A stretch of 64,000 bases of DNA, taken from Silvibacterium acidisoli (GTDB taxonomy: Bacteria; Acidobacteriota; Terriglobia; Terriglobales; Acidobacteriaceae). The position numbers and the translations under genes were made by a program. Below are positions 1 to 64,000 of the stretch, piece after piece (within the stretch, counting starts at the first letter, position 1; every line of letters begins with the position of its first letter). Below the pieces are notes generated by a model. It saw only the letters and a list, made by a program, of their open reading frames with translations, did not search any database and was not told the origin of the DNA. Location of the stretch: assembly GCA_022870745.1 (NCBI GenBank), contig CP085323.1, forward strand, positions 1,922,001 through 1,986,000, given 5' to 3'.

Positions 1-1100
1 AACTCGGCCGCATGGTCGCCATGGCTGCCCGCTCGCTCGGCTATCGTGTGCAGGTGATGGATCCCGATCCATCCTGCCCGGCCCGCTTCGTGGTCGATGC
101 CTGCTTCGAGGGCGGATGGAGCGATGCCCGCGTGGCCGCTGACCTGGCCCGCGGAAGCGACGTGGTCACGCTCGAGATCGAACAGGTTTCACTCTCCTGC
201 CTGGACGCGGCCGCGAAATATGCTGCGGTGCGGCCTGGGCGCGAGCTGATGCGCATCGTGCAGGACCGCATCCTGCAAAAGAACTGGCTGGCCGAACACG
301 GTTTCCCCCTGGGTGAGTACCGCGCGATCGAGACGGAAGCCGAGATGGTCGAAGCCGTCCCCGCCATCGGCGGCAAGTGCTTCATCAAGAGCGCGCGCGG
401 CGGCTACGATGGCCGCAGCCAGGTAAAGATCGGTTTTGGCGACGCCACGACCGCGTCGGAAGCCTGGAAGCTGCTTGGTGAAAAGCCCTGCGTGGCGGAA
501 CAGGCGCTCGATCTCGAAAAGGAAATCTCCGTCATGGTCGCCCGCACACCGGGAGGCGAGACGCGCAGCTTCCACTCGGCTCTGAACCATCATGAAAACC
601 AGATCCTGGCCTGGAGCGTGATTCCGTCGTCCATTCCCGCCGACCTTGAAGCGAAGGCGCAGAAGATCGCCTGCGACATCGCGCAGCAGCTTGGCCTCGA
701 AGGCCTGCTGGCCGTCGAAATGTTTGTCACCCGCGATGGACGCCTGCTGGTCAACGAGCTCGCACCGCGTCCGCACAACAGCTACCACGCCAGCGAACGC
801 GCCTGCGTCACCAGCCAGTTCGAGCAGGCAGTACGCGCAGTCTGCAACCTGCCTTTGGGCGATGTTTCGGTCGTGCAGCCTGCGGCGATCGCCAACCTGC
901 TTGGCGAGGTCTGGTTGAACGAAGATGGCACAGAGCGCGAGCCTCGCTTCGACCTTGCACTTGCGATCCCGGGCGTGCGCGTGCACCTTTACGAGAAGCA
1001 CAACCCCCGCAAGGGCCGGAAGATGGGGCATCTTTCAGCAGTCGGCAATACGCCGGAAGAAGCAGTAGCTCGCGTACTCGAAGCGGAAAAGTTGCTTTAG
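1..1100 (+). CDS. purK: 5-(carboxyamino)imidazole ribonucleotide synthase, 5' end missing
   Basis: ATP-grasp enzyme of purine synthesis that carboxylates AIR with bicarbonate and ATP to give N5-CAIR in the cytosol. The reading frame is already open at base 3 and reads LGRM before the first ATG at 12. This matches the family's GGQLGRM nucleotide-binding start, so the gene begins upstream of the window and the ATG at 12 is internal. About 366 residues are visible. They include the ATP-grasp core (KSARGGYDGRSQ near residue 125) and the metal/ATP site VNELAPRPHNSYH near residue 250, both typical of PurK. The purE partner, usually adjacent, would lie off the left edge. The gene ends at a strong hairpin. 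Confidence 0.93.
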   Translation, partial: LGRMVAMAARSLGYRVQVMDPDPSCPARFVVDACFEGGWSDARVAADLARGSDVVTLEIEQVSLSCLDAAAKYAAVRPGRELMRIVQDRILQKNWLAEHGFPLGEYRAIETEAEMVEAVPAIGGKCFIKSARGGYDGRSQVKIGFGDATTASEAWKLLGEKPCVAEQALDLEKEISVMVARTPGGETRSFHSALNHHENQILAWSVIPSSIPADLEAKAQKIACDIAQQLGLEGLLAVEMFVTRDGRLLVNELAPRPHNSYHASERACVTSQFEQAVRAVCNLPLGDVSVVQPAAIANLLGEVWLNEDGTEREPRFDLALAIPGVRVHLYEKHNPRKGRKMGHLSAVGNTPEEAVARVLEAEKLL

Positions 1101-1150
1101 AAACAGCGGTCAGCGCGTCCGATGGACGCCGACAGTTAGGGGTTTATTCA

Positions 1151-1184
1151 GCAAAAGGGGATGGCTTCCGCCATCCCCTTTTGC
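1151..1184. terminator. bidirectional intrinsic terminator between purK and a converging permease gene
   Basis: A perfect 14-bp stem (1151-1164 with 1171-1184) closes on a six-base loop. The stem ends are A/T-rich (AAAAGGGG, CCCCTTTT), so a U-rich stretch forms on either strand. It lies between two convergent genes and can serve both. Confidence 0.8.
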
Positions 1185-1193
1185 CTGCTGCGC

Positions 1194-3629
1194 CTACTCC
1201 GTCCTCAGAGCTTCCATCGGTTCAACCGACGCCGCCCGTTGCATGGGCAGGACCGCTGCCAGCAGCCCTGCGGCACCAAGAGTCAGCACCAGCAGCGCCA
1301 GCAGACCCGCCTGCTGGGCGAAATGGATCACCGCGACCGAGGCAATCAGCTTCTGCGCCGCCATCGTCAGACCCATTCCGCAGACGATGCCGACCGCCAG
1401 CAGAACCGCGACGCGGCGCAGTATCAGGGCGAAGACGCCGCTCCGGGTCGATCCGAGCGCCATGCGGATACCGATGTTCCGCGTTCCCATCTCCACTTCG
1501 TGGCTGATCAACCCATAGAGACCGACGACCGCGAGCAGCAGGGCAAGTCCGGCGAAGATGCCGAAGAGCCAGCTCTCCATCCGCTGCATGACCAATTGAT
1601 CGGCAACCACCTCGCCCATCGTCTCGGGCGCACGGAAAGGCAGCGTCGGATCGACTTCGTGGAAGACCTCCCGCAGCGCCGGAATCACCGCCTTTGGATC
1701 TCCCGCGGTCCGCACCATGAGGCTGGTGTGCATCATCAGAGCGCTGAACTCGGCAGGCACCTGCGTGTAGAGCTGGTCCATCTCAGGCATTGCCGGCTGC
1801 ATCAGGTCCTGGCGAACGCCTGTGACCTCGCCCACGATCTGTGTTTTCTCGTCGGCTTTATCGCTGTCGTCGATATGCTGCCCGGCAGGATTCATGCCGG
1901 CAGGCATGAATCTCTTCGCAAAGGCATCGTTGACGATCATCTTCGCCGATTTGTCGGTGGAGTGATCGAGGCCGGGCGAAAGCATGCGTCCCTGGATCAG
2001 GCGGCTCCCCACCACGTCGAAGTATCCGGGTGAGACGAAGCGTTGCTCGGCCAACGTGACCTCGTTACCGGGCGCCGGTGGCTGGCCGGTGACATGAATC
2101 TCCGAATTCCATCCCCAATCCTGAACAGGCACAAGGTTGATCACGCCGGCGGCGCGAACTCCGGGAAGATGCTTCACGCGCTCCAGCATCGGATCGTAGA
2201 AATCCGCCCAGACGTTGCGGTTCAGATAGCGTCCGGGAGAAAGATTGATCTCCGCAGTCAGAACATGCGCCGTGTCGAAGCCGAGGTCCGTGTTGCGGTA
2301 CCCGGCGACTTCTTTCAGCAGGACGCCTGCAACGACAAGCAGAACCATCGAGAGCGCTACCTGCGAGACGATGAAGACGGAGCGTAGGCGATGCTGTCCG
2401 CGCGAAGTTCCTGCCGTGCTACCGCTGCTCCGCAAGGCCAGGCTGGGCGCTACTCCCGAAAGACGCAGTGAAGGATAGAGCGAGGCAGCGATGCTGGTGG
2501 TAGCGGATATCGCAACCGCAGCGGCGAGCACCGGCAGGTCCAGGTGCACGTCCGCCCCGCGCTGCATGGCATGGATCAGGAAGGTGCGCAAGGCCGCGAG
2601 CAAGAGCCAGGAGAGAAGCACGCCTCCGGCCGCACCGAAAGCAGCGAGGATCAGGCTTTCCGTAAGGCCCTGGCGAACAAGCCGCGCGCGATCGGCTCCG
2701 ACGGCGGCGCGCAGGGCTACTTCGCGTTCGCGCTTCACGCCACGCGCCAGCAGCAGGCCCGCCACATTCACACAGCCGATCAGCAATATGGCGGCGACAG
2801 CAGCGCAGAGTGTCCACAAAGCACCCCTTGTATTGCCTGCCACCGAGTCCGCAAGACGAATGAGCTGGCCTTTGCGCCCGGCATCGGTATCGGGATACGC
2901 CTGCCCAATGCCGGAAAGAACAAGGTTCGTGTCGGCTATCGCCTGCTCACGGCTGACACCCGGCTTCAGCAGCGCCACGGTCTGTAGCCAATGAGAGCCG
3001 CGACGATCGACCATGGCCGGATCGGGGTGCAGCGGTGTGTAGATCGCCTGGTGCGCGCTCAGCGGATAACGAAAGCCGGCAGGCATGACGCCGATGCAGA
3101 CGTAGGGATGGCCATCCAGTTCAAGAGTGCGGCCGATAACGTTAGGGTCGCCGCCGAAACTCGTCTGCCATACGTCGTAGCCGAGCACCGCCACATCGTT
3201 CTTGCCTGGCTCGTCCTCGCCATGCCGGTAAGTGCGGCCGAGCACGGGCGCGATGCCGAATACGTCGAAGAAATTGTCCGATCCCTGCACCCACCGGAGC
3301 GCCACCGGGCCGGACGGCGTTTCGAGGTTCACGCTGTGCGTCGACACCCCGGAGAATGCAGCGAAGGAATGATTCTGCGCCCGGAAGTCCTTGAAGCTTG
3401 GCCAGGAGAAAGGCTGCTGATAGCCCTGACGCGAGAGCGTCCTCGGTACGTAGATCCTCTCCGAATGCTGAAAAGGCAATGGCCGGACAATCACCGCATC
3501 GACCACGCTGAAAATGGCCGTGGCCGCTCCAACACCGAGCGAAAGAGTAAGAACAGCGATCAGGGCAAAGCCGGGCGACTTGCGCAGCTGGCGAAGGGCG
3601 TAGCGAACATCCTGCAGGATCGATTCCAT
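1194..3629 (-). CDS. ADOP-type ABC permease (FtsX/MacB-like), without the N-terminal helical domain
   Basis: Large inner-membrane permease of 811 residues built from two MacB-periplasmic/FtsX units. It begins MESILQDVRYALRQLRKSPG, then a first transmembrane helix near residues 18-42. It has a periplasmic domain, a three-helix FtsX block around 290-400 (VAAILLIGCVNVAGLLLARG), a second periplasmic domain, and a C-terminal three-helix block (FAGLALLLAVVGLYGL) ending EPMEALRTE, the usual family ending. The ATG at 3629 was chosen over the longer frame because GGAG lies 7 bases upstream. Unlike the pair at 8.6-14.1 kb it lacks the MNWFRRIF-type helical domain and has no PadR gene beside it. No ATPase gene is adjacent. 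Substrate unknown; function inferred from family only. Confidence 0.88.
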   Translation of the reverse strand: MESILQDVRYALRQLRKSPGFALIAVLTLSLGVGAATAIFSVVDAVIVRPLPFQHSERIYVPRTLSRQGYQQPFSWPSFKDFRAQNHSFAAFSGVSTHSVNLETPSGPVALRWVQGSDNFFDVFGIAPVLGRTYRHGEDEPGKNDVAVLGYDVWQTSFGGDPNVIGRTLELDGHPYVCIGVMPAGFRYPLSAHQAIYTPLHPDPAMVDRRGSHWLQTVALLKPGVSREQAIADTNLVLSGIGQAYPDTDAGRKGQLIRLADSVAGNTRGALWTLCAAVAAILLIGCVNVAGLLLARGVKREREVALRAAVGADRARLVRQGLTESLILAAFGAAGGVLLSWLLLAALRTFLIHAMQRGADVHLDLPVLAAAVAISATTSIAASLYPSLRLSGVAPSLALRSSGSTAGTSRGQHRLRSVFIVSQVALSMVLLVVAGVLLKEVAGYRNTDLGFDTAHVLTAEINLSPGRYLNRNVWADFYDPMLERVKHLPGVRAAGVINLVPVQDWGWNSEIHVTGQPPAPGNEVTLAEQRFVSPGYFDVVGSRLIQGRMLSPGLDHSTDKSAKMIVNDAFAKRFMPAGMNPAGQHIDDSDKADEKTQIVGEVTGVRQDLMQPAMPEMDQLYTQVPAEFSALMMHTSLMVRTAGDPKAVIPALREVFHEVDPTLPFRAPETMGEVVADQLVMQRMESWLFGIFAGLALLLAVVGLYGLISHEVEMGTRNIGIRMALGSTRSGVFALILRRVAVLLAVGIVCGMGLTMAAQKLIASVAVIHFAQQAGLLALLVLTLGAAGLLAAVLPMQRAASVEPMEALRTE

Positions 3630-3796
3630 CGAGCGTCTCCGGGCGTGGCAAAAAACAAGCAGCACGCGAGGTGCCAGAAATAGCTCCCCCGTGCCGTTGA
3701 ATTCAAACCACCTGACGGAGAGAATGTGTCCGATCCCGGCCAGGGCTGTTCGGAGATGAACAGCAGAAGACGTGTTCCTTTACATCTCCTGACGCT

Positions 3797-4639
3797 TCAC
3801 TCCTCCCCTATGTAGTAGTTCATAAAGCAGACCTGGTACGTAGTGAAGTAAAACATCATGGGAAACAGGAGCCACCAGAAAGCGGTTCTTGCTGTTGGAA
3901 CATTCGGGTTAGGAGGAGAAGCCGGGCACCAGCCTTGGCATTTGTAATGAAAGTAAAACCACAGCAGCAGGAAGACGATACCGAACAGAAAGTTGCACTT
4001 CATCCAAAGCGTAACCTGCCCGTCGATTCTTGCCGTCCGCGCATCCGGTTCATTCCGGAAAGCTCGCCATACTCTTGCAGAAAGATATGCCTGTTTTGCT
4101 CCGAATGTTTTCGCGATGCCCTTCAGGCGCTTGACGATGAACAACACATCCCACCACAACCAGCAAAGCTCGACGAGTCCAGTCGACAAGAGCAGCCCTG
4201 CTCCAGCATCTCTCTTCAGTCTTCCCGCATGATCGAGTGTATCGACCAGGTTGTGAACGCTCAGTGCCTGTATTGCACCATAGGTAAGGAAAAGTATCAG
4301 GATTTCGATCGTATTGCCGAGAAGATATCGCCTGAGACGCAGCCATTTCCCTTCTCCTGCAGACTCCGGATCGTAGATATGCAGACGGGCGTAATAGAGA
4401 AATATGTCCGCTATCTGCTTTGACATAAAGAGCGCACAGGCTATGAGTGTGATCACGGTGTCCCACCCATGCCACTTATCCCAAACCCGATAAGCGCCCT
4501 TAAAGAATTCCGTGAGTATCAGAGACAGTACAAAAGGCCAGAGCCGATCCATGCCGTGACGAATATTGCGCGGGGTTATGGGATCCGGCTCGGAAAATCT
4601 GCAGACGTATGCGCTGACTTCCAGGTTGCCCGTACTCAT
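3797..4639 (-). CDS. integral membrane protein of unknown function
   Basis: 280 residues with about six hydrophobic segments (for example RLWPFVLSLILTEFF, ILILFLTYGAIQALSV, FGIVFLLLWFYF, FWWLLFPMMFYFTTYQVCF). The loops carry many Trp, Tyr and Cys. I recognise no family. The ATG at 4639 is supported by GGAGGA about 7 bases upstream. It stands alone on the minus strand, between the permease and the E2 gene, each separated by more than 150 bp. Codon usage is less GC-extreme than in the neighbours, which fits a recently acquired or weakly expressed gene. Confidence 0.65.
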   Translation of the reverse strand: MSTGNLEVSAYVCRFSEPDPITPRNIRHGMDRLWPFVLSLILTEFFKGAYRVWDKWHGWDTVITLIACALFMSKQIADIFLYYARLHIYDPESAGEGKWLRLRRYLLGNTIEILILFLTYGAIQALSVHNLVDTLDHAGRLKRDAGAGLLLSTGLVELCWLWWDVLFIVKRLKGIAKTFGAKQAYLSARVWRAFRNEPDARTARIDGQVTLWMKCNFLFGIVFLLLWFYFHYKCQGWCPASPPNPNVPTARTAFWWLLFPMMFYFTTYQVCFMNYYIGEE

Positions 4640-4784
4640 GAGTAGTCCTCCATGTGGGGGAGGGACAGTCGAGTAGTCACCTTGCGAGACGAGTCAGGTC
4701 GATGTTACCTGGCAAGCTCAGGAGCCTGATTAGAGCACACTTGCCGCGACGAGAATGTGAATGTTCAACGTGCGCAAAGGCAAA

Positions 4785-4810
4785 AAGAGCGGATGGCCTT
4801 CGCCATCCGC
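4785..4810 (-). terminator. intrinsic terminator of the E2 gene
   Basis: A 9-bp stem (4789-4797 with 4802-4810) with a CTTC loop. On the minus strand the stem is followed by CTCTTTTTG, the U-tract. It lies about 45 bp past the E2 stop codon. The rest of the 4640-4855 spacer shows nothing further. Confidence 0.8.
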
Positions 4811-4855
4811 CCTCTAGCTGACCGCTCGCGTCCAGGAACGCGCTGACTGCTGCGC

Positions 4856-6481
4856 TTAGCCGATATCTTCCGACCAGTTCTCAAGCGTCTTCTTCACTTC
4901 CGACATGAACTTGCCTGCATCGGCTCCATCGATCGTGCGGTGATCGAAGCCGAGGGTCAGGTGCAGGAAGTGGCGAATGGCGATCGATTCGGTTCCGTCG
5001 GCAGCGGTGATGACTGCGGGCTCCTTGAAGAGGCCGCCGATGCCGAGGATGGCTGACTCGGGCTGGTTGATGATCGGCGTGCCGAACTGCTCGCCGAAGA
5101 TGCCCGGGTTGGTGATGGTGAAGGTGCCGCCGCTGGCTTCGTCCGGCTTGAGCTTCTTGCCGCGTGCGCGCTCGGCCAGGTCCACAATGGAGCGGGCGAT
5201 TCCGAGGAAGTTCTTCTCCTCAGCCTGCTTGATCACCGGCACGATCAGGCCCCACTCAAGGGCGACGGCGATGCCGACGTTGATGTTCGCGGGGTATTTG
5301 ATCGAGGTGCCGTCCATCTGCGCGTTGATGATGGGCATCTTGCGCAGGTTGGAGACGACGGCGCGGGTGATGAACGGCATGTAGGTCAGCTTCACGCCGT
5401 TGCGCTGCTCGTACTTGTTTTTTTCCTTCTCGCGCAGCTTGACGATCTTCGTGAAGTCGACCTTGAAGACGGTGTGCACATGCGGGCTGGTGCGCTTGGA
5501 CTCGACCATGCGCTGCGCGATGATCTGGCGCATCTTCGACATGGGAACGACTTCGCCGGGCGCTGGTGCCGGGGCAGCAGGCGCAGCGGGCTTGGCGGCT
5601 GCGGGAGCCGGAGCTGCTGCAGGCGCGGCGACAGCGGCGGGAGCCTGCGGCTTGGCAACGCCACCCGCCATGTAGCCCTGCACATCTTCCTTGGTGATGC
5701 GTCCGCCTGCGCCGGAACCTGCAACCTGGCTCAGGTCGAGGTTGTTGTCCTTGGCCATCTTGCGGACCAGCGGCGAGGTGCGTCCATGCTCAGCCGAAGC
5801 GGCGGCAGGCTCGGCAGCAGCCGGTGCTGCAGCGGCCGCGGGTGCCGGTGCGGCGGGTGCGGCAGGCTTGGCAGCGGAGGGTGCGCCGGCGCCGGTGCTG
5901 ATGGTGGCGACAACCGTGTTGATCTGGACGGTCGTGCCGGCCTGAACCTTGATCTCGGCCAGCGTTCCGGCTGCGGGCGAAGGAATCTCGGCGTCGACCT
6001 TGTCGGTCGAGATCTCAAAAATCGGCTCGTCGCGCTCGACCTTGTCGCCCGGCTGCTTGAGCCACTTGGTGATGGTGCCCTCGAAGATCGACTCGCCCAT
6101 CTGGGGCATGACCACATCAGTGGTCGCGCCACCGGCCGGGGCAGGCGCGGCTTCTGCTGCCGGAGCAGCAGCCGGAGCGGCTTCCTGCTTCACTTCCGCC
6201 GGGGCAGGTGCCGCCGGAGCGGGTGCCGGCGCGCCAGGCGCACCGGACTCGTCGATAACCGCGACGACGGTGTTGATCTGGACGGTGTTGCCACCCTCAA
6301 CCTTGATCTCCTTCAGGACGCCGGCAGCGGGCGAGGGGATCTCGGCATCGACCTTATCGGTTGAAATCTCGAAGAGCGGTTCGTCCCGCTCGACCTTGTC
6401 GCCGGGCTTCTTCAGCCACTTGGTAATGGTGCCCTCAAAAATCGACTCGCCCATCTGGGGCATGACTACATCGGTCGGCAT
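4856..6481 (-). CDS. sucB: dihydrolipoamide acyltransferase (E2) of a 2-oxoacid dehydrogenase, two lipoyl domains
   Basis: Core subunit that passes acyl groups from E1 to CoA through a swinging lipoyl arm. The 541 residues hold lipoyl domain 1 (about 2-77, lipoyl Lys43 in STDKVDA), lipoyl domain 2 (about 120-196, Lys161 in the same motif), Ala/Pro-rich linkers, a peripheral-subunit-binding domain (about 233-271, SPLVRKMAKDNNLDL), and the catalytic domain from about 310 with the active-site motif HHRTIDGADAG near the end. The two lipoyl domains are nearly identical, a recent internal duplication. The specificity (succinyl, as usually annotated in Acidobacteria, versus pyruvate or branched-chain) cannot be settled from sequence alone. 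E3 (lpd) is at 20.4 kb and lipB at 58.4 kb. Confidence 0.88.
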   Translation of the reverse strand: MPTDVVMPQMGESIFEGTITKWLKKPGDKVERDEPLFEISTDKVDAEIPSPAAGVLKEIKVEGGNTVQINTVVAVIDESGAPGAPAPAPAAPAPAEVKQEAAPAAAPAAEAAPAPAGGATTDVVMPQMGESIFEGTITKWLKQPGDKVERDEPIFEISTDKVDAEIPSPAAGTLAEIKVQAGTTVQINTVVATISTGAGAPSAAKPAAPAAPAPAAAAAPAAAEPAAASAEHGRTSPLVRKMAKDNNLDLSQVAGSGAGGRITKEDVQGYMAGGVAKPQAPAAVAAPAAAPAPAAAKPAAPAAPAPAPGEVVPMSKMRQIIAQRMVESKRTSPHVHTVFKVDFTKIVKLREKEKNKYEQRNGVKLTYMPFITRAVVSNLRKMPIINAQMDGTSIKYPANINVGIAVALEWGLIVPVIKQAEEKNFLGIARSIVDLAERARGKKLKPDEASGGTFTITNPGIFGEQFGTPIINQPESAILGIGGLFKEPAVITAADGTESIAIRHFLHLTLGFDHRTIDGADAGKFMSEVKKTLENWSEDIG

Positions 6482-6543
6482 GTGTTTCCTTTCGGCAGTT
6501 CGTCAGGGGTTGGGGTGCAAACCCGTTCTTTGCGTAACGTTTG

Positions 6544-6549
6544 ATTATA
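6544..6549 (-). promoter_or_regulatory. candidate -10 element of the E2 gene
   Basis: TATAAT reads on the minus strand 62 bp before the E2 start codon. No good -35 hexamer is seen at 16-18 bp, so this is only a candidate. Confidence 0.3.
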
Positions 6550-6594
6550 AATGCCGCCGCGCCTTGACCGCCCGCTTGGTATAACGAAGTCATT

Positions 6595-8211
6595 GTGGGA
6601 CACGGAATTCACGGAATCGAAACAACCCTTCTCGCGCTGGTTTCCCTGGTCGCGGTGCTGGGAGCGCTGGCCCAGCGGCTCAAGGTTCCCTACCCGATCG
6701 TGCTGCTGCTCGGTGGGCTGGCGCTGACGTTCATCCCCCTGCCGCCGCAGATTTCGCTCAATATTTCGCTGAATCCGCACTTCGTCTTCCTGGTCGTTCT
6801 ACCGCCGCTGCTCTTTGCCAGCGCCCTCAACACCTCGTGGCGCGAATTCCGCTACAACCTCGTCAGTATCGCCATGCTGGGCGTCGGGCTGGTCGCCTTT
6901 ACCGTGTTCGGTGTGGCCCTGGTAGCCCACCTCTTTATGCGCGACTTCGACTGGCGGGTGGGCGCCGTGCTGGGCGCCGTCGTCTCTACGACAGACGCCA
7001 TCGCCGTAGCTGCCATCGCCCGGCGCGTGGGTATGCCCGAGGCGCTGCTGGAGCTGGTCGAGGGTGAAAGCCTGATCAACGACGCAACCGGCCTGTTGGC
7101 GCTCCAGTTCACTACCGCGCTGGTCGTTTCCGGTGAGGCTCCGTCGGTATTCCAGGGCGTCGAGCAATTCGTGTGGCTGGTTGTCGGAGGAGCCATCGCA
7201 GGCCTGGTGGTCGCCATGCTGATCTCCTGGTTCGACCGGCGCTTCAGTACCGCGGCGCTGCAGACCCTGGTCAGCCTTGCGACACCGTTCTCAGCCTACC
7301 TGCTCGGCGAGTCGATGCATGCTTCGGGTGTGCTGGCCACCGTCGCCTGCGGACTCTACCTCGGCCGTGCCCGCTCTGACGTTTACACCACCGAAGCAAG
7401 GCTCGACTCGCAGGCGATCTGGAACATGCTGGATTTCGCCATCAACAGCCTCGTCTTCATCGTCATCGGCCTGCAGCTGCCAGTAGTGATGCGCGGCATC
7501 CATCCCCTCCACTGGGATCACCTGGTCGGCGGCGCATTGTTCGTCTGTGCCGTGGTAATCGGACTGCGCATGGCCTGGGTCTTCCCCGGCGGCAAGTTCG
7601 CCTATTTCATCCGTCGGCGCCTGCTCGGCCAGCCGCTTTCGAAGCCGAATCCGCGTGAGATGGTCGTGGTCGGCTGGAGCGGCATGCGCGGAGTGCTCAC
7701 GCTCGCGGCCGCGCTCTCACTGCCGGAGCTAACGGATACCGGTCAGGCCTTCCCGCATCGCCAACTGCTGATTTTTCTCGCCTTCTCCGTAATCCTGGTC
7801 AGCCTGGTCGGACAGGGGCTTTCGTTGCCCGCGCTCATGCGCAAGTTGGGTGTGTCGGAAAGCCCCGAGCGCATGGATGAGGAGCGTGAGGCGCGCCGGC
7901 GCCTGCTCGAGGCCGCCATCGACCACCTCGAAGCAATCGACACCTCCAGCGATGACGCCGAAGGCGAGGCCGTTTCTGTACTCGAGCGCGTCTATCGTCA
8001 ACGACTGAAGGGCGTTACCGAAGAAGACCAGGAAGCGGCGAAAGACGTAAACCTTCGCTACAAACGCCTGGTTGCGGAAGCTCGCCAGGCTGAGCGCGAC
8101 GAATTGAATCGTATGAGATCGCAGGGCAGCATGCACGAGAGCATTCTGCGTGAGCTCGAGCGCGATCTCGACCTCGCGGAGCTGCGCTGGCGTAATCCTG
8201 CCTCATCCTAG
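6595..8211 (+). CDS. Na+/H+ antiporter, CPA1 (NhaP/NHE-like) family
   Basis: Inner-membrane cation/proton antiporter of 538 residues, starting with GTG at 6595. About twelve transmembrane helices span residues 5-415. The ion-binding region shows STTDAIAVAAIARR and EGESLINDATGLLALQ, the conserved acidic motifs of CPA1 exchangers. The last 120 residues are a charged cytoplasmic tail with predicted helices (LERVYRQRLKGVTEEDQEA), as in bacterial NHE-like proteins. It is divergent from the E2 gene across a 113-bp gap. The ion specificity (Na+, K+ or Li+) is not determined. Confidence 0.88.
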   Translation: MGHGIHGIETTLLALVSLVAVLGALAQRLKVPYPIVLLLGGLALTFIPLPPQISLNISLNPHFVFLVVLPPLLFASALNTSWREFRYNLVSIAMLGVGLVAFTVFGVALVAHLFMRDFDWRVGAVLGAVVSTTDAIAVAAIARRVGMPEALLELVEGESLINDATGLLALQFTTALVVSGEAPSVFQGVEQFVWLVVGGAIAGLVVAMLISWFDRRFSTAALQTLVSLATPFSAYLLGESMHASGVLATVACGLYLGRARSDVYTTEARLDSQAIWNMLDFAINSLVFIVIGLQLPVVMRGIHPLHWDHLVGGALFVCAVVIGLRMAWVFPGGKFAYFIRRRLLGQPLSKPNPREMVVVGWSGMRGVLTLAAALSLPELTDTGQAFPHRQLLIFLAFSVILVSLVGQGLSLPALMRKLGVSESPERMDEEREARRRLLEAAIDHLEAIDTSSDDAEGEAVSVLERVYRQRLKGVTEEDQEAAKDVNLRYKRLVAEARQAERDELNRMRSQGSMHESILRELERDLDLAELRWRNPASS

Positions 8212-8236
8212 AAAGATTCTTTTGCCAGAAAGAGTC

Positions 8237-8266
8237 TTGACTCGTCCCTTCATACCTGTTTACTCT
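8237..8266 (+). promoter_or_regulatory. promoter of the padR-ADOP operon
   Basis: TTGACT (8237-8242), an 18-bp spacer and TACTCT (8261-8266). It lies just before the PadR gene and predicts a leader of only about 12-15 bases. It is the natural site for PadR autoregulation. Confidence 0.55.
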
Positions 8267-8285
8267 AGGCCTGCTTGAAAAAGGT

Positions 8286-8642
8286 ATGGCGTTGACAGGA
8301 AAAAATACAGCACGCGATCTCTTCCCCGGCGCGCTCGAGATGATGATTCTCGAGTCGCTTCGCCGTCAGCCGGCGCATGGCTATGCGCTGGTGCAGCACA
8401 TCCAGCAGCGGTCGAACAATCTCCTTCAGGTCGAGGAAGGCTCGCTCTATCCCGCGCTCCAGCGCCTGCTCAAAGACAAGCTGGTCAAGGCCGAGTGGGG
8501 CATCTCCGCAACCAACCGCCGCGTGCGCACTTACACCATCACCGCCGCCGGGCTGCGCCACCTCGAGAAAGAGATCTCGAGCTTTGAGCGCATGTTCGAG
8601 GGCATTTCCCTCGTGCTGAATCCGGGCAGAGCCACTTCCTAA
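8286..8642 (+). CDS. PadR-family transcriptional regulator
   Basis: 118-residue winged-helix repressor. The PadR signature is clear: LFPGALEMMILESLRR, HGYALVQHI, EEGSLYPALQRL and the wing TNRRVRTYTITAAGLRHL. It lies 15 bp upstream of the first of two ADOP permeases on the same strand and probably controls them, an arrangement that recurs in Acidobacteria. The ATG at 8286 gives the standard N-terminus. The effector is unknown. Confidence 0.93.
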   Translation: MALTGKNTARDLFPGALEMMILESLRRQPAHGYALVQHIQQRSNNLLQVEEGSLYPALQRLLKDKLVKAEWGISATNRRVRTYTITAAGLRHLEKEISSFERMFEGISLVLNPGRATS

Positions 8643-8657
8643 GACTGGAGAGCCAGC

Positions 8658-11378
8658 ATGAACTGGTTCCGTCGTATCTTTCATCGCGAAGACATTGCAC
8701 AAGAACTGGCCGAAGAGATGCGCGTGCATCTCGAAGAGAAGATCGAAGCCTTCGAACGCGAAGGCATGAGCCGCGATGAAGCCGGGCAGGCGGCGAGACG
8801 CGCCTTCGGCAACACCACCGTGATAGCAGAACGAAGCCGCGAGACCTGGCAGTGGCCACGCATCGAGAACATCTGGACCGATGCAAAATATGCTCTGCGA
8901 CAGTTACGAAATGCGCCTGCCTTCGCAGCAACCGCAATCTTGACGCTTGCGCTCGGCATCGGCGTGAATACCTCCATCTTCACCGTCTTTCAGCAGGTGT
9001 TGCTGAAGACGATGCCGGTGCACAGGGCGGAAGAACTGGTACTGCTTGAAGAGCACTCGCGTTTCGAGACCGGTACGCTCAACGCGTATGCAGGCAGCCA
9101 GAAACAATATTTTTCCTATCCCGCATACGAGGCCATGCGCTCGAATCGTGTGACCAGCGATATGGCCGTTTCAGCGTTGTCCCCTGTCGTGCTCACAACT
9201 CATAAGCTGACGGAACGCGCTGACATGCAGTTTGTGAGCGGCAACTACTTTGACGTGTTGGCCCTGCAGCCATTGCTGGGCAGGCTTCTTACTCCGGCTG
9301 ACAATCGACTGCACGCCGGCAATCCTGTCGCCGTTGTGAGCGAAGCATACTGGCGGGCTCACCTGGGCGCAGACGCCTCGCTTTTGAACCAGACCATCCT
9401 GCTGAATAACGCCCCTGTCACTTTGATTGGTATCGTTTGCCACCAGGGCCTGATGGACGGCAGACCTGTGGCTTTCTTTGTGCCTGTCGCCATCCGGCAA
9501 CTGATTTCGCCAGGACATGGCGACCCTATGTCCGACCCCTTGAACGTATGGCTGAATATTGTTGCGAGACTTGCACCCGGCGTGACACGGACACAGGCCG
9601 AGAGCCAGCTAAACACCCTCTGGTGGAATTGGCGTCGCGACACCCTGAGTATCGAGAAGGATGAAATCGGCGACCGAACCGGATGGCTCCAGACACACCT
9701 GAGCGTGGTGAAGGGTTCGCGAGGCATCTCGATCTTCGAAGAAGATTTCGGTCAGCCCGTTGCGGTCCTGCAAACAATGGCCGTTATCGTTCTTCTGATC
9801 GTGTGCGGCAACATCGCCAACCTGCTGCTTGCCCGGGCGATCCGCAGGCACTCGGAACTTGCGATGCGCGCCGCACTCGGCGCAAGCCGTCAGCGCATCT
9901 TTCAGCAGGTCATTATTGAGGGTTTGATTCTGGGACTGATTGGAGCGGCGTGCGGGTTGCCGCTCGGTTTGCTCACGCTTCGCTTACTGTTGCAGGCAAC
10001 GCCGGAGACAGACGTTCTGCATCTAGCTCTTGCCTCACACATCGATTGGCGCATCGTTGCCTTTAGCATCGCAGCCGGAATTCTGACGAGCGTGCTCTTC
10101 AGCATTGGGCCAGCCGTTTTAAGCACCCGCATCGACCTACAGCAATCGCTGCATGGACGCAGCGGCGCTGCCACAGCAGGTTCCAGCAACCTGCGCAGCG
10201 TGCTTGTGGTCGCACAGATTGCGTTGAGCCTTGGCCTGATGGCTAGTGCCACGATCTTTGCCTGTAACCTCTACAGGTTGCGCAACATCAAACCAGGGTT
10301 TGCGACCAGCCATGTCCTGACGTTTTTTGTCGATGCCATGGAGCAGGGAAGATCGGCGGCAGTTGCGAAGCAGGAATATGAAGACATCGTCGCAGGTGTA
10401 AAACGTCTTCCCGGTGTAACTAGTGTCGTTTACGCGCAGCGGGGATTGATCAGCGGCAATGAAGGTGGCAGCAACGTCAGTGTTACGGGCCACGTCAATA
10501 TCCCCCAGGACCCTTTTCCGGATGCAAATGCGATTGGTCCCGGCTTCTTCTCCGCGATGGAAGTTCCGCTCCTCGCTGGACGGGAATTTACAGAGGCCGA
10601 TGCAGTTCCCGATCACAAGGCTGTCATCGTCGATGAAGCCTTCGTCCGGTATTTCTTCGGTGGAGATATTCAGCGCGCCTTAAGAGGATCTGTTGGTTTC
10701 GGTTCTCATAAGCCCGATATCCCAATTGTTGGTGTAATCCCAACCATTCATGCAACCAATCTCGCGAAAGATCCATGGACTCCCTTCGTCTACATTCCCT
10801 GGACGGTGTCGCCTGATCTCGGCACGCACACGCGGGAACTGCCGTTGAACTTTTACGTGCGCACTACAGGTGATCCGAAAGAGCTTACGAATTCAGTAAG
10901 GGCGCTCATCCATTCCATCGATAGCAGCCTTCCTATCGATGAACCTGAAACCATGCAGGAGCACATCGGCGATTTACTCTTCAGCCAGAAGCTCATCACG
11001 ATGCTCTCTGCAGCGATGGGCTCGCTCGCACTGCTGCTCGCTGCCATCGGCCTGTATGGGGTTCTCGCCTTCTCCGTCACTCAGCGGACACGAGAGATCG
11101 GCATTCGCATGGCTCTGGGCGCGGACCGGCGTTCGGTATCGGCGCTTGTGTGCAGGCAGGTAGCAACGCTGGTAGCCGCTGGCTCGGTGATCGGGTCACT
11201 GATCGCATGGGCCGCCGTACGTACGCTGATCAGTCGCGACAAGGACCTTGCCAATGCGCCATGGTGGCTGTTCTGTATCACGGGAGCAGTCATGCTCCTG
11301 GCCATTGCCGTCGCAACGATGCTGCCTGCTCGCCGGGCTGCATGGATCGATCCAATGAAGGCACTGCGCGCAGAGTAG
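8658..11378 (+). CDS. ADOP-type ABC permease with N-terminal helical domain (first of a tandem pair)
   Basis: 906-residue inner-membrane protein. Residues 1-75 form the soluble helical domain typical of acidobacterial duplicated orphan permeases (MNWFRRIFHRED, EEMRVHLEEKIEAFEREGMS, AARRAFGNTTVIAERSRETW). Then come DAKYALRQLRNAP, a transmembrane helix, a MacB-like periplasmic domain, an FtsX block near 370-510 (VIVLLIVCGNIANLLLARAI), a second periplasmic domain and a final FtsX block ending DPMKALRAE. GGAGAG precedes the ATG. It is co-transcribed with padR and the next permease. No cognate ATPase is nearby, hence 'orphan'. Substrate unknown. Confidence 0.92.
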   Translation: MNWFRRIFHREDIAQELAEEMRVHLEEKIEAFEREGMSRDEAGQAARRAFGNTTVIAERSRETWQWPRIENIWTDAKYALRQLRNAPAFAATAILTLALGIGVNTSIFTVFQQVLLKTMPVHRAEELVLLEEHSRFETGTLNAYAGSQKQYFSYPAYEAMRSNRVTSDMAVSALSPVVLTTHKLTERADMQFVSGNYFDVLALQPLLGRLLTPADNRLHAGNPVAVVSEAYWRAHLGADASLLNQTILLNNAPVTLIGIVCHQGLMDGRPVAFFVPVAIRQLISPGHGDPMSDPLNVWLNIVARLAPGVTRTQAESQLNTLWWNWRRDTLSIEKDEIGDRTGWLQTHLSVVKGSRGISIFEEDFGQPVAVLQTMAVIVLLIVCGNIANLLLARAIRRHSELAMRAALGASRQRIFQQVIIEGLILGLIGAACGLPLGLLTLRLLLQATPETDVLHLALASHIDWRIVAFSIAAGILTSVLFSIGPAVLSTRIDLQQSLHGRSGAATAGSSNLRSVLVVAQIALSLGLMASATIFACNLYRLRNIKPGFATSHVLTFFVDAMEQGRSAAVAKQEYEDIVAGVKRLPGVTSVVYAQRGLISGNEGGSNVSVTGHVNIPQDPFPDANAIGPGFFSAMEVPLLAGREFTEADAVPDHKAVIVDEAFVRYFFGGDIQRALRGSVGFGSHKPDIPIVGVIPTIHATNLAKDPWTPFVYIPWTVSPDLGTHTRELPLNFYVRTTGDPKELTNSVRALIHSIDSSLPIDEPETMQEHIGDLLFSQKLITMLSAAMGSLALLLAAIGLYGVLAFSVTQRTREIGIRMALGADRRSVSALVCRQVATLVAAGSVIGSLIAWAAVRTLISRDKDLANAPWWLFCITGAVMLLAIAVATMLPARRAAWIDPMKALRAE

Positions 11379-11391
11379 AAGGAGGACCAGC

Positions 11392-14091
11392 ATGAACTGG
11401 TTCCGACGTATCTTTCGACGTGAAGAGATAGCCACCGAACTGGCTGAAGAGATGCGCTCGCATCTTGAAGAGAAGATCGAAGCACTGGAGCGCGAAGGAC
11501 TGAGCCGCACGCAGGCGGAGCAGGCAGCGAGACGCACTTTTGGAAACGCAACCGTCATCGCCGAGCGCAGCCGCGAGACATGGCAGTGGCCGCGTATCGA
11601 GTCATTTTGGGGTGATGCGAAATATGCTCTGCGGCAGTTACATAAGTCCACCGCCGTCTCGCTGATCGCCATTGCCACCATTGCGCTGGGCATCGGTGCA
11701 AGCGTGGCGATCTTCACCCTCTCCTGGAACATCATCCTAAAAACCCTCCCCGTTCCACATCCAGAACGGCTCGTCAGCTATGAGTTGCGCGATAACAGCA
11801 TCCTGCATGGGCTGAGCGGACCGTTTTACAAGCTGCTACGCGAACGGCAGACAACCAGCAGCGACCTGATGGCGTGGACCGATACGATTACGCTGCGCTC
11901 CCATGAGCGGTTCGGCGTTCGTGCCGGTTCGCAGACATCACTCGAAGACCTTGAGTTCCTTTCATCGAACAGTTTCGATGTGCTGCAGCTTGAGCCGTCT
12001 CTGGGCCGCGGCTTTGCAGCGCAGGACGACAATGCCTCGATCCTGCCGGCGATCCTCAGCTACGACTACTGGAAGAATCGCTTCAACAGCGACACCTCGG
12101 TGCTGGGTCAGCAGCTTGTCATCGGCGATCATCCTGCGGTCATCGTCGGCGTGATGCCACGGGCCTTCGTCGGGCTCACCGCCAACCTGCGTCCTGCGGT
12201 GTTTCTGCCTCTCACCGCCGTAAACATCTTCTTTGACAAGGACGAGCTCACGGCACCATGGCCAACTCACTCGGGCTTCTATGCCATGGGCCGGTTGAAA
12301 CCCGGACGTACGGTCGCCGAGGCCATTGCCGAGGCGCACGCGATGGAGCCGACGCTGCGCAAGGATGCAGACCCGTCGCGCATCTTTCTTGCCGAGTATT
12401 TTCCTTCGCTGCGACTCTACGTGCGCGAAGGCTCGAGCGGCCTTTCCTGGCTGAAAACAACATACGAGCAGCCGTTGCTCGTGCTCGAACTCCTCGTAGC
12501 GCTGCTGCTGATTCTTTGCGCGGTGAATACAGCCATCGTGATGCTGGCTCGCGTCAGCGGACGCCAGCAGGAGTACGCACTGCGCGCCGCGCTCGGCGCA
12601 TCAAGGCAACGCATCGTCTCCCAGGTTCTGCTGGAAACGCTGATGCTGGCCGTTCCCGGTTCGATTGCCGGAATCTTTCTTGGCTGGGCCGGGGTACGCG
12701 CACTCGTCGCGATGCTCGCCTTCGACGGGCCTCCACAGCCGCTCGATCTTCGCCCGAATGCAACCATCCTCGCGGTCAACGCAGGCATCACGATACTGGT
12801 CGCGCTGGGTGCGGCGGCCGTACCGGCGATGCGCGCCGCAGGCACGGCTCCCGCACTCGATCTCAAAGTAGCTGGCCGGAATCTCTCGAAGAAGCAGCTG
12901 GGCGGATGGGCGATCGCACTGCAGGTCGCAGTGAGCATCTGCATGGTCAGCACCGCGGCAACTCTCAGCGACACGCTGCTGCATCTGCAGATGTCGCGGA
13001 CGGGCTTCAACTTTACCAATGCGGCAGCAGCCTCCATTGACGTCACCGCGCTGAAGCTGACCGATGCGCAGTCGAACCAGTTGTTCCAACGCTTCTTCAG
13101 CTCTGTAAAGTCGCAGCCGGGCGTGGTCGCAAGCGCACACGTCGGCCCGCTCCCGCTCAGCGGCCATTTCATGGTTACTCGGGCTTTCTCGTTCGATCGC
13201 CAGCACAACGTGCACAGCCAGCAGACCATGACCATGGCGCAGGTCTCTGCGGGCTATTTCGAGGCCGCGGGCACGCGCATTCTCGCCGGCGATCCCACGC
13301 CCGCGAGTGCAGGCCAGTCCTGCGTGCTCGGCCGGACACAGGCTGAAAGCTTCTTTCCCGGTGAGAGCGCTGTAGGGCACCAGGTTTATTTCTCGACCTT
13401 CGGCAAGCCCGATGGCACGGTTGTCGATCCTAAGAAGTCCTGCCGGGTCGTGGCGGTTGCTGAGGATGCGAAGTTCGTCTCTCTGCACCGTCCCGCGCCG
13501 CGCCTTATGTATCAGTTCGTTCATCTCGACTCTGTGGCCGAGTTTGCACCGAATGACATGACCCAGATCATCGTGCGCGCAAAGTCAGACGATCTCGCCC
13601 TGGCGGCCCTGCGCGCCGCTGCTGCCGCAACGCTTCCCACGGGAGCAACCATAAAGCCACGCAGCTTTATCGATCTGGCGCACGACGATCTCAGCCGTGA
13701 GCGCATGCTCATGCTGCTTTCGAACAGCTTCGCGGCATTGGCGCTGCTTCTCACATCGCTCGGCTTGTATGGGCTGCTGATGCGCTCCGTAAACCGGCGC
13801 ATTTACGAGATCGGTATTCGCCTGGCGCTGGGCTCACCACGCAGCGGAATCATCTCGACTGTGGTTCGCCGCACTTTGTATTACACCGCCGCAGGCATGC
13901 TGGCCGGCACGGCCATCGCGTTCGTCATCGGTCAAACTATCAGTCATCTGCTTGGAATCAATGCCGGCAGCGCGCTATCCGGTTACTTTATTGCGGCGGG
14001 AGTCATGCTTGCCGTGATCGCGCTCTCCGTCGTGCCCCCGGTGCGGCGCGCGACCGCGGTCGACCCCATGCGGGCGTTACGGGCGGAATAA
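11392..14091 (+). CDS. ADOP-type ABC permease with N-terminal helical domain (second of the pair)
   Basis: 899 residues with the same architecture as the upstream permease: helical domain 1-75 (MNWFRRIFRREE), first membrane helix (AVSLIAIATIALGIGASVAIF), two periplasmic domains and two FtsX blocks, ending VDPMRALRAE. It starts 13 bp after its neighbour behind an AAGGAGG ribosome-binding site, so the two are translated from one message. The first 260 bases of the two genes are visibly alike at DNA level, while the periplasmic domains diverge strongly. This suggests tandem duplication followed by divergence of the substrate- or partner-facing parts. Confidence 0.92.
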   Translation: MNWFRRIFRREEIATELAEEMRSHLEEKIEALEREGLSRTQAEQAARRTFGNATVIAERSRETWQWPRIESFWGDAKYALRQLHKSTAVSLIAIATIALGIGASVAIFTLSWNIILKTLPVPHPERLVSYELRDNSILHGLSGPFYKLLRERQTTSSDLMAWTDTITLRSHERFGVRAGSQTSLEDLEFLSSNSFDVLQLEPSLGRGFAAQDDNASILPAILSYDYWKNRFNSDTSVLGQQLVIGDHPAVIVGVMPRAFVGLTANLRPAVFLPLTAVNIFFDKDELTAPWPTHSGFYAMGRLKPGRTVAEAIAEAHAMEPTLRKDADPSRIFLAEYFPSLRLYVREGSSGLSWLKTTYEQPLLVLELLVALLLILCAVNTAIVMLARVSGRQQEYALRAALGASRQRIVSQVLLETLMLAVPGSIAGIFLGWAGVRALVAMLAFDGPPQPLDLRPNATILAVNAGITILVALGAAAVPAMRAAGTAPALDLKVAGRNLSKKQLGGWAIALQVAVSICMVSTAATLSDTLLHLQMSRTGFNFTNAAAASIDVTALKLTDAQSNQLFQRFFSSVKSQPGVVASAHVGPLPLSGHFMVTRAFSFDRQHNVHSQQTMTMAQVSAGYFEAAGTRILAGDPTPASAGQSCVLGRTQAESFFPGESAVGHQVYFSTFGKPDGTVVDPKKSCRVVAVAEDAKFVSLHRPAPRLMYQFVHLDSVAEFAPNDMTQIIVRAKSDDLALAALRAAAAATLPTGATIKPRSFIDLAHDDLSRERMLMLLSNSFAALALLLTSLGLYGLLMRSVNRRIYEIGIRLALGSPRSGIISTVVRRTLYYTAAGMLAGTAIAFVIGQTISHLLGINAGSALSGYFIAAGVMLAVIALSVVPPVRRATAVDPMRALRAE

Positions 14092-14115
14092 AAAAGGCCG
14101 ACATGAATGTCGGCC
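14090..14115 (-). terminator. intrinsic terminator of the DUF3309 gene
   Basis: An 8-bp stem (14096-14103 with 14108-14115). On the minus strand it is followed by TTTTTTATT. It lies between convergent genes, and the U-tract favours the minus-strand DUF3309 gene. Confidence 0.65.
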
Positions 14116-14134
14116 CTCGTGTTCTGTCTGAAAT

Positions 14135-14278
14135 TTAGATGACTCGTAGCAACAGCAGGATGATCAGGATCAGAAGGATGAGGCTAATGCCGCCACCGCC
14201 GTAGTATCCGATGCCGGGCCCCATGCGATAACCGCCAAATCCGAACAGAAGCAGCAGGATAATGAGAATCACGAGCAT
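14135..14278 (-). CDS. DUF3309-like tiny hydrophobic protein (47 aa)
   Basis: A 47-residue protein read directly from the minus strand: it starts MLVILIILLLLFGFGGYR, has a Gly/Tyr-rich middle (PGIGYYGGGG) and ends in a second hydrophobic stretch (ISLILLILIILLLLRVI). Two short membrane segments joined by a glycine-rich turn match the DUF3309 pattern. AAGGAGA lies 7 bases before the ATG and a terminator follows the stop codon, so it is a complete small transcription unit. It is too short for common length cut-offs. Function unknown; such proteins are often stress-associated, but nothing here shows that. Confidence 0.8.
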   Translation of the reverse strand: MLVILIILLLLFGFGGYRMGPGIGYYGGGGISLILLILIILLLLRVI

Positions 14279-14379
14279 AGTTGTTCTCCTTTATTCGATC
14301 GCCCTTTCACGCATTGCGCTAGAGCGGCAACGACAGACTGATAGAGCCTTTGCGCGAAAAAAGGGTTGCACAACCGGCG

Positions 14380-15015
14380 CTAAATCGACGCCGTCTCACG
14401 TGCTCCGAGGCCAGCCGCGTCGAGGGTAGCCTGCACCATGGCGTCAAAGCCCATGCAGGAATTGAGCATCAGATGGTACAGCCGCCGGTCCGTCCAGTCC
14501 TGGTTGAAGTAGCGGCGGATATATACCGCTCGCCTGCGGTCCGTGGCTGCCAGTTCCTGCTCGGCGAATCTCGCCTGCTCCGGAAACTGCTCTTCAAACC
14601 ACTTCACCTTCCGCCATTGCGAGGCATAAACGAACACATGAAACGCGCCCGGCGTGCGGGCGAGAATGGGTGCGGCGCCGCGGCCCACAATAACGCAGTT
14701 GCCCTGCTCCGCAAGCTGCTCGAGATAGTCCCGGACGAAAAGCACCATGTTGTCGCTGTCGAATAGCTCAGTCTCAGGCGCGACCGGCAGCCGCTGCAGC
14801 GAGCCGTGCCAGAAGGCTTTCCCAAAACGGTAATACCACGGGTCAAGCCGCTCGTCGCAGCTTTCGGCAAGGTTTGGAGCGACGCCGGCCTTCTTCGCAA
14901 TTTCTTCAATAAGGCACTGATCGACCAGCTTCCATCCAAGCCTGTCGGCAAGGTGGTGAGCGTATTCCGCGCCGCGGCTTCCATACTCGCGCTCCACGGT
15001 GATGGTCTTAATCAT
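14380..15015 (-). CDS. cytidylate kinase-like family protein
   Basis: 211-residue P-loop NTPase-fold protein of the cytidylate-kinase-like family (Cytidylate_kin2 type). It begins MIKTITVEREYGSRGAEYA, where the family has a modified P-loop (SREYGSGG), followed by LADRLGWKLVDQCLIEEIA and a nucleotide-binding segment CVIVGRGAAPILA near residue 100. The ATG at 15015 was chosen because it gives the standard N-terminus, has GGGAG upstream, and avoids overlap with mutS2. It follows mutS2 by 95 bp on the same strand. The true phosphate acceptor is not known for this branch; it is not the housekeeping Cmk. Confidence 0.82.
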   Translation of the reverse strand: MIKTITVEREYGSRGAEYAHHLADRLGWKLVDQCLIEEIAKKAGVAPNLAESCDERLDPWYYRFGKAFWHGSLQRLPVAPETELFDSDNMVLFVRDYLEQLAEQGNCVIVGRGAAPILARTPGAFHVFVYASQWRKVKWFEEQFPEQARFAEQELAATDRRRAVYIRRYFNQDWTDRRLYHLMLNSCMGFDAMVQATLDAAGLGARETASI

Positions 15016-15110
15016 TGAGGCAGACTCCCGGAGAAAAGGCGTGCCGAATGATAACGCTCCGTCATTTCCGGGGCAACAGTCGTTTTCCTCCGGTTCCCTT
15101 CGGATATGCC

Positions 15111-17579
15111 TTACTGCTTGAACTCCACGAGGGTGGCCCCGGCGCCACCCTCGTTCTGGCCCGGTTCGGTCACGGCCGCCACCTGCGGATGCCGCCGCAG
15201 CCACTCACGCAGCGTGCGTCGCAGGATACCCATGCCGGTACCGTGAATCACTCGGATCCGCGGCAAGCCGGCGAGGAAGGCACGGTCGATGAACTTCTCA
15301 ACCTCGTCCTGCGCCTCGTCCGCTGTACGGCCGATCACGTTGATCTCGTAGCCGATATTGTCCGGGTCGGCTACGGATACTGAAACACCGCGGCGATTCC
15401 GCGCCGCCTGCAACGGCGTCTGGGGCGCTCCCGGCTGCGTGTGCGCCGTATGGATGACCTCTGCAATTTCGTCGCGGGCTACCCGCATTTTCATCGGACC
15501 CACGGCCACTTCAAAGGTCTTATCGTCTATCTGCCGTTGAACGATGGCCGTCTTGCCCAGGCTGCGCAGCTTGACGGTATCGCCCTGCGACACGCGCTTT
15601 GCGATGTGCGGCTGCGCGTTTGCATCGTTCTTGTCGGCGCCGGTATGGTCGGCCACGACCGCGGAGTTGAAGCTTTCGGAAAACTCCCTGCGCAGGCGCG
15701 CAATGCGGCGCTCTGCCTCTTTCGAAAGCTTGGTCTGGGTAGCGCGGTCGTCGATGGCCTTCACCGTCTCGCGTGCCTGGTACTCGAAGTCCTTGAGCAG
15801 CGAGGCCAGCTTCTGCTCCATCTCACGGACGCGCGCGCGCCACTCCTTCATGCCCTCGGTTTCCAGGCGATGCCGCTCGCGCTTCAGTTCGCCTTCGAGT
15901 TGCTGCACGCGCAGGCGCTCTGTTCCGAGGTTGCGCAGCTGGTCGTGCAGGCTATCCAGAAACTTGCCGATGTCGAGCGTCTGGGTGCTCAGTCGCGAGC
16001 GCGCAGCCGCGATCATCTCTGGGTCAAGACCGAGACGCGCAGCGATGTTAATGCCTGCCGAGGCACCGGGCACGCCCTGCCGCAGCTCATAGGTCGGCGC
16101 AAGGGTCTGCTCGTTGAATCCGACAGCTGCGTTGAGCACGCCTTCCGTGTTTTCCGCATAGATCTTGAGCGAGGTGTGGTGCGTCGAGATGATCGACCAG
16201 GCACGGGCCTTCAGAAAATGCTCTGCGATAGCAACGGCTAACGCTGCGCCCTCTTCAGGATCGGTAGCCGAACCCAGCTCGTCGAGCAGAACCAGCGATC
16301 CGGAATCTGCCAGCCTGGCAATGCGGTTCAGGTTAACGATGTGAGCCGAGAAGGTGGAGAGATTCTGCTCGATCGACTGCGCATCGCCGATGTCGGCAAG
16401 AAACGCGTCGATGATCGGCAGCCGCGCTTCTTCCGCAGGCACCGGAACGCCGCTCTGCGCCATGATGGCCAGCAGGCCGGTCGTCTTGAGGCCAACGGTC
16501 TTGCCGCCGGTATTGGGACCGCTGATGATAAGCTGCCGGTCTTCATCGTTGAGCTCGAGGCTCAACGGCACGATGCTGCCGCCCTGCGCACGCAGACGCT
16601 TTTCAAGTAGCGGATGACGCGCCTGCCGTAGCGCCAGCTCGGCGGCAGTAAAGATTGGCGCGACACAGCGGTAATCCAGCGCAAAGCGGGCGCGGGCCTG
16701 CAGCGTGTCTACCTGTGCCAGCACGGTCGCACCTTCGAGGATCACCGCGGCATACTGCCCTATCTGCCGCGTCATCTGCGTAAAGATGCGGTGGATCTCC
16801 ACCTGTTCTTCCTCGAAAAGCCTGACCAGGTCGTTATTCAGTTCAATGGTTTCGAGCGGCTCCACATAGACGGTCTGCCCGCTGGAGCTCGCACCATGCA
16901 CCACGCCCTGCACGCGGCGCTTCCACTCCGCCTTTACGGGAATTACGAAGCGCTCGCCACGGATCGTGATGAGATCATCCTGGGTCGAGCCGCCTTCTGA
17001 GAAGCGGCGTAGCGCCGAACGCAGGCTGCTTTCGATGGCGCGCTGCTGCCGTTCCATTTCACGCCGGATGCGGCGCAGCTCGGGCGAAGCATCGTCGGTC
17101 AACGAACCATCGGGCAGGATGCGTGCCCTGAGCGACTCGACAAGCGGCGACAGTGGTGAGCTGAGCAGCGAACCTGAGAGCACGCGCAGCTCCTGCAACT
17201 CCTCTTCCAGTGCCTCGGGCGGCGCGCTCACCAGCGCGACCCATCCGGAAATGTCATCGGCCAGGTTCACCACTCGGCGTATCTCTTCGGCCTCGAGCGT
17301 GGCGCCCTCGATGCGCGACTTGGCCAGATCCTGAGACGGATCGAAGAGAGCGCCGATCGACGGACGCGCCCCGGCGGCCATCAGGCGCATCATTTCGGCG
17401 ACGAGCGCATGCTCGCGTGCTATCCATGGGGAGTCTGTCGAGGGCGCCAGCTGCCGCAGCCATAACCGGCCAACTTCAGACTGGGCGTAGCCGGCAAGCA
17501 GGTCCAGGAAGCGTCCCCACTCGAGCACAGAGGGGCTAAACTCGTTCACAGGCGCCGGAATGGGGTGTGTCAGGGGCAT
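15111..17579 (-). CDS. mutS2: endonuclease MutS2 (Smr-domain MutS paralogue)
   Basis: 822-residue cytosolic ATPase/nuclease. In Firmicutes and Thermus, MutS2 suppresses homologous recombination or rescues collided ribosomes. Visible parts: core/lever region 1-300; Walker A GPNTGGKTVGLKT near residue 353; Walker B LVLLDELGSATDPEEG near 430; a coiled-coil clamp (about 515-620, EGELKRERHRLETEGMKEW); a KOW-like segment; and the C-terminal Smr nuclease domain from about 745 with HGTGMGILRRTL. The N-terminal mismatch-recognition domain of MutS is absent, as expected for MutS2. The ATG at 17579 has AGGAT upstream. Confidence 0.95.
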   Translation of the reverse strand: MPLTHPIPAPVNEFSPSVLEWGRFLDLLAGYAQSEVGRLWLRQLAPSTDSPWIAREHALVAEMMRLMAAGARPSIGALFDPSQDLAKSRIEGATLEAEEIRRVVNLADDISGWVALVSAPPEALEEELQELRVLSGSLLSSPLSPLVESLRARILPDGSLTDDASPELRRIRREMERQQRAIESSLRSALRRFSEGGSTQDDLITIRGERFVIPVKAEWKRRVQGVVHGASSSGQTVYVEPLETIELNNDLVRLFEEEQVEIHRIFTQMTRQIGQYAAVILEGATVLAQVDTLQARARFALDYRCVAPIFTAAELALRQARHPLLEKRLRAQGGSIVPLSLELNDEDRQLIISGPNTGGKTVGLKTTGLLAIMAQSGVPVPAEEARLPIIDAFLADIGDAQSIEQNLSTFSAHIVNLNRIARLADSGSLVLLDELGSATDPEEGAALAVAIAEHFLKARAWSIISTHHTSLKIYAENTEGVLNAAVGFNEQTLAPTYELRQGVPGASAGINIAARLGLDPEMIAAARSRLSTQTLDIGKFLDSLHDQLRNLGTERLRVQQLEGELKRERHRLETEGMKEWRARVREMEQKLASLLKDFEYQARETVKAIDDRATQTKLSKEAERRIARLRREFSESFNSAVVADHTGADKNDANAQPHIAKRVSQGDTVKLRSLGKTAIVQRQIDDKTFEVAVGPMKMRVARDEIAEVIHTAHTQPGAPQTPLQAARNRRGVSVSVADPDNIGYEINVIGRTADEAQDEVEKFIDRAFLAGLPRIRVIHGTGMGILRRTLREWLRRHPQVAAVTEPGQNEGGAGATLVEFKQ

Positions 17580-17682
17580 AGTTTCATCCTACCGCCCTTC
17601 GCAGCAGGAACCACCCAGCCGGCGGCCGCGTATATTGATCAGGTCTTCCTCACTGGGAGACCTGATGTAGGAGGGCCACTTC

Positions 17683-18195
17683 ATGTTCTGCAGCGCCTGC
17701 GGTCAGCCTGTGAATTCCCCCCAACCTTTCTGCTCCAACTGTGGCCGGCCACTGCCGCAGGCCGTTCCCATGGCGGGACCCTTGCCGGTCTATCCTTCCG
17801 ACCGGGTGCGGCGGCATATCCGCGCACTGTCGGTGCTCTGGATTGCCTACGGTGCGTGGACCTTTCTGCACTGGATGATCGCCCTGTCCATCTTCGCGGG
17901 CCGCTTCGGCAGGTATTTCGGCCCATGGAACCAGGGGCCGTTCTCGGAGTTCCCGTTTACGCATGTGCACTCCCTGCTTCCGCTCATCACGATCACGCTG
18001 GTGGGGCGCTGCATCCTGTCGGTCCTGGCGGGCCTTGCTCTCGCCCGCCGCGCGCGCCCTGCCCGGATCTTCGCGTTGGTCATGGCCTTCCTGACGATCT
18101 TCCGCCCGATCACCGGCACCGCCCTCGCGATCTACACGCTCTGGGTACTGATTCCGGCTGCATCGCGGGACGAGTACGAGCAGATCAGCGTTTAA
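17683..18195 (+). CDS. zinc-ribbon membrane protein of unknown function
   Basis: 170 residues. The N-terminus is a zinc ribbon (CSACGQPVNSPQPFCSNCG, four Cys in two CxxC knuckles). After a Pro-rich linker come about three to four membrane helices (IAYGAWTFLHWMIALSIF, LLPLITITLVGRCILSVLAGLAL, FALVMAFLTIFRPITG, IYTLWVLIP). GGAGG lies 8 bases before the ATG. It is divergent from mutS2. The last twelve codons are matched by a decayed second copy about 100 bp downstream (18309-18347). Function unknown. Confidence 0.75.
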   Translation: MFCSACGQPVNSPQPFCSNCGRPLPQAVPMAGPLPVYPSDRVRRHIRALSVLWIAYGAWTFLHWMIALSIFAGRFGRYFGPWNQGPFSEFPFTHVHSLLPLITITLVGRCILSVLAGLALARRARPARIFALVMAFLTIFRPITGTALAIYTLWVLIPAASRDEYEQISV

Positions 18196-18217
18196 GTTGA
18201 CCGGCAAGACGAAAGGC

Positions 18218-18290
18218 TTCACCGCCAGGGACGCGAAGGAATGCAAAAATTTGCGGCTTTTCCTTACGCTCTTTGCGCCCTGGCGGTGAA
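18218..18290. repeat. long imperfect palindrome after the zinc-ribbon gene
   Basis: Perfect 13-bp arms (18218-18230, TTCACCGCCAGGG, with 18278-18290) enclose further imperfect pairing and a central GCAAAAATTTGC dyad, so the whole 73 bp can fold into one long hairpin. It sits between the end of the zinc-ribbon gene and a relic copy of that gene's 3' end. It looks like an intergenic REP-type element and could also act as a terminator. Confidence 0.65.
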
Positions 18291-18308
18291 AATACCCGGC
18301 CCCCTTTG

Positions 18309-18347
18309 GCTGCATCCCGGAACGAGTACGAGCCGCTGAGTCTTTAG
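18309..18347 (+). pseudogene. relic copy of the zinc-ribbon gene's last twelve codons
   Basis: This stretch translates to AASRNEYEPLSL followed by TAG. The intact gene ends AASRDEYEQISV followed by TAA (18157-18195). About 30 of 40 bases agree, and the changes are mostly conservative at protein level (D/N, I/L, V/L). Homology stops just upstream of the Ala-Ala. It is the tail of a lost paralogue or of a partial duplication; the palindrome at 18218-18290 lies between the two copies. Confidence 0.55.
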
Positions 18348-18375
18348 CCGGGCCTGGCGACTCTAAAATAGAGAG

Positions 18376-19365
18376 ATGGACTTCCCCGTAACCCGCATGC
18401 GGCGCCTGCGCCGCACTGAGGCCATGCGCAGCCTGGTACGTGAGACAAGCCTTGAGCCTGGCGCACTGATTTATCCGCTGTTCCTCTGCCCCGGCGAAGG
18501 CATCCGCCGCGAAATCAGCTCCATGCCCGGCGTCTTTAACCTCTCGATTGACGAGGCGGTGAAGGAAGCCGAGGAAGCCGCATCGCTCGGCCTGGGCGGC
18601 CTGCTGCTCTTCGGTCTGCCCGAGACAAAGGACGAGCAGGCGACAGGCGCGTGGGACGAAAACGGCATTGTCCAGCAGGGCCTGCGTGCCCTCAAGCAGT
18701 CGAAGGCGGCAAAAGACCTCCTGCTGATCGCCGACGTCTGCCTCTGCGAGTACACCTCGCACGGCCACTGCGGCATCGTGCACCAGCACGGCAACGAGTA
18801 TGAGATCGAGAACGACTCCAGCCTGGAATTGATCGCCAAAACCGCTGTATCGCTCGCCCGCGCCGGAGCAGACATCGTCGCTCCCAGCGACATGATGGAC
18901 GGCCGCGTGGCCGAGATGCGCGATGAGCTGGACGTGGCAGGCTTCGAACAGACTCCAATCCTGTCCTACGCGGCCAAGTTCGCCTCGGCGTTTTATGGGC
19001 CCTTCCGCGAAGCAGCCGACTCTGCGCCGCAGTTTGGCGACCGTCGCAGCTACCAGATGGATGGAGCGAACCTGCGCGAGGCCATGCGCGAGATCGAACA
19101 GGACCTGGGCGAGGGCGCGGACATGATCCTGATGAAACCCGCCATGCCATACCTCGATGTGATTCGCGCGGCCAGGGAGAGATTTGACGCACCCATCGGG
19201 GCTTACCAGGTGTCCGGCGAGTACTCCATGCTGCACGCGGCCTTTGCCAAAGGCTGGCTCGAGCCGCAGCGCGCCATGATGGAATCGCTGCTTTCGATCC
19301 GCCGCGCCGGTGCGGGATTTATTGTGACCTACTTTGCCAAAGATGCTGCCAGGGCCCTGAACTAA
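18376..19365 (+). CDS. hemB: delta-aminolevulinic acid dehydratase (porphobilinogen synthase)
   Basis: Condenses two 5-aminolevulinate molecules to porphobilinogen, the second committed step of tetrapyrrole (heme) synthesis. The 329 residues are standard length. The zinc site is the Cys-rich [14 protein letters not shown] (about 120-133), so this is a zinc-dependent type. The two Schiff-base lysines lie in [14 protein letters not shown] (about 200) and [11 protein letters not shown] (about 253). The ATG at 18376 gives the usual [13 protein letters not shown] start. The next gene begins two bases after the stop codon. Confidence 0.97.
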
Positions 19366-19367
19366 AT

Positions 19368-19676
19368 ATGTGTGAACAAGACTGGAAAAGGTACCGGAAA
19401 TACCGGTTCCAACTGCTTACGGTGTGGCTGGCCAGCGCGCCGGCCGCCCTGCTCTGCGGCGTTCTCAGCCAATCGCTGTTCCACAGCGATGTCCTGCTGT
19501 CGCTCGCTTCAGTTGCCTTCTTTGTCCTCTTTCTCTACACCGGAATCCGCTTCCAGAACTTCCCCTGCCCCCGCTGCCGCCAGAGCTTCGCCGGAAAGTG
19601 GTGGAACAACCAGAGCGTCTTCGCCCGGAGCTGCCATCATTGCGGACTGGCGAAATTCGGCGTCTGTGAGGAGTAG
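19368..19676 (+). CDS. small membrane protein with C-terminal zinc ribbon, coupled to hemB
   Basis: 102 residues: a basic start (MCEQDWKRYRKYRF), two hydrophobic helices (LLTVWLASAPAALLCGVL; VLLSLASVAFFVLFLYTGI), then a cytoplasmic zinc ribbon with CPRC and CHHC knuckles. The ATG lies two bases after the hemB stop codon, so translation is probably coupled. The overlapping +1 frame is longer in hydrophilic nonsense and lacks the paired knuckles, so this frame was chosen. Role unknown; a link to heme synthesis is only positional. Confidence 0.75.
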   Translation: MCEQDWKRYRKYRFQLLTVWLASAPAALLCGVLSQSLFHSDVLLSLASVAFFVLFLYTGIRFQNFPCPRCRQSFAGKWWNNQSVFARSCHHCGLAKFGVCEE

Positions 19677-19688
19677 TTTCGGAAATCT

Positions 19689-20222
19689 TTAAGCCCGGTC
19701 CAGCTCAGCGAACAGCTCGCTGAGCTGGACGCGGATCTCCGTGCCAGGAATTGTCAGCACGCCGCCCTCCGGTTCCTGCATTCCGGTCTTCGTGTAGACG
19801 TGGGCCTTGCGCGAATCCGGATCGACCACCCAGACGTGCTCCGTGCCAAACTTGAAATAATCGTCTACTCGCTGGCGCAACCGTTTTGACAGTATCTTCC
19901 GGCGAGAGGATTTCGACGAAGAGCAACGCCGGTGTGCGCAGAATCCGCTGCCACTCTCCAGGCCAGACGGGACGACCGTGATGTCGGGAATCCGAAAGCG
20001 TGAGGGCGACACTTGAACCCTGAGCTCCGGGTAGCCCTCAATCTGCCATTCGTCGCGTTTCAACGTGAAGAGAAAAGTGAAGTAACGCTGCAGGATGGAG
20101 TGTTCTTTCTCGCCTAAGTTTCTTTCCTCGATCTCGCCATCCACGTAATCGCAATCCGGCCGGAAGCTGGTCGCAAGGTACTCGGCCACCGAGAGTTTAA
20201 CGGGATGCGGAACCGCGCTCAT
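19689..20222 (-). CDS. Uma2-family (DUF820) nuclease-like protein with two compensating frameshifts
   Basis: 177 residues. The N-terminal part (VAEYLATSFRPDCDYVDGEIEE) and the C-terminal part (RQRVDDYFKFGTEHVWVVD) are ordinary Uma2, a PD-(D/E)XK-like fold common in multiple copies. Between about 19970 and 19882 the open frame reads a Ser/Arg-rich stretch with no resemblance to the family. The frame shifted by one base reads EWQRILRTPALLFVEIL then SPEDTVKT, exactly the expected middle. One base is therefore missing near 19966-19971 and one is extra near 19881-19884. The scrambled part contains the predicted catalytic Glu, so as read the protein is likely inactive, unless the shifts are sequencing errors. 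Confidence 0.75.
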   Translation of the reverse strand: MSAVPHPVKLSVAEYLATSFRPDCDYVDGEIEERNLGEKEHSILQRYFTFLFTLKRDEWQIEGYPELRVQVSPSRFRIPDITVVPSGLESGSGFCAHRRCSSSKSSRRKILSKRLRQRVDDYFKFGTEHVWVVDPDSRKAHVYTKTGMQEPEGGVLTIPGTEIRVQLSELFAELDRA

Positions 20223-20319
20223 GCCTCAAGTATCGCGCAAACCCCTCGCGCTCCCAGCCGAAAATCGCCGCCCTGCATCCTTCCGCGCCGTCGCACATCT
20301 TCCTTTAGGAAGCCTTGCG

Positions 20320-20325
20320 TACAAT
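20320..20325 (+). promoter_or_regulatory. candidate -10 element of lpd
   Basis: TACAAT lies about 75 bp upstream of the lpd start codon. The -35 position is poor (ATCTTC at 17 bp). Candidate only. Confidence 0.3.
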
Positions 20326-20399
20326 AGACGGTTGGGCACCGGCGATTTTTGCCTCGTCCGGCCCTTCCACGCAAGTCAATACCAGATCGGAGCTTACCC

Positions 20400-21830
20400 T
20401 TGGCAGAGACGATTTACGACGTAGCCATCATCGGCGGCGGACCCGCCGGATATACGGCGGCCATCCGCGCCGGCCAGTACGGCCTTAAGACGGCACTCAT
20501 TGAAAAGGACGCGGCCCTCGGCGGCACCTGCCTGCTGGTCGGATGCATTCCCACCAAGGCACTGCTCTTCAATGCTGAGATCTATGACCACCTGAAGCAC
20601 GCCAAGGAATATGGCCTCGACGGCCTCGGCGACGCCCAGCTGAACTGGAAGACCATCCTCGACCGCAAGAACTCGGTCGTGACCCGCCACACCAAGGGCC
20701 TCGACTTCCTGATGCGCAAGAACAAGGTCACCGTCGTCCCCGGATGGGGCAAGCTGACCGGTCCCGCCAAGGACGGCATCCATACCGTCGACGTCGTCGC
20801 CGAAGGCTCGGCAAAAGGCAAGGCGGCCACCGTCAAGGCGAAAAATGTCATTATCGCCACCGGTTCGAACGCCCGCATGCTGCCCGGTATCGAAACCAGC
20901 GATCGCGTGCTGAGCAACATCGAAATCCTCTCCATGCCGAGCATTCCCAAGTCGCTGGTCGTCATCGGCGCGGGCGCGGTGGGTGTTGAATTCGCCTCGA
21001 TCTTCAAGAGCTTCGGAGCCGACATCTCCATCGTGGAATACCTGCCCCGCCTGGTTCCCGCCGAGGACGAGGAGGTCAGCAAGGAGCTGACCCGCCAGTT
21101 CAAGAAGCGCGGCATCGACATCAACACCGGCGCCAAGGTGGAAAAGGTAGAAAACACAAAGGATGGCGTCAAGGTCACCTTCACCGACTCCAACGGCAAG
21201 CAGGTCGTGAAGGAAGCCGAGAAGGTTCTCGTTGCCGTGGGACGCGCTCCCCGCACCGAAGGCATCGGTCTCGAAAAGACCTCGATCAAGCCCGATCGCG
21301 GCTTCATCTCGACCGACGAGTACATGCAGACCACGGAGCCCGGCGTTTACGCCATCGGCGATATCGTCGCGGGATTTCCCCAGCTGGCGCACTCCGGCGC
21401 AATGGCTGGCATGGTTGCCGCCGCCAGGATCGCCGGCAAGTACGCCCGCCCGATTAAGCGCGAACGCATCCCCGGCTGCACCTACACCGAGCCGCAGATC
21501 GGCAGCGTAGGCCTGACCGAGGCCAAGGCCAAGGAAAAGGGTTACGACATCAAGGTGGGCAAGTTCCCGTTCGTCGGCAACTCCAAGGCCACGATTCTCG
21601 ACGCGCACGACGGCTTCATCAAGGTCGTTGCCGATGCCAAGTACGGCGAGATCCTCGGCGTGCACATCATCGGTCCCCAGGCGACCGAGCTGATCTCGGA
21701 AGCGGTCACCGCCATGGAGCTCGAAGCCACGGTTGAGGACATGCTCTGGATCGTCCACGCGCATCCGACGCTCTACGAGGCAATGCTCGACGGCTTCGCC
21801 AGTGTCGAAGGCCTCGCGATCAACGTCTAA
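20400..21830 (+). CDS. lpdA: dihydrolipoyl dehydrogenase (E3)
   Basis: FAD-dependent flavoprotein that reoxidises the dihydrolipoyl arm of 2-oxoacid dehydrogenase complexes, passing electrons to NAD+. The TTG at 20400 was chosen: it has GGAG 7 bases upstream and yields the canonical start MAETIYDVAIIGGGPAG, whereas the upstream ATG would add 17 unrelated residues. The resulting 476 aa is the family length. Seen: FAD Rossmann motif GGGPAGYTAA, redox disulfide GGTCLLVGCIPTK, NAD motif IGAGAVGVEFAS, second FAD motif AIGDIV, and the catalytic HAHPTLYEA His-Glu pair near the end. It is a single gene, not beside the E2 gene at 4.9 kb. Confidence 0.95.
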   Translation: MAETIYDVAIIGGGPAGYTAAIRAGQYGLKTALIEKDAALGGTCLLVGCIPTKALLFNAEIYDHLKHAKEYGLDGLGDAQLNWKTILDRKNSVVTRHTKGLDFLMRKNKVTVVPGWGKLTGPAKDGIHTVDVVAEGSAKGKAATVKAKNVIIATGSNARMLPGIETSDRVLSNIEILSMPSIPKSLVVIGAGAVGVEFASIFKSFGADISIVEYLPRLVPAEDEEVSKELTRQFKKRGIDINTGAKVEKVENTKDGVKVTFTDSNGKQVVKEAEKVLVAVGRAPRTEGIGLEKTSIKPDRGFISTDEYMQTTEPGVYAIGDIVAGFPQLAHSGAMAGMVAAARIAGKYARPIKRERIPGCTYTEPQIGSVGLTEAKAKEKGYDIKVGKFPFVGNSKATILDAHDGFIKVVADAKYGEILGVHIIGPQATELISEAVTAMELEATVEDMLWIVHAHPTLYEAMLDGFASVEGLAINV

Positions 21831-21848
21831 TTGCATTTAAAGAAACAG

Positions 21849-21884
21849 TGAAAGGCCGTGCCGCTCAGGTGGCACGGCCTTTCA
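21849..21884 (+). terminator. intrinsic terminator of lpd
   Basis: A perfect 14-bp stem (21849-21862 with 21871-21884) and an 8-base loop, 19 bp after the lpd stop codon. The 3' arm ends CTTTCA, a weak U-tract. Confidence 0.65.
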
Positions 21885-21905
21885 CAGCTGCTAGACTGGC
21901 CTGTC

Positions 21906-22379
21906 ATGCGCTTCCTTTTTGCATCACTCCTCGCCTTCCTGATCGCTGCTCCATCACACGCACAGTCCACTTCCATCGACGTTCCCGCAGGCGCAAAGCT
22001 TCTGCTCACCGCCAGGGGCTCCGGCCTGCAGGTTTACGGCTGCACAAACGGGCAATGGACGCTGAATTATCCCGACGCAACGCTGCTCGACGCTCAGAGC
22101 AAGCTTCTCGGCTGGCACACAGCGGGACCGACCTGGAAACTTCAGGACGGCAGCGAGGTGAAAGGCAAGATGATCGCCAGCCATCCGGCCTCGGACGGCA
22201 CCTCGATCCCTGAGTTGCTTCTCGCCGCGGTTCCCGGCAGCGGCAAGGGCCGCTTTGCGGATGTGGCCTACATCCGCCGGACAGAGACTCACGCCGGCGC
22301 TGCGCCAAAACAGCCCTGCACCGGCGGTACTTTGCCGGTGGTCTACGGCGCAACCTACAGTTTTTACACGGCAAAATGA
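21906..22379 (+). CDS. exported DUF3455 protein
   Basis: 157 residues from the ATG at 21906, which begins a clean Sec signal peptide (MRFLFASLLAFLIAAPSHA, cleavage after AHA). The upstream in-frame ATG adds a non-signal leader inside the lpd terminator. The mature part (DVPAGAKLLLTARGSGLQVYGC near the start, DGSEVKGKMIA, IPELLLAAVPGSGKGRFADV, YIRRTETHAGAAP) matches DUF3455, a family of small secreted proteins of unknown role. Two Cys could form a disulfide. It is followed by msrA on the same strand. Confidence 0.82.
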   Translation: MRFLFASLLAFLIAAPSHAQSTSIDVPAGAKLLLTARGSGLQVYGCTNGQWTLNYPDATLLDAQSKLLGWHTAGPTWKLQDGSEVKGKMIASHPASDGTSIPELLLAAVPGSGKGRFADVAYIRRTETHAGAAPKQPCTGGTLPVVYGATYSFYTAK

Positions 22380-22451
22380 GGCTTCCGGCCCGCCAGTTGA
22401 ACGAGTAACCTTTTCCGGCTGGACAACTCCAATGGAGTGGGAGATCGAATC

Positions 22452-23123
22452 ATGATCAGGAATATAGCCCGCACACTTCTGCTTTTCGCCGTTGCAATCC
22501 CGGCCGTGAGCTGCCAGGCCTCCGACGCGCCGCTTCCGGCCTTCGCCGCCGATCCCGGACTCGCGAAAGTATCCTCGCAGGAAACCGCCGTCTTCGCCGG
22601 AGGATGCTTCTGGGGCACGCAGGCCGTCTTCGAGCGCGTCAAGGGAGTTACGGCCACCACCGCTGGCTACTCGGGCGGAACTGCCGCGACCGCGCATTAC
22701 TCCGACGTAACGACGGAAACCACCGGCCACGCCGAGAGCGTGAAGGTCGTCTACGATCCGTCGAAGATCAGCTACGCGCAACTGCTGCGCATCTTCTTCT
22801 CGGTCGCGCACGATCCGACGCAGCTCAACCGCCAGGGCAACGATGTAGGCACGTCCTATCGCTCGGCGATCTTCTACGCCAACGACGAGCAGAAGAAGCT
22901 GGCGACGGACTACATCGCGCAGCTCGACAGCGATCACGTCTTCAAGCACAAGATCGTCACGCAGGTAGTTCCGCTCAAGGGCTTTTACGCGGCAGAGGAC
23001 TATCACCAGGACTACGCCATCAAGAACCCCAACAACCCCTACATCTTCGTCTGCGACCGCCCCAAGATCGCCGAGCTGAAGAAGCAGTTTCCGGACCTCT
23101 TCCAGAAATACAAGGGCGAGTAA
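22452..23123 (+). CDS. msrA: peptide methionine-(S)-S-oxide reductase, exported form
   Basis: Reduces methionine-(S)-sulfoxide in oxidised proteins. 223 residues; the active-site Cys is in AGGCFWGTQ, and the family blocks TAGYSGGTAA, AHYSDVTTETTGHAES and YHQDYAIKNP are present. The ATG at 22452 has GGAG 8 bases upstream and gives an N-terminal membrane/signal segment (MIRNIARTLLLFAVAIPAVSC). The sequence ends in a Cys that resembles, but does not strictly match, a lipobox. The enzyme is therefore probably periplasmic, perhaps anchored, rather than cytosolic. A terminator follows. Confidence 0.93.
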   Translation: MIRNIARTLLLFAVAIPAVSCQASDAPLPAFAADPGLAKVSSQETAVFAGGCFWGTQAVFERVKGVTATTAGYSGGTAATAHYSDVTTETTGHAESVKVVYDPSKISYAQLLRIFFSVAHDPTQLNRQGNDVGTSYRSAIFYANDEQKKLATDYIAQLDSDHVFKHKIVTQVVPLKGFYAAEDYHQDYAIKNPNNPYIFVCDRPKIAELKKQFPDLFQKYKGE

Positions 23124-23145
23124 GACCGCATCAGCTCATAAGCAA

Positions 23146-23175
23146 GCCCACATCGTTTCGCGATGTGGGCTTTTT
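23146..23175 (+). terminator. intrinsic terminator of msrA
   Basis: A perfect 10-bp stem (23146-23155 with 23161-23170), a TTTCG loop and TTTTT. It lies 22 bp past the msrA stop codon. Confidence 0.88.
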
Positions 23176-23247
23176 CTTATGGAGGGCGAATACGTCCCTC
23201 CGCACGATCCGTAACTCCGCGATATCATCAGGCAATCGCGGAGAGCC

Positions 23248-24273
23248 ATGCAGACAGAAACGCCACCATCACGGTTACGAAATGTTTTCCACGTTTTCCT
23301 CTGCATCGTCCTCACGCTGTATGGTCTGTGGTGCGGCGCGGCTCTCTTCTTCGATGTCCGCATCGCGTGGATGCGCATCCCCTCGATCCTGCTCTTCCTG
23401 GCAGCTCTCGCGCTCTCTTTGTGCTTGCTCAAAGGCTTTCGCAACCGGCTGCTCGCATGCCTCGCCTGCTGCCTCATCGTCACCGTATGGTGGCTCTCTC
23501 TGCGCCCATCCAATCACGAAAAGTGGCAGGCGGATGTTTCGCGGCTGGCCTCGGGCGATGTCTCCGGAAGCATCATCACGCTGCACAACGTCCGCGACTG
23601 CGACTACCGAGCCGAGCTCGACTACACCTGCAAGTGGCTCACCCGCACCGTCGATCTGAACAAGCTGCGCGGCATGGATCTCTTCATGGATTACTGGGGA
23701 TCGCCCTACATCGCGCACACCATCCTGAGCTTTGACTTCGGCGACGGACACCCAGTGGCCTTCTCCATCGAAGCCCGCAAGCAGATCGGGCAAAGCTACT
23801 CGGCCGTTCGCGGATTCTTCCGCCAGTACACGCTCATCTCCGTCGTGAGCGGCGAGCGCGACGTGATCCGGCTGCGAACCAACTACCGCAAAGACGAGGA
23901 CATCTACCTCTTCCACACCACGGCAACCGTGCCCTTCATGCGCCAGCTCTTCCTCGACTACGTGGCCTTCACCAACCAGCTGCACGATCACGCGGAGTGG
24001 TACAACGCCATTACGTCGAACTGCACAACCGAGATCTTCCACCTGAAGGCAATGCACAGCCAGCCGTTTCATCTGGCCATCCTGCTCAACGGCAAGGGCG
24101 ACGCGATGGAGTACAAACTGGGGAATCTCGCCACGGACGGGCTCAGCTTCGATGAACTGAAGAAGCGGGCGTATATCAATCCAGCGGCAAAGGCCGCGGA
24201 TAAAGATCCGAATTTCTCAGAGCGTATTCGCGAGGGACGGCCAGGATTTGAGAATCTTAGCGCCGCCCATTGA
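23248..24273 (+). CDS. membrane protein with Lnb-type (DUF4105) periplasmic domain
   Basis: 341 residues. Three N-terminal membrane helices (VFHVFLCIVLTLYGLWCG, IPSILLFLAALALSLCLL, LLACLACCLIVTVWWLSL) precede a periplasmic domain. That domain shows HNVRDCDYR, SFDFGDGHPVAFSIEARK and the hallmark WYNAITSNCTTEIF with its Asn-Cys-Thr-Thr. This is the domain once called DUF4105 and now linked to the lipoprotein N-acyltransferase Lnb. A Cys-based acyltransfer or peptidase-like activity on envelope lipoproteins is possible, but this is inferred from the domain only. GGAGAG precedes the ATG. Confidence 0.8.
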   Translation: MQTETPPSRLRNVFHVFLCIVLTLYGLWCGAALFFDVRIAWMRIPSILLFLAALALSLCLLKGFRNRLLACLACCLIVTVWWLSLRPSNHEKWQADVSRLASGDVSGSIITLHNVRDCDYRAELDYTCKWLTRTVDLNKLRGMDLFMDYWGSPYIAHTILSFDFGDGHPVAFSIEARKQIGQSYSAVRGFFRQYTLISVVSGERDVIRLRTNYRKDEDIYLFHTTATVPFMRQLFLDYVAFTNQLHDHAEWYNAITSNCTTEIFHLKAMHSQPFHLAILLNGKGDAMEYKLGNLATDGLSFDELKKRAYINPAAKAADKDPNFSERIREGRPGFENLSAAH

Positions 24274-24274
24274 G

Positions 24275-24557
24275 TTGTCATTCCTCGCAAAGCGAGGAAC
24301 CTGCTTTTCGCAAGACCAAGTCCAGGCGAAGTGCCTGTAGGAGAACCGGGAACAGGTAGGAGGCGGCTTTAGCCGTCTCATCCAGAAGGCCAAAACAAAG
24401 GGCTTCAGTCCCTGAGGGAGATCCTCCTCAGCGGCTGTAGCCGCCCATCGCCCTGCAATTGATTCATGAGACTAAACCACACACCACCTGTCCTTGCCTA
24501 CTCACGCATCCACGCCCGAAAACAAAAGCAGGTTCCTCACTACGTTCGGAATGACAA
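24275..24557. repeat. composite palindromic repeat element with inverted GTCATTCC ends
   Basis: Fills almost the whole 298-bp gap. TTGTCATTCC at 24275-24284 and its inverse GGAATGACAA at 24548-24557 bound the element, and the pairing continues imperfectly for about 35 bp (GAGGAACCTGCTTTT on the left, its inverse on the right). Inside are short dyads around AGGCGGCTTTAGCCGTCT, GGGCTTCAGTCCC and GCGGCTGTAGCCGC, and the motif ACAGGTAG. Related pieces recur at 44.7, 56.5 and 58.0-58.4 kb. No coding potential seen. Confidence 0.7.
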
Positions 24558-24571
24558 AGGAACAAGGATGC

Positions 24572-25477
24572 CTAGAGCAGCCCCGTACCCGCGATCGCCT
24601 CAAGCACCTTTAACGGAGAATGCTCCGGAGCCACCATCGCCTCCGGCTTCACCAGGAACGTCTGCTCGAGCGCATACTGCCCGGTCAGCACCGCATGCGG
24701 CACCGTATCCGTATAGACCATCCAGCTCGAACCCGCGGGAAACTGCCACGGATACTTCGTGCTCTCGGCCTGGAAGCGTGCGTTTTCCTTGAGGAAGTTG
24801 TGGAAACGCATCATGAAATCGTCGTATGGCGAGCGCTTAATGGACGGAATCGCCGCGCCGAGCCCGATGGCGCGGCCAAGGCCCTTGCCTGCCCTGCTCA
24901 TCGCCGTATCTGGAACCGGCGCTATCTCAGCCGGGGCAAACTGCCCAACGAGCTTTGCGAAGGGATCGGCGACCACCCAGTCGCGCGTGCGTGTAGGGTG
25001 GATGTTGTTGAAGAAGCGCAGGATGCGCGCGCCCTGCGTTGGCCGGGTCGGGAAAGCGTCGGTGTGCAGCAGGTCATTCCGTTTGCGAAGTGACAGGTCG
25101 CGCCCCTGCTCTTCCTGCGGACGAAAGCTGGCGTAATCGAGCTGCCACTGCCCACGATACGGCGAAAGGAAGCCGGTGAGAAATTCGACGACGCTGCGGG
25201 AGTAACTCCGCATGATGCCGCGCAGCCGGTCGACCGCGGCCTGATCGGCAGTCTTGGTGTCCAGGCCGCTCAGGGCGTCGATGTTCGGCTTGTAGGCGAT
25301 GTTCTTATGTAGGGAGCTGTCGGTCTGCTGCTGGCCAAGGAGAAAGCTCAGGTCGTTCTCAGGGATGCGGATCGGCGTCTGCGGAAAGTACAGGATCTCC
25401 CCGGCCTCGAGCTGCGCGCAGAGCTGGCGTGCCTGATCCGGCGAGGGCGAAGTGGTTTCGAGCGTAATCAGACCCAT
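24572..25477 (-). CDS. Kdo hydroxylase family protein (Fe(II)/2-oxoglutarate oxygenase)
   Basis: 301 residues of the Kdo-hydroxylase (KdoO) family, which converts Kdo to Ko in the lipopolysaccharide inner core. Seen: the family block RKRNDLLHTDAFPTRPT with the metal-binding HxD (about 138-140), GARILRFFNNIHPTR, DWVVADPF, and near the end a distal His in TDTVPHAVLTGQYALEQTF. It indicates a Kdo-containing outer-membrane glycolipid. It overlaps nothing and follows the small membrane gene upstream by three bases, so the two are one operon. Confidence 0.87.
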   Translation of the reverse strand: MGLITLETTSPSPDQARQLCAQLEAGEILYFPQTPIRIPENDLSFLLGQQQTDSSLHKNIAYKPNIDALSGLDTKTADQAAVDRLRGIMRSYSRSVVEFLTGFLSPYRGQWQLDYASFRPQEEQGRDLSLRKRNDLLHTDAFPTRPTQGARILRFFNNIHPTRTRDWVVADPFAKLVGQFAPAEIAPVPDTAMSRAGKGLGRAIGLGAAIPSIKRSPYDDFMMRFHNFLKENARFQAESTKYPWQFPAGSSWMVYTDTVPHAVLTGQYALEQTFLVKPEAMVAPEHSPLKVLEAIAGTGLL

Positions 25478-25480
25478 GAG

Positions 25481-25771
25481 CTATCTCCCCGAAATTTTGC
25501 GGCGCGCCCAGAGCCCCAGCAGCACAACCAGCGCCACGGCCAGGGCGATCAGGCCGGACGGAAAGGCGATATAGCGGTAGCTGTCGGCCATGTTTACGTG
25601 GTGCCCTGCAGAGTTGTAGAAGAGCAGCCCGAGAATCGACACGAAACAGACCGCGAAGAAGACCATGAACCCAAAGGCGAAGGCCATCAGGAGGCTCGAA
25701 AACAGCCCCAGATCGCCCAGAGGAATGCCGAATGTCTTGCCCGGCGCCTGCCTTATCTCGTGTACTGACAT
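25481..25771 (-). CDS. small two-helix membrane protein, operonic with Kdo hydroxylase
   Basis: 96 residues with two long hydrophobic helices (GLFSSLLMAFAFGFMVFFAVCF; FPSGLIALAVALVVLLGLW) and a basic C-terminus (ARRKISGR). GGAG precedes the ATG. Its stop codon is three bases before the Kdo hydroxylase start, so co-transcription is likely; a membrane-anchoring or accessory role is only a guess. No family recognised. Confidence 0.7.
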   Translation of the reverse strand: MSVHEIRQAPGKTFGIPLGDLGLFSSLLMAFAFGFMVFFAVCFVSILGLLFYNSAGHHVNMADSYRYIAFPSGLIALAVALVVLLGLWARRKISGR

Positions 25772-25837
25772 AACGCTCCGTTCGACGCGCGACAGGCTGC
25801 GGAAGACGCGCGTCCGCCTCAGCTAGAATACAAGTTC

Positions 25838-26581
25838 ATGGTTGAAGTCGCCCAGGTACCGCTGCTCTCACCCGCCCAGGTCGCCCAGCGGGCGCCGCTC
25901 GAGCATTCCGCAAATGGCATCCGCTACGCGGGCCACGGAGAGAATCAGATCACCCGCGAAGAGCTTGCCCGCGTGGTTCAGGCTGTTCCCGCAAGCGTTG
26001 CGAAGGCTCTGACCGAGCGCGCCTACTACTTTGTGCCCCTGGTGCTGAGCGAGGGCGAGCAGCCCACCATCGCCACCGGCTACAACGTCGATCTTGGCGA
26101 TCGCGCCATCTGCCACCGCAACGTCGCGCTCGGCCCGGCCCCGGCAACATTCATCTCCACCCGGCTGATGCAGGACCGCTTCGCGCTGGCCTTCGAATTC
26201 TTCATCAACGCCGGGCACCAGTTCGTCGATGCCGTCGGTGTACCGGAGAGCTTCGGCGACCTGGCCTGGTCGCAGGCCCGCGCCGATGTGCGCGGCGAAA
26301 CCAGCCAGGATGCCTACGAGAACCGCCGTAAGGCTCTCAATCGCAATCCGGAACAGATCGACGAAAAAGCCAAGAGCGGATTTCTCGAAGCCGCCTTTGC
26401 CGATGCGCTGGCCATCTACATGCTCGCCCTGACTATCGATTTCGACTACACCGAGCTGCGCGAGCGCGAGTATCCGCTGCTGGCTGCGCCGTCCCTGGCC
26501 GAGCGCCTGCGCCTGATGGCGAAGCTCTTTCCGCCGAACGCCGGATACGACTTCGAGATCCGCTACAGGCGGCGCGGTTAG
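25838..26581 (+). CDS. conserved hypothetical protein upstream of ruvA
   Basis: 247 residues, soluble, no signal peptide or membrane helix. I recognise no domain. Composition is mixed alpha/beta, with a basic helical segment (AYENRRKALNRNPEQIDEKAKSG) and an aromatic, charged C-terminus (FEIRYRRRG). Its stop codon is 9 bp before the ruvA start, so the two are probably co-transcribed, but no recombination motif is visible. TAGAAT lies 9 bp upstream of the ATG, hinting at a very short leader. Confidence 0.7.
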   Translation: MVEVAQVPLLSPAQVAQRAPLEHSANGIRYAGHGENQITREELARVVQAVPASVAKALTERAYYFVPLVLSEGEQPTIATGYNVDLGDRAICHRNVALGPAPATFISTRLMQDRFALAFEFFINAGHQFVDAVGVPESFGDLAWSQARADVRGETSQDAYENRRKALNRNPEQIDEKAKSGFLEAAFADALAIYMLALTIDFDYTELREREYPLLAAPSLAERLRLMAKLFPPNAGYDFEIRYRRRG

Positions 26582-26590
26582 ACCCGGATC

Positions 26591-27184
26591 ATGATCGCTC
26601 ACCTTCGCGGACGCCTTTTCTCCAAACAGCCCGGTCAGGCCATCGTCGAGGCCGCCGGTGTCGGTTACGACGTCACCATCAGCGTGCCAACCTTCACCTC
26701 GCTCCCAGCCGAGGGAACGGAAGTCTCCCTGCACATCCACACCCAGGTGCGCGAAGACCTGATCGCGCTCTTCGGCTTCTTTGACCTGCGCGAAAAGCGG
26801 CTCTTCGAGCGGCTGATTACCGTTTCCGGAGTCGGCCCGAAGCTGGCCGTGACCATTCTCAGCGGACTCGACCCCGACCGCATGATCGCCGCCATCCGCG
26901 CGCAGGATCACGCGACGCTGACCCGCATCCCCGGCGTCGGCAAGAAGCTGGCCGAGCGGCTCAGCCTGGAACTACGCGACAAGATGGAAGACATGGCGAC
27001 CGCTCCAGCGGCTGCCGTGGTATCAGCCGGTCCGGCTGCCGACGACGTGCTCTCCGCCCTGACCAACCTCGGCTACCAGCGCCCCGCTGCTTTGAAAGCC
27101 ATCGAAACGGTAGTCGAAAAGGACAAAGCGCTCGGCGAAGACTTCGACCAGCTCTTCCGCGCGGCGTTAAAGGTCATTCGCTAA
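26591..27184 (+). CDS. ruvA: Holliday junction DNA helicase subunit RuvA
   Basis: Tetrameric junction-binding subunit that loads the RuvB motors. 197 residues: OB-fold domain I (MIAHLRGRLFSK to about 65), helix-hairpin-helix motifs in domain II (VSGVGPKLAVTILSG, and IPGVGKKLAERLSLELRDK), a flexible Ala/Pro linker (about 138-150), and the RuvB-binding domain III (ADDVLSALTNLGYQ to the end). ruvB and ruvC are not in the window. Confidence 0.97.
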   Translation: MIAHLRGRLFSKQPGQAIVEAAGVGYDVTISVPTFTSLPAEGTEVSLHIHTQVREDLIALFGFFDLREKRLFERLITVSGVGPKLAVTILSGLDPDRMIAAIRAQDHATLTRIPGVGKKLAERLSLELRDKMEDMATAPAAAVVSAGPAADDVLSALTNLGYQRPAALKAIETVVEKDKALGEDFDQLFRAALKVIR

Positions 27185-27295
27185 ATCAGAACAGCCAACC
27201 TGCGGGTGCCCCATTCATGACGCAGCTTCATCGCGGCATGAGTGGGATCGCACAGACTTCCGAGAAGCGCGTTTATCGGGAGTAATTAATAGTGA

Positions 27296-27901
27296 CTAGT
27301 AGATTTCATCTTCGGGTATTTTGAGATTCGCTAAATCGAATGCCATCATCAAGCCAAGCTGCCATGCGACCCCGCTATTCGGGGACCACCTGTCAACGAC
27401 GTGATAGCGACCGCGCTTTAGCCCTTCGATGATCCACTGCGAACCGTCAGTTCCTCTCTGATCGTTGATTGGGTTAGGTGCGCTCCAGAATTTGCTGGCT
27501 TCAACCTGCGAAAGAAATGCCGAAGTTTGTTCTTTGCTTAGCACCTGTGAATGATTCTCAGAGATCGTCCCTGGGCGATATCCTCCAGCCCCACTTCCCG
27601 TCTTAGCTGTGAGGAGACCTGTCCCGTCAGGATTGACATCTATCCTGACAGCAACAGGATGATGGAAGGTGCGCAACCACAGAAAACGATATGACTCTGC
27701 GTTGGCAGCCCTAATCATCTGGTAAAGAGAAGGCTCCTGCAAGGCACTTAGCTGTGCCGAATACCAGTCGTTCTTGAGATGGCCTCGTCGGAGATCAAGA
27801 GAAGACTCGGGAAAATACTTGATGGGATGCGATGGTGCTTGCGCCCGCGCAAGTACCATAACGAAAGCAACCGTAAATAAGACGATGAGGCGCTGACGCA
27901 A
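27296..27901 (-). CDS. exported hypothetical protein
   Basis: 201 residues. The start is TTG at 27901, with GGAG 6 bases upstream; it opens a Sec signal peptide (RLIVLFTVAFVMVLARAQA). The mature part has no family I recognise; it includes SYRFLWLRTFHHPVAVRIDV, DGTGLLTAKTGSGAGGY and QWIIEGLKRGRYHVVDRW, a pattern seen in small secreted Gram-negative proteins. The DNA is less GC-rich than the housekeeping genes around it. The 27902-28141 spacer shows no feature. Confidence 0.65.
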   Translation of the reverse strand: MRQRLIVLFTVAFVMVLARAQAPSHPIKYFPESSLDLRRGHLKNDWYSAQLSALQEPSLYQMIRAANAESYRFLWLRTFHHPVAVRIDVNPDGTGLLTAKTGSGAGGYRPGTISENHSQVLSKEQTSAFLSQVEASKFWSAPNPINDQRGTDGSQWIIEGLKRGRYHVVDRWSPNSGVAWQLGLMMAFDLANLKIPEDEIY

Positions 27902-28141
27902 TGAGTTCTCCAGGCAATTCCCTGCTTACGAAGTTTAGACACCGGGCATCGACGAAGTGTTCCACTTGCTATCGTTGGAAAAACGAATCGGTGCCTCGAT
28001 TACTCCTCAGAAGTCGGCGTGTAGCCAGCGATCCGGCTGGGCGGCTCCTCTTCTCCGGTTTCAGGTCTCAGCTCACCATAACGGCGTTTATGAGGAGTAA
28101 TTCGCTGACGTTGCCGAAAAGGTGACCTCTCGGGAGCACGC

Positions 28142-28657
28142 TCAACGCCAAGCGATCACACACTGCCTCAGAATACGAGGTGCACGCCAGGCAGACATGA
28201 AATCTTCCATAGAAATCGTCTTGCCTTCTGCAAGCCTGAGCTTTCCGCGACTTGCTCCAAGAATGATAGAAAAGTGACCGGTCTCAGAAGGTGTGTCGTA
28301 CAGAACGATTGGAATACGCCCCCGTCTCCTTTGTGCGAGCAATTCAGGTAGTCCAATGGCGCATTCCACAGGAACACCTAATCGTTTGAGGCGACGGTAA
28401 CCGATCATCTCGTATCCACCGATGTCGTCATCGGGATCTGTGTGAAATGAAACCTGTAGGCCTAGTTCTCTGAGGCCTGCGGCTAAGTGCACCGTGAACG
28501 ATCCGTGACGTTTCGTGTGGCGGCAAGCAGAGATGATCTTGGCTGCTGCGGGCTTCTTCCCATAATGGTGCAGTGCAGACCATGCGGCGAGAGGTCCACA
28601 GTGTCCGTCCAACTTCAGTATTTTTGATGGAGCGGTCCACCAATCAGGAAGTTTCAT
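28142..28657 (-). CDS. C39-like (papain-fold) cysteine peptidase-like protein
   Basis: 171 residues, no signal peptide. The motif KLDGHCGPLAAWSALHHYGK places a candidate nucleophile Cys near residue 20 in the DGxCGP context of C39-like peptidases. SETGHFSIILGA near residue 127 supplies a candidate catalytic His. Fold family inferred from these two motifs only. There is no ABC-transporter domain, so it is not a bacteriocin exporter. It could cleave peptides, or be a transglutaminase-like or deamidase relative. It lies among atypical genes between ruvA and thrS. Confidence 0.6.
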   Translation of the reverse strand: MKLPDWWTAPSKILKLDGHCGPLAAWSALHHYGKKPAAAKIISACRHTKRHGSFTVHLAAGLRELGLQVSFHTDPDDDIGGYEMIGYRRLKRLGVPVECAIGLPELLAQRRRGRIPIVLYDTPSETGHFSIILGASRGKLRLAEGKTISMEDFMSAWRAPRILRQCVIAWR

Positions 28658-28872
28658 CGTGTGGTTATACCTGAAGACGCGGAGTTCCTAGCGAAGAGCA
28701 TATCAATGCGTTGAACCTTCTGGAAGATGGCGTCATCGTTAATTGCGATTAGTACTGCTAAGTCGGCTTATCGCCAGCGACCGCCAAATTAAGAAGGTGG
28801 ATTTCTCGGAAAATAAGAGTTAACCGCGGCACATGCGAAGAGACAGGGACAGCATACTGGAGTGAACGCCTG
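28658..28872. other. spacer without a recognised feature
   Basis: 215 bp between the C39-like gene and the JmjC-like gene. The longest in-frame candidate on the minus strand is about 23 codons and has no ribosome-binding site. No tRNA-like fold or terminator was seen. Confidence 0.4.
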
Positions 28873-29682
28873 TCATCGGTCCCTGCCTAACACCGCAGGC
28901 GATCTTCCGCGTCTTAGCCAGAAATTGATCATCAGGGAGTCTTCGTGATTCTCCACGAAATGACTCCACCCCGCAGGCACATAGAGCAGATCGCCCGCAC
29001 GCTGCGTGACGGAGATCGGTGTAGCCTTCGAGAACTCCGGGAAGCGTGTCGCATCCGGAGACTTTGCGTTAACCATGCTGACCCCGAAGTCTGGAAGTGC
29101 ATTCGGTTTCGGATGAATCATGTATAGATAAGGAAAATCGGCTGGCGGATAGAGGAGCCATTCTTTGGCACCGAAGTATGCGAACGAGAAGTTATCCGTG
29201 ATGTCCTTGTGCAGGGCGGTCACCGTTCCCCTCTTACCCATCCACATCCGTGGCTCATTGAGAAAATACTCAGGGTAGAACATCGGAAAAGGAACCCCGA
29301 GATCGCGCGCCATCTCGACGGGTATCACGGTGCCGGCGGCATAGGCCGTCCCGGCATCGTTTACCTGCATGAAGTGTTCCCCGATGAAATTTCGTAGGGG
29401 CATCTCTTCTTCGCGGCGATTCAGGTAGCTACCTGGATCTGCCATATTGCCGAAACGGACGTTCACGGTCTGATCGCCGTAGGCCCCTTGCAGCAGACCT
29501 AAGATCTCCGCTTCAGAGAACTTCAGCGCACCCAGCCGCAGTAGAAAAGGCATGGAGCGCGCTGCATACTCTTTCGAAAACGCCTCGTCACCCAGAGAAT
29601 CAAGAACGTCCAGGGCGGCGAGGCGAGGCATCTCACGGGTAGCCTCATATATCTGGGGAAACCAAACAACAGGACTGTCCAT
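28873..29682 (-). CDS. cupin-like / JmjC-domain oxygenase-like protein
   Basis: 269 residues of the cupin_8/JmjC type, which in other bacteria hydroxylate proteins or small molecules using Fe(II) and 2-oxoglutarate. The facial triad is visible: TALHKDITDNF gives His and Asp, and GDLLYVPAGWSHFVEN the distal His. The family's KEWLLYPP strand sits between them. The N-terminal 110 residues are helical and not recognised. AGGAG lies 7 bases before the ATG at 29682. Substrate unknown. It shares strand with the C39-like gene 215 bp downstream. Confidence 0.78.
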   Translation of the reverse strand: MDSPVVWFPQIYEATREMPRLAALDVLDSLGDEAFSKEYAARSMPFLLRLGALKFSEAEILGLLQGAYGDQTVNVRFGNMADPGSYLNRREEEMPLRNFIGEHFMQVNDAGTAYAAGTVIPVEMARDLGVPFPMFYPEYFLNEPRMWMGKRGTVTALHKDITDNFSFAYFGAKEWLLYPPADFPYLYMIHPKPNALPDFGVSMVNAKSPDATRFPEFSKATPISVTQRAGDLLYVPAGWSHFVENHEDSLMINFWLRRGRSPAVLGRDR

Positions 29683-29701
29683 CTATCGACTCCTACACAT
29701 T

Positions 29702-29733
29702 TTGAGAATAGATCCTGTTGAGAATAGATCCTG
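29702..29733. repeat. exact 16-bp tandem duplication upstream of thrS
   Basis: TTGAGAATAGATCCTG occurs twice with no gap (29702-29717 and 29718-29733), in the spacer between the JmjC-like gene and thrS. Confidence 0.85.
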
Positions 29734-29949
29734 GACGACTCCAGCCCGGTCTAAAGCAGAACAATCAGTACGTGAAGTCCCTAGAAGTCGGCTTGGGGAA
29801 AGTGAGTCCCGAGAATCGCTCTTTGGGTTACGAGATCAGAAGCATTCGCCGACAAACATTCCGGATTTGGGATCGGACCATCCCATCCCGTGCGACAACC
29901 GCTCGACGCCACCCCGACAAACTCATATCCTGAAGAGAAAGACATCTTT

Positions 29950-31974
29950 ATGAGTGAAAACGTACAGGTCAAACTTCCCGACGGCTCGCTGAAGCAATTC
30001 GCGGCCGGTGTTACGCCCTTCCAGGTGGCGGAGAGCATCTCTCCGCGCCTTGCCGCTGCCTCCGTGGTGGCGCGCATCAAGCCGATGCACGCGGCTACGG
30101 CCACTAGCACCGACCAATCCGGCGAAGAAGCCATGTACGCCACCGAAGACGCTCACGCCCAGCGCCTCGTTGACCTCTCGACACCGCTCAACGAAGACGT
30201 CGAACTCGAGTTGCTGACCGAGAAGAGCCCGGACGCGCTGCCCGTGGTGCGCCACTCCGCCGCGCACGTTATGGCGACGGCAGTGCTCGAGCTTTTTCCT
30301 GACACCAAGCTCGGCCATGGCCCCTCGACCGATGCCGGCTTTTTCTACGACTTTTACCGCCCCACGCCCTTCACGCCCGACGACCTTAAGGCCATCGAAG
30401 CGAAGATGGCCGAGATTGTCGCCCGCGACGAGAAGTTCGTCCGCGAATTCGAGCCCCGCGAGCAGGGTCTGGCCCATTTCCGCGAAGAGAACGACTTCAT
30501 GAAGGTCCACTTCATCGAGCGTTTCACCAGGGAGGGCGACGAGATCTCGCTCTACCGCAACGGCAAGTTCGTGGACTTCTGCCGCGGTCCCCACGTGCCT
30601 TCTACCGGCCGCGTGAAGGCCTTCAAGGTGCTCAGTCTCGCGGGAGCCTACTGGCTGGGCGACGAGAAGAACCCGCAGCTGCAGCGCATCTACGGAACGG
30701 CCTTTTTCAACAAAAAGGAGATGGACGAGCACTTCGTGCGCCTCGAAGAGGCCGCCAAGCGCGACCATCGTCTGCTGGGTAAGCAGCTCGACCTTTTCTC
30801 CATCCAGGAGATTGCCGGAGCGGGACTCATCTTCTGGCATCCGAAGGGCGCCATCATCCGCAAGACGATGGAAGACTGGATGAAGAAAGAATGCCTGCGC
30901 CGCGGTTACGAACTGGTCTACACGCCTCACGTGATGCGCAGCGAGTTGTGGAAGATCAGCGGACACGCCGGCTTCTACGCGCAGAATATGTACACCCCGA
31001 TGGAGCTGGACGACGCCGAGTACCGGCTGAAGCCGATGAACTGCCCCGGGCACATCCTCATCTACAAGAACTCGCCCAAGAGCTACCGGGACCTGCCAGT
31101 GCGCTACGCCGAGCTTGGCAACGTCTACCGCTACGAGCGCTCGGGCACCATGCACGGCCTGCTGCGTGTGCGCGGCTTTACCCAGGACGACGCCCACATC
31201 TTCTGCACTCCCGAACAGATCGAAGACGAGGTTGTCGGCTGCATCGAGTTTGCGCAATCGGTGCTCACCACCTTCGGCTTCAGCGAGTTCAAGGTGGAGC
31301 TTTCGACCTGGGATCCAAAGGACCGCCAGAGCTACGCCGGAACCGATGAGAAGTGGGAACTGGCCATCTCGTCGCTCCAGAAGGCGCTCGACCGCAAAGG
31401 CATTCCCTACAAGACCATCCCCGGCGAAGCCGCCTTCTACGGCCCCAAGATCGACGTCAAGCTGGTCGACGTGCTCGGCCGCCTGTGGCAGCTTTCAACC
31501 GTGCAGTTCGACTTCAACCTGCCTGCGCGCTTCGAGCTTGAATACGTGGGCGAGGACGGCGAGCGCCACCAGCCGGTCATGGTCCACCGCGCGCTTTACG
31601 GCTCAGTCGAACGCTTCTTCGGCGTGCTCATCGAGCACTACGGCGGAGCCTTCCCGCTCTGGCTCGCGCCGGTGCAGATGGGCATCGTTCCCATCAGCGA
31701 GCGCCATCAGGCCTACGCCGAATCCGTCAAAGCCCAACTTGAGGAAGCCGGATTCCGCGTAGAACTCGATGCCCGCAACGAGAAGATGAACGCCAAGATT
31801 CGCGACTTCACACTGCAGAAGACGCCGTACGTACTGGTCATGGGAGACAAGGAAGCCGAAGCAGGCGCGGTGAGCGTACGCACGCGCGGCAAAGGAGACC
31901 AGGGTTCGGTGCCGCTGGTGGAATTCATCGCCCGGGCCAAGTCGCTGGTTACCGGCCACTCCATGGAGCTGTAA
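29950..31974 (+). CDS. thrS: threonyl-tRNA synthetase
   Basis: Class II aminoacyl-tRNA synthetase that charges tRNA-Thr and edits Ser-tRNA-Thr. The ATG at 29950 gives the standard TGS-domain start (MSENVQVKLPDGS). The TGS domain is followed by a slightly expanded segment (about 40-75), then the editing domain (RHSAAHVMATAVLELF; GHGPSTDAGFFYDF), the catalytic core with motif 2 (LKPMNCPGHILIYK, YRYERSGTMHGLLRVRGF), motif 3 around FPLWLAPVQM and the anticodon-binding domain. 674 residues, near normal. No T-box leader was seen. A terminator follows. Confidence 0.96.
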   Translation: MSENVQVKLPDGSLKQFAAGVTPFQVAESISPRLAAASVVARIKPMHAATATSTDQSGEEAMYATEDAHAQRLVDLSTPLNEDVELELLTEKSPDALPVVRHSAAHVMATAVLELFPDTKLGHGPSTDAGFFYDFYRPTPFTPDDLKAIEAKMAEIVARDEKFVREFEPREQGLAHFREENDFMKVHFIERFTREGDEISLYRNGKFVDFCRGPHVPSTGRVKAFKVLSLAGAYWLGDEKNPQLQRIYGTAFFNKKEMDEHFVRLEEAAKRDHRLLGKQLDLFSIQEIAGAGLIFWHPKGAIIRKTMEDWMKKECLRRGYELVYTPHVMRSELWKISGHAGFYAQNMYTPMELDDAEYRLKPMNCPGHILIYKNSPKSYRDLPVRYAELGNVYRYERSGTMHGLLRVRGFTQDDAHIFCTPEQIEDEVVGCIEFAQSVLTTFGFSEFKVELSTWDPKDRQSYAGTDEKWELAISSLQKALDRKGIPYKTIPGEAAFYGPKIDVKLVDVLGRLWQLSTVQFDFNLPARFELEYVGEDGERHQPVMVHRALYGSVERFFGVLIEHYGGAFPLWLAPVQMGIVPISERHQAYAESVKAQLEEAGFRVELDARNEKMNAKIRDFTLQKTPYVLVMGDKEAEAGAVSVRTRGKGDQGSVPLVEFIARAKSLVTGHSMEL

Positions 31975-31996
31975 CTGACTTTTAACTTCGAAGAAG

Positions 31997-32028
31997 GCGA
32001 TGCGAGAAGACTCTCGCGTCGCTTTTTT
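31997..32028 (+). terminator. intrinsic terminator of thrS
   Basis: A 10-bp stem with one G-U pair (31997-32006 with 32013-32022), a six-base loop and TTTTTT, 22 bp after the stop codon. Confidence 0.85.
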
Positions 32029-32128
32029 CATTCACGGTCGAAAACTGGACAGAAATTGTCCCAGGATCGGACGACGTCCTTCCTTCGTGTTATCGCTCCT
32101 GTCATTTCTGGCCGCTATGATCGGCGGT

Positions 32129-32407
32129 ATGGCCAGAAACTTTAGGCCTGATCCGAAAATGAAAACCACGCCGCCCGTTCCTGTCTCCGAACCCATCCAG
32201 GTCAGCGACCGCTTTCGCGCCACCGTACAGGATTCCATCCTCGAGCTCGAACGCAACGCCGCGCGCGACGAACAGGTGCTAAAAACCCTCACCAACCCAG
32301 ATCACCGCCGGCGCCAGATGCTGCTGATCCAGAAGCAGCTGGACAAGGCCTTCCGCCTGCATGAAATGCTGGGCCGCCTCGCCGTACGCAAGCGGGTCGT
32401 CCGCTGA
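32129..32407 (+). CDS. small hypothetical protein, helical and charged
   Basis: About 92 residues from ATG 32129. The start is uncertain; ATG 32159 is also possible and neither has a strong ribosome-binding site. The C-terminal 70 residues form a likely helical hairpin (FRATVQDSILELERNAARDE and QKQLDKAFRLHEMLGRLAV). No family recognised. The longer in-frame extension to 32000 runs into the thrS terminator and was not used. Confidence 0.5.
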   Translation: MARNFRPDPKMKTTPPVPVSEPIQVSDRFRATVQDSILELERNAARDEQVLKTLTNPDHRRRQMLLIQKQLDKAFRLHEMLGRLAVRKRVVR

Positions 32408-32498
32408 GGTTGCGACCCCCAGATTGCTCCGCCTATGATCAAGACGACGTATAACCGCACACGTCTCATCCAAGCCTAGAGGGAGTTCAGAAAGAAGC

Positions 32499-33458
32499 AT
32501 GCAGAGTGGCAGCCAGATCGCCGCACAACCGATCGGCGTCTCCAGCATCGCTTCGGCGGGCGTCATTGTTCCCACGCTGAACGCAGCCCGTGACTGGCCG
32601 CAGTTCGAGCCCATGCTCAGGGCGCAGGGAATCGCGCCTTCACAGGTGCTCATCGTCGACTCCTCATCGAACGACAGCACCGTGGAGCTGGCTCGCGCCA
32701 GCGGTTTTCGTGTGGAAACCATCGCACGCCGCGACTTTAATCATGGCGGCACGCGACAATGGGCAACGCAGTTCTTTCCCGGGACCGAGATCCTCGTTTA
32801 TCTCACTCAGGACGCAGTACTCGCGAGCGACGACGCTGTGCGAAGCCTGCTCATGGCTTTTGAGGATCCCCTCGTTGGCGCAGCGTACGGGCGCCAGCTT
32901 CCCCGGCCCGGAGCCCGGCCCGTCGAAGCCCACGGACGCCTCTTCAACTATCCGGATGTGTCGCAGTTGCGAACACTGAACGACCGGCAGCGATTCGGCT
33001 TCAAAACAATCTTTATCTCGAATTCCTTCGCCGCATACCGAAAGCAGGCGCTTGAGGATGCCGGAGGCTTCCCAACCGACACCATCTTCGGTGAGGACAC
33101 CATTACCGTCGCTCACATGCTGCTTAGAGGATGGAAGGTCGCATACCGGGCTGACGCCTGCGTCTATCACTCCCACGATTACACGGCAGTGCAGGAGTTC
33201 AAGCGCTACTTCGACATCGGCGTACTGCATTCACGCGAGGCTTGGCTGAAAAAGGAATTCGGCGAGGCGGGCGGCGAAGGGAAAAAATTCGTCCTGTCGG
33301 AGATGAAGTACCTGCTGCGGCATAATCCTCTCCTGCTGCCCTCGGCGGTGCTTCGAACTGCCGCCAAACTTGGAGGCTACCGGCTCGGCACGAAAGAAGC
33401 GGCTCTGAAACTCGGCCTCAAGAAAAAGCTGAGTATGCACCACGGTTTCTGGAAGTAA
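32499..33458 (+). CDS. GT2-family glycosyltransferase (rhamnosyltransferase-like)
   Basis: 319 residues. GT-A fold: PTLNAARDW start motif, QVLIVDSSSNDSTVELA nucleotide-sugar segment, a DxD-like LTQDAV (about 100) and the acceptor-side FGEDTITVAHMLLRGWKVAY, typical of GT2 enzymes of O-antigen or exopolysaccharide assembly. The RDFNHGGTRQWA segment resembles rhamnosyltransferases; exact sugar and linkage are not known. First gene of the polysaccharide region, convergent with the flippase. Confidence 0.85.
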   Translation: MQSGSQIAAQPIGVSSIASAGVIVPTLNAARDWPQFEPMLRAQGIAPSQVLIVDSSSNDSTVELARASGFRVETIARRDFNHGGTRQWATQFFPGTEILVYLTQDAVLASDDAVRSLLMAFEDPLVGAAYGRQLPRPGARPVEAHGRLFNYPDVSQLRTLNDRQRFGFKTIFISNSFAAYRKQALEDAGGFPTDTIFGEDTITVAHMLLRGWKVAYRADACVYHSHDYTAVQEFKRYFDIGVLHSREAWLKKEFGEAGGEGKKFVLSEMKYLLRHNPLLLPSAVLRTAAKLGGYRLGTKEAALKLGLKKKLSMHHGFWK

Positions 33459-33469
33459 CGGCTGAGTCT

Positions 33470-34798
33470 CTATCCAAGAGCGGTTTGATCTTCCGGATCC
33501 TTCCGCGAATGCCCGTAAATGGATATATATCCGTGCGAGACCACGTAACAGAAGCTGAGCGCCAGGTTCATCAGGACCGCATTTCGCGTCGTCCGCATGC
33601 CGATTGTCGCGACAAAAATGACCTGGCACAAGACGACGAGAGTGACCTCCAGGATAGTCCCACGCCAGAAAACCCATTTGCGTGAACGATTCATGATCCA
33701 AAGCAGTCCTGCAAGATAGTTGATGCAGGCTGTCATGACAACCAATCCCACCAGGCCAGCCAGATCCCGATAGTTTGGACCCAGCAACCAGAGAAATGGG
33801 CGAGGGACGACGAACGCCAGGCTTGTAATTCCTCCCGAAGCAACCACCGCCAGTGCAAATAGCTTCGTGTACGCGCTCCGAAGGCGCGCGGCTGGAAGCC
33901 GGGCCACATGCGGTTCGACAACCACGACGTTGAACGTGGTAAAGACAATGAATAATTGTCCCAGCCGTCCCAACGCCGCCACTTGGGCAATATTGGTTGT
34001 CCCTCCGAAGATGCTGACGAGGAACAGCGCAATCTGCCCCTGGAATGCGCCCAGGATGATGGGCGGTATCGCGGGCATAATGTAGCGCAGCATTTCCTGT
34101 TCGACCCGCGGATCGTTATGCTCAGGCCACTCCACCTGCTTCCGGCTTTCGCGTCCGATCAGCCAGCCATTTGCCGTGATATTCAGCGCACCCAGCAACG
34201 CCGCCGCCGGAGCATTCAAGACTCTGCCAATACCCATCAGTACATACAGGGTCAGTCTGCCCGCGCCGGCAATCGTCTGCGGCACGTAGTATTCGCGGAA
34301 TCGCCCGTAAAGAAAAAGCGGTGCGGAAAAGTAAGAAACCTGCCCGGCAGAGTAGAGCGAGATCACGACCGAAAGCATCAGCAGCATCTGGGCGCCGAGC
34401 GACCAGTGGTGCCGGTGCGCGATCAATCCAAAGACCGCCACAACGATGGGAATTGTGAACGAGAAAGTTTTGTCGCGCAGATGCTTGGCAGCGCGCACGT
34501 AGGTGCCGACAAGTTTGCGATCAGCGATCCGCGACCCCACCAGCGGAATAATCGTGCTGGCGAGCCCAAAGTCCATCAATGACGACGCCGTGATCTGAAA
34601 GCCGGTGGCAAGCCCGTATTGCGCATAAGCTTCCACGCTCAGATTGCGGACCAGGTAGAGACCGGTAAGCACAGTGATGCCCTGCACCGCGCCCTGCCCC
34701 AGAAAGAATGCCGTAAGGATACGGGTGATCTTCTGAATGCGATTGCGGGAATGCGTCGGGGGAGCCGAGAGGCCGCTCTGCTGCTGGCTTTGGTTCAT
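33470..34798 (-). CDS. polysaccharide flippase (Wzx / RfbX-like)
   Basis: 442 residues, about 12 membrane helices. It begins with a hydrophilic Gln/Ser-rich tail (MNQSQQQSGLSAPP), then ITRILTAFFLGQGAVQGITVL, LYLVRNLSVEAYAQYGLATG and a regular helix pattern to the end, as in the MOP superfamily of lipid-linked oligosaccharide flippases. ATG 34798 was chosen; an in-frame GTG at 34843 could add 15 residues, and neither has a clear ribosome-binding site. It would carry undecaprenyl-linked repeat units made by the neighbouring GT2 enzymes to the periplasm. Confidence 0.85.
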   Translation of the reverse strand: MNQSQQQSGLSAPPTHSRNRIQKITRILTAFFLGQGAVQGITVLTGLYLVRNLSVEAYAQYGLATGFQITASSLMDFGLASTIIPLVGSRIADRKLVGTYVRAAKHLRDKTFSFTIPIVVAVFGLIAHRHHWSLGAQMLLMLSVVISLYSAGQVSYFSAPLFLYGRFREYYVPQTIAGAGRLTLYVLMGIGRVLNAPAAALLGALNITANGWLIGRESRKQVEWPEHNDPRVEQEMLRYIMPAIPPIILGAFQGQIALFLVSIFGGTTNIAQVAALGRLGQLFIVFTTFNVVVVEPHVARLPAARLRSAYTKLFALAVVASGGITSLAFVVPRPFLWLLGPNYRDLAGLVGLVVMTACINYLAGLLWIMNRSRKWVFWRGTILEVTLVVLCQVIFVATIGMRTTRNAVLMNLALSFCYVVSHGYISIYGHSRKDPEDQTALG

Positions 34799-34926
34799 TG
34801 AAGGAAGTTTGAAAGTTCTGCCCGAGCGCGGCTTGAATCGCACGGCAATCTAAAATAAAGGAACCTGTTCATGGTAAACGATCGGCCATGTCGGTCGTTC
34901 CGGCAGGCGACTTTGGAGGCCCGGCA

Positions 34927-35850
34927 GTGTCGTATTCGCTTACAGTCGTCGTTCCCACGTACAACCGGTGTGACGCTCTAGAACAATGCATGAGACACCT
35001 GGAACAACAGGTACGCAAGGATTTCGAGGTGATCATCGTCGACGACGGCAGTACCGACTCCACCGAAGAGTGGGTAGCCGGCTACCGGAAGCGCACGCCG
35101 CTTTCCGTCCGCTATTTTCGCCAGCAGAACAGCGGCCCCGCGCGGGCGCGCAACTTCGCCATTTCATTGGCGGAGGCCCCGGTCATTCTGCTCATCGGTG
35201 ACGATATTTTCCCCACCCCGGAGCTGATCGCCCGGCACATGCAGCTGCATGAAGAACGGCCTGAGCCGTCAGTGGTCGGACTGGGGCTAACCCTGTGGAG
35301 CGAGACCGGCCAGGAAGTAACACCCTTCATGCGCTGGCTCGACAAGGATGGCATGCAATTCAACTACGGCGAGCTGCTTGCCGGCGTCAAGCCAGACTGG
35401 AAGCATTTCTACACCAGCAATCTTTCGGTTAAGACCTCGCTGCTGCGCCAGTTCCCATTTGATGAGTCGTTTCCCTACGCCGCTATGGAGGACATTGAGG
35501 TCGCCTGCCGAATAGAGGCCGAGCATGGACTGGAGATGGTCTTTTTGTCCGATGCCATCGCCTATCATCTGCACCCCACCAGCTTCCTGCAGGCCTGCGG
35601 CCGCATGGAGAAGGTTGGCGAATCCGCTGCCTACTTCGACGAGCTCTGGCCGGGCAAGCTGCCCCGGCAGCAGAGTCCACTCGCCGTGAAGCTAAGGAAG
35701 ATCCTGGTGCGAACCCCGCAGGCACTCCCTGTCTTTAAAGCGATAGCCGATAAATCCCAGACAATCGCCTGTCCCAACAGGCTTATGACTTTCTTGCTTA
35801 GCTACTACTTCGACCGAGGATACGAACGACGCGCCCGCCACGCTCACTGA
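34927..35850 (+). CDS. GT2-family glycosyltransferase
   Basis: 307 residues from GTG 34927, chosen because GGAGG lies 7 bases upstream and the protein then begins directly at SYSLTVVVPTYNRCDAL. An ATG at 34888 would add 13 residues but has no such site. GT-A motifs: FEVIIVDDGSTDSTEEW, ARARNFAI, ILLIGDDIFPTPEL (the DxD region) and MEDIEVACRIEAEHGL. Donor and acceptor unknown. It is divergent from the flippase gene. Confidence 0.85.
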   Translation: MSYSLTVVVPTYNRCDALEQCMRHLEQQVRKDFEVIIVDDGSTDSTEEWVAGYRKRTPLSVRYFRQQNSGPARARNFAISLAEAPVILLIGDDIFPTPELIARHMQLHEERPEPSVVGLGLTLWSETGQEVTPFMRWLDKDGMQFNYGELLAGVKPDWKHFYTSNLSVKTSLLRQFPFDESFPYAAMEDIEVACRIEAEHGLEMVFLSDAIAYHLHPTSFLQACGRMEKVGESAAYFDELWPGKLPRQQSPLAVKLRKILVRTPQALPVFKAIADKSQTIACPNRLMTFLLSYYFDRGYERRARHAH

Positions 35851-35863
35851 GCCGGGGAAGGGC

Positions 35864-36718
35864 TTACTTCAGACTCCACTTCAGAACCTGCAGCGCAAAC
35901 CCTGGCTGACGCAAAACAACAAGTGTTCGTACCGCGCGTTTTATCAGCCGCAATCTGTGAACACTGCTCCCGCCTCCCCAGCCCGACTCTCGGACAAACT
36001 GCCACTCGGCACAGAGCACGTTTTCATAACGTTTGTGCCCAGTTTGTGTCTTCAGGTTCATAAGCGAAAGCTGGTGAGTTAGAAGCACATCCAATACCAG
36101 CACCTCACCGCCGGCCTTCTTCAAACGATGGAATACAGCGTGATCGAGGTAGTCTAGCCAGTACTCGCGCGGAAAGCCCCCGATTGCCAGCAACGACGAG
36201 ACACGCAGGCAGGCGCCCGAATTGAGCGCAATCACGCCTGCAGTGTGGACTCCCGCAAAGTCGACGGCAACCGGGAAGTAACGAAATCGCTGGATCGTTA
36301 GTGGGGAGAGAACTCGACCGTCCTGAATCAGCTTGGGCACAATCGCGCAGACGGCAGGGTCCGGTCCCGCATCAATGGTCTGAACTAAGACGCTGGCCAG
36401 CTCCGGTCGAACGTCCGTGTCCTGATCGAACAGCCATAGCCAGCTGCAACCTGCGGTTTCGGCAGCAGCGAGAGCGGCGTTATAGGCTGCAGCAAGGCCA
36501 CCGTTCGCAGCATCATGCCTGTATTCAACATTCGCAAAAGAAATTGTTGCCGGTTCCAGGTTTTGGGGCGCAGGCGAGTTGTCGTAAATCAGGATCGATA
36601 AGCGAGAAGCGAGAGAAGGTGACCGGGCAAAAGAAGCAGATAAGGTCTGAAAGGTAAGGGAATCCCGTAAGGCAATCCGATAGAGAACAATAACGCACTG
36701 TACAAGATCGTTTGACAC
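35864..36718 (-). CDS. GT2-family glycosyltransferase (rhamnosyltransferase-like)
   Basis: 284 residues beginning with GTG at 36718. Seen: VIVLYRIALRDS, LSILIYDNSPAPQNL, NGGLAAAYNAAL, the DxD motif WLFDQDTDVRPE (about 97) and YWLDYLDHAVFHRLKKAGGE, matching WbbL/rhamnosyltransferase-type GT2 enzymes. No ribosome-binding site is obvious before the GTG, so the start is the least certain of the GT genes. It is convergent with the preceding GT2 gene across 13 bp. Confidence 0.8.
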   Translation of the reverse strand: MSNDLVQCVIVLYRIALRDSLTFQTLSASFARSPSLASRLSILIYDNSPAPQNLEPATISFANVEYRHDAANGGLAAAYNAALAAAETAGCSWLWLFDQDTDVRPELASVLVQTIDAGPDPAVCAIVPKLIQDGRVLSPLTIQRFRYFPVAVDFAGVHTAGVIALNSGACLRVSSLLAIGGFPREYWLDYLDHAVFHRLKKAGGEVLVLDVLLTHQLSLMNLKTQTGHKRYENVLCAEWQFVRESGWGGGSSVHRLRLIKRAVRTLVVLRQPGFALQVLKWSLK

Positions 36719-36814
36719 AAGCGACTGAGGTCATCGTAGCAGGAACCACGGCTGCATAGATTCGTTTTGCATCCCAATATGGGAACCAACGGCGGGTAAA
36801 ATCAAGATATCTAG

Positions 36815-37837
36815 ATGTCAAAGCTGGCTATCAACTTACTGCGTTGGAGCAATCCATGGGAAGAGATCGAGACTTGCATCGCTGCAGTCCTCAATTCCAC
36901 CTTCCAGGATTTCATCCTTCTCTACACCGAGAATCCTCATCCTACGGCTTCTTCCCTGGAAGAACTGGTAAAGATTCGTTTTGCTGCCGATACCCGACTG
37001 AGAATTCGAATCAACGATGAGAACACCGGTTATGCAGGCGCCCATAACCAGTTCTTCTTCGAGACAGACAACGAATTCTTGATGGTGTTGAACCCCGACG
37101 CTGTTCTGCATCCCGGTTTTCTCGCAGAGATCCTTATTGCGTTCGAGAATCCGTTCGTGGGCGCCGCTACAGGGAAAATGGTCAAGCCACTCCAGCCCCC
37201 GGACCAGACTCGTATTCTCGATGGCACGGGGATCATCCTCTATCGCACCCGGCGGGCCCGCGAGCGCGGCCAGCTCGACGCCGACCACGGTCAATTTGAT
37301 CGCAGCAGGGAGGTTTTCGGGGTTTCAGGAACGGCAGCTGTATTCCGCAAACAGGCACTGGAAGAGGTAAAACTCGGAGCAAGCGAATACTTCGATCACG
37401 ATTTTTTTGCTTACTGGGAGGACTTCGATCTTTCGTGGCGGCTTCGGCTGGCAGGATATTCCTGCCAGTACGTCCCCAGCGCCGTGGTGAGCCATTCTCG
37501 CGCTGTAGGTGTCAGCCCTGGAGGCCTCATCCACTTCGTCCGATTCGTCCGGCATCATCGCAGCTTTCCGGTTAAGATTCGGCGCTGGAGTTGGCGAAAT
37601 CACCTGCTGTCGATCATTAAGAATGACTTCGGCTGGTGCCTGGTCCGCGACCTGCCCCTGATCGTGGGACGCGAAGTAGCAACCCTGGCTTTCATTTGCC
37701 TGTTCATGCCGGATACACTTCCAGCAATACCTGAGTTTCTGCGGCTGCTACCCTCGACGCTGCAGAAGCGCCGGCTTATACAACAACGCAGACGGATTGG
37801 CAGCAAAGAAGCGGCTCGGTTTATCGCGTTACGCTGA
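36815..37837 (+). CDS. GT2-family glycosyltransferase
   Basis: 340 residues. Seen: INLLRWSNPWEEIETCIAAV, NENTGYAGAHNQ-like NDENTGYAGAHNQ, the DxD-like MVLNPDAVLHPGF (about 92), VFGVSGTAAVFRKQAL, and YWEDFDLSWRLRLAGY, the classical end of a bacterial GT2 domain (ED..W motif). It has a C-terminal hydrophobic segment (EVATLAFICLFMPDTLP) that may associate with the membrane. The next gene starts 22 bp downstream on the same strand. Confidence 0.85.
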   Translation: MSKLAINLLRWSNPWEEIETCIAAVLNSTFQDFILLYTENPHPTASSLEELVKIRFAADTRLRIRINDENTGYAGAHNQFFFETDNEFLMVLNPDAVLHPGFLAEILIAFENPFVGAATGKMVKPLQPPDQTRILDGTGIILYRTRRARERGQLDADHGQFDRSREVFGVSGTAAVFRKQALEEVKLGASEYFDHDFFAYWEDFDLSWRLRLAGYSCQYVPSAVVSHSRAVGVSPGGLIHFVRFVRHHRSFPVKIRRWSWRNHLLSIIKNDFGWCLVRDLPLIVGREVATLAFICLFMPDTLPAIPEFLRLLPSTLQKRRLIQQRRRIGSKEAARFIALR

Positions 37838-37859
37838 GGTCGTCGAACCTTTAAGGCAA

Positions 37860-39032
37860 ATGTTCACCCTTTCGATACAAAAGGCTCGTAATTGGCTATT
37901 CCTGCTCGCGGCGTTTCTTTCGGTCGCAGTACCAGGATTTACCGCCGTCAAGTCGCTGCTTATTCTCTTGCTAACGATCAGCGTGCTGATTCGCTACCAG
38001 TGGCGCAGGGGATTGATCCTCTGCGGGGTTTCGATCATGCTGAATCTGTTTTACTGCAACGAGATTTCTTTCTTTCGCGGAACGGATCTGTCAGATCTGG
38101 CTAACCAGTTTTTTCGCACGCTAACCTTCTTCCTGATCCTGATTTGCGGTGCGGAGCTTTCCCGGATATCCACGTTTTCACAGACTTCTCTCGACAGGCT
38201 GAGCGTTGTCATCGCGTGTACAGCAGCGCTCCTTAAGTCTGCGATCCTGTTTGTCGTGCTCACCGGACGAATGTCGCTCGATGCTGTTCAGGCCGCACTT
38301 GGATTCGAAACAGTAACCGATCAAATTGGCTTTGGCCTGCAAAGACTCCAGTTCCCTGCGGATATCGCCCTGCTCTTTCTGGTTGCTATTTACGTTGGCG
38401 GACGCAGCAGGATCGTAGATATTCTCTTCCTACTGGCAACGAGCGTCAGCCTCTTTCTGAGCTTCTCGCGCTATCTGCTGGCTGCCTACCTGCTCTGCCT
38501 CTTTCTGCGTTATCTCCGTCTGCGCAGGCTCGATGTGATTAGCGGAGCATCAGTCGTGGTGGTGGGAATCACCATCGCTGTCTTTAGCGTCAGCCTGGCC
38601 ACACGCTTCGCGAGCAACGCTACCGACGCCTCAGATGCTGCCAGAACGGAACAATTGAAATACCTGAATTCCTCAATCGCGAACCATCCTCTTCTGGGAT
38701 CGGGCATGGGCGCACATGTGAATGGATTCACACGCAGCTCCACTCTGCGTTTCTCTTACGAGATGGAGTGGTATGCGATGGCGATGCAGTTCGGAGTGAT
38801 CGGTCTGGCCTGGTTTCTGGCGAACCTTGGCGCCCTGCTGTGGTCGCCGGCACGCCGCTCCGCGCATCCGGCGATCTTTGCCATTATCGTATCGATGTGG
38901 ATCGCCTCCGGCTTCACGAACCCAATGATCGTATCCGTGGGAAGCGCTTTCGGCGTGGCCATACTGACCCTCAGCTTCAGCGCTGAACGCAGGTTGGCAT
39001 CGCAGGAGATGCCAAAAGCCGCCTCAGTTTAA
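37860..39032 (+). CDS. O-antigen ligase / polymerase-like membrane protein
   Basis: 390 residues, about ten to twelve membrane helices with one larger periplasmic loop near 255-310 (SDAARTEQLKYLNSSIANHP, GSGMGAHVNGFT). This is the arrangement of WaaL/Wzy-type proteins that ligate or polymerise lipid-linked glycans at the periplasmic face. ATG 37860 has AAGG just upstream and avoids overlapping the previous GT gene; an in-frame ATG at 37797 lies inside that gene. Whether it is a ligase or a polymerase cannot be told from sequence. Its stop codon overlaps that of the converging Wzz-like gene. Confidence 0.8.
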   Translation: MFTLSIQKARNWLFLLAAFLSVAVPGFTAVKSLLILLLTISVLIRYQWRRGLILCGVSIMLNLFYCNEISFFRGTDLSDLANQFFRTLTFFLILICGAELSRISTFSQTSLDRLSVVIACTAALLKSAILFVVLTGRMSLDAVQAALGFETVTDQIGFGLQRLQFPADIALLFLVAIYVGGRSRIVDILFLLATSVSLFLSFSRYLLAAYLLCLFLRYLRLRRLDVISGASVVVVGITIAVFSVSLATRFASNATDASDAARTEQLKYLNSSIANHPLLGSGMGAHVNGFTRSSTLRFSYEMEWYAMAMQFGVIGLAWFLANLGALLWSPARRSAHPAIFAIIVSMWIASGFTNPMIVSVGSAFGVAILTLSFSAERRLASQEMPKAASV

Positions 39033-40279
39033 CCTCGCTTCGAACCGCGCAGACTCTCCTGGATCTGATCGAGCTTTGCCGCGCGCAGAGGATCCCGTCT
39101 TATCCCGGCGACTACATCGGCCAAAAACGCAATTCCGAAACTCAGCAGGAAGAAGAGAATTGTCATCCCCAGCGTAATAAGCATCCTGGGAGGACCAGAT
39201 TTTCTATCCGGCGGAATGGCATTGTCGATCACCTGGATGATCGGCGCTGACTTTGCCTCATCAATCTTCGCTGCTTCATATTGACGGGAGAGCAGTTCGA
39301 ACAACGTCTCGTGATACTTCACTTCGCGATACTTGCGCTCGAATTCAAGACTGTCTTGCGGTACACGGCCGGCGGGCACAGCGATATCCCCGGGCTGCAC
39401 CGTCTTCTGCTGGTCATTTTCGAGTTTCGCCAGCTGCCCCTTCATGGTCGCAATCTGTTCCTCGAGTTTGCTCAGGTCCGGATTTTCGTCCGTGGCGAAC
39501 GTGCGCATCGCCTGGGCCTGTACTTCGTTGCTGGCTATCTGGGCGCGCATCTGGGCGATCGAAGAAATGATCATCTGCGCTTGACCGGTCAGTTGAATAA
39601 GCCCGGTGCGTTGCTGGGTTGCGCGCAAATCCTCTTCAGCCGTAGCAAGCGCCTTCTTCTCACCTTCAAGCTGCTCGTCGAAAAAGACGCGGCGTTGCGC
39701 GGCCTCGGTCGTCGCCAAATGCGCATTCATGGCATACAGACTGGAGACATACGCGTTTGCAAGGTCGCTTGCAAGGCGAGGATCGTGATCGGTGACAGAA
39801 ATTTCGATCAGGCCATCCTTGGCGGATTCAATCGTGCTGTGGGCTGCCAGATCCTTACGGGCATCTGCCATTTTCTTGCTCTTGCGCAGTTCCTTAAGGT
39901 GAAACTCGTTAATAATCTCGTCTGCGATGGTTCGGCTCTTGAGGATGCCTACATAGAGATCACCCGGCGATTTCAGGCCCAGAGCCGAAGCTGCTCCACC
40001 CGAACCACCACCAAGCGCAGCCAGTCCGCCGAGCGAGCTGAGGAGAGCCGCTGCAGAAGATTGCTGCTGGGGAGGCATGATCACGGCCATTGCCGTGTAG
40101 TTCGGCTTCATCACCAGGGACGCGGTGATCCCCAGAGCAAGTCCGGCTACTGTCGAAAGCGCAATAAAGCGCCGGCGGCGGGCGAGGATAAGCAGAATAT
40201 CGAGGAGGTCAACTTTGCCCTCTTCCTGCGAAGCTGGAGGTTGAACCGATGGTGCCGTCACTTGTTCTACTGTGCTCAT
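39029..40279 (-). CDS. Wzz-type chain-length determinant / polysaccharide co-polymerase without kinase domain
   Basis: 416 residues. An N-terminal membrane helix (FIALSTVAGLALGITASLVM, about 40-60) is followed by a periplasmic Wzz domain (NYTAMAVIMPPQQQ). Then comes a long coiled coil (about 190-315; FDEQLEGEKKALATAEEDLR) and a second helix near 370 (MLITLGMTILFFLLSFGIAF). The Pro/Gly pattern before helix 2 (IPPDRKSGPPR) is the PCP signature. There is no cytoplasmic BY-kinase domain, so any kinase is separate or absent. It would set chain length for the glycan made by the adjacent genes. Confidence 0.87.
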   Translation of the reverse strand: MSTVEQVTAPSVQPPASQEEGKVDLLDILLILARRRRFIALSTVAGLALGITASLVMKPNYTAMAVIMPPQQQSSAAALLSSLGGLAALGGGSGGAASALGLKSPGDLYVGILKSRTIADEIINEFHLKELRKSKKMADARKDLAAHSTIESAKDGLIEISVTDHDPRLASDLANAYVSSLYAMNAHLATTEAAQRRVFFDEQLEGEKKALATAEEDLRATQQRTGLIQLTGQAQMIISSIAQMRAQIASNEVQAQAMRTFATDENPDLSKLEEQIATMKGQLAKLENDQQKTVQPGDIAVPAGRVPQDSLEFERKYREVKYHETLFELLSRQYEAAKIDEAKSAPIIQVIDNAIPPDRKSGPPRMLITLGMTILFFLLSFGIAFLADVVAGIRRDPLRAAKLDQIQESLRGSKRG

Positions 40280-40367
40280 TGAGGACTGAATTGTCTACGT
40301 TTTATCGTATCGCAACCGCCCGTATGACGACGCGGAAAGCCGCCACCCTTTGCGATGACCGTCACAA

Positions 40368-41849
40368 TCAGGGCAGTGCATACCCCAGGAGTTCATCTGT
40401 CTTCTTCCCCTCGCATGCCGCATCGTTGCTCACGAAGTGATTGGTCCCGTCATAACACCGATACAGCGGGACGACTCCCGAGCCGACACTGCTACCCGTT
40501 GCGGGAATTGCATAACCCTGGACACCGAGAATCCGCTGGCCTTCGCAGTTAATATCGGTCGATACAAAATAATCTATGTATCCGGCCTTACACCCGTAGA
40601 GGGGTACAGGCGCGGAGTTCGTCGGCAGCGCATAGAGGTGTCCCAGAGTGGACTGCAGGAGGAATCCGCCGGAAGGGTCTATCCATCCCGTCGTGACCTC
40701 ATAAGTTGAGCCATTGTAATAGCGCTTGAGCGCCACAGGGCCCGGATTGGCCGGCAAGGTAGTGAGCCCTATGTCCCACTTCTCCACCCTGCAGCTCGAT
40801 CCCGCCCACGCCGGCGAGTAGTCCCACTTCGGAGGAGGATTGGAAATGGAGGTATACACGGCGAGAGATGGATAGGGTCCAACATTCACGTTGCCGTAGG
40901 GGTCGCGGAGCAAACCGGGAATAAAGTTGCATTCATAACCAGTGGAGTTGGTGTCGATGTTACCGACCAACTGCCAGGGAGATGCCCCATTCAACAAGGA
41001 AGACGAAGCAATGCGATAGACCTGAATGCCCCACTGGCCACCCTCTGCAATATCACCGGTCAAGGAAGCACTTCTGGAGGGCCGGTTATAGCCTGCGACC
41101 CAGGTGTCTGTTTTCGGATCGTACGCGATGTCGCCCCACGAAGGATTAGGAGTCGATGGATCAAGCCCGTTTTCCGTGAGGGTTCCCAGCACCGTAAAGT
41201 GAATGCCGTCCGTTGATGTTGCTTCTACGTGATGCCCTATCGGAGTGTCGTCCTCGTAAAAGAGGATGATGCCGGCCTTTCCGTCACTGTTATATGCGCT
41301 TGGCTGGGCAACTCCGTAACCTGTTTGAGTCGTCGAGGGGATCACCGGATTTGGATATTTGGCCCAAGTCTCGCCATCATTCGAAAAGGCCACCCCGATA
41401 CTGTTCACATTACCGGTTATCCGATCGGTGGCAACGTAATACATTGCATATGTATAGGTCTTGCTATCGCCCAGTGGGTTCTGGAAGCTGCCTTTGATCA
41501 CCTTGGGATTACAGGTGTAAGCGGAGTCCCACGCGCCTGCCGTTTCAGCTAAAACCGTCTTGGGTGAGGTTGATACACCTGTCTCGGCGTTGGTCGACGA
41601 GTACTGAATCGAGTCTGTGTTCTGCGAAGAGTCGTCGGGATTGCTTCCCTGCCCACACCACCAGAGCTGAATGGTATTGCCGGTTTGAATAGCGGAAGGC
41701 GAGTAGTCATAAAGACCAGCTCTACCCGCGACCGAACCTGCCGGAAGGCTTCCAGCCCCGCAACCAACAAGAAAAAGTGAAACCGCAATCGATACAAGGA
41801 GCCAAAGCTTCAGTCCTTGCCCATCCCTCATAGTCCCTGGCAGCTTCAT
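40368..41849 (-). CDS. lipoprotein with glycosidase-like beta-propeller and C-terminal DUF5648-like repeats
   Basis: 493 residues from ATG 41849 (ATG 41831, preceded by AGGG, is an alternative). A lipoprotein signal ends in LFLVGCGAG. The mature part has the repeating Asp/Trp/Tyr strands of five-bladed propeller proteins (YDYSPSAIQTGNTIQLWWCG, IGVAFSNDGETWAKYPNPVI, SWGDIAYDPKTDTWVAGYNR). The C-terminus carries two clear DUF5648-like repeats (VPLYGCKAGYIDYFVSTD; VPLYRCYDGTNHFVSND), each ending GYA, and a degenerate third. Probably a surface glycan-binding or -processing protein; activity not shown. It follows mnmE by 19 bp on the same strand. Confidence 0.7.
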   Translation of the reverse strand: MKLPGTMRDGQGLKLWLLVSIAVSLFLVGCGAGSLPAGSVAGRAGLYDYSPSAIQTGNTIQLWWCGQGSNPDDSSQNTDSIQYSSTNAETGVSTSPKTVLAETAGAWDSAYTCNPKVIKGSFQNPLGDSKTYTYAMYYVATDRITGNVNSIGVAFSNDGETWAKYPNPVIPSTTQTGYGVAQPSAYNSDGKAGIILFYEDDTPIGHHVEATSTDGIHFTVLGTLTENGLDPSTPNPSWGDIAYDPKTDTWVAGYNRPSRSASLTGDIAEGGQWGIQVYRIASSSLLNGASPWQLVGNIDTNSTGYECNFIPGLLRDPYGNVNVGPYPSLAVYTSISNPPPKWDYSPAWAGSSCRVEKWDIGLTTLPANPGPVALKRYYNGSTYEVTTGWIDPSGGFLLQSTLGHLYALPTNSAPVPLYGCKAGYIDYFVSTDINCEGQRILGVQGYAIPATGSSVGSGVVPLYRCYDGTNHFVSNDAACEGKKTDELLGYALP

Positions 41850-41868
41850 CGTCGAACGGATACCAACC

Positions 41869-43260
41869 CTACTTGCCGATGCAGAAGGTCGAAAAGATCC
41901 GGTTGAGGATGTCATCGGCTGTCGTCTGCCCGGTCATACTGTCGAGATTTCTGAGTGCAGTATACAGATCGATCAGCAGCATCTCGTGCGGAACCCGTTC
42001 GGTAATACCCACTCGCGTGGCTTCGATCCCGGCCAGTGCCGCGGTGATGGCCTCGTAGTGCCGCAGGCTGGTCAGCATGCCGGTTTCAGCTTCGCCCGAG
42101 GGATTCTTCACCATCTCCACCAGCCCATTGCGGAGCTCGTCGATGCCGGCGCCCGTGACTGCCGAGGTGCGCATTGAAGGCAACGGGCCTGCCATGGTCT
42201 CCTCATCGGCGAGGTCGCTCAGGTCGGCTTTGTTGAATACAGCCAGCGCGCGGCGGCCTTCGAGCGAGTCGACCAGCGCCTGCTCGTCGCTCCGCAGCGG
42301 AACCCCGGCCTCGAGCACCACCATCACCAGGTCGGCATCAGCCAGGGCCTCGCGGGATTTCTCAATCCCGATCACCTCTGCCTCGTCCGTCGCCTCGCGC
42401 AGCCCGGCAGTGTCGATCAGTTCCAGCGGAATTCCGCCCAGCGACATGCGCTCAGTCACCAGATCGCGCGTCGTACCCGGTGTTGCGGTCACAATGGCCC
42501 GCTCGCGCTCCACCAGCCGGTTGAAGAGCGAGGACTTGCCGACATTCGGTCTGCCTACAATCGCCAGCGAAAGCCCCGAATGCACGATGCGTCCATGCTC
42601 GAACGACCGGGCAAGAGCCTGCAATGTCGCGGAAATCGTATCCATGCGGGTGACAATCTCCGCATCCGCGGTTACATCGACATCGTCTTCGGCAAAATCG
42701 ATGCCGGCCTCGAGGAGCGCGATCAGCTCGACCAACTGCTCCTTGGGCGGCTGGATGCGCCGCGAGAGCGCTCCACCCATCTGCTCGGCGGCTACCCTTG
42801 CCTGGTAAAGTGTCTGCGAGTCGATGAGATCGCGTACCGCTTCGGCCTGGGTCAGGTCGATTCTGCCGCTCAGAAAAGCCCGCTCGGTAAATTCACCGGG
42901 GCGCGCCAGCCGGGCTCCCTGCCGCAACGCCAGCCGCACCAGCGTGTCGAGCACCACGGGCGAACCGTGTGCCGCAATCTCTACAAGGTCTTCCGCTGTA
43001 TACGAATTGGGCTTTGCAAACCAGGTGACGACCGCCTCATCGAGACGCGTACCGGTCTCCGGGTCGGGAATCTCCGCGAAACGCGCCTGCGCGTGCGCCA
43101 GCGGGTTGCGGAGACGAATCAGTTTGTCGGCGATTTCAACGGCGTGCGGTCCGGAGAGCCGGACAATACCGATGCCTCCGCGCCCAGGCGGAGTGGAAAC
43201 GGCAACTATCGTCTCGTTGGCAAAGGACTCCTGCTCAACGAGCTGGGGATGCGGCTGCAA
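41869..43260 (-). CDS. mnmE: tRNA uridine-5-carboxymethylaminomethyl modification GTPase
   Basis: 463 residues. With MnmG it builds the cmnm5 group on U34 of tRNAs. N-terminal tetrahydrofolate-binding domain (FANETIVAVSTPPGRGGIG), helical domain, inserted G domain with G1 GRPNVGKSSLFN (about 225), the DTAGLR G3 motif and NKAD G4, and the C-terminal CIGK motif whose Cys is catalytic. The start is TTG at 43260, immediately after the TGA of the upstream R3H gene; no ATG or GTG fits. The order R3H-mnmE matches the conserved origin-proximal cluster. Confidence 0.95.
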   Translation of the reverse strand: MQPHPQLVEQESFANETIVAVSTPPGRGGIGIVRLSGPHAVEIADKLIRLRNPLAHAQARFAEIPDPETGTRLDEAVVTWFAKPNSYTAEDLVEIAAHGSPVVLDTLVRLALRQGARLARPGEFTERAFLSGRIDLTQAEAVRDLIDSQTLYQARVAAEQMGGALSRRIQPPKEQLVELIALLEAGIDFAEDDVDVTADAEIVTRMDTISATLQALARSFEHGRIVHSGLSLAIVGRPNVGKSSLFNRLVERERAIVTATPGTTRDLVTERMSLGGIPLELIDTAGLREATDEAEVIGIEKSREALADADLVMVVLEAGVPLRSDEQALVDSLEGRRALAVFNKADLSDLADEETMAGPLPSMRTSAVTGAGIDELRNGLVEMVKNPSGEAETGMLTSLRHYEAITAALAGIEATRVGITERVPHEMLLIDLYTALRNLDSMTGQTTADDILNRIFSTFCIGK

Positions 43261-43863
43261 TCAGCGCCGCCGATCGCTACCACGTCGATCACCACCACGC
43301 CCGCCGCGGCCCCCGCCGCCGAACGACGGAGCGGCTGCCTGCAGGGAGGCAAGCTTGCTGGCGTCATAACCCTTGGTATGCGCAACCACGAAACGGCGCG
43401 CGCCCTCGCCCACCGAAGACGTCTCGATGTCTTCGAAGGAACGGAAGGCAAGGTGCAGCAGCCGGCGCTCGCGCGAGCTCATGGGTGCAAAGCTGTAGGG
43501 CTGGCCGGTGCGCCGAACCCTTTCAGCAGCAGCTTCGGCCGAGACCTTCAACTCGTGCGCGCGTATGGCCTTGAAATTGTTGGCATCGAACGAAATCTTG
43601 TCGTGCTCTTCGTTCTCAAGACGGATCACCTTGGCGGCAACATGCTCGAGGGCGTGCAGCAGTTCACCGCCACGCTGCGTCAGCAGCGGAGCATCCGGCC
43701 CACCCAGCTCGACATAGATCTCGCAGCCTTCGAGCCCATCGGGTTCGCCCGCACCTGCTCCCGCTGTGATGCGATACTTCAGGCGAAGACCACCGGTGGT
43801 AGTAAGTGTTTTCAGGAGGGCTGCTATCTTCTGCGCAGCGGCGTTGTAGTCCTCGATCGGCAT
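43261..43863 (-). CDS. R3H-domain RNA-binding protein (Jag/KhpB-like)
   Basis: 200 residues. A KH-like region (GLRLKYRITAGAGAG, TQRGGELLHALEHVAAKVIR) precedes an R3H domain (ELKVSAEAAAERVRRTGQPY and MSSRERRLLHLAFRSFEDIE) and a Gly/Arg-rich basic tail (GGGGRGGRGGDRRGSDRRR), a composition typical of RNA-binding tails. Family members bind RNA and affect cell elongation in Firmicutes. It is the usual neighbour of yidC and mnmE; here its stop codon abuts the mnmE start, while a GNAT gene separates it from yidC. Confidence 0.87.
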   Translation of the reverse strand: MPIEDYNAAAQKIAALLKTLTTTGGLRLKYRITAGAGAGEPDGLEGCEIYVELGGPDAPLLTQRGGELLHALEHVAAKVIRLENEEHDKISFDANNFKAIRAHELKVSAEAAAERVRRTGQPYSFAPMSSRERRLLHLAFRSFEDIETSSVGEGARRFVVAHTKGYDASKLASLQAAAPSFGGGGRGGRGGDRRGSDRRR

Positions 43864-43948
43864 CGACGATTAGTATCTCACTCCCCGGAGTCCAAAGTCA
43901 GCAAAGTCTTCACTCGAACTATCTGGATTCGCCTGCAATATCTGGCAT

Positions 43949-44662
43949 CTATAGAGTTGCATCCAATAAATTACCGCACGGTGCAAAGCCCGCTTTCATC
44001 AGGGTGCTTCGGGATGCGACATTGCCCGCATCGCAGCGTGCGCACGGAATGCTGCCCTGCTCGTAACTGGTTCTCTTCAGCTCCTGCACGAAATATGCGC
44101 CATAGCCACGCCTCCGGTAAGTTTCGACGACCTCCATGTAAAGGTCGACATACGGACGGTTGTAGTGGTACATGATGCCGCCTGTCGCGATGACCGTACC
44201 CTCCATCTCCAGCGCCCAGTCTCCTTCGGCTTCCCTGCGGATGAACCTTGAGCCGTTCGCTGGGAGATGGGTGGTCCGTGCGTCCTCGAAGACGATCTTC
44301 TCGGTGCTGACGCTGCGAGCCCAAGTATGCAGCATCACCGTCAGGATCTTGTCGTTCGTCTGTGCGCGCATTGCGGTCGCGCCGCTGCTGGAAATTAAGG
44401 CGTTAAAGAGATCGAAGAGTTTTTCGCGATAGGCGGGCAGCACGTAGAACTCAAAGAGTGTCCGCGTTCCCTTCCACGGCCCGTCGACAACCAGCGCTCC
44501 GTAGCCGGCCGGTTCGCCGTCGACTTCGAGTTGATAAGGCTCCGTCCAGCCGGCGCGTCCATGGAAAGAGTCGTGCAGCACCTGGCAGTGCATCTCCTCG
44601 CGACGCAGGTTGCGCCAGTGGGAGATATCGTCGACAGTCACCGGCTTGGCTGAGAAATTCAT
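43949..44662 (-). CDS. GNAT-family N-acetyltransferase
   Basis: 237 residues from ATG 44662 (the longer GTG-start frame adds 11 residues without support). The C-terminal GNAT domain is plain: LYMEVVETYRRRGYGAYFVQ (acetyl-CoA pyrophosphate loop RRRGYG), and CDAGNVASRSTLMKAGFAPC. The N-terminal half (YGALVVDGPWKGTRTLFEFY) resembles a second, degenerate acetyltransferase fold. Substrate unknown. It interrupts the usual yidC-jag order and may be a lineage-specific insertion. Confidence 0.82.
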   Translation of the reverse strand: MNFSAKPVTVDDISHWRNLRREEMHCQVLHDSFHGRAGWTEPYQLEVDGEPAGYGALVVDGPWKGTRTLFEFYVLPAYREKLFDLFNALISSSGATAMRAQTNDKILTVMLHTWARSVSTEKIVFEDARTTHLPANGSRFIRREAEGDWALEMEGTVIATGGIMYHYNRPYVDLYMEVVETYRRRGYGAYFVQELKRTSYEQGSIPCARCDAGNVASRSTLMKAGFAPCGNLLDATL

Positions 44663-44699
44663 GCGAGGACAGCAGGCGCGTCCATCATAGCCCACTGCG

Positions 44700-44895
44700 G
44701 AGTGTCATTCCGAGTCCCCTTGTTTGTCCTTCCGAACGCAGTGAGGAACCTGCTGTTTCCCTCCACACAAGTTGACACGAGAGCAGGCACGAACAGGTAG
44801 CGTGGGGCTTCAGCCGCTGAGGAAACCGCACCTCTGGGGCTGAAGCCCCTTTCTTCGCTCTCCTGAATGAGACGGCTAAAGCCGTCTGCTATTTG
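44700..44895. repeat. palindromic repeat cluster between the GNAT gene and yidC
   Basis: Contains two GTCATTCC/GTCCTTCCGAAC pieces (44702-44750) related to the elements at 24.3, 56.5 and 58.0 kb. An ACAGGTAG motif is followed by GGGGCTTCAGCCGCTGAGG, then TGGGGCTGAAGCCCC and GAGACGGCTAAAGCCGTCT dyads. Same building blocks as the 24.3-kb element. No coding signal. Confidence 0.65.
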
Positions 44896-44932
44896 ATCCT
44901 CGCGAGTCTCGAGCCGTAGATCGCTCCATCAA

Positions 44933-44960
44933 GAAAAAGGCGTCCGAAAAATCGGACGCC
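44933..44960 (-). terminator. intrinsic terminator of the rpmH-rnpA-yidD-yidC unit
   Basis: A 9-bp stem (44939-44947 with 44952-44960) followed on the minus strand by CCTTTTTCTT. It lies 24 bp after the yidC stop codon and separates yidC from the GNAT, R3H and mnmE genes. Confidence 0.85.
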
Positions 44961-44983
44961 CTCTCGATAAAACGAAGCACTAC

Positions 44984-46720
44984 TCAGCGTTTTAACCGTT
45001 TGGCAGCTCGCTTTGCCGCGATCTCCCGCATTTCCTTGCCCAGGCCGGTGCGGTTCATCACCAGCTGCTGCATCACGCTGATGAAGTTGCCGCAGGCCCA
45101 GTAAAGCGAAAGACCCGAGCCGTAGTTCCACATCATGAAGCCGAAGACCGCAGGCATGGTGAAGGCCATCATCTTCTGCTGTGCCGGATCCATACCCGGT
45201 GAAGGCGTCAGATACTGCGTCAGGAACATCGACAGGATCACGAAGATCGGCAGGATATGCCACGGGTCCGGAGCGGAAAGATCCGGCAACCAGAGCCAGT
45301 GTGCCTGGCGCAGCTCAATCACGTTGCCCAGCATGCGGTAGAAGCCGAAGAGCAGCGGCCACTGCACCAGCATCGGCAGGCAGCCGCCGAACATGTTCAC
45401 ACCCTCGGCCTTCTGCAGATCCAGGATCTCGCGCTGCATCTCCTGCTTACGCGGGTCGGTCGCCTTGTACTTCGCATACTTGGCCTTGATGACTTCCATC
45501 TGCGGCTGAATGCGCTGCATCTTCAGCGAAGACTTCATCATCTGTACGCGCGTCGGCAGCATGGCCAGGTTGAGGATGACGGTCAGCAGCAGGATCGACC
45601 ATCCCCAGTTGGGAACCACATGCTCGTAGAAGAACCGCAGAATCAGGAAGAGCGGCTTGGCGATAACACCCCACCAGCCGAAGCTCACAACCTTCTCGAG
45701 GCTCGGGCCGCTGGTGGCATGAATCGAGTTCAGCAGGTCGAGAGACTTCGGTCCGGCGAAGATGCGCACGTTCAGCGGGCCGTTGTTGTCGCCCATGGCC
45801 GCGCCCAGCACCGAGGCATGATCCACCACGTTCGGATCCGGCTTCTTCAGGTTGCGGGGAACATCCAGGGTATCGTGCAGGCTGACCACGCTCACCGAAG
45901 AAGGCGTATCCGGCAGGAAGATGGCGGCGAAATAAAGATCGCTCACTCCAGCCCAGTCAAAAGGACCGCGAAGCGTCTCTCCGCCGACGACCTTCTTGAA
46001 GGTGATCTGGTCGTCCTTGCCTGACTGCGAAAGGTTGATTGAACCACCTGCGTATTGCGGCAGCGTATGTTGATCGCCGAAGCCCGATGGCCATGCCAGC
46101 AGCGCGCTCACCGGCGCACCATTCTGCGTGGCGGACACCTCGGCGTGGATCACGTAGCTCGAATCGAACTTGAAGGTCTTCTTCACCACGAGCCCGCCCG
46201 ACGAGTAGTCGAAGCTCAACTCGCCCGGAGTATTCAGCGTGCCTGTGGCGGATGGAACATACAGAGCATTTGAGAGCCGGCCGCGCAGGTTCTGGTCGTA
46301 GGCGTAAAGCGACAGCGGATAGCCGAACTTCTTCGCCGCCTCCGGGTTCACCAGGTTCAGCGGCTTGCCGTCGTCATCCTTGTACTTTTTCAGGATCCAC
46401 GACTTAACCTGGGCGCCACGGTTGGTGAAGGTGATGCGATAGAGCTCGTTCTCGACGACCGTTTCGCTTTCGCTCGCGGCGGCAGTACCAGTACCAGTAC
46501 CGGAGTCCGTACTGGCAGCCTGCATCATCGCAGGAGACGGCGTGCTCTGGTTCTGACTCTGCTGCGTATGCTGCGGAGCGGGATTCGATTCGGGAGCTTT
46601 CTTCGGCTTGAAATACTGAAGGCCAAAAAACACCACAAAGAAAACCGCGGTGAGAATGAGCATGGTGCGCGAGTCCTGCCCGCCGGCACCCTGCTGATTA
46701 GGATTTTTTATCTCTGCCAA
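44984..46720 (-). CDS. yidC: membrane protein insertase YidC
   Basis: 578 residues; inserts and folds inner-membrane proteins alone or with SecYEG. N-terminal helix (TMLILTAVFFVVFFGLQYF), a large periplasmic beta-sandwich domain (about 85-350, LYRITFTNRGAQVKSWIL), then the conserved Oxa1 core (VVPNWGWSILLLTVILNLAM, PTRVQMMKSSLKMQRIQP, VQWPLLFGFYRMLGNVIELR, LYWACGNFISVMQQLVMNR) and a basic C-terminal tail. It starts with TTG at 46720, with AGGAAAG about 6 bases upstream. It lies downstream of yidD, as usual. Confidence 0.95.
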   Translation of the reverse strand: MAEIKNPNQQGAGGQDSRTMLILTAVFFVVFFGLQYFKPKKAPESNPAPQHTQQSQNQSTPSPAMMQAASTDSGTGTGTAAASESETVVENELYRITFTNRGAQVKSWILKKYKDDDGKPLNLVNPEAAKKFGYPLSLYAYDQNLRGRLSNALYVPSATGTLNTPGELSFDYSSGGLVVKKTFKFDSSYVIHAEVSATQNGAPVSALLAWPSGFGDQHTLPQYAGGSINLSQSGKDDQITFKKVVGGETLRGPFDWAGVSDLYFAAIFLPDTPSSVSVVSLHDTLDVPRNLKKPDPNVVDHASVLGAAMGDNNGPLNVRIFAGPKSLDLLNSIHATSGPSLEKVVSFGWWGVIAKPLFLILRFFYEHVVPNWGWSILLLTVILNLAMLPTRVQMMKSSLKMQRIQPQMEVIKAKYAKYKATDPRKQEMQREILDLQKAEGVNMFGGCLPMLVQWPLLFGFYRMLGNVIELRQAHWLWLPDLSAPDPWHILPIFVILSMFLTQYLTPSPGMDPAQQKMMAFTMPAVFGFMMWNYGSGLSLYWACGNFISVMQQLVMNRTGLGKEMREIAAKRAAKRLKR

Positions 46721-46771
46721 AACTGCTTTCCTGTTCGATCGTCGGTGAAGGTTGGTGAAATAAGACTGTCT

Positions 46772-47059
46772 CTATGGTAACTGGCGCGGGGAAAAAGACC
46801 GGTCATGACCATGATCTCGGGCCGGAACCGGGTCAAAGCCGCCTCGCTGAAAGGGATGGCAGCGCAGAATCCGCCGGAGGGCCATCCAGGTCCCTGCCAC
46901 GATGCCATGCTCAGCAACAGCGATCGCCGCGTACTCCGAGCACGTCGGCTGAAAACGGCATCCACCGGCGGAGCCGGGCATCGCATGAAGCAACGGCGAA
47001 AACGCGTACTTGTAGACGCCCAGCAGCGCGGCCACATAGCGGGTACGCAGGTTGCTCAT
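46772..47059 (-). CDS. yidD: membrane protein insertion efficiency factor YidD
   Basis: 95 residues. Amphipathic protein that helps YidC. The signature [19 protein letters not shown] with its paired Cys, and [16 protein letters not shown], identify the family. Its ATG overlaps the rnpA stop codon in an ATGA arrangement, so translation is coupled. A 51-bp gap leads to yidC. Confidence 0.95.
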
Positions 47060-47454
47060 TGCGCGGTTCCCTTCGGCGGCTGCGGGGCGATGCGGCTCTT
47101 TTCTGCCTGGGATTGAATTTTGGAGAAGATGACGCCGATCTCGCTCGTCAGCTTTGCGTATTCCATCTCCGCGACAGACTTGCGCGGATGCAGCACGACA
47201 TCGATGGAAACCGGCAGCCGGTCAAGATTGGCGCGGACGGCCTCGCGCAGGCGGCGCTTGATGCGATTGCGCTCGACAGCCTTGCCCAGGACACGCCCGG
47301 CAGTCAGCCCAACGCGCGGCCCTTCAGGCAGCAGCTCCTCTTCCGCACGCAGGCGGAAGAAGTAGCTCATCGACTGCGAAAAATGCTTCCGGCTCGCCTT
47401 GTAGACGCGCTGGTAGTCGGCATGTTTGCGCAACCGTGTATCCGCAGAAGACAT
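47056..47454 (-). CDS. rnpA: ribonuclease P protein component
   Basis: About 132 residues; binds RNase P RNA to mature tRNA 5' ends. The RNR motif is [16 protein letters not shown] (about 65-80), with [14 protein letters not shown] at the N-terminus and [17 protein letters not shown] later. ATG 47454 gives the usual length; ATG 47475 and the longer frame are possible, but add sequence unlike the family. Normally it is next to rpmH; here a toxin-antitoxin pair lies between them. It overlaps yidD by the ATGA junction. Confidence 0.93.
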
Positions 47455-47522
47455 CGACCTATTGTCTCGCGCCATCGCTGAGCGATCGTAAGAAATCTCG
47501 CAGGAAAAGGTAAGCATCGCGG

Positions 47523-47843
47523 CTATTGTGGCGGAACCATCGCCAGCTGGCGACCATGTCGAACGCGGAGAATCACTACTGTTTCGTTGTCTGGGATGGT
47601 AAACAGAATGCGATACACGTGCGGTGCGCGGCCATAAAGAAGCTGACGGATTTCGGCTTCGAAGTCCTTGTCTTCACGAGCCAGTGGACAGCGAAATGGA
47701 AGCGAAGCCAGAGAAGTGATCGACTTCTCGAGGCCATCCAGCCACTTCAAGCCAGCCTCGCCAACTTCCTGTGTCAGATACCAATCCGTTATCTGCTCCA
47801 GATCACGATCAGCCTGCTCGGTCCGAAGAACCCTAAAGCCCAT
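47523..47843 (-). CDS. RelE/ParE-superfamily toxin (type II TA), first module
   Basis: 106 residues. The ParE/RelE fold is indicated by FRVLRTEQADRDLEQITDWY, LKWLDGLEKSITSLASLP, a charged EDKDFEAEIRQLLYGR, HVYRILFTIPDNETVVILRV and the terminal HGRQ. It overlaps the upstream antitoxin by 11 bp, as paired TA genes do. Target (gyrase or ribosome/mRNA) is not decidable from sequence. Inserted between rpmH and rnpA. Confidence 0.85.
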   Translation of the reverse strand: MGFRVLRTEQADRDLEQITDWYLTQEVGEAGLKWLDGLEKSITSLASLPFRCPLAREDKDFEAEIRQLLYGRAPHVYRILFTIPDNETVVILRVRHGRQLAMVPPQ

Positions 47844-48069
47844 GCTTTGCGCGAATCTTTCGGAATGTTTCTTCGATACCAGCGACCCGGCCGGCAGTCA
47901 TATCGTCCAGCCCTTCTCGAAGCGCGGCAACAGATTGCTGATGCTCCAGCCTCTCCGACTCGAGTGCTTCTCCGAGCAGGTCATCGACTGCACTCGCTAC
48001 ATCCAGGTCGTGCCTGCGAGCGTACTCGCTAAGCTGAGCCTGGCGTTCCGGAGAGAGGTGAATCTGCAT
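47833..48069 (-). CDS. antitoxin of the first TA module
   Basis: 78 residues. The N-terminal MQIHLSPERQAQLSEYARRH and AVDDLLGEALESERLE suggest a ribbon-helix-helix-like DNA-binding part. The C-terminal helix (SVAALREGLDDMTAGRVAGI, EETFRKIRAKHGL) would wrap the toxin, as in ParD-like antitoxins. A promoter ends six bases before the ATG, so the message may be leaderless. The assignment relies on the overlapping RelE/ParE gene downstream. Confidence 0.8.
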   Translation of the reverse strand: MQIHLSPERQAQLSEYARRHDLDVASAVDDLLGEALESERLEHQQSVAALREGLDDMTAGRVAGIEETFRKIRAKHGL

Positions 48070-48075
48070 GCTTTC

Positions 48076-48104
48076 AGCCTAGAAACGGGGGTACATCGTG
48101 TCAA
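48076..48104 (-). promoter_or_regulatory. promoter of the first TA module
   Basis: On the minus strand: TTGACA (48099-48104, perfect -35), a 17-bp spacer and TAGGCT (48076-48081). The -10 ends six bases before the antitoxin ATG at 48069, which predicts a leaderless or nearly leaderless transcript. The module can thus be expressed independently of rpmH. Confidence 0.6.
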
Positions 48105-48197
48105 CAGGCATAATGAAACCCTGCGGCTCACGAATGGAGCCGCGCCAGATCGAAATCATCTTTGAGTTTCGGAGTTAGAAGAAGAGACGTCCGCGAA

Positions 48198-48353
48198 CTA
48201 GTCGCGGTAACCGGCGCTGACCGAGACGCGCTTGCGGCCACGGGCGCGGCGGCGCGAAAGGACTGCGGCTCCGCTCTTGGTCTTCATGCGGGCACGGAAT
48301 CCGTGGACCTTGGAACGGCGGCGGCGGTTGGGTTGAAATGTGCGCTTGGGCAT
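48198..48353 (-). CDS. rpmH: 50S ribosomal protein L34
   Basis: 51 residues read from the minus strand: [20 protein letters not shown], then [20 protein letters not shown] and [11 protein letters not shown]. This is L34 in full: very basic, with the conserved RTFQPN, HGFRARM and GGxVLxxRRxKGR-like segments. AGGAG lies about 9 bases before the ATG. A good promoter lies about 80 bp upstream and the gene diverges from dnaA, the classic origin-proximal arrangement. Confidence 0.97.
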
Positions 48354-48430
48354 GGAACTGCGCTCCTAAACTTTGTCGAAATTGCTGCCCGCAAGAGATG
48401 AAGAAAACTACCCTCGGCAGCCGAACTCTA

Positions 48431-48459
48431 AGTATAACCAAGTTTGCTCGTAACCGCAA
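48431..48459 (-). promoter_or_regulatory. rpmH promoter
   Basis: On the minus strand: TTGCGG (48454-48459), a 17-bp spacer and TATACT (48431-48436), about 78 bp before the rpmH ATG. Confidence 0.65.
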
Positions 48460-48591
48460 AATCATTGCTCGGGGACCATTTTTTCACAACCCTTGGTGCA
48501 ACTCGTTACTCCAGAAAAATTTGCATCACAAACCCTGTCAAAAGCGCCTTCCAATTGTGCTAGTATCGGCAACGTTCACATGAGAAATCAC

Positions 48592-48612
48592 TGACGCCTC
48601 GCGGGCGTCAGT
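48592..48612. repeat. GC-rich dyad upstream of dnaA
   Basis: CTGACGCC and its inverse GGCGTCAG flank a short TCGCG-type loop in the dnaA leader region. It may act as a leader hairpin or attenuator; no U-tract follows. Confidence 0.5.
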
Positions 48613-48767
48613 CGATCGACCGAAGCATTGGCGCACGACCTTGCCAATGCCCATTCCGGCCAACGCGAAATGCCCCGCGCTTTCCCACAATGGGACAGGC
48701 GTCACCCCGGCGTTTCGAATTTTGGCTCCGATCGGCTACGCCGCGACTGTCAAGCAAGGAAGCTGGA

Positions 48768-50192
48768 ATGTCTTTCGTCCCTACTCCCGCCGCCGTACTC
48801 AATCCATGGGTACGGATCCTCGGCGCACTCGAAAAGAAGGTAAATCGCCAGTCCTTTGAGACCTGGTTCAAGCCGACGCGCTTCAGCCATGCGAAGGAAC
48901 GCATCCTCTTCGTGCGCATCCCCACGCAGGAGTTCCAGCATATTGCCGAGCGCTATATCGACCTCATTCACGAAGCGATTGATAAGCTCGAACTCGAATT
49001 TGACGAGGTCAACTTCGTCACCCCGGAAGAAGACCCGACGCTGGTGCGTGCCCGCGAAGACGGCGGCTTTCCGCCGGTCCCGACCCACGCTCCGAATGCT
49101 CCCGCACACCGTGGACAGAATCGTCCTGGTACCGCCGGTAACCCTGCACAGGCGCGCTTCGACTGGTCGACCGCCGCGCAGCTCAATCCGCGCTACACCT
49201 TCGACGCTTTCGTCATCGGGTCCGGCAACCAGTTTGCCCGTGCCGCGGCCGAGGCCGTCGCCGAGCGTCCGTCCAAGGCCTACAACCCGCTCTTTCTCTA
49301 CGGCGGAGTGGGCATGGGCAAGACGCACCTGATGCATGCCATCGGTCACGAAGTGAAGATGCGTTCGCCCAGCGCGTCGATCAGCTACGTCTCCGCCGAG
49401 AAGTTCACCAACGAGATGATCAACTCGGTGCGCTACGACAAGATGACCAGCTTCCGCGACAAGTTCCGCACCGTTGACGTGCTGCTCATCGACGACATCC
49501 AGTTCCTCTCGCAGAAGGAGCGCACCCAGGAAGAGTTCTTCCATACCTTCAATGCGCTGCACGAGAACATGAAGCAGATCGTCATCGCCTCGGACCGTCC
49601 TCCCAAGGAACTGCCCGAGATCGAAGACCGCCTGCGCTCGCGCTTCGAGTGGGGACTGATCGCAGACATCCAGCCGCCCGATCTCGAGACCAAGGTCGCC
49701 ATTCTGCAGAAGAAAGCAGAGAGCGAGCATGTGATCATCTCGACCGAGGTTGCGCTCTTCATCGCATCGAATGTTCGCACCAACGTACGCGAGCTCGAAG
49801 GCGCGCTGACGCGTCTCTTTGCCTGGTCGAGTTTGAATGGGGTCGAGATCACTCTGCCTACAGCGCAGCAGTGCCTGAAACAATTTATCGACACGCAGGT
49901 ACGCAAGATCACCATCGAAGCCATCCAGCGCGCCGTCGCCGAGCAGTTCGGCATGCGCGTGGCGGAGCTGAAGCAGAAGAACAACTCGCGCGCCGTCGTC
50001 GTGCCGCGCCAGATCGCCATGTTCCTCGCCAAGCAGATGACCGAAGCATCGCTGCCCGAGATCGGCCGCCAGTTCGGAGGCAAGCATCACACCACGGTCA
50101 TGCATTCGATCGCCAAGATCGAAGAGCAGCGCCGCAGCGACAAGAGCCTCAACAGCACCCTGAACAAGCTACAGGAAACCCTGAACGGCTGA
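48768..50192 (+). CDS. dnaA: chromosomal replication initiator DnaA
   Basis: AAA+ protein that binds and opens oriC. 474 residues from ATG 48768 (AAGGA upstream); a longer frame to 48690 has no family resemblance. Domain I (LEKKVNRQSFETWFKPTRF), a Pro/Asn linker (about 95-140), AAA+ domain with Walker A GGVGMGKTHLMHAIG (about 180), Walker B VLLIDDIQFLS and arginine-finger/sensor regions, and the C-terminal DNA-binding helix-turn-helix with signature GRQFGGKHHTTVMHS. Flanked on both sides by toxin-antitoxin genes; dnaN is 5 kb away rather than adjacent. Confidence 0.97.
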   Translation: MSFVPTPAAVLNPWVRILGALEKKVNRQSFETWFKPTRFSHAKERILFVRIPTQEFQHIAERYIDLIHEAIDKLELEFDEVNFVTPEEDPTLVRAREDGGFPPVPTHAPNAPAHRGQNRPGTAGNPAQARFDWSTAAQLNPRYTFDAFVIGSGNQFARAAAEAVAERPSKAYNPLFLYGGVGMGKTHLMHAIGHEVKMRSPSASISYVSAEKFTNEMINSVRYDKMTSFRDKFRTVDVLLIDDIQFLSQKERTQEEFFHTFNALHENMKQIVIASDRPPKELPEIEDRLRSRFEWGLIADIQPPDLETKVAILQKKAESEHVIISTEVALFIASNVRTNVRELEGALTRLFAWSSLNGVEITLPTAQQCLKQFIDTQVRKITIEAIQRAVAEQFGMRVAELKQKNNSRAVVVPRQIAMFLAKQMTEASLPEIGRQFGGKHHTTVMHSIAKIEEQRRSDKSLNSTLNKLQETLNG

Positions 50193-50216
50193 ACTCGCCG
50201 GGACTAGCCGTCCAGT

Positions 50217-50234
50217 CGTACGCGCCTTCGGCGC
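50217..50234. repeat. 18-base element shared with the dnaN 3' region (copy 1)
   Basis: CGTACGCGCCTTCGGCGC occurs here, just before the dnaA terminator, and again, identical, at 56445-56462 before the dnaN terminator. It can form a short GCGCC/GGCGC hairpin with a TTC loop. Confidence 0.75.
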
Positions 50235-50236
50235 AA

Positions 50237-50266
50237 AAGCGCAGCCAGATCATGGCTGCGCTTTTT
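50237..50266 (+). terminator. intrinsic terminator of dnaA
   Basis: A perfect 11-bp stem (50237-50247 with 50253-50263), a GATCA loop and TTT, 44 bp after the dnaA stop codon. Confidence 0.88.
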
Positions 50267-50272
50267 GTTTGG

Positions 50273-50620
50273 CTACTCTCCTTCGAGATTCCCTAGCAGT
50301 TCTTCGATGTCGCGGGCGCCATGCAGAACGTGCACGATCAGCACGAGGTTCTCTTCACGTATGTGCCGATAGAAGATCAGGTGTTGCGGGAAGCCTGGCA
50401 CGGGAATTCTTCGCATCGCCTGTAGTTGCGGATGGGTGAAGTGACATCGGGCACCGCGATCCGGCATCGTCAGCAACGACCGAATCGCCGCATGTACCGC
50501 TTCCTCCCACTTGTGTGCAATGGAATCGCTGCGTCCGTCGTAGAAATCGGCTTGCTCGACGATAGCCGACGCAGCGGCGGTGGTAATCTGCAGGGTTTTG
50601 CGAATAGCTCGTGCGGTCAT
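50273..50620 (-). CDS. RelE/ParE-superfamily toxin, second module
   Basis: 115 residues with the ParE/RelE pattern: AAASAIVEQADFYDGR, AHKWEEAVHAAIRSLLTMPD, RRIPVPGFPQHLIFYRHI and VLIVHVLHGARDIEELL. It lies on the same strand as the ParD-like antitoxin gene but 135 bp downstream, an unusually wide gap for a TA pair. It converges with dnaA across its terminator. Target not known. Confidence 0.83.
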   Translation of the reverse strand: MTARAIRKTLQITTAAASAIVEQADFYDGRSDSIAHKWEEAVHAAIRSLLTMPDRGARCHFTHPQLQAMRRIPVPGFPQHLIFYRHIREENLVLIVHVLHGARDIEELLGNLEGE

Positions 50621-50755
50621 CGACTCTCAGAGAGAGAGTAACGTGAGGAACGCGAGTTCGCGAGGCACGATTGGCACGTTACTGATGTTTTAAGCGTCCG
50701 AGAATGCGTCCTCACGCATAGCCTGGCGGCTCTGCATGAGGCGCATCGGTTGCTC

Positions 50756-51019
50756 TCAGACACTCTTGTGGCGGCTGTTCAGCTTCTTTCGAAGAACCTT
50801 CAAAAGCGATGGATCATTCAGCTCACCTTCGCTCAACGAAATATCTCCGGATTGCAGCGCATTCAATAGGGTGCCCTCAAGACGCTGCACGTTGATTTGC
50901 TTGTCGCGCCGGACAAGTTCCCGCACATACTCGCTGGGCGTGCCGTAATCACCCGACGCAACCCTGGATTCGATGTACGCCTTGAGCTGATCGGGCAGCG
51001 AAATATTCAAGGAAGTCAT
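50756..51019 (-). CDS. ParD-like (CC2985-type) antitoxin, second module
   Basis: 87 residues from ATG 51019, which has AAGG seven bases upstream; an in-frame ATG at 51025 is equally possible and would be leaderless. The ribbon-helix-helix start (TSLNISLPDQLKAYIESRV), SGDYGTPSEYVRELVRRDKQ and the C-terminal helix (LLKVLRKKLNSRHKSV) are typical ParD. A 9-bp inverted repeat overlaps its promoter and is the likely autoregulatory operator. Confidence 0.88.
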   Translation of the reverse strand: MTSLNISLPDQLKAYIESRVASGDYGTPSEYVRELVRRDKQINVQRLEGTLLNALQSGDISLSEGELNDPSLLKVLRKKLNSRHKSV

Positions 51020-51025
51020 TGCCAT

Positions 51026-51061
51026 ACCTTCATATTATGACAGTTTATGAAGGTTTATCAA
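51026..51061 (-). promoter_or_regulatory. promoter and operator of the second TA module
   Basis: Inverted repeat ACCTTCATA (51026-51034) / TATGAAGGT (51046-51054), 11 bp apart. On the minus strand TTGATA (51056-51061), a 16-bp spacer and CATAAT (51034-51039) form a promoter that the repeat overlaps. This is the layout expected for repression by a ribbon-helix-helix antitoxin. Transcription would start within a few bases of the first ATG. Confidence 0.65.
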
Positions 51062-51069
51062 CCATGACC

Positions 51070-52161
51070 TCACAAACCCGGCAAGCCAGCCGCCTTGTAG
51101 ATCTCGCTCATCAGCACCGTATCTCTCAAGCCTTCCTCGCCATCCGTCTTCGGTTCCTTGTTGTTGCGGATGCAGTCCGCGAAGTAATCCGCCATCACGG
51201 CGAACTGCTCGGGATCCTTCGCGTCTTCGGGCATGTCAACGGATTGGTGATTCGGCAGCTCGGCCTTCAGATGAATCCCCTGGTATCCGAAGCCGGGATC
51301 GAGCATCACCACGCCCTTCGATCCATGCACGCGGATATATCCATTCATTGAAGCGCCATAAGTCGTGTTACAGCTGGCGATAACTCCCGAGGGGAACTTC
51401 ATCGTCCATCCAAGGTTTTCTTCTACTTCATTGAAGCGCCCGTCTTTGTCGATCGTCGAGGCATTGGCCTTGATATCGTGCGGCTCTTCACCCGTAAGGT
51501 AGCGGCATGCATTCAGAGAATAGACGCCTACATCCATCAGCGGTCCTCCGCCTGCGAGCTTGCGATTCAGCCTCCATTCACCCTGGCGAATGTTGAATCC
51601 GTTGCCGCTCTCAATCGCCTGCAGCGTGCCGATGGCACCCGAACGGCAGAGTTCGATAGCTTTGAGATTGACCGGTTCATACTGGCAGCGATACGCGATC
51701 ATCAGCTTCTTACCCGCTGTCTTGCACGCCTCGATCATGGCCTTCGCGTCGGCGATACTCGTGGCCATCGGCTTTTCGCAAAGCACATGCTTGCCGGCCT
51801 TCGCCGCGCGGATGGTGTACTCGGCATGCATGCTGTTGGGCAGCGCGATGTAGACGGCATCGATCTCCTTGTTGGCTGCAATGCGGTCGTACTCTTCATA
51901 GCTGTAGATGGCTTTCGTAGAGACGCCATACATCTCGGCCTGCTTCTCGGCCTTGTCACGATGCCCGCTCACCAGCGCGACGACCTTGCCTGTCTTGCCC
52001 ATCTTTAACGCAGGCATGAAGTGATCCATTGAAATGCGGCCGAGGCCGACGATGCACCAGCCGATGGTCTGTGACTCGGCTCTTGCTTCTGCTGCATGAA
52101 GGGCTTGTGCGAGTGCGGCGGAGCCAGCAAGGCGTCCAAAATCACGGCGATTGAGGTTCAT
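51070..52161 (-). CDS. Gfo/Idh/MocA-family oxidoreductase with Tat signal
   Basis: 363 residues from ATG 52161 (GGAC and AAAGGA upstream; the longer frame is unrelated sequence). The N-terminal MNLNRRDFGRLAGSAALAQA is a twin-arginine signal, so a periplasmic enzyme. NAD(P) Rossmann motif WCIVGLGRIS, VYIALPNSMHAEY, the catalytic EKP in HVLCEKPMATS, and GGPLMDVGVYSLNACRYLTG support glucose-fructose-oxidoreductase-like members. Sugar substrate unknown. No neighbours of obvious sugar pathway; divergent from the esterase gene. Confidence 0.88.
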   Translation of the reverse strand: MNLNRRDFGRLAGSAALAQALHAAEARAESQTIGWCIVGLGRISMDHFMPALKMGKTGKVVALVSGHRDKAEKQAEMYGVSTKAIYSYEEYDRIAANKEIDAVYIALPNSMHAEYTIRAAKAGKHVLCEKPMATSIADAKAMIEACKTAGKKLMIAYRCQYEPVNLKAIELCRSGAIGTLQAIESGNGFNIRQGEWRLNRKLAGGGPLMDVGVYSLNACRYLTGEEPHDIKANASTIDKDGRFNEVEENLGWTMKFPSGVIASCNTTYGASMNGYIRVHGSKGVVMLDPGFGYQGIHLKAELPNHQSVDMPEDAKDPEQFAVMADYFADCIRNNKEPKTDGEEGLRDTVLMSEIYKAAGLPGL

Positions 52162-52270
52162 GAAAAGTCCTTTTCCTGTTTTGGAATTCCTGATCAGAAT
52201 GGCCTCAACAGTATGCATTGTGCGTGTGATTGTGCGATATGCCGATGCGGAATGATTTATTCTTCCTGCA

Positions 52271-53428
52271 ATGAACGAGCGACCGCTTCGCAGCCGCCGC
52301 AGATTGCATCGCACCGGATTCCGCCTACTTTGTCTCGCAGCATTCGCGCTGCTCGCGATGCCGGCCTTTGCTGCCCGGCACAATGACACCGGCTTTCTCA
52401 ATCGCCGTGTCACCGTCAATGGCAACACCTATCGCTACCAGGTCTATCTACCCGAAAACTGGAACGACCATAGCGGTAAGTGGCCGGTCCTTCTTTTTCT
52501 GCATGGCTCAGGAGAACGCGGCTCCGAAGGCATGGACGAAACACAGATCGGTCTGCCCCAGGCAATTCGCCTGCATCCGGATCGCTGGCCTTTCATTGTG
52601 GTGATGCCGCAGGTGCCTTTCTCGCATCACTACTGGACCGATCCTGACATGATGCAGATGGCCCTGGCCGCGCTCGACCAGGACACCAAGGAGTTTCACG
52701 GCGACCGCGACCGCACCTACCTCACCGGCCTTTCGCTCGGCGGATACGGTGTCTACGAGCTGGCGCGCTTCAACCCCCATCGCTTTGCCGCCATTGCCGT
52801 CGTCAGCGGCGGCGTCTTCTGGTCTTACCGCCCCGAACGCTGGCATGAAAGCGCGATTCTACCCGGCGAATACGCGCGCGCCATCGGCCGCACGCCCATC
52901 TGGATCTTCCACGGCTCGAACGACAACGTTGTCCCGGTTCGGGAGGCGCAGCTCATGTACGACGCCCTCAAATCCTCGGGAGGCATCGTGCGTTACTGGG
53001 AGTACTCAGGCTGGCGGCATAATGTCTGGGATAAGGCGTATGCCAATCCTGATCTGCCGAAGTGGCTGCTCTCACATAGCCTGAAGGACGATCCCAAGCT
53101 GCCGTCCTCGGCGGAAGAGATCGATGTTCCCTTCCATCCTGTGCCGGCGAAGATCAATCCCGACATCTACGACGCCTACCTCGGTGAGTACGAGGACCAG
53201 GGCACGGTGCAGGCGACGATCTACCGCAAAGGCGATCGCCTCTACGAAAAGAACCGCGTGGGCGACAGCATCGAGATTCTGCCCGAGTCAGCGACCAGCT
53301 TCTTCTACCCCACCGGCAGCGTCACAAGGCTGATCTTCGAAAAAGATGGCGATGGGGCAGTGCGAGGCATTCGTTACCGCGACGATCGTCACGAAGAGTA
53401 CTGGGAGAAACGCCGCGAATCACGCTGA
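52271..53428 (+). CDS. exported alpha/beta-hydrolase (esterase/phospholipase-like)
   Basis: 385 residues. Signal peptide (FRLLCLAAFALLAMPAFAA). Hydrolase core: oxyanion segment FLHGSGERGSE, nucleophile Ser in TYLTGLSLGGYGVYE (about 155), acid in FHGSNDNVVPV (about 218) and His in GWRHNVWDKAY (about 248). The C-terminal 100 residues (DAYLGEYEDQGTVQATIYRK) form a beta-rich domain resembling DUF3471-type extensions of acidobacterial hydrolases. Substrate unknown (esters or polyhydroxyalkanoate-like polymers are possibilities). Confidence 0.8.
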   Translation: MNERPLRSRRRLHRTGFRLLCLAAFALLAMPAFAARHNDTGFLNRRVTVNGNTYRYQVYLPENWNDHSGKWPVLLFLHGSGERGSEGMDETQIGLPQAIRLHPDRWPFIVVMPQVPFSHHYWTDPDMMQMALAALDQDTKEFHGDRDRTYLTGLSLGGYGVYELARFNPHRFAAIAVVSGGVFWSYRPERWHESAILPGEYARAIGRTPIWIFHGSNDNVVPVREAQLMYDALKSSGGIVRYWEYSGWRHNVWDKAYANPDLPKWLLSHSLKDDPKLPSSAEEIDVPFHPVPAKINPDIYDAYLGEYEDQGTVQATIYRKGDRLYEKNRVGDSIEILPESATSFFYPTGSVTRLIFEKDGDGAVRGIRYRDDRHEEYWEKRRESR

Positions 53429-53601
53429 CCCTCTATTTACCTTTTGGGGGCGCTGTCCGTCTTTGAACACCCGCGGGCATTTCCGGACACAGTGCCCGCG
53501 CAAGAACTTGTTTTGTATCTCAAAACACGGCACTTCTAGCGCACTCTCTCTGGCTGGTGAATTGCTTCCTACCTCATCGCAGGTTTTAAGGAACCAATCC
53601 T

Positions 53602-54591
53602 ATGAACGATCCGTATCAGAAGCCAGGGGGTCACCCCATGCGCCGTTTCGCAATCTTCGCCGCCGCATTCACCGGTATCGTTCTGGCCGGCACGCTGCCC
53701 TGGCCGAACGAAGCAGGCATCTTTCACAGCCGCTCTCATACACCGCGCGATCCCCGGGTCGTCGATGCCGCTCTCGATGCCAGCAGGGACGGCTGGGCAA
53801 CTGGCGAGTGTTCCGGTGAGAATAGCGACCACACCGGCTGGGGATGGGGCGATCCCGCGCGCGTCTGCGAAGCTCGCACCATCACCATCGCCAAGCCCGG
53901 AACACTCGATGTAGCTGGCGACAACGGCGGCATCCGTGTGATCGGCGAAGATCGCAACGACGTGAAGATCGAAGCCCGCGTAGAGGGCTGGGCCCACGAC
54001 AAATCCGAAGCCCGCTCCATCGTGGACCAGGTGAAGGTGACCGCCGTTAACGGCGTAGTTCGCGATGACGGTCCTCACGCCCATTGGGGCAATCGGGGAT
54101 ACTCCGTCGGCTACGTCATTCATGCTCCGCGCCAACTTTCGGCAGCGATCAAGACGGCAAACGGGGGCATCTCGCTCTCGCATCTCGACGGCGACCTGGC
54201 CTTCGACACGGTGAATGGCGGGGTCGATCTGAGAGACCTTGCTGGGCATGCGCACGGCGGCACCATCAACGGCGGCCTGGATATCTCCCTGAGCGGCGAT
54301 GCATGGCGAGGCGAAGGCTTAGACGCCCACACGACCAACGGAGGGGTCACGCTGAACATACCCGGCGACTACTCCGCTCATCTTGAAACAGGCACCGTCA
54401 ACGGAGGGATTGAGCTGGGTTTCCCAGTCACGATCCAGGGGCAAATCAAGCATCACCTCTCCACCGACATCGGCCACGGAGGCTCGACCATCCATGCCGA
54501 AACCGTGAATGGCGGCATCGTTCTCAGCCGCTCTGACAAGGGCAACCAGGCCTCGCAGGGCGACGAAAACGACGGAGACGCGGCCGAGTAG
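53602..54591 (+). CDS. exported DUF4097-type beta-helix repeat protein
   Basis: 329 residues. ATG 53602 has AAGGA upstream; an in-frame ATG at 53638 would give a shorter lead to the signal segment (RRFAIFAAAFTGIVLAGTLP). The body is a repeating beta structure with NGGI/NGGV turns (AAIKTANGGISLSHLDGDLA, TVNGGVDLRDL, TINGGLDISL, TTNGGVTLNI, TVNGGIELGF, TVNGGIVLSR), the DUF4097 'putative adhesin' pattern. Probably envelope-associated; role unknown. It ends directly before the origin-like region. Confidence 0.85.
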   Translation: MNDPYQKPGGHPMRRFAIFAAAFTGIVLAGTLPWPNEAGIFHSRSHTPRDPRVVDAALDASRDGWATGECSGENSDHTGWGWGDPARVCEARTITIAKPGTLDVAGDNGGIRVIGEDRNDVKIEARVEGWAHDKSEARSIVDQVKVTAVNGVVRDDGPHAHWGNRGYSVGYVIHAPRQLSAAIKTANGGISLSHLDGDLAFDTVNGGVDLRDLAGHAHGGTINGGLDISLSGDAWRGEGLDAHTTNGGVTLNIPGDYSAHLETGTVNGGIELGFPVTIQGQIKHHLSTDIGHGGSTIHAETVNGGIVLSRSDKGNQASQGDENDGDAAE

Positions 54592-55225
54592 AACTTTTTT
54601 CAAAACATTTTTCACGTTGGCGCTCTTCGTCTGATCCACGAGAGCGCCATTTTTATTGCGGGTTTCCCACCGGCTCTCGAAAACCTGTGGAAATTTCGGA
54701 TATCGCTTCCGCTGTTGAAAAGCACGGCCTTTCCTCACGTGCATCTGTAAAGATCGCGGCCACGCTTTCCACTCCAGGGCGCCGGTTTCCACAGGCCTTT
54801 CTCACAATCATGTGAACAAGCAGGAGAAACATGGCCTCAATTCGACCCTTTTTCCACGAATTCCTGCTTTTACAACTTTTCCAGACGGGTTTTGGAAAAC
54901 TGGACACATGCGCAAACCCGCTCCAGATGCGGTTTTGCGTGAGCTTTCCACTTTTCCGCGCTAAACGGCTACTACGGCGGGTGAGAGATATCTCTTTAAA
55001 CCCTTAGAAGCCGTCGCACCCGCAGGCCCGTCGCCGCTGCCCGCACCGCGCCCCTCCTCCGTCCGAACAGCCGATCCGAAAGTGCCCATATTTCCTGATT
55101 AGGGCCGGGTTTTCCACAGGACGCGTTTGACGGGTTTGTTACTAGAATGTAGCCATCTGTACCGGTTACCCGTCCGGCGAGCGCGCGGCGGGTGTAGAGT
55201 TGGCCAAAGCGCATTTGGGGGGAGT
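54592..55225. other. oriC: probable oriC: DnaA-box cluster upstream of dnaN
   Basis: 634 bp without a gene, holding many DnaA-box-like 9-mers (consensus TTWTNCACA): TTTTTCACG 54608, ATTTCCACA 54686 (minus strand), CTTTCCACT 54765, GTTTCCACA 54785, TTTCTCACA 54798, TTGTTCACA 54811 (minus), TTTTCCACG 54850, CTTTCCACT 54944 and a perfect TTTTCCACA at 55110. An AT-richer patch (GATATCTCTTTAAACCC, about 54987-55003) is a candidate unwinding element. Box density is far higher than in front of dnaA. The call rests on visual motif matching. Confidence 0.55.
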
Positions 55226-56410
55226 ATGTCGACAACGAGCGTCGAGCAGGAAAAGACCGGAACGAGCACTCCGGCATCGGGTTCGGTGATGGAAATCAGC
55301 GTGAATCGCCAGGACCTGTTGCGCGAACTGACGGCGACCCAGAGCGTTGTCGAACGCAAGACGACCATTCCCATCCTGTCGAACTTTCTGATCGAAGCCG
55401 ATGGCGACCGGATCGTCATCACCGCGACCGATCTCGACCAGAGCATCAAGACCTCCTGCGCGGCAAAGGTCAAGAAGCCCGGGTCCTGCACCATCCCGGC
55501 CCGCAAGCTGTACGACTACATCAAGCTGCTGCCCGATGGCGAAATCTCCATCAAGCTGATGGACAACCACTGGGTACAGATCCGCTCCGGCCGCTCCAAC
55601 ACCAAGATGGTCGGCATGGCGCGCGCCAATTTTCCGCAGGTGCCAGAGTTCCCGGAGAGCAGTGTGACCAGCATGCCCGCCGCTTCGCTCAAGAACTGTA
55701 TCGCCAAGACCATCTTCGCGATCTCGAACGAAGAGTCCCGCTATACGCTCAACGGAGCACTGCTGATCCTGAAGGCCGAGTCGATGGCCATGGTCTCGAC
55801 CGACGGTCACCGCCTGGCGCACATCGAGAAGACCGGTGAAACCCTGTCCAATGTCAGTGGAGAGCGCAAGACGCTCATCCCGCGCAAGGCTCTAAGCGAG
55901 CTGCAGTCGCTGCTCTCGAACACCGAAGCCGAAACGCTTGAGTTCGCTGACGACGACAACACGCTCTTCTTCCGTGTGGGGCATCGCGTGCTCACCAGCC
56001 GCAAGCTCACCGGCCAGTTTCCCAACTACGAAGCGGTGATGCCGCGGGACAACAACAAGTTCGTCCTGGTGCGCAGTCAGGATCTGATGGCCTCGATCCT
56101 GCGCGTCGCGCAGTTCGCCGACGAGCGCTCGGGAGCGGTCAAGGTTCGTCTCGAGCAGAACGAGCTGAAGATCTCCTCTTCGTCCACGGATTCAGGGGAG
56201 TCGGAAGACGTGATCGAAACTCCCTACAGCTTCGATCCGCTGGTGGTCGGCTTCAACTCCTCCTACCTGGTGGAATTTCTGAAAGCGATCGGCAATACCG
56301 GCGAAGTCCGCCTCGAGTTCAAGGACGCGCAGTCTGCCGGGCAGATCCGCCCCGAAGACGCGGACGACGAATACCGCTATCGCTACATCATCATGCCCAT
56401 GCGCATCTGA
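55226..56410 (+). CDS. dnaN: DNA polymerase III sliding clamp (beta subunit)
   Basis: 394 residues from ATG 55226, preceded by GGGGGGAG; ATG 55289 (MEISVNRQDLLREL) is the conserved family start and could be the true one, making the first 21 residues a Thr/Ser-rich extension. Three clamp domains are seen (TTIPILSNFLIEADGDRIVI; KNCIAKTIFAISNEESRYTL; LMASILRVAQFADERSGAVK) and the C-terminal RYRYIIMPMRI binding-cleft tail. Directly downstream of the DnaA-box cluster; 5 kb from dnaA. Confidence 0.96.
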   Translation: MSTTSVEQEKTGTSTPASGSVMEISVNRQDLLRELTATQSVVERKTTIPILSNFLIEADGDRIVITATDLDQSIKTSCAAKVKKPGSCTIPARKLYDYIKLLPDGEISIKLMDNHWVQIRSGRSNTKMVGMARANFPQVPEFPESSVTSMPAASLKNCIAKTIFAISNEESRYTLNGALLILKAESMAMVSTDGHRLAHIEKTGETLSNVSGERKTLIPRKALSELQSLLSNTEAETLEFADDDNTLFFRVGHRVLTSRKLTGQFPNYEAVMPRDNNKFVLVRSQDLMASILRVAQFADERSGAVKVRLEQNELKISSSSTDSGESEDVIETPYSFDPLVVGFNSSYLVEFLKAIGNTGEVRLEFKDAQSAGQIRPEDADDEYRYRYIIMPMRI

Positions 56411-56444
56411 GTGCTGACCGCACGGGCGGTGCTTGCCGCACGGG

Positions 56445-56462
56445 CGTACGCGCCTTCGGCGC
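56445..56462. repeat. 18-base element shared with the dnaA 3' region (copy 2)
   Basis: Identical to the element at 50217-50234 and in the same position relative to a terminator. Confidence 0.75.
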
Positions 56463-56463
56463 C

Positions 56464-56492
56464 AAAGGCCTGCCTTCGTGGCAGGCCTTTCT
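56464..56492 (+). terminator. intrinsic terminator of dnaN
   Basis: A perfect 11-bp stem (56464-56474 with 56480-56490) and a TTCGT loop, followed by a short CTCTTTC tract. Confidence 0.82.
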
Positions 56493-56519
56493 CTTTCGTG
56501 AGTCGTCTTCTTCCTTGAG

Positions 56520-56681
56520 TTGTCATTCCGAACGTAGTGAGGAATCTGCACTTCTGCCGGCGCTGGCAAAAACAGTTCGCTCTACGCTTCTCCGAATGAC
56601 GATCGTGGCCGTTGAGAAGCGCAACGGGGCGGAAGATAAGCCTAAGAATGCTTTGTATCAGGGCGCGACTTCAGTCGTGCC
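56520..56681. repeat. palindromic repeats in the dnaN-GT4 spacer
   Basis: TTGTCATTCCGA (56520-56531) with near-inverse TCCGAATGAC (56591-56600) forms one element of the GTCATTCC class. TTTGTATCAGGG plus a CGACTTCAGTCG dyad (56652-56681) is the first copy of a second class, found again at 58053 and inverted at 58159. The rest of the 398-bp spacer shows nothing coding. Confidence 0.7.
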
Positions 56682-56808
56682 ATTCCCCGCACCCCCCGAG
56701 CGGGCTTCGGCCCCTGTGCACAGCGGCTGCAACACCTTCGTAACCAGCCACATGATTTAATCAAAGAAAGAAATTGCAGCAACACCACGACCCTGGACGG
56801 CGGCCCAT

Positions 56809-57960
56809 TTGAAGATCCTTCATGTCATTCCTACTTTGTCTCCTGCCTCTGGCGGACCTCCTGAAGCTCTTCGTAACCTCACCAAGGCTTACGGAGAGGC
56901 TGGTGTGGAAGTAGAAATCGTTTGCCAGGACGATCCCAAGGCCGACTACATCGCCCGCTGGACCGTTCCCGTCCACGCCACAGGCGCACGTCAGAACACT
57001 TACGGTAAGTCGCCCGAGTTGCTCGACTGGCTGCAGAAGAACGTGACCCGCTTCGACGGAGTCGTGATCAACAGCATCTGGACTTACCCGAGCGTTGCTG
57101 CCCATAAGGCGGCCAAGGGCAAGGTGCCGTACGTAGTCTTCACCCATGGCATGCTCGATCCCTACTTCAAGCGCAAGTACCCGGTTAAGCACCTGAAGAA
57201 GTATCTCTACTGGCCGGTCCAGTACCCCGTTCTGCGTGACGCGGAGCGCGTCATGTTTACCAGTCCGCTGGAGCGCGATCTTGCGCCGCAGAGCTTCTGG
57301 CCGCACAACTGGACGCCCTTCGTCGTACCCTACGGCACCGGCGAACCGGCCTTCGAGCCCGAGAAGCAGTCTGCCGCTTTCTACGAAATGCTTCCCGCAC
57401 TGCGCGGCCGTCGCTACATGCTCTTCCTCTCGCGCATCCATACCAAGAAGGGTTGCGACCTGCTCGTGCAGGCCTTCGCGCGCGTAGCGAAAGGTCAACC
57501 CGATATTGATCTCGTCGTTGCCGGACCCGACCAGGAAGGCCTGGTTTCGAATCTGCAGCAGATGACCCGCGACCTGGGCATCGAATCGCGCGTGCACTGG
57601 CCCGGCATGCTGATCGGCGACGCCAAGTACGGCGCCATGCGCAACAGTGAAGCGTTCATCCTGCCCTCGCACCAGGAGAACTTTGGCGTGGTGGTCGCCG
57701 AGTCCCTTGCCTGCGGCCGGCCGGTGCTCATCTCGAACCAGGTAAACATCTGGCCGGAGATCGAGGAAGAAGCCGTAGGCCTCGTCGCACCTGACACGCT
57801 CGAAGGAACAGAAGAACTGCTGCGCAAATGGCTCGCCATGCCGGCAGCCCAGCAACAGGAGATGGCCGCCAAAGCTCTGCCGGTCTTCCGCAGACGCTAC
57901 TCCATGACAAGCTGCGCCACAGCGATCAAGGGGCTCTTCGAAAGCTTCGGGAAAAAGTAG
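56809..57960 (+). CDS. GT4-family (GT-B fold) glycosyltransferase
   Basis: 383 residues, start TTG at 56809 giving the canonical MKILHVIPTLSPASGGPP. GT-B features: N-terminal Gly-rich loop, YVVFTHGMLDPYFK, phosphate-binding FLSRIHTKKGCDLLVQAF and the retaining E-x7-E motif in LPSHQENFGVVVAESLACG. It is isolated from the main polysaccharide region by about 15 kb and flanked by repeat-filled spacers. Donor and acceptor unknown. Confidence 0.87.
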   Translation: MKILHVIPTLSPASGGPPEALRNLTKAYGEAGVEVEIVCQDDPKADYIARWTVPVHATGARQNTYGKSPELLDWLQKNVTRFDGVVINSIWTYPSVAAHKAAKGKVPYVVFTHGMLDPYFKRKYPVKHLKKYLYWPVQYPVLRDAERVMFTSPLERDLAPQSFWPHNWTPFVVPYGTGEPAFEPEKQSAAFYEMLPALRGRRYMLFLSRIHTKKGCDLLVQAFARVAKGQPDIDLVVAGPDQEGLVSNLQQMTRDLGIESRVHWPGMLIGDAKYGAMRNSEAFILPSHQENFGVVVAESLACGRPVLISNQVNIWPEIEEEAVGLVAPDTLEGTEELLRKWLAMPAAQQQEMAAKALPVFRRRYSMTSCATAIKGLFESFGKK

Positions 57961-57971
57961 GAAGGCGCTTC

Positions 57972-58445
57972 GCTCTCTTGATTTGTCATTCCGAACGAAG
58001 TGAGGAATCTGCACTTCTGCTGACGGTCATCGAGGACCGGCTTTGTCCTCGCTTTGTATCAGGGCACGACTTCAGTCGTGCCGTCGCCGCAGTGAAAGAC
58101 GATCGGCTTCAGCCGCTGTTTGCAGGGGCTGAAGCCCCGGTTATGTGATCCCGGAATGGCCTGACTGAAGTCATGCCCTGATACAAAACACGCAGATACA
58201 TCTCTTAACCCAGACTTCGCATGCTCTCTTGATTTGTCATTCCGAACAAAGTGAGAAATCTGCACTTCTTCCAGCACAGGCAAGTAGCAGATCCCTCGAC
58301 ACTCCACTCCTCGGAATGACAAATCTTTAATGGAAAGAATCACGCAGGCCCAGCCGCGGTTCGCAGAGCGGGCACAAACAGGTAGGGCAGGGCTTTAGCC
58401 CTGCCATCAGGAACCAATCCATCAAGCGGCTTCAGCCGCTGAGGT
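57972..58445. repeat. repeat-dense spacer between the GT4 gene and lipB
   Basis: 488 bp built of repeats. A 47-bp unit occurs twice in direct orientation (57972-58018 and 58223-58269, two mismatches). The second begins a 93-bp hairpin element with perfect 14-bp ends (58232-58245 and 58311-58324, ATTTGTCATTCCGA and its inverse). Copies of the TTTGTATCAGGG class lie at 58053-58082 and, inverted, at 58159-58188. GGCTTCAGCCGCTG, GGGGCTGAAGCCCC and AGGGCTTTAGCCCT dyads and an ACAGGTAG motif complete it. No gene. Confidence 0.8.
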
Positions 58446-58448
58446 CGC

Positions 58449-59168
58449 TCAAGCTTTCATCGCAGCCAACAGATCATCCAGCTCGCACCACAAAACCTGA
58501 TGCTCGAAGAGCCGTCCAAAATGCCGAGAGACGGAGTTCGCAGCCTGCTCCATCGTGACCGGAGCATCTGTCTCAAGCTCGATGCTCGTCACCGCGCGAT
58601 CCGAAATCCCACAAGGCACAATCAGGTCGAAATCACGCAGGTCGGTCGTAACGTTGAGCGCAAAACCATGCGACGTAATGCCGCGCGAGATATGCACGCC
58701 AATCGCAGCGATCTTTTTTTCGGCGATTGAGCCTCCGGCCAGCGTCCACACGCCGGTCCGTCCTGCAATGCGCTGCGTGGGAATCGCGTAGTCGGCGCAG
58801 GCTCGTATCAGCACCTCTTCGAGCACGCGCACATAATCGACCGCTCCAAGGCGCTTGCCCGAACCGTCCAGCGTGAAGCTGCGCAGGTCCATGATCGGGT
58901 AGCCGACCAACTGTCCCGGGCCGTGATAGGTCACATCGCCGCCGCGGTTGATCTCATGGATATCCACGCCGCGATAAGCGAGGAACTCGTCCGAGGCAAT
59001 TACGTTTTTACGATCGGAGTTGCGGCCGAGCGTGAGCACTGGAGGGTGCTCGAGCAGAAGCAGGGTATTGCCGATCTGTCCGGCGTGGCGCGCTTCGACC
59101 AGCTGCTTCTGTATGGCAAGCGCCGAGGCGTAATCAATGCGGCCAAGATGGACCAGGTTCAGAATCAT
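58449..59168 (-). CDS. lipB: octanoyl-[ACP]:protein N-octanoyltransferase
   Basis: 239 residues. Moves octanoyl from ACP to lipoyl-domain lysines, the first step of lipoate synthesis; its clients here would be the two lipoyl domains of the E2 at 4.9 kb. Signature NRGGDVTYHGPGQLVGYPI (about 78-96), the catalytic Cys in IVPCGISDRAVTS (about 190) and the Lys in EKKIAAIGVHISRGITSHG. ATG at 59168. lipA is not in the window. Confidence 0.96.
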   Translation of the reverse strand: MILNLVHLGRIDYASALAIQKQLVEARHAGQIGNTLLLLEHPPVLTLGRNSDRKNVIASDEFLAYRGVDIHEINRGGDVTYHGPGQLVGYPIMDLRSFTLDGSGKRLGAVDYVRVLEEVLIRACADYAIPTQRIAGRTGVWTLAGGSIAEKKIAAIGVHISRGITSHGFALNVTTDLRDFDLIVPCGISDRAVTSIELETDAPVTMEQAANSVSRHFGRLFEHQVLWCELDDLLAAMKA

Positions 59169-59256
59169 GTCTCTTACTAAAGATTAAGTCAGCAGGCGGA
59201 AAGATGCGCGCTGTTGCACCAGCTGAGCGCTCTGGCGCATCTGCTGTATTGTGCCG

Positions 59257-60012
59257 ATGTCAAAGAAAGCCCCTGCAAAGTCTGCTGCCGAAAAAAAAAC
59301 CGTTGTGCCGTACTTCTCCAGGGAAGCCCTGGACTTTCTTCGCAAGCTCAAGCGCAACAATCGCCGCGAATGGTTTGAGGCGCGGCGCGACGTGTATGAG
59401 AACGAGTTGAAGCAACCCATGCTTGCCCTCATCACGAGAGTGCTGCGCGGCATGGAAGAGTATGCGCCGGCTCACCTGCGCGCCCCGCAGAAGTGCCTGC
59501 TTCGCATCTACCGGGACATCCGCTTCTCCAGTGATAAGAGCCCTTACAAGACGCACGTCTCCGCATGGTGGTTGCGCGATGGCCTGCCGAAGACCTCCGG
59601 AGCCGGATACTATTTCCAGGTTTCTCCAACCGAGGTTCTGATTGCAGCCGGCGTTTACATGCCTCCGAAGGATCAGCTGCTCGCAGTGCGCCGCCATCTG
59701 CTCGAGCATCACGAGGAGTTCCGCAGGCTGATCGAGAACAGGAAGCTGCGCGCAAAGCTCGATCTCCACGATCCTGCACCTCTTTCTCGTCCACCGAAAG
59801 GCTTCCCCGCCGAGCATCCCGCCATCGAATGGATCAAGTGGCGCCAGTGGGGCGTAACAGTCAGCCTGCCGGCAGAGGAAGCGCTGAAGCCATCGCTGCC
59901 AAAGCTGGTGGAGGAGCGCTTCCGGCTTGCACAGCCGCTCGTCGATTACCTCAACGAGCCTCTTGTCGCTCTGGCTTCCCCGAAGAAAAAGCCTCTCTTC
60001 GCCCTTTACTAG
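59257..60012 (+). CDS. DUF2461 (TIGR02453) protein
   Basis: 251 residues from ATG 59257 (an in-frame GTG two codons upstream is also possible). Lys-rich N-terminus, then SREALDFLRKLKRNNRREWF, YENELKQPMLALITRV, LLRIYRDIRFSSDKSPYKTH, YYFQVSPTEVLIAAGVYMPP and the WGVTVSLPAEEALKPSLPKL end, all DUF2461 landmarks. Cytosolic; function unknown. Separated by 325 bp from the HU gene. Confidence 0.85.
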   Translation: MSKKAPAKSAAEKKTVVPYFSREALDFLRKLKRNNRREWFEARRDVYENELKQPMLALITRVLRGMEEYAPAHLRAPQKCLLRIYRDIRFSSDKSPYKTHVSAWWLRDGLPKTSGAGYYFQVSPTEVLIAAGVYMPPKDQLLAVRRHLLEHHEEFRRLIENRKLRAKLDLHDPAPLSRPPKGFPAEHPAIEWIKWRQWGVTVSLPAEEALKPSLPKLVEERFRLAQPLVDYLNEPLVALASPKKKPLFALY

Positions 60013-60337
60013 GCGAGTCGGAAAGCCTATTCTTTCGCAATATTGCCTGCTCCCCGCAGCCGCTCTGGACGCGGGTTTGGACCCCTTCGGGTGACCAAAA
60101 CCGGTCAAAAATGGCGAAAAATCGATAAAATCCGAAGAAACCCTAAAAAAACCTGTGGAAACTGCCCTTTTGCTGTTGACAACACTTTTCAAAAGCCGCA
60201 AGGTAGACGGCGGTGGGTCTCTCGAACCCGCATGAATACAGGGTTTCACCTGTCATGCTGGAACGGGAGCCGTCAGCAGCCGGCCACACCTGTTCGAATG
60301 CCGATTGCACTGAAACGTAACGAGGAGGAACACCAAA
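60013..60337. other. long leader region of the HU gene
   Basis: 325 bp without a gene. AT-rich first half (AAAAATGGCGAAAAATCGAT), one DnaA-box-like GTTTCCACA on the minus strand (60154-60162), a perfect -35 hexamer TTGACA (60176-60181) with a poor -10, and an imperfect inverted repeat GCATG...CAGG / CCTGTCATGC (60230-60242 with 60249-60258). No coding signal. Confidence 0.5.
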
Positions 60338-60634
60338 ATGGCAACAGCACTTACAAAGACAGCTCTTGTGCGGCAGATGGCCGAAAAGCTCGAGTTGACC
60401 AACAAGCAGGCCGCAGCTTTCCTCGACCTGCTCGCAGAGACCGCAGTCAAAGAGACCAAGAAGAACGGCGTATTCGTGATTCCGGGACTCGGACGCCTCG
60501 TCAAGGCTGAGCGCAAGGCTCGCCTGGGCCGCAACCCGCAGACCGGTGAACAGATCAAGATCAAGGCGAAGACCGTCGTGAAGTTCCGCGTAGCCAAGGC
60601 TGCGAAGGACGTCATCGCTCCGCCGAAGAAGTAG
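60338..60634 (+). CDS. HU-family DNA-binding protein
   Basis: 98 residues: MATALTKTALVRQMAEKLEL, NKQAAAFLDLLAETAVKETK, GVFVIPGLGRLVKAERKARL, GRNPQTGEQIKIKAKTVVKF and the short basic tail APPKK. The GRNPxTG arm that intercalates DNA is intact. Strong ribosome-binding site (GAGGAGG) eight bases upstream. Close to dnaN, parAB and the origin candidate, consistent with a nucleoid role. Confidence 0.95.
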   Translation: MATALTKTALVRQMAEKLELTNKQAAAFLDLLAETAVKETKKNGVFVIPGLGRLVKAERKARLGRNPQTGEQIKIKAKTVVKFRVAKAAKDVIAPPKK

Positions 60635-60702
60635 TCAACACGAAATGCAGCATGGCAGCCGCCGCCATAACAGACAACCAGCGGCTTCAATTTAATAGGG
60701 AG

Positions 60703-60735
60703 AGGGAGACAGCTGAGGCGCGTCTCCCTTTTTAT
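60703..60735 (+). terminator. intrinsic terminator of the HU gene
   Basis: An 8-bp stem (60703-60710 with 60722-60729) followed by TTTTTATTT, about 70 bp after the stop codon. Confidence 0.7.
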
Positions 60736-60745
60736 TTAGCCGGAT

Positions 60746-61474
60746 CTATTCTGCAGTCCGCGGCAGGAACGCCTTCACCACCAGCGAAGCGCCGAAGCAG
60801 ATGATAACCGCCTGCATCAGCAGGCTTGCGTTGTAACGCCAGGCAAGCACCGCGAAACATATCGCCAGCGCGACAGGATAGATCTCTCCCAGCAAAGCCT
60901 GCGCCCAGGATGGCCTCAGGGCCGACGCAGGCACGCGCGGCATAGCACGTGGCAGGATACGCGGCACACGCGTCTTATAGGCCCTGTACGCCTCACCCTG
61001 ACGGCTTTCCAGAAACGCTTCTTCCCCCAGGATGAGCCGCAGCATCTGAAGCGCCGTTGCAATGAGAAAAAAAAGCGCCCCGGTGGGCGGCATAAGAATC
61101 GATACGGCAATCGAGACGAGGAAGCTGCCAAGGTACAGCGGATTGCGCAGGTGACGATAGGGCCCCTCCGCCACGACGGCCGGGGCATGCATGGCAGGGG
61201 ATTTCACGGTAGCACTGCCGATATACGCTGCTCCCCATACGCGCAGCATGGCGCCAAGCACAACACATGCGATGGCAAGCGACGTAACCAGCAGCGAAGC
61301 GGGCTGCAGCTCGACCCAGTGATGCGAGGCGAGGAAGCCCGTCAACTCAAGCCATGTGGTGGTGATGTGGCCACGGTCTGCTCCGTAACGCAGCCACGGG
61401 GCCCAGAAGCCGAGCACGTAAAGCACGACACCGATCAGGAGACGAAAGCGAAACTCAAAGCGTGTGGCCTTCAT
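60746..61474 (-). CDS. isoprenylcysteine carboxyl methyltransferase-like membrane protein
   Basis: 242 residues, about six membrane helices. The ICMT/phospholipid-methyltransferase signature is present: EGPYRHLRNPLYLGSFLVSI (about 103-122) and the SAM-pocket end LGEEAFLESRQGEAYRAYK. In bacteria such proteins methylate various membrane-associated substrates; specificity is unknown. It follows murQ on the same strand, and an AT-rich perfect dyad lies between them. Confidence 0.82.
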   Translation of the reverse strand: MKATRFEFRFRLLIGVVLYVLGFWAPWLRYGADRGHITTTWLELTGFLASHHWVELQPASLLVTSLAIACVVLGAMLRVWGAAYIGSATVKSPAMHAPAVVAEGPYRHLRNPLYLGSFLVSIAVSILMPPTGALFFLIATALQMLRLILGEEAFLESRQGEAYRAYKTRVPRILPRAMPRVPASALRPSWAQALLGEIYPVALAICFAVLAWRYNASLLMQAVIICFGASLVVKAFLPRTAE

Positions 61475-61497
61475 GCGCGAACCTTGTAGAGAAATGT

Positions 61498-61530
61498 AAT
61501 ATGTAACTGTAGCTATTACAGTTACATATT
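61498..61530. promoter_or_regulatory. AT-rich operator-like dyad between murQ and the ICMT-like gene
   Basis: A perfect 14-bp inverted repeat (61498-61511 with 61517-61530; half-site AATATGTAACTGTA) around a five-base centre. It is 24 bp before the ICMT-like ATG. TGTAAT just outside (61495-61500) repeats part of the half-site. It resembles a dimeric repressor operator more than a terminator on the minus strand, though it also forms a hairpin after murQ. Confidence 0.5.
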
Positions 61531-61532
61531 TT

Positions 61533-62444
61533 TTATACCTTGTCGAGAAGCAGGCGGAGACGCCCGCCCGCCTCGCGCAGCTTTGCTTCTGCTTCCTCGC
61601 GACTGACCTTCAGCTTTTCCATCACGATGGCCGTGCGCACCGCACCGCCGCGTTCGAGCGCGGCCAGAGCCTGCTGCTGATCGAGCCCGGTGATGGCGGC
61701 GATAATGCGTCCGGCGCGATCGCGTAGCTTGTCGTTGGTCGGCTGCACGTTGATCATCAGGTTGCCGTAGACATAGCCCAGCTTCACCATCGTTCCGGTC
61801 GAAAGCATGTTGAGTACGAGCTTGGTGGCTGTGCCTGCCTTCATGCGCGTCGAACCGGTCACGACCTCTGCTCCCGTAACGGGAGTGATGGCAATGCCGG
61901 CCGCGAGCGCAACGGGCGAGCCGGCCACGCAGCTCAGGCCGATGGTGAGCGCTCCCAGTTCGCGGCCCAGCTCCATGCCGCCCAGTACATAGGGAGTGCG
62001 TCCGCTGGCCGCGATGCCGACCAGGACATCTTTGTCGCTGAACCCGCGATCGCGCAGGTCAGCCTTTCCCTGTTCAGGATCGTCTTCGGCTCGCTCCACC
62101 GATCGGCGCAGCGCTCCGTCTCCGCCTGCAATGATCCCTTGGACCAGCTCGGGAGGAACATTGTAAGTTGGCGGACACTCCGAAGCATCGAGCACTCCGA
62201 GACGGCCCGAGGTGCCGGCGCCGATGTAGAACAGGCGACCGCCCTGCTCCAGCCGGGCAACGATTCCATCGACAGCCTTCGCAACCTGCTCTGTCTGACT
62301 CTCTACCGCGGCAACTGCATCACGGTCGGCCTGATGCATCGCCGCGATCAATTCAGCAGTCGACATCGTGTCGAGGTTCACCGTCGCCGGGTTCTGTGCT
62401 TCTGTAGATAACTTTGCCAGTACTTCCACTTCTTCCTTCATCAT
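61533..62444 (-). CDS. murQ: N-acetylmuramic acid 6-phosphate etherase
   Basis: 303 residues. SIS-domain lyase that removes lactate from MurNAc-6-phosphate, giving GlcNAc-6-phosphate, in peptidoglycan recycling. Signature LFYIGAGTSGRLGVLDASEC (about 71-90, with the catalytic Glu at the end of the motif), a phosphosugar loop GIAASGRTPYV, and GSTRMKAGTATKLVLNML. The C-terminal helical bundle is intact. The usual PTS or kinase partners are not adjacent. ATG at 62444. Confidence 0.95.
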   Translation of the reverse strand: MMKEEVEVLAKLSTEAQNPATVNLDTMSTAELIAAMHQADRDAVAAVESQTEQVAKAVDGIVARLEQGGRLFYIGAGTSGRLGVLDASECPPTYNVPPELVQGIIAGGDGALRRSVERAEDDPEQGKADLRDRGFSDKDVLVGIAASGRTPYVLGGMELGRELGALTIGLSCVAGSPVALAAGIAITPVTGAEVVTGSTRMKAGTATKLVLNMLSTGTMVKLGYVYGNLMINVQPTNDKLRDRAGRIIAAITGLDQQQALAALERGGAVRTAIVMEKLKVSREEAEAKLREAGGRLRLLLDKV

Positions 62445-62717
62445 CGAGAACTTTACTCCAGGCTGGGGCTGGCCCGCATAGTCATTTGTGAATCAGCTAA
62501 GCTCATGTCGCCACTTGCGGATGATTTCCAGTACGCTGACCGGCGCGTTGACTAGCCAGATCCATTTTCCTTGGATTGGACTCTGTGCAGCGTTGTGCCG
62601 CCGGATGGAGATGGGTGAGCAGAGGATGAAGGGGCCAGAACGCAAGAAGCGTAGAGAAGAGATGGTTTCACGAGCGGAGTTTGGAGAACACTGACTCCGC
62701 TCACAGTGGCACCAGCG

Positions 62718-63611
62718 TTACTTGCCCAGCATGTCGAGCAAGGTGTCAAAATCCTCAAGCCGGGAATACTCAATGATGACCCTGCCGCGTCCGTTCTTAT
62801 CCTCAATACTGACCTTCAAGCCCAGGGCGCGCTGCAGAAGGTCGCGCGCTTCGCGAACATTTGGATCCAGAGGCTCCTTCACTTTCTGTTCGCCGTTCGG
62901 CTTTTTCTCGGGGTTGAGAAGTCCCTGGACGTAACTCTCCGTCTGCCGGACGGACATTGAAAGTGCCAGCACCTTCTGAGCCGCCTTGGTAATAGATTCT
63001 GGATTTTCGAGCGGCAAAAGCGCACGTGCATGGCCGAAGCTTAACTCCCCGCCTTCGACCTTTGCCTGCACATCCAGAGGAAGCCGTAGCAGGCGAAGAA
63101 AATTGGCTACTGAAGCGCGGTCCTTTCCGGTGCGCTGCGCCATCTGCTCCTGCGTCATCTTGAATTCCCGGCTCAGGCGATCGTAAGCACGAGCCTGTTC
63201 CATGGAATTCAGATCGGTGCGCTGCAGGTTTTCGACGATGGTGATCTCCATCGCCTGCTCGTCGGAAACCTGCCTCACGATGGCCGGGATGGTTGCCTTT
63301 TCGGCCTTTTGCGAAGCCAGCCAGCGGCGTTCCCCGGCAATAAGCTGAAAGCGTCCGCTTGCGAGGGGCCGCACGAGGATCGGTTGCACCACACCGGTTG
63401 CCCGGATCGAAGCTGCCAGTTCGCTCAGCTGCGCTTCGTCAAATCGTGTGCGCGTCTGGTACGGGTTACGCTCGATTTCGCTGAGAGGGATCTCCCGCGG
63501 TGTGCCTTCTACTGCCGTGGTCTTTGGTTCCACTGGAGCAGCGTTGGCTGTAATCTTTGGCAGCAGGGACTCGAGCCCCTTACCGAGTGCTTTACGTTTT
63601 GGGAGCTCCAT
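62718..63611 (-). CDS. parB: chromosome-partitioning protein ParB
   Basis: 297 residues from ATG 63611 (AAGGGG upstream; an ATG eight codons earlier is less likely). The N-terminal ParA-activating peptide (MELPKRKALGKGLESLLPK) is present. The CTP-binding GERRWLAS motif (about 90) and AIVRQVSDEQAMEITIVENL are seen, as is the helix-turn-helix TQEQMAQRTGKDRASVANFL, and the C-terminal dimer domain (VIIEYSRLEDFDTLLDMLGK). Cytosolic, nucleoid-associated. No parS-like site (TGTTTCACGTGAAACA type) was seen in the window. Confidence 0.96.
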   Translation of the reverse strand: MELPKRKALGKGLESLLPKITANAAPVEPKTTAVEGTPREIPLSEIERNPYQTRTRFDEAQLSELAASIRATGVVQPILVRPLASGRFQLIAGERRWLASQKAEKATIPAIVRQVSDEQAMEITIVENLQRTDLNSMEQARAYDRLSREFKMTQEQMAQRTGKDRASVANFLRLLRLPLDVQAKVEGGELSFGHARALLPLENPESITKAAQKVLALSMSVRQTESYVQGLLNPEKKPNGEQKVKEPLDPNVREARDLLQRALGLKVSIEDKNGRGRVIIEYSRLEDFDTLLDMLGK

Positions 63612-63668
63612 GGCTTTCCCCTTCTTCAAGGTCATTTCTTCGGAATCTTCTCTTTCTCAATCGTCAAC

Positions 63669-64000
63669 TCAGCCGTAGGGCCAGAAGCGGACATTCGCTT
63701 TCTTGCGGCCTTCTGCTGCATTCTTGCGGTCCTTTGCGCGTGGGCTTTCGACCTTGTTGCGGGCGAGCAACTCATCTCCGAGGTCGCGATAGCTTTCCGC
63801 TCCCCGGGAGCGCGGATCATAAAGTTGCACAGGCTTGCCGTAGCTCGGAGCCTCGGCAAGCCGGACATTGCGCGGGATAACCGTCTTGAAAAGCTTGTCT
63901 TTGAAGTATTCGCGCAGGTTCTCTGTTACCTGCTGAGCGAGGTTCGTACGGTCGTCGTACATGGTGAGCAGAACGCCTTCGACATCGAGCTTGGGATTGA
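63669..64000 (-). CDS. parA: chromosome-partitioning ATPase ParA (C-terminal part, 5' end outside window)
   Basis: The frame runs off the right edge. Visible C-terminal ~110 residues: NPKLDVEGVLLTMYDDRTNL is diagnostic of ParA/Soj, then FKTVIPRNVRLAEAPSYGKP and the family end (RGAESYRDLGDELLARN), plus a longer basic tail (SPRAKDRKNAAEGRKKANV). The internal ATG at 63962 is not the start. parB follows at 57 bp. The Walker A region lies outside the window. Confidence 0.93.
   Translation of the reverse strand, partial: NPKLDVEGVLLTMYDDRTNLAQQVTENLREYFKDKLFKTVIPRNVRLAEAPSYGKPVQLYDPRSRGAESYRDLGDELLARNKVESPRAKDRKNAAEGRKKANVRFWPYG

Follow-up and report, generated by a model that had tools for sequence, protein, structure and literature searches.

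On the minus strand of the window, by which we mean the whole 64-kb stretch of DNA analysed here, the genes run in the order rpmH, antitoxin, toxin, rnpA, yidD, yidC. The sequence-only reading had placed an overlapping toxin-antitoxin (TA) pair with its own -35 and -10 boxes between rpmH and rnpA, on their strand, and both the pair and the promoter are there: the two open reading frames (ORFs) overlap by 11 nt on the same strand, the downstream one matches a toxin family in Pfam, and an exact two-box site lies upstream of the antitoxin. From this arrangement we infer that antitoxin and toxin are co-transcribed. The features of the locus are these:

48198 to 48353, minus strand: rpmH (ribosomal protein L34); PF00468, 68.3 bits, the sole match in the genome
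48123 to 48143, minus strand: G+C-rich hairpin after rpmH, GCGGCTC-N7-GAGCCGC, with a 7-bp stem, from a stem search of family loci
48076 to 48104, minus strand: predicted TA promoter TTGACA-N17-TAGGCT, with the -35 at 48099-48104, the -10 at 48076-48081 and 6 nt to the antitoxin ATG
47833 to 48069, minus strand: antitoxin ORF, 78 aa; probable ribbon-helix-helix (RHH) N-terminal domain, C-terminal tail like that of the Phd-type antitoxins of sister toxins
47523 to 47843, minus strand: ParE-type toxin ORF, 106 aa; PF05016 (ParE_toxin), 48.6 bits against a cut-off of 23
47461 to 47466, minus strand: -10-like element GACAAT before rnpA, 6 nt from the conserved rnpA start and present in TA-less relatives
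47056 to 47454, minus strand: rnpA (RNase P protein); PF00825, 88.4 bits, start 47454 picked by conservation
46772 to 47059, minus strand: yidD; PF01809, 87.5 bits
44984 to 46720, minus strand: yidC; PF02096 and PF14849

By sequence and by its predicted fold, the toxin belongs with ParE. Beyond its PF05016 match, which places it in the ParE superfamily, a profile of 20 sequences (the window's own and 19 relatives) finds ParE-type toxins first among solved structures (8c24, 7ycs, 6x0a, 5cw7, 3kxe), and the predicted model (mean pLDDT 87) has solved ParE and ParE-like toxins as its top fold matches, with Z of about 12-13 for the first nine entries. NCBIfam held no matching entry for the toxin or for the 78-aa antitoxin, and the PADLOC defence-system search gave no match for four TA proteins. 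Might the toxin be a RelE-like mRNA interferase instead of a ParE-like gyrase poison? RelE and ParE share one common fold, RelE-named entries also match the model (Z 7.8-10.7), and some sister toxins are paired with Phd/YefM antitoxins; sequence and fold searches alike, however, place ParE and ParE-like toxins above RelE, and we regard an interferase as improbable.

The antitoxin scores above cut-off against no Pfam family, the best matches below it being MatP_C and Antitox_RHH. Its profile matches the RHH antitoxin of the Pseudomonas aeruginosa ParDE module (6xrw_B, E 9.2e-5), below pentatricopeptide and solenoid matches that rank higher on 18-19 residues. The model is helical, with a mean pLDDT of 90 but a pTM of 0.56, and the folds closest to it, among them CopG (rmsd 1.1 A over 35-39 columns), Arc, MatP and AmrZ, reach a best E-value of 0.26, which is not significant. 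An RHH domain at the N-terminus is probable. The other end of the protein bears on a wider family: sister toxins (about 35-44% identity) pair with Phd/YefM-like antitoxins, as Pfam PF02604 confirmed for one of them, and the C-terminal tail EGIRxGxxDxxxGRT...KHG is alike in the RHH-type and Phd/YefM-type antitoxins of related ParE toxins (loci L003-L008 and L009-L031). That similar tails occur across both types suggests, as far as sequence comparison goes, that the DNA-binding half may have been exchanged between antitoxins.

Third-position GC sets the pair apart from its surroundings, at 0.55 in the toxin and 0.58 in the antitoxin against 0.70-0.79 in rpmH, rnpA, yidD and yidC, a composition that fits acquisition from elsewhere. 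The same contrast would be seen in an inactive relic, that is, an inserted TA pair that no longer works and is drifting, and such a reading could also draw on the antitoxin, which is just 37-50% identical to its relatives and is without the two or more residues that follow KHG-L at the end of most of them. Both ORFs are intact, however, as is the promoter, and the toxin retains its conserved positions (for example R51, E57, PHVYRI and RHGR), and we therefore hold a relic to be quite unlikely.

The two-box promoter at the antitoxin is more than chance. It went unlisted in a generic sigma-70 scan because TAGGCT agrees with TATAAT at just three of six positions. Within 864 kb of the same genome (the window and 40 sampled stretches) there are nine exact TTGACA-N16-18-TANNNT sites, and two of the nine are followed at gap 6 by an ATG whose ORF runs to 60 aa or more: the rnpA-side module and a ParE-containing TA locus, L179 (G000:C1:1883680). 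We took 22 related loci from named genomes and counted the 17 with the same antitoxin type, leaving out five without an antitoxin match. Thirteen of these 17 relatives, all at other loci, have a two-box site (TTGACA-N17-18-TANNNT) within 150 nt upstream of the antitoxin, seven with an exact TTGACA and six with one mismatch, and the remaining four are without it; since several of the relatives are mutually close and some are loci of the family toxin search, the 13 are not independent events and the count overstates the evidence. Under the same criteria, the control gave a two-box site at 47 of 8233 ATGs opening at least 60 codons, with three of the 47 at a gap of 6-7, a spacing at which an in-frame start follows the two-box site in five of the 13 relatives. 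By these sequence comparisons the predicted promoter is part of the module and moved with it.

The antitoxin start codon lies close enough to this promoter that its mRNA is probably leaderless. Such genes are recognised by a TANNNT some 10-12 bp ahead of the start codon, its last T standing 6 nt from the ATG, and TAGGCT-6-ATG here has this arrangement. Across the 864 kb of the same genome, TANNNT before 805 candidate ATGs peaks at gap 6 with 25 cases, no other gap having more than 12, which marks leaderless starts as a real class in this genome. A survey table in PMC3160421 gives leaderless genes for three of three Acidobacteria genomes, with a mean of 13.3%. PMC8630535 describes, from experiment, a leaderless regulator gene in the ParE2 locus of E. 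coli O157, a related case and not evidence for the locus in the window.

How unusual is the place? The sequence-only reading took the rpmH-rnpA junction to be normally tight and interrupted here, and spacing in relatives, the comparison it proposed, bears this out. The 150 family genomes sampled, the window's own among them, gave an rpmH match in 144 cases and an rnpA match in 147, and 141 of them yielded 143 same-strand rpmH-rnpA pairs, with distances taken from HMM match to HMM match; uncounted are G034, with rpmH and rnpA on opposite strands, and four other rpmH rows without an rnpA on the same contig and strand. The distance in the window is 776 bp against a median of 143, fourth from the top of the 143 pairs, and 135 of the pairs have a gap below 500 bp. 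Within the genus, six of the eight other genomes have an rnpA match, and all six have a short gap of 87-204 bp, against 683 in the window.

Besides the window, seven of the 143 pairs have a gap above 500 bp (in G128, G148, G019, G116, G098, G052 and G130). A cupin gene lies in the gap of G128 (Pfam-tested), with a near-identical ORF, by eye, in G148, and a PilZ gene lies between rpmH and rnpA in G130; with such other inserts in the same place, the gap appears to tolerate them. Eight ORFs chosen by eye from the long gaps of G116, G098, G052 and G019 had no Pfam match at E 0.01, nor did a partial ORF from G089 (gap 405 bp), and, judging by the selected ORFs and by a look for PF05016 among the matches listed, none of the other long gaps showed a recognisable TA pair. 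Of the 149 other family genomes, 26 have a toxin homologue (E 1e-5), always on a contig other than that of the paired rpmH and rnpA, and so do two of the eight other genomes of the genus, G152 (57% identity, on a contig other than that of rpmH) and G154 (39%, rnpA not found). With a short gap in the genus mates and no TA pair seen in the other long gaps, the insertion looks recent, an event in the lineage of the host species as far as these sequences tell. An ancient or common arrangement, which the sequence-only reading had named as evidence against itself, can be rejected for the family, the order rpmH-TA-rnpA being recognised in one genome only among the family and genus genomes examined; the same result speaks against its suggestion that the module is hard to lose.

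Both edges of the gap can be followed in relatives. The hairpin stands 3' of rpmH and ahead of the TA promoter; three of six genus mates (G066, G117 and G150) have one with a stem of 8-9 bp at a like place, and stems of at least 7 bp occur in the rpmH-rnpA gap at 20 of 100 evaluable family loci against 4.7 expected. No T-run follows the hairpin, and the RNA of the intergenic stretches does not fold better than shuffled versions of it (z -0.35 and -0.21). The picture is of an insert between the 3' hairpin of rpmH and the start element of rnpA, with both left in place. No flanking direct repeat of the kind left by target-site duplication was recognised at the insert ends. The end of the toxin gene, ACAATAGCCGCGATG (47515-47529, minus strand), resembles the rnpA start element, ACAATAGGTCGATG (47452-47465, minus strand), through chance or as a trace of insertion. 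In G034:C6 (L043 and L044) the usual pair is itself split: a single contig carries both genes, rpmH on one strand and rnpA on the other, at a distance of 56 kb.

Alignment with the empty sites places CGACAATAG (G117 and G141) and GAGACAATAGG (window) directly before the rnpA start. An alignment-free count covered 279 candidate starts at 142 distinct loci. In eight distinct genomes of three genera, NANAAT ends exactly 6 nt short of an in-frame rnpA start, and no other gap from 0 to 39 has more than two cases; five of the eight belong to the genus (the window's own, G066, G117, G141 and G150), two to a second (G033 and G129) and one to a third (G098), and as related genomes are not independent, their number overstates the evidence. 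This upstream comparison took in 120 of 124 further pairs and left out four; two G034 loci yielded no pair. The element has no recognisable -35, and GACAAT does not fit TANNNT. NANAAT shows no gap-6 peak in the sampled stretches of the same genome (two cases at gap 6, eight and six at gaps 7 and 8), and in two of seven genus genomes (G152 and G153) an SD-like sequence stands before rnpA instead. A family-wide search for enriched 7-mers before rnpA was set aside, the top word coming from rpmH itself and GACAATA being confined to the genus and near genera. Sequence evidence of this kind makes it only probable that GACAAT is rnpA's own -10. Since the element lies 3' of the TA pair and is kept in relatives that are without the pair, rnpA probably retains its own transcription start, and the earlier claim that expression of rnpA is tied to the TA genes finds no support in the sequence.

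Gene order by itself would point the other way. In-frame rnpA ATGs lie at 47454 (the conserved one), 47475 and 47517, which puts the possible starts 5-68 nt from the toxin stop, and no terminator was found between toxin and rnpA, so read-through is possible and TA transcripts may well run into rnpA. One could go further and see the module as wired into the operon, with the antitoxin-autoregulated TA promoter supplying much of the rnpA-yidD-yidC mRNA, the RNase P protein following the state of the TA pair and the module hard to lose as a result. The shared strand and short spacing would suit this, as would a TA promoter with a perfect TTGACA next to an rnpA element without a -35. Against it stand the rnpA-proximal element with its exact 6-nt spacing in TA-less relatives, the rnpA genes of the other genomes examined, which have no TA pair before them, and an arrangement present in one genome only, with no sign of long retention. 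We consider such wiring unlikely. Less likely still, to the point of being a long shot, is a version in which RNase P supply would respond to the TA pair: a strong leaderless promoter repressed by the antitoxin would read through the toxin into rnpA, possibly by way of the ATG at 47517, degradation of the antitoxin would raise rnpA along with the toxin, and RNase P would fall if the module were lost. Were this true, the start at 47517, 5 nt past the toxin stop, would give an RnpA with 21 extra residues.

We therefore favour, as a good deal more probable than any of these, a self-contained ParDE-like type II TA cassette of about 0.6 kb, comprising promoter, antitoxin and toxin, that came to lie between rpmH and rnpA in the ancestry of the host species and rides there as a passenger, rnpA being expressed from its own start. 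Under this proposal a cassette with its own promoter would have entered the gap; the TA mRNA would begin at the antitoxin AUG; the antitoxin would use its ribbon-helix-helix domain to bind its own promoter and its C-terminal tail to bind the toxin; freed toxin would act like ParE, as a gyrase poison; and transcription of rnpA would still be driven by its own leaderless -10, a short way past the module, so that the TA pair would ride along without regulating RNase P. The sequence comparisons set out above support such a passenger module.

Known type II modules of the ParDE kind (ParD-ParE, 3kxe; P. aeruginosa ParDE, 6xrw) share with this one a ParE-fold toxin, a small overlapping antitoxin upstream, a probable RHH N-terminus and a promoter of their own, whereas the antitoxin below Pfam cut-offs, the predicted leaderless mRNA and the rpmH-rnpA position set this locus apart from them. 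Also related is a cassette on plasmid NZ_CP030843.1 of Acidisarcina polymorpha (toxin 48.5% and antitoxin 42.3% identical), which, along with 17 loci from metagenome-assembled genomes (L222-L238), has the same pair in the same order and mostly a like two-box promoter; these lie at other genomic places, and rpmH and rnpA were not found in the stretches examined around them. TA pairs inside housekeeping operons are described in PMC7167474 for relA-mazEF-mazG, dinB-yafNO-yafP, Salmonella parDE in relA-mazG, and ccd between folA and apaH. According to the same source, relA-mazG and dinB-yafP are undisturbed operons in TA-less strains and likely functional without the TA pair, and its passages on mazEF and yafNO report no functional link with the neighbouring cistrons. 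The locus in the window resembles these cases in that a TA pair splits genes that form an undisturbed unit in TA-less relatives, and differs from them in its host operon, rpmH-rnpA-yidD-yidC of an acidobacterium, and in the -10-like element that the downstream gene, rnpA, has close to its start. A literature search by titles and abstract openings found no description of a TA pair between rpmH and rnpA. The locus adds another TA pair, of a ParDE-like kind already known, to those within housekeeping operons, here in a host operon that the search did not turn up in this connection; the type of insertion seems ordinary and its place unusual. It is a clean example, and seemingly a young one, of a TA cassette that has moved in among core housekeeping genes while keeping its promoter whole and sparing the element of the next gene. 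Such a case agrees with the idea that TA pairs are mobile passengers which come to rest in gaps that allow it. A further lesson is that arguing for read-through from nothing but gene order can be misleading in genomes with many leaderless starts.

Other TA loci lie nearby. At 50273-51025 of the window, minus strand, just downstream of dnaA, there is a second, unrelated ParD-ParE pair (PF05016, 44.8 bits; ParD TIGR02606, 50.5 bits). No tRNA was found within the window, and on the question of whether the insert lies near oriC, GC skew had no clear switch at dnaA in the window and no simple pattern over the 40 sampled genome stretches. A family-wide TA hotspot downstream of dnaA is not supported: with an HMM from A3 that detects eight of eight test ParE proteins, none of 92 ORFs of 60-170 aa in the 3' flanks of 30 dnaA loci matched, against one of 97 at 30 recA loci, the window, G129 and G152 lying outside the 30 dnaA loci and the flanks including short ones (24 nt and 1017 nt at one dnaA locus each, 2 nt at one recA locus). 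A second HMM with all eight test proteins added, the recA-flank match included, led to the same outcome. Among single dnaA 3' gaps, that of the genus mate G152 (L252) holds an Unstab_antitox gene with a ParE-like partner below the Pfam cut-off, that of G129 from another genus (L244) an RHH and ParE pair, and that of G150 a 451-aa gene, trehalase-like by eye; those of G033 (about 60 bp) and G141 (about 130 bp) are nearly empty. All three ParE_toxin matches of the 5.36-Mb genome fall within 89 kb (G000:C1:1883680-1972590, taking in L179 and the window), where three random places would lie so close with a chance of about 8e-4, a post hoc figure. At L179, the third ParE locus, a small upstream gene stands behind a leaderless two-box site of like kind, TTGACA-17-TACGCT-6-ATG, although its antitoxin is quite unlike that of the rnpA-side module.
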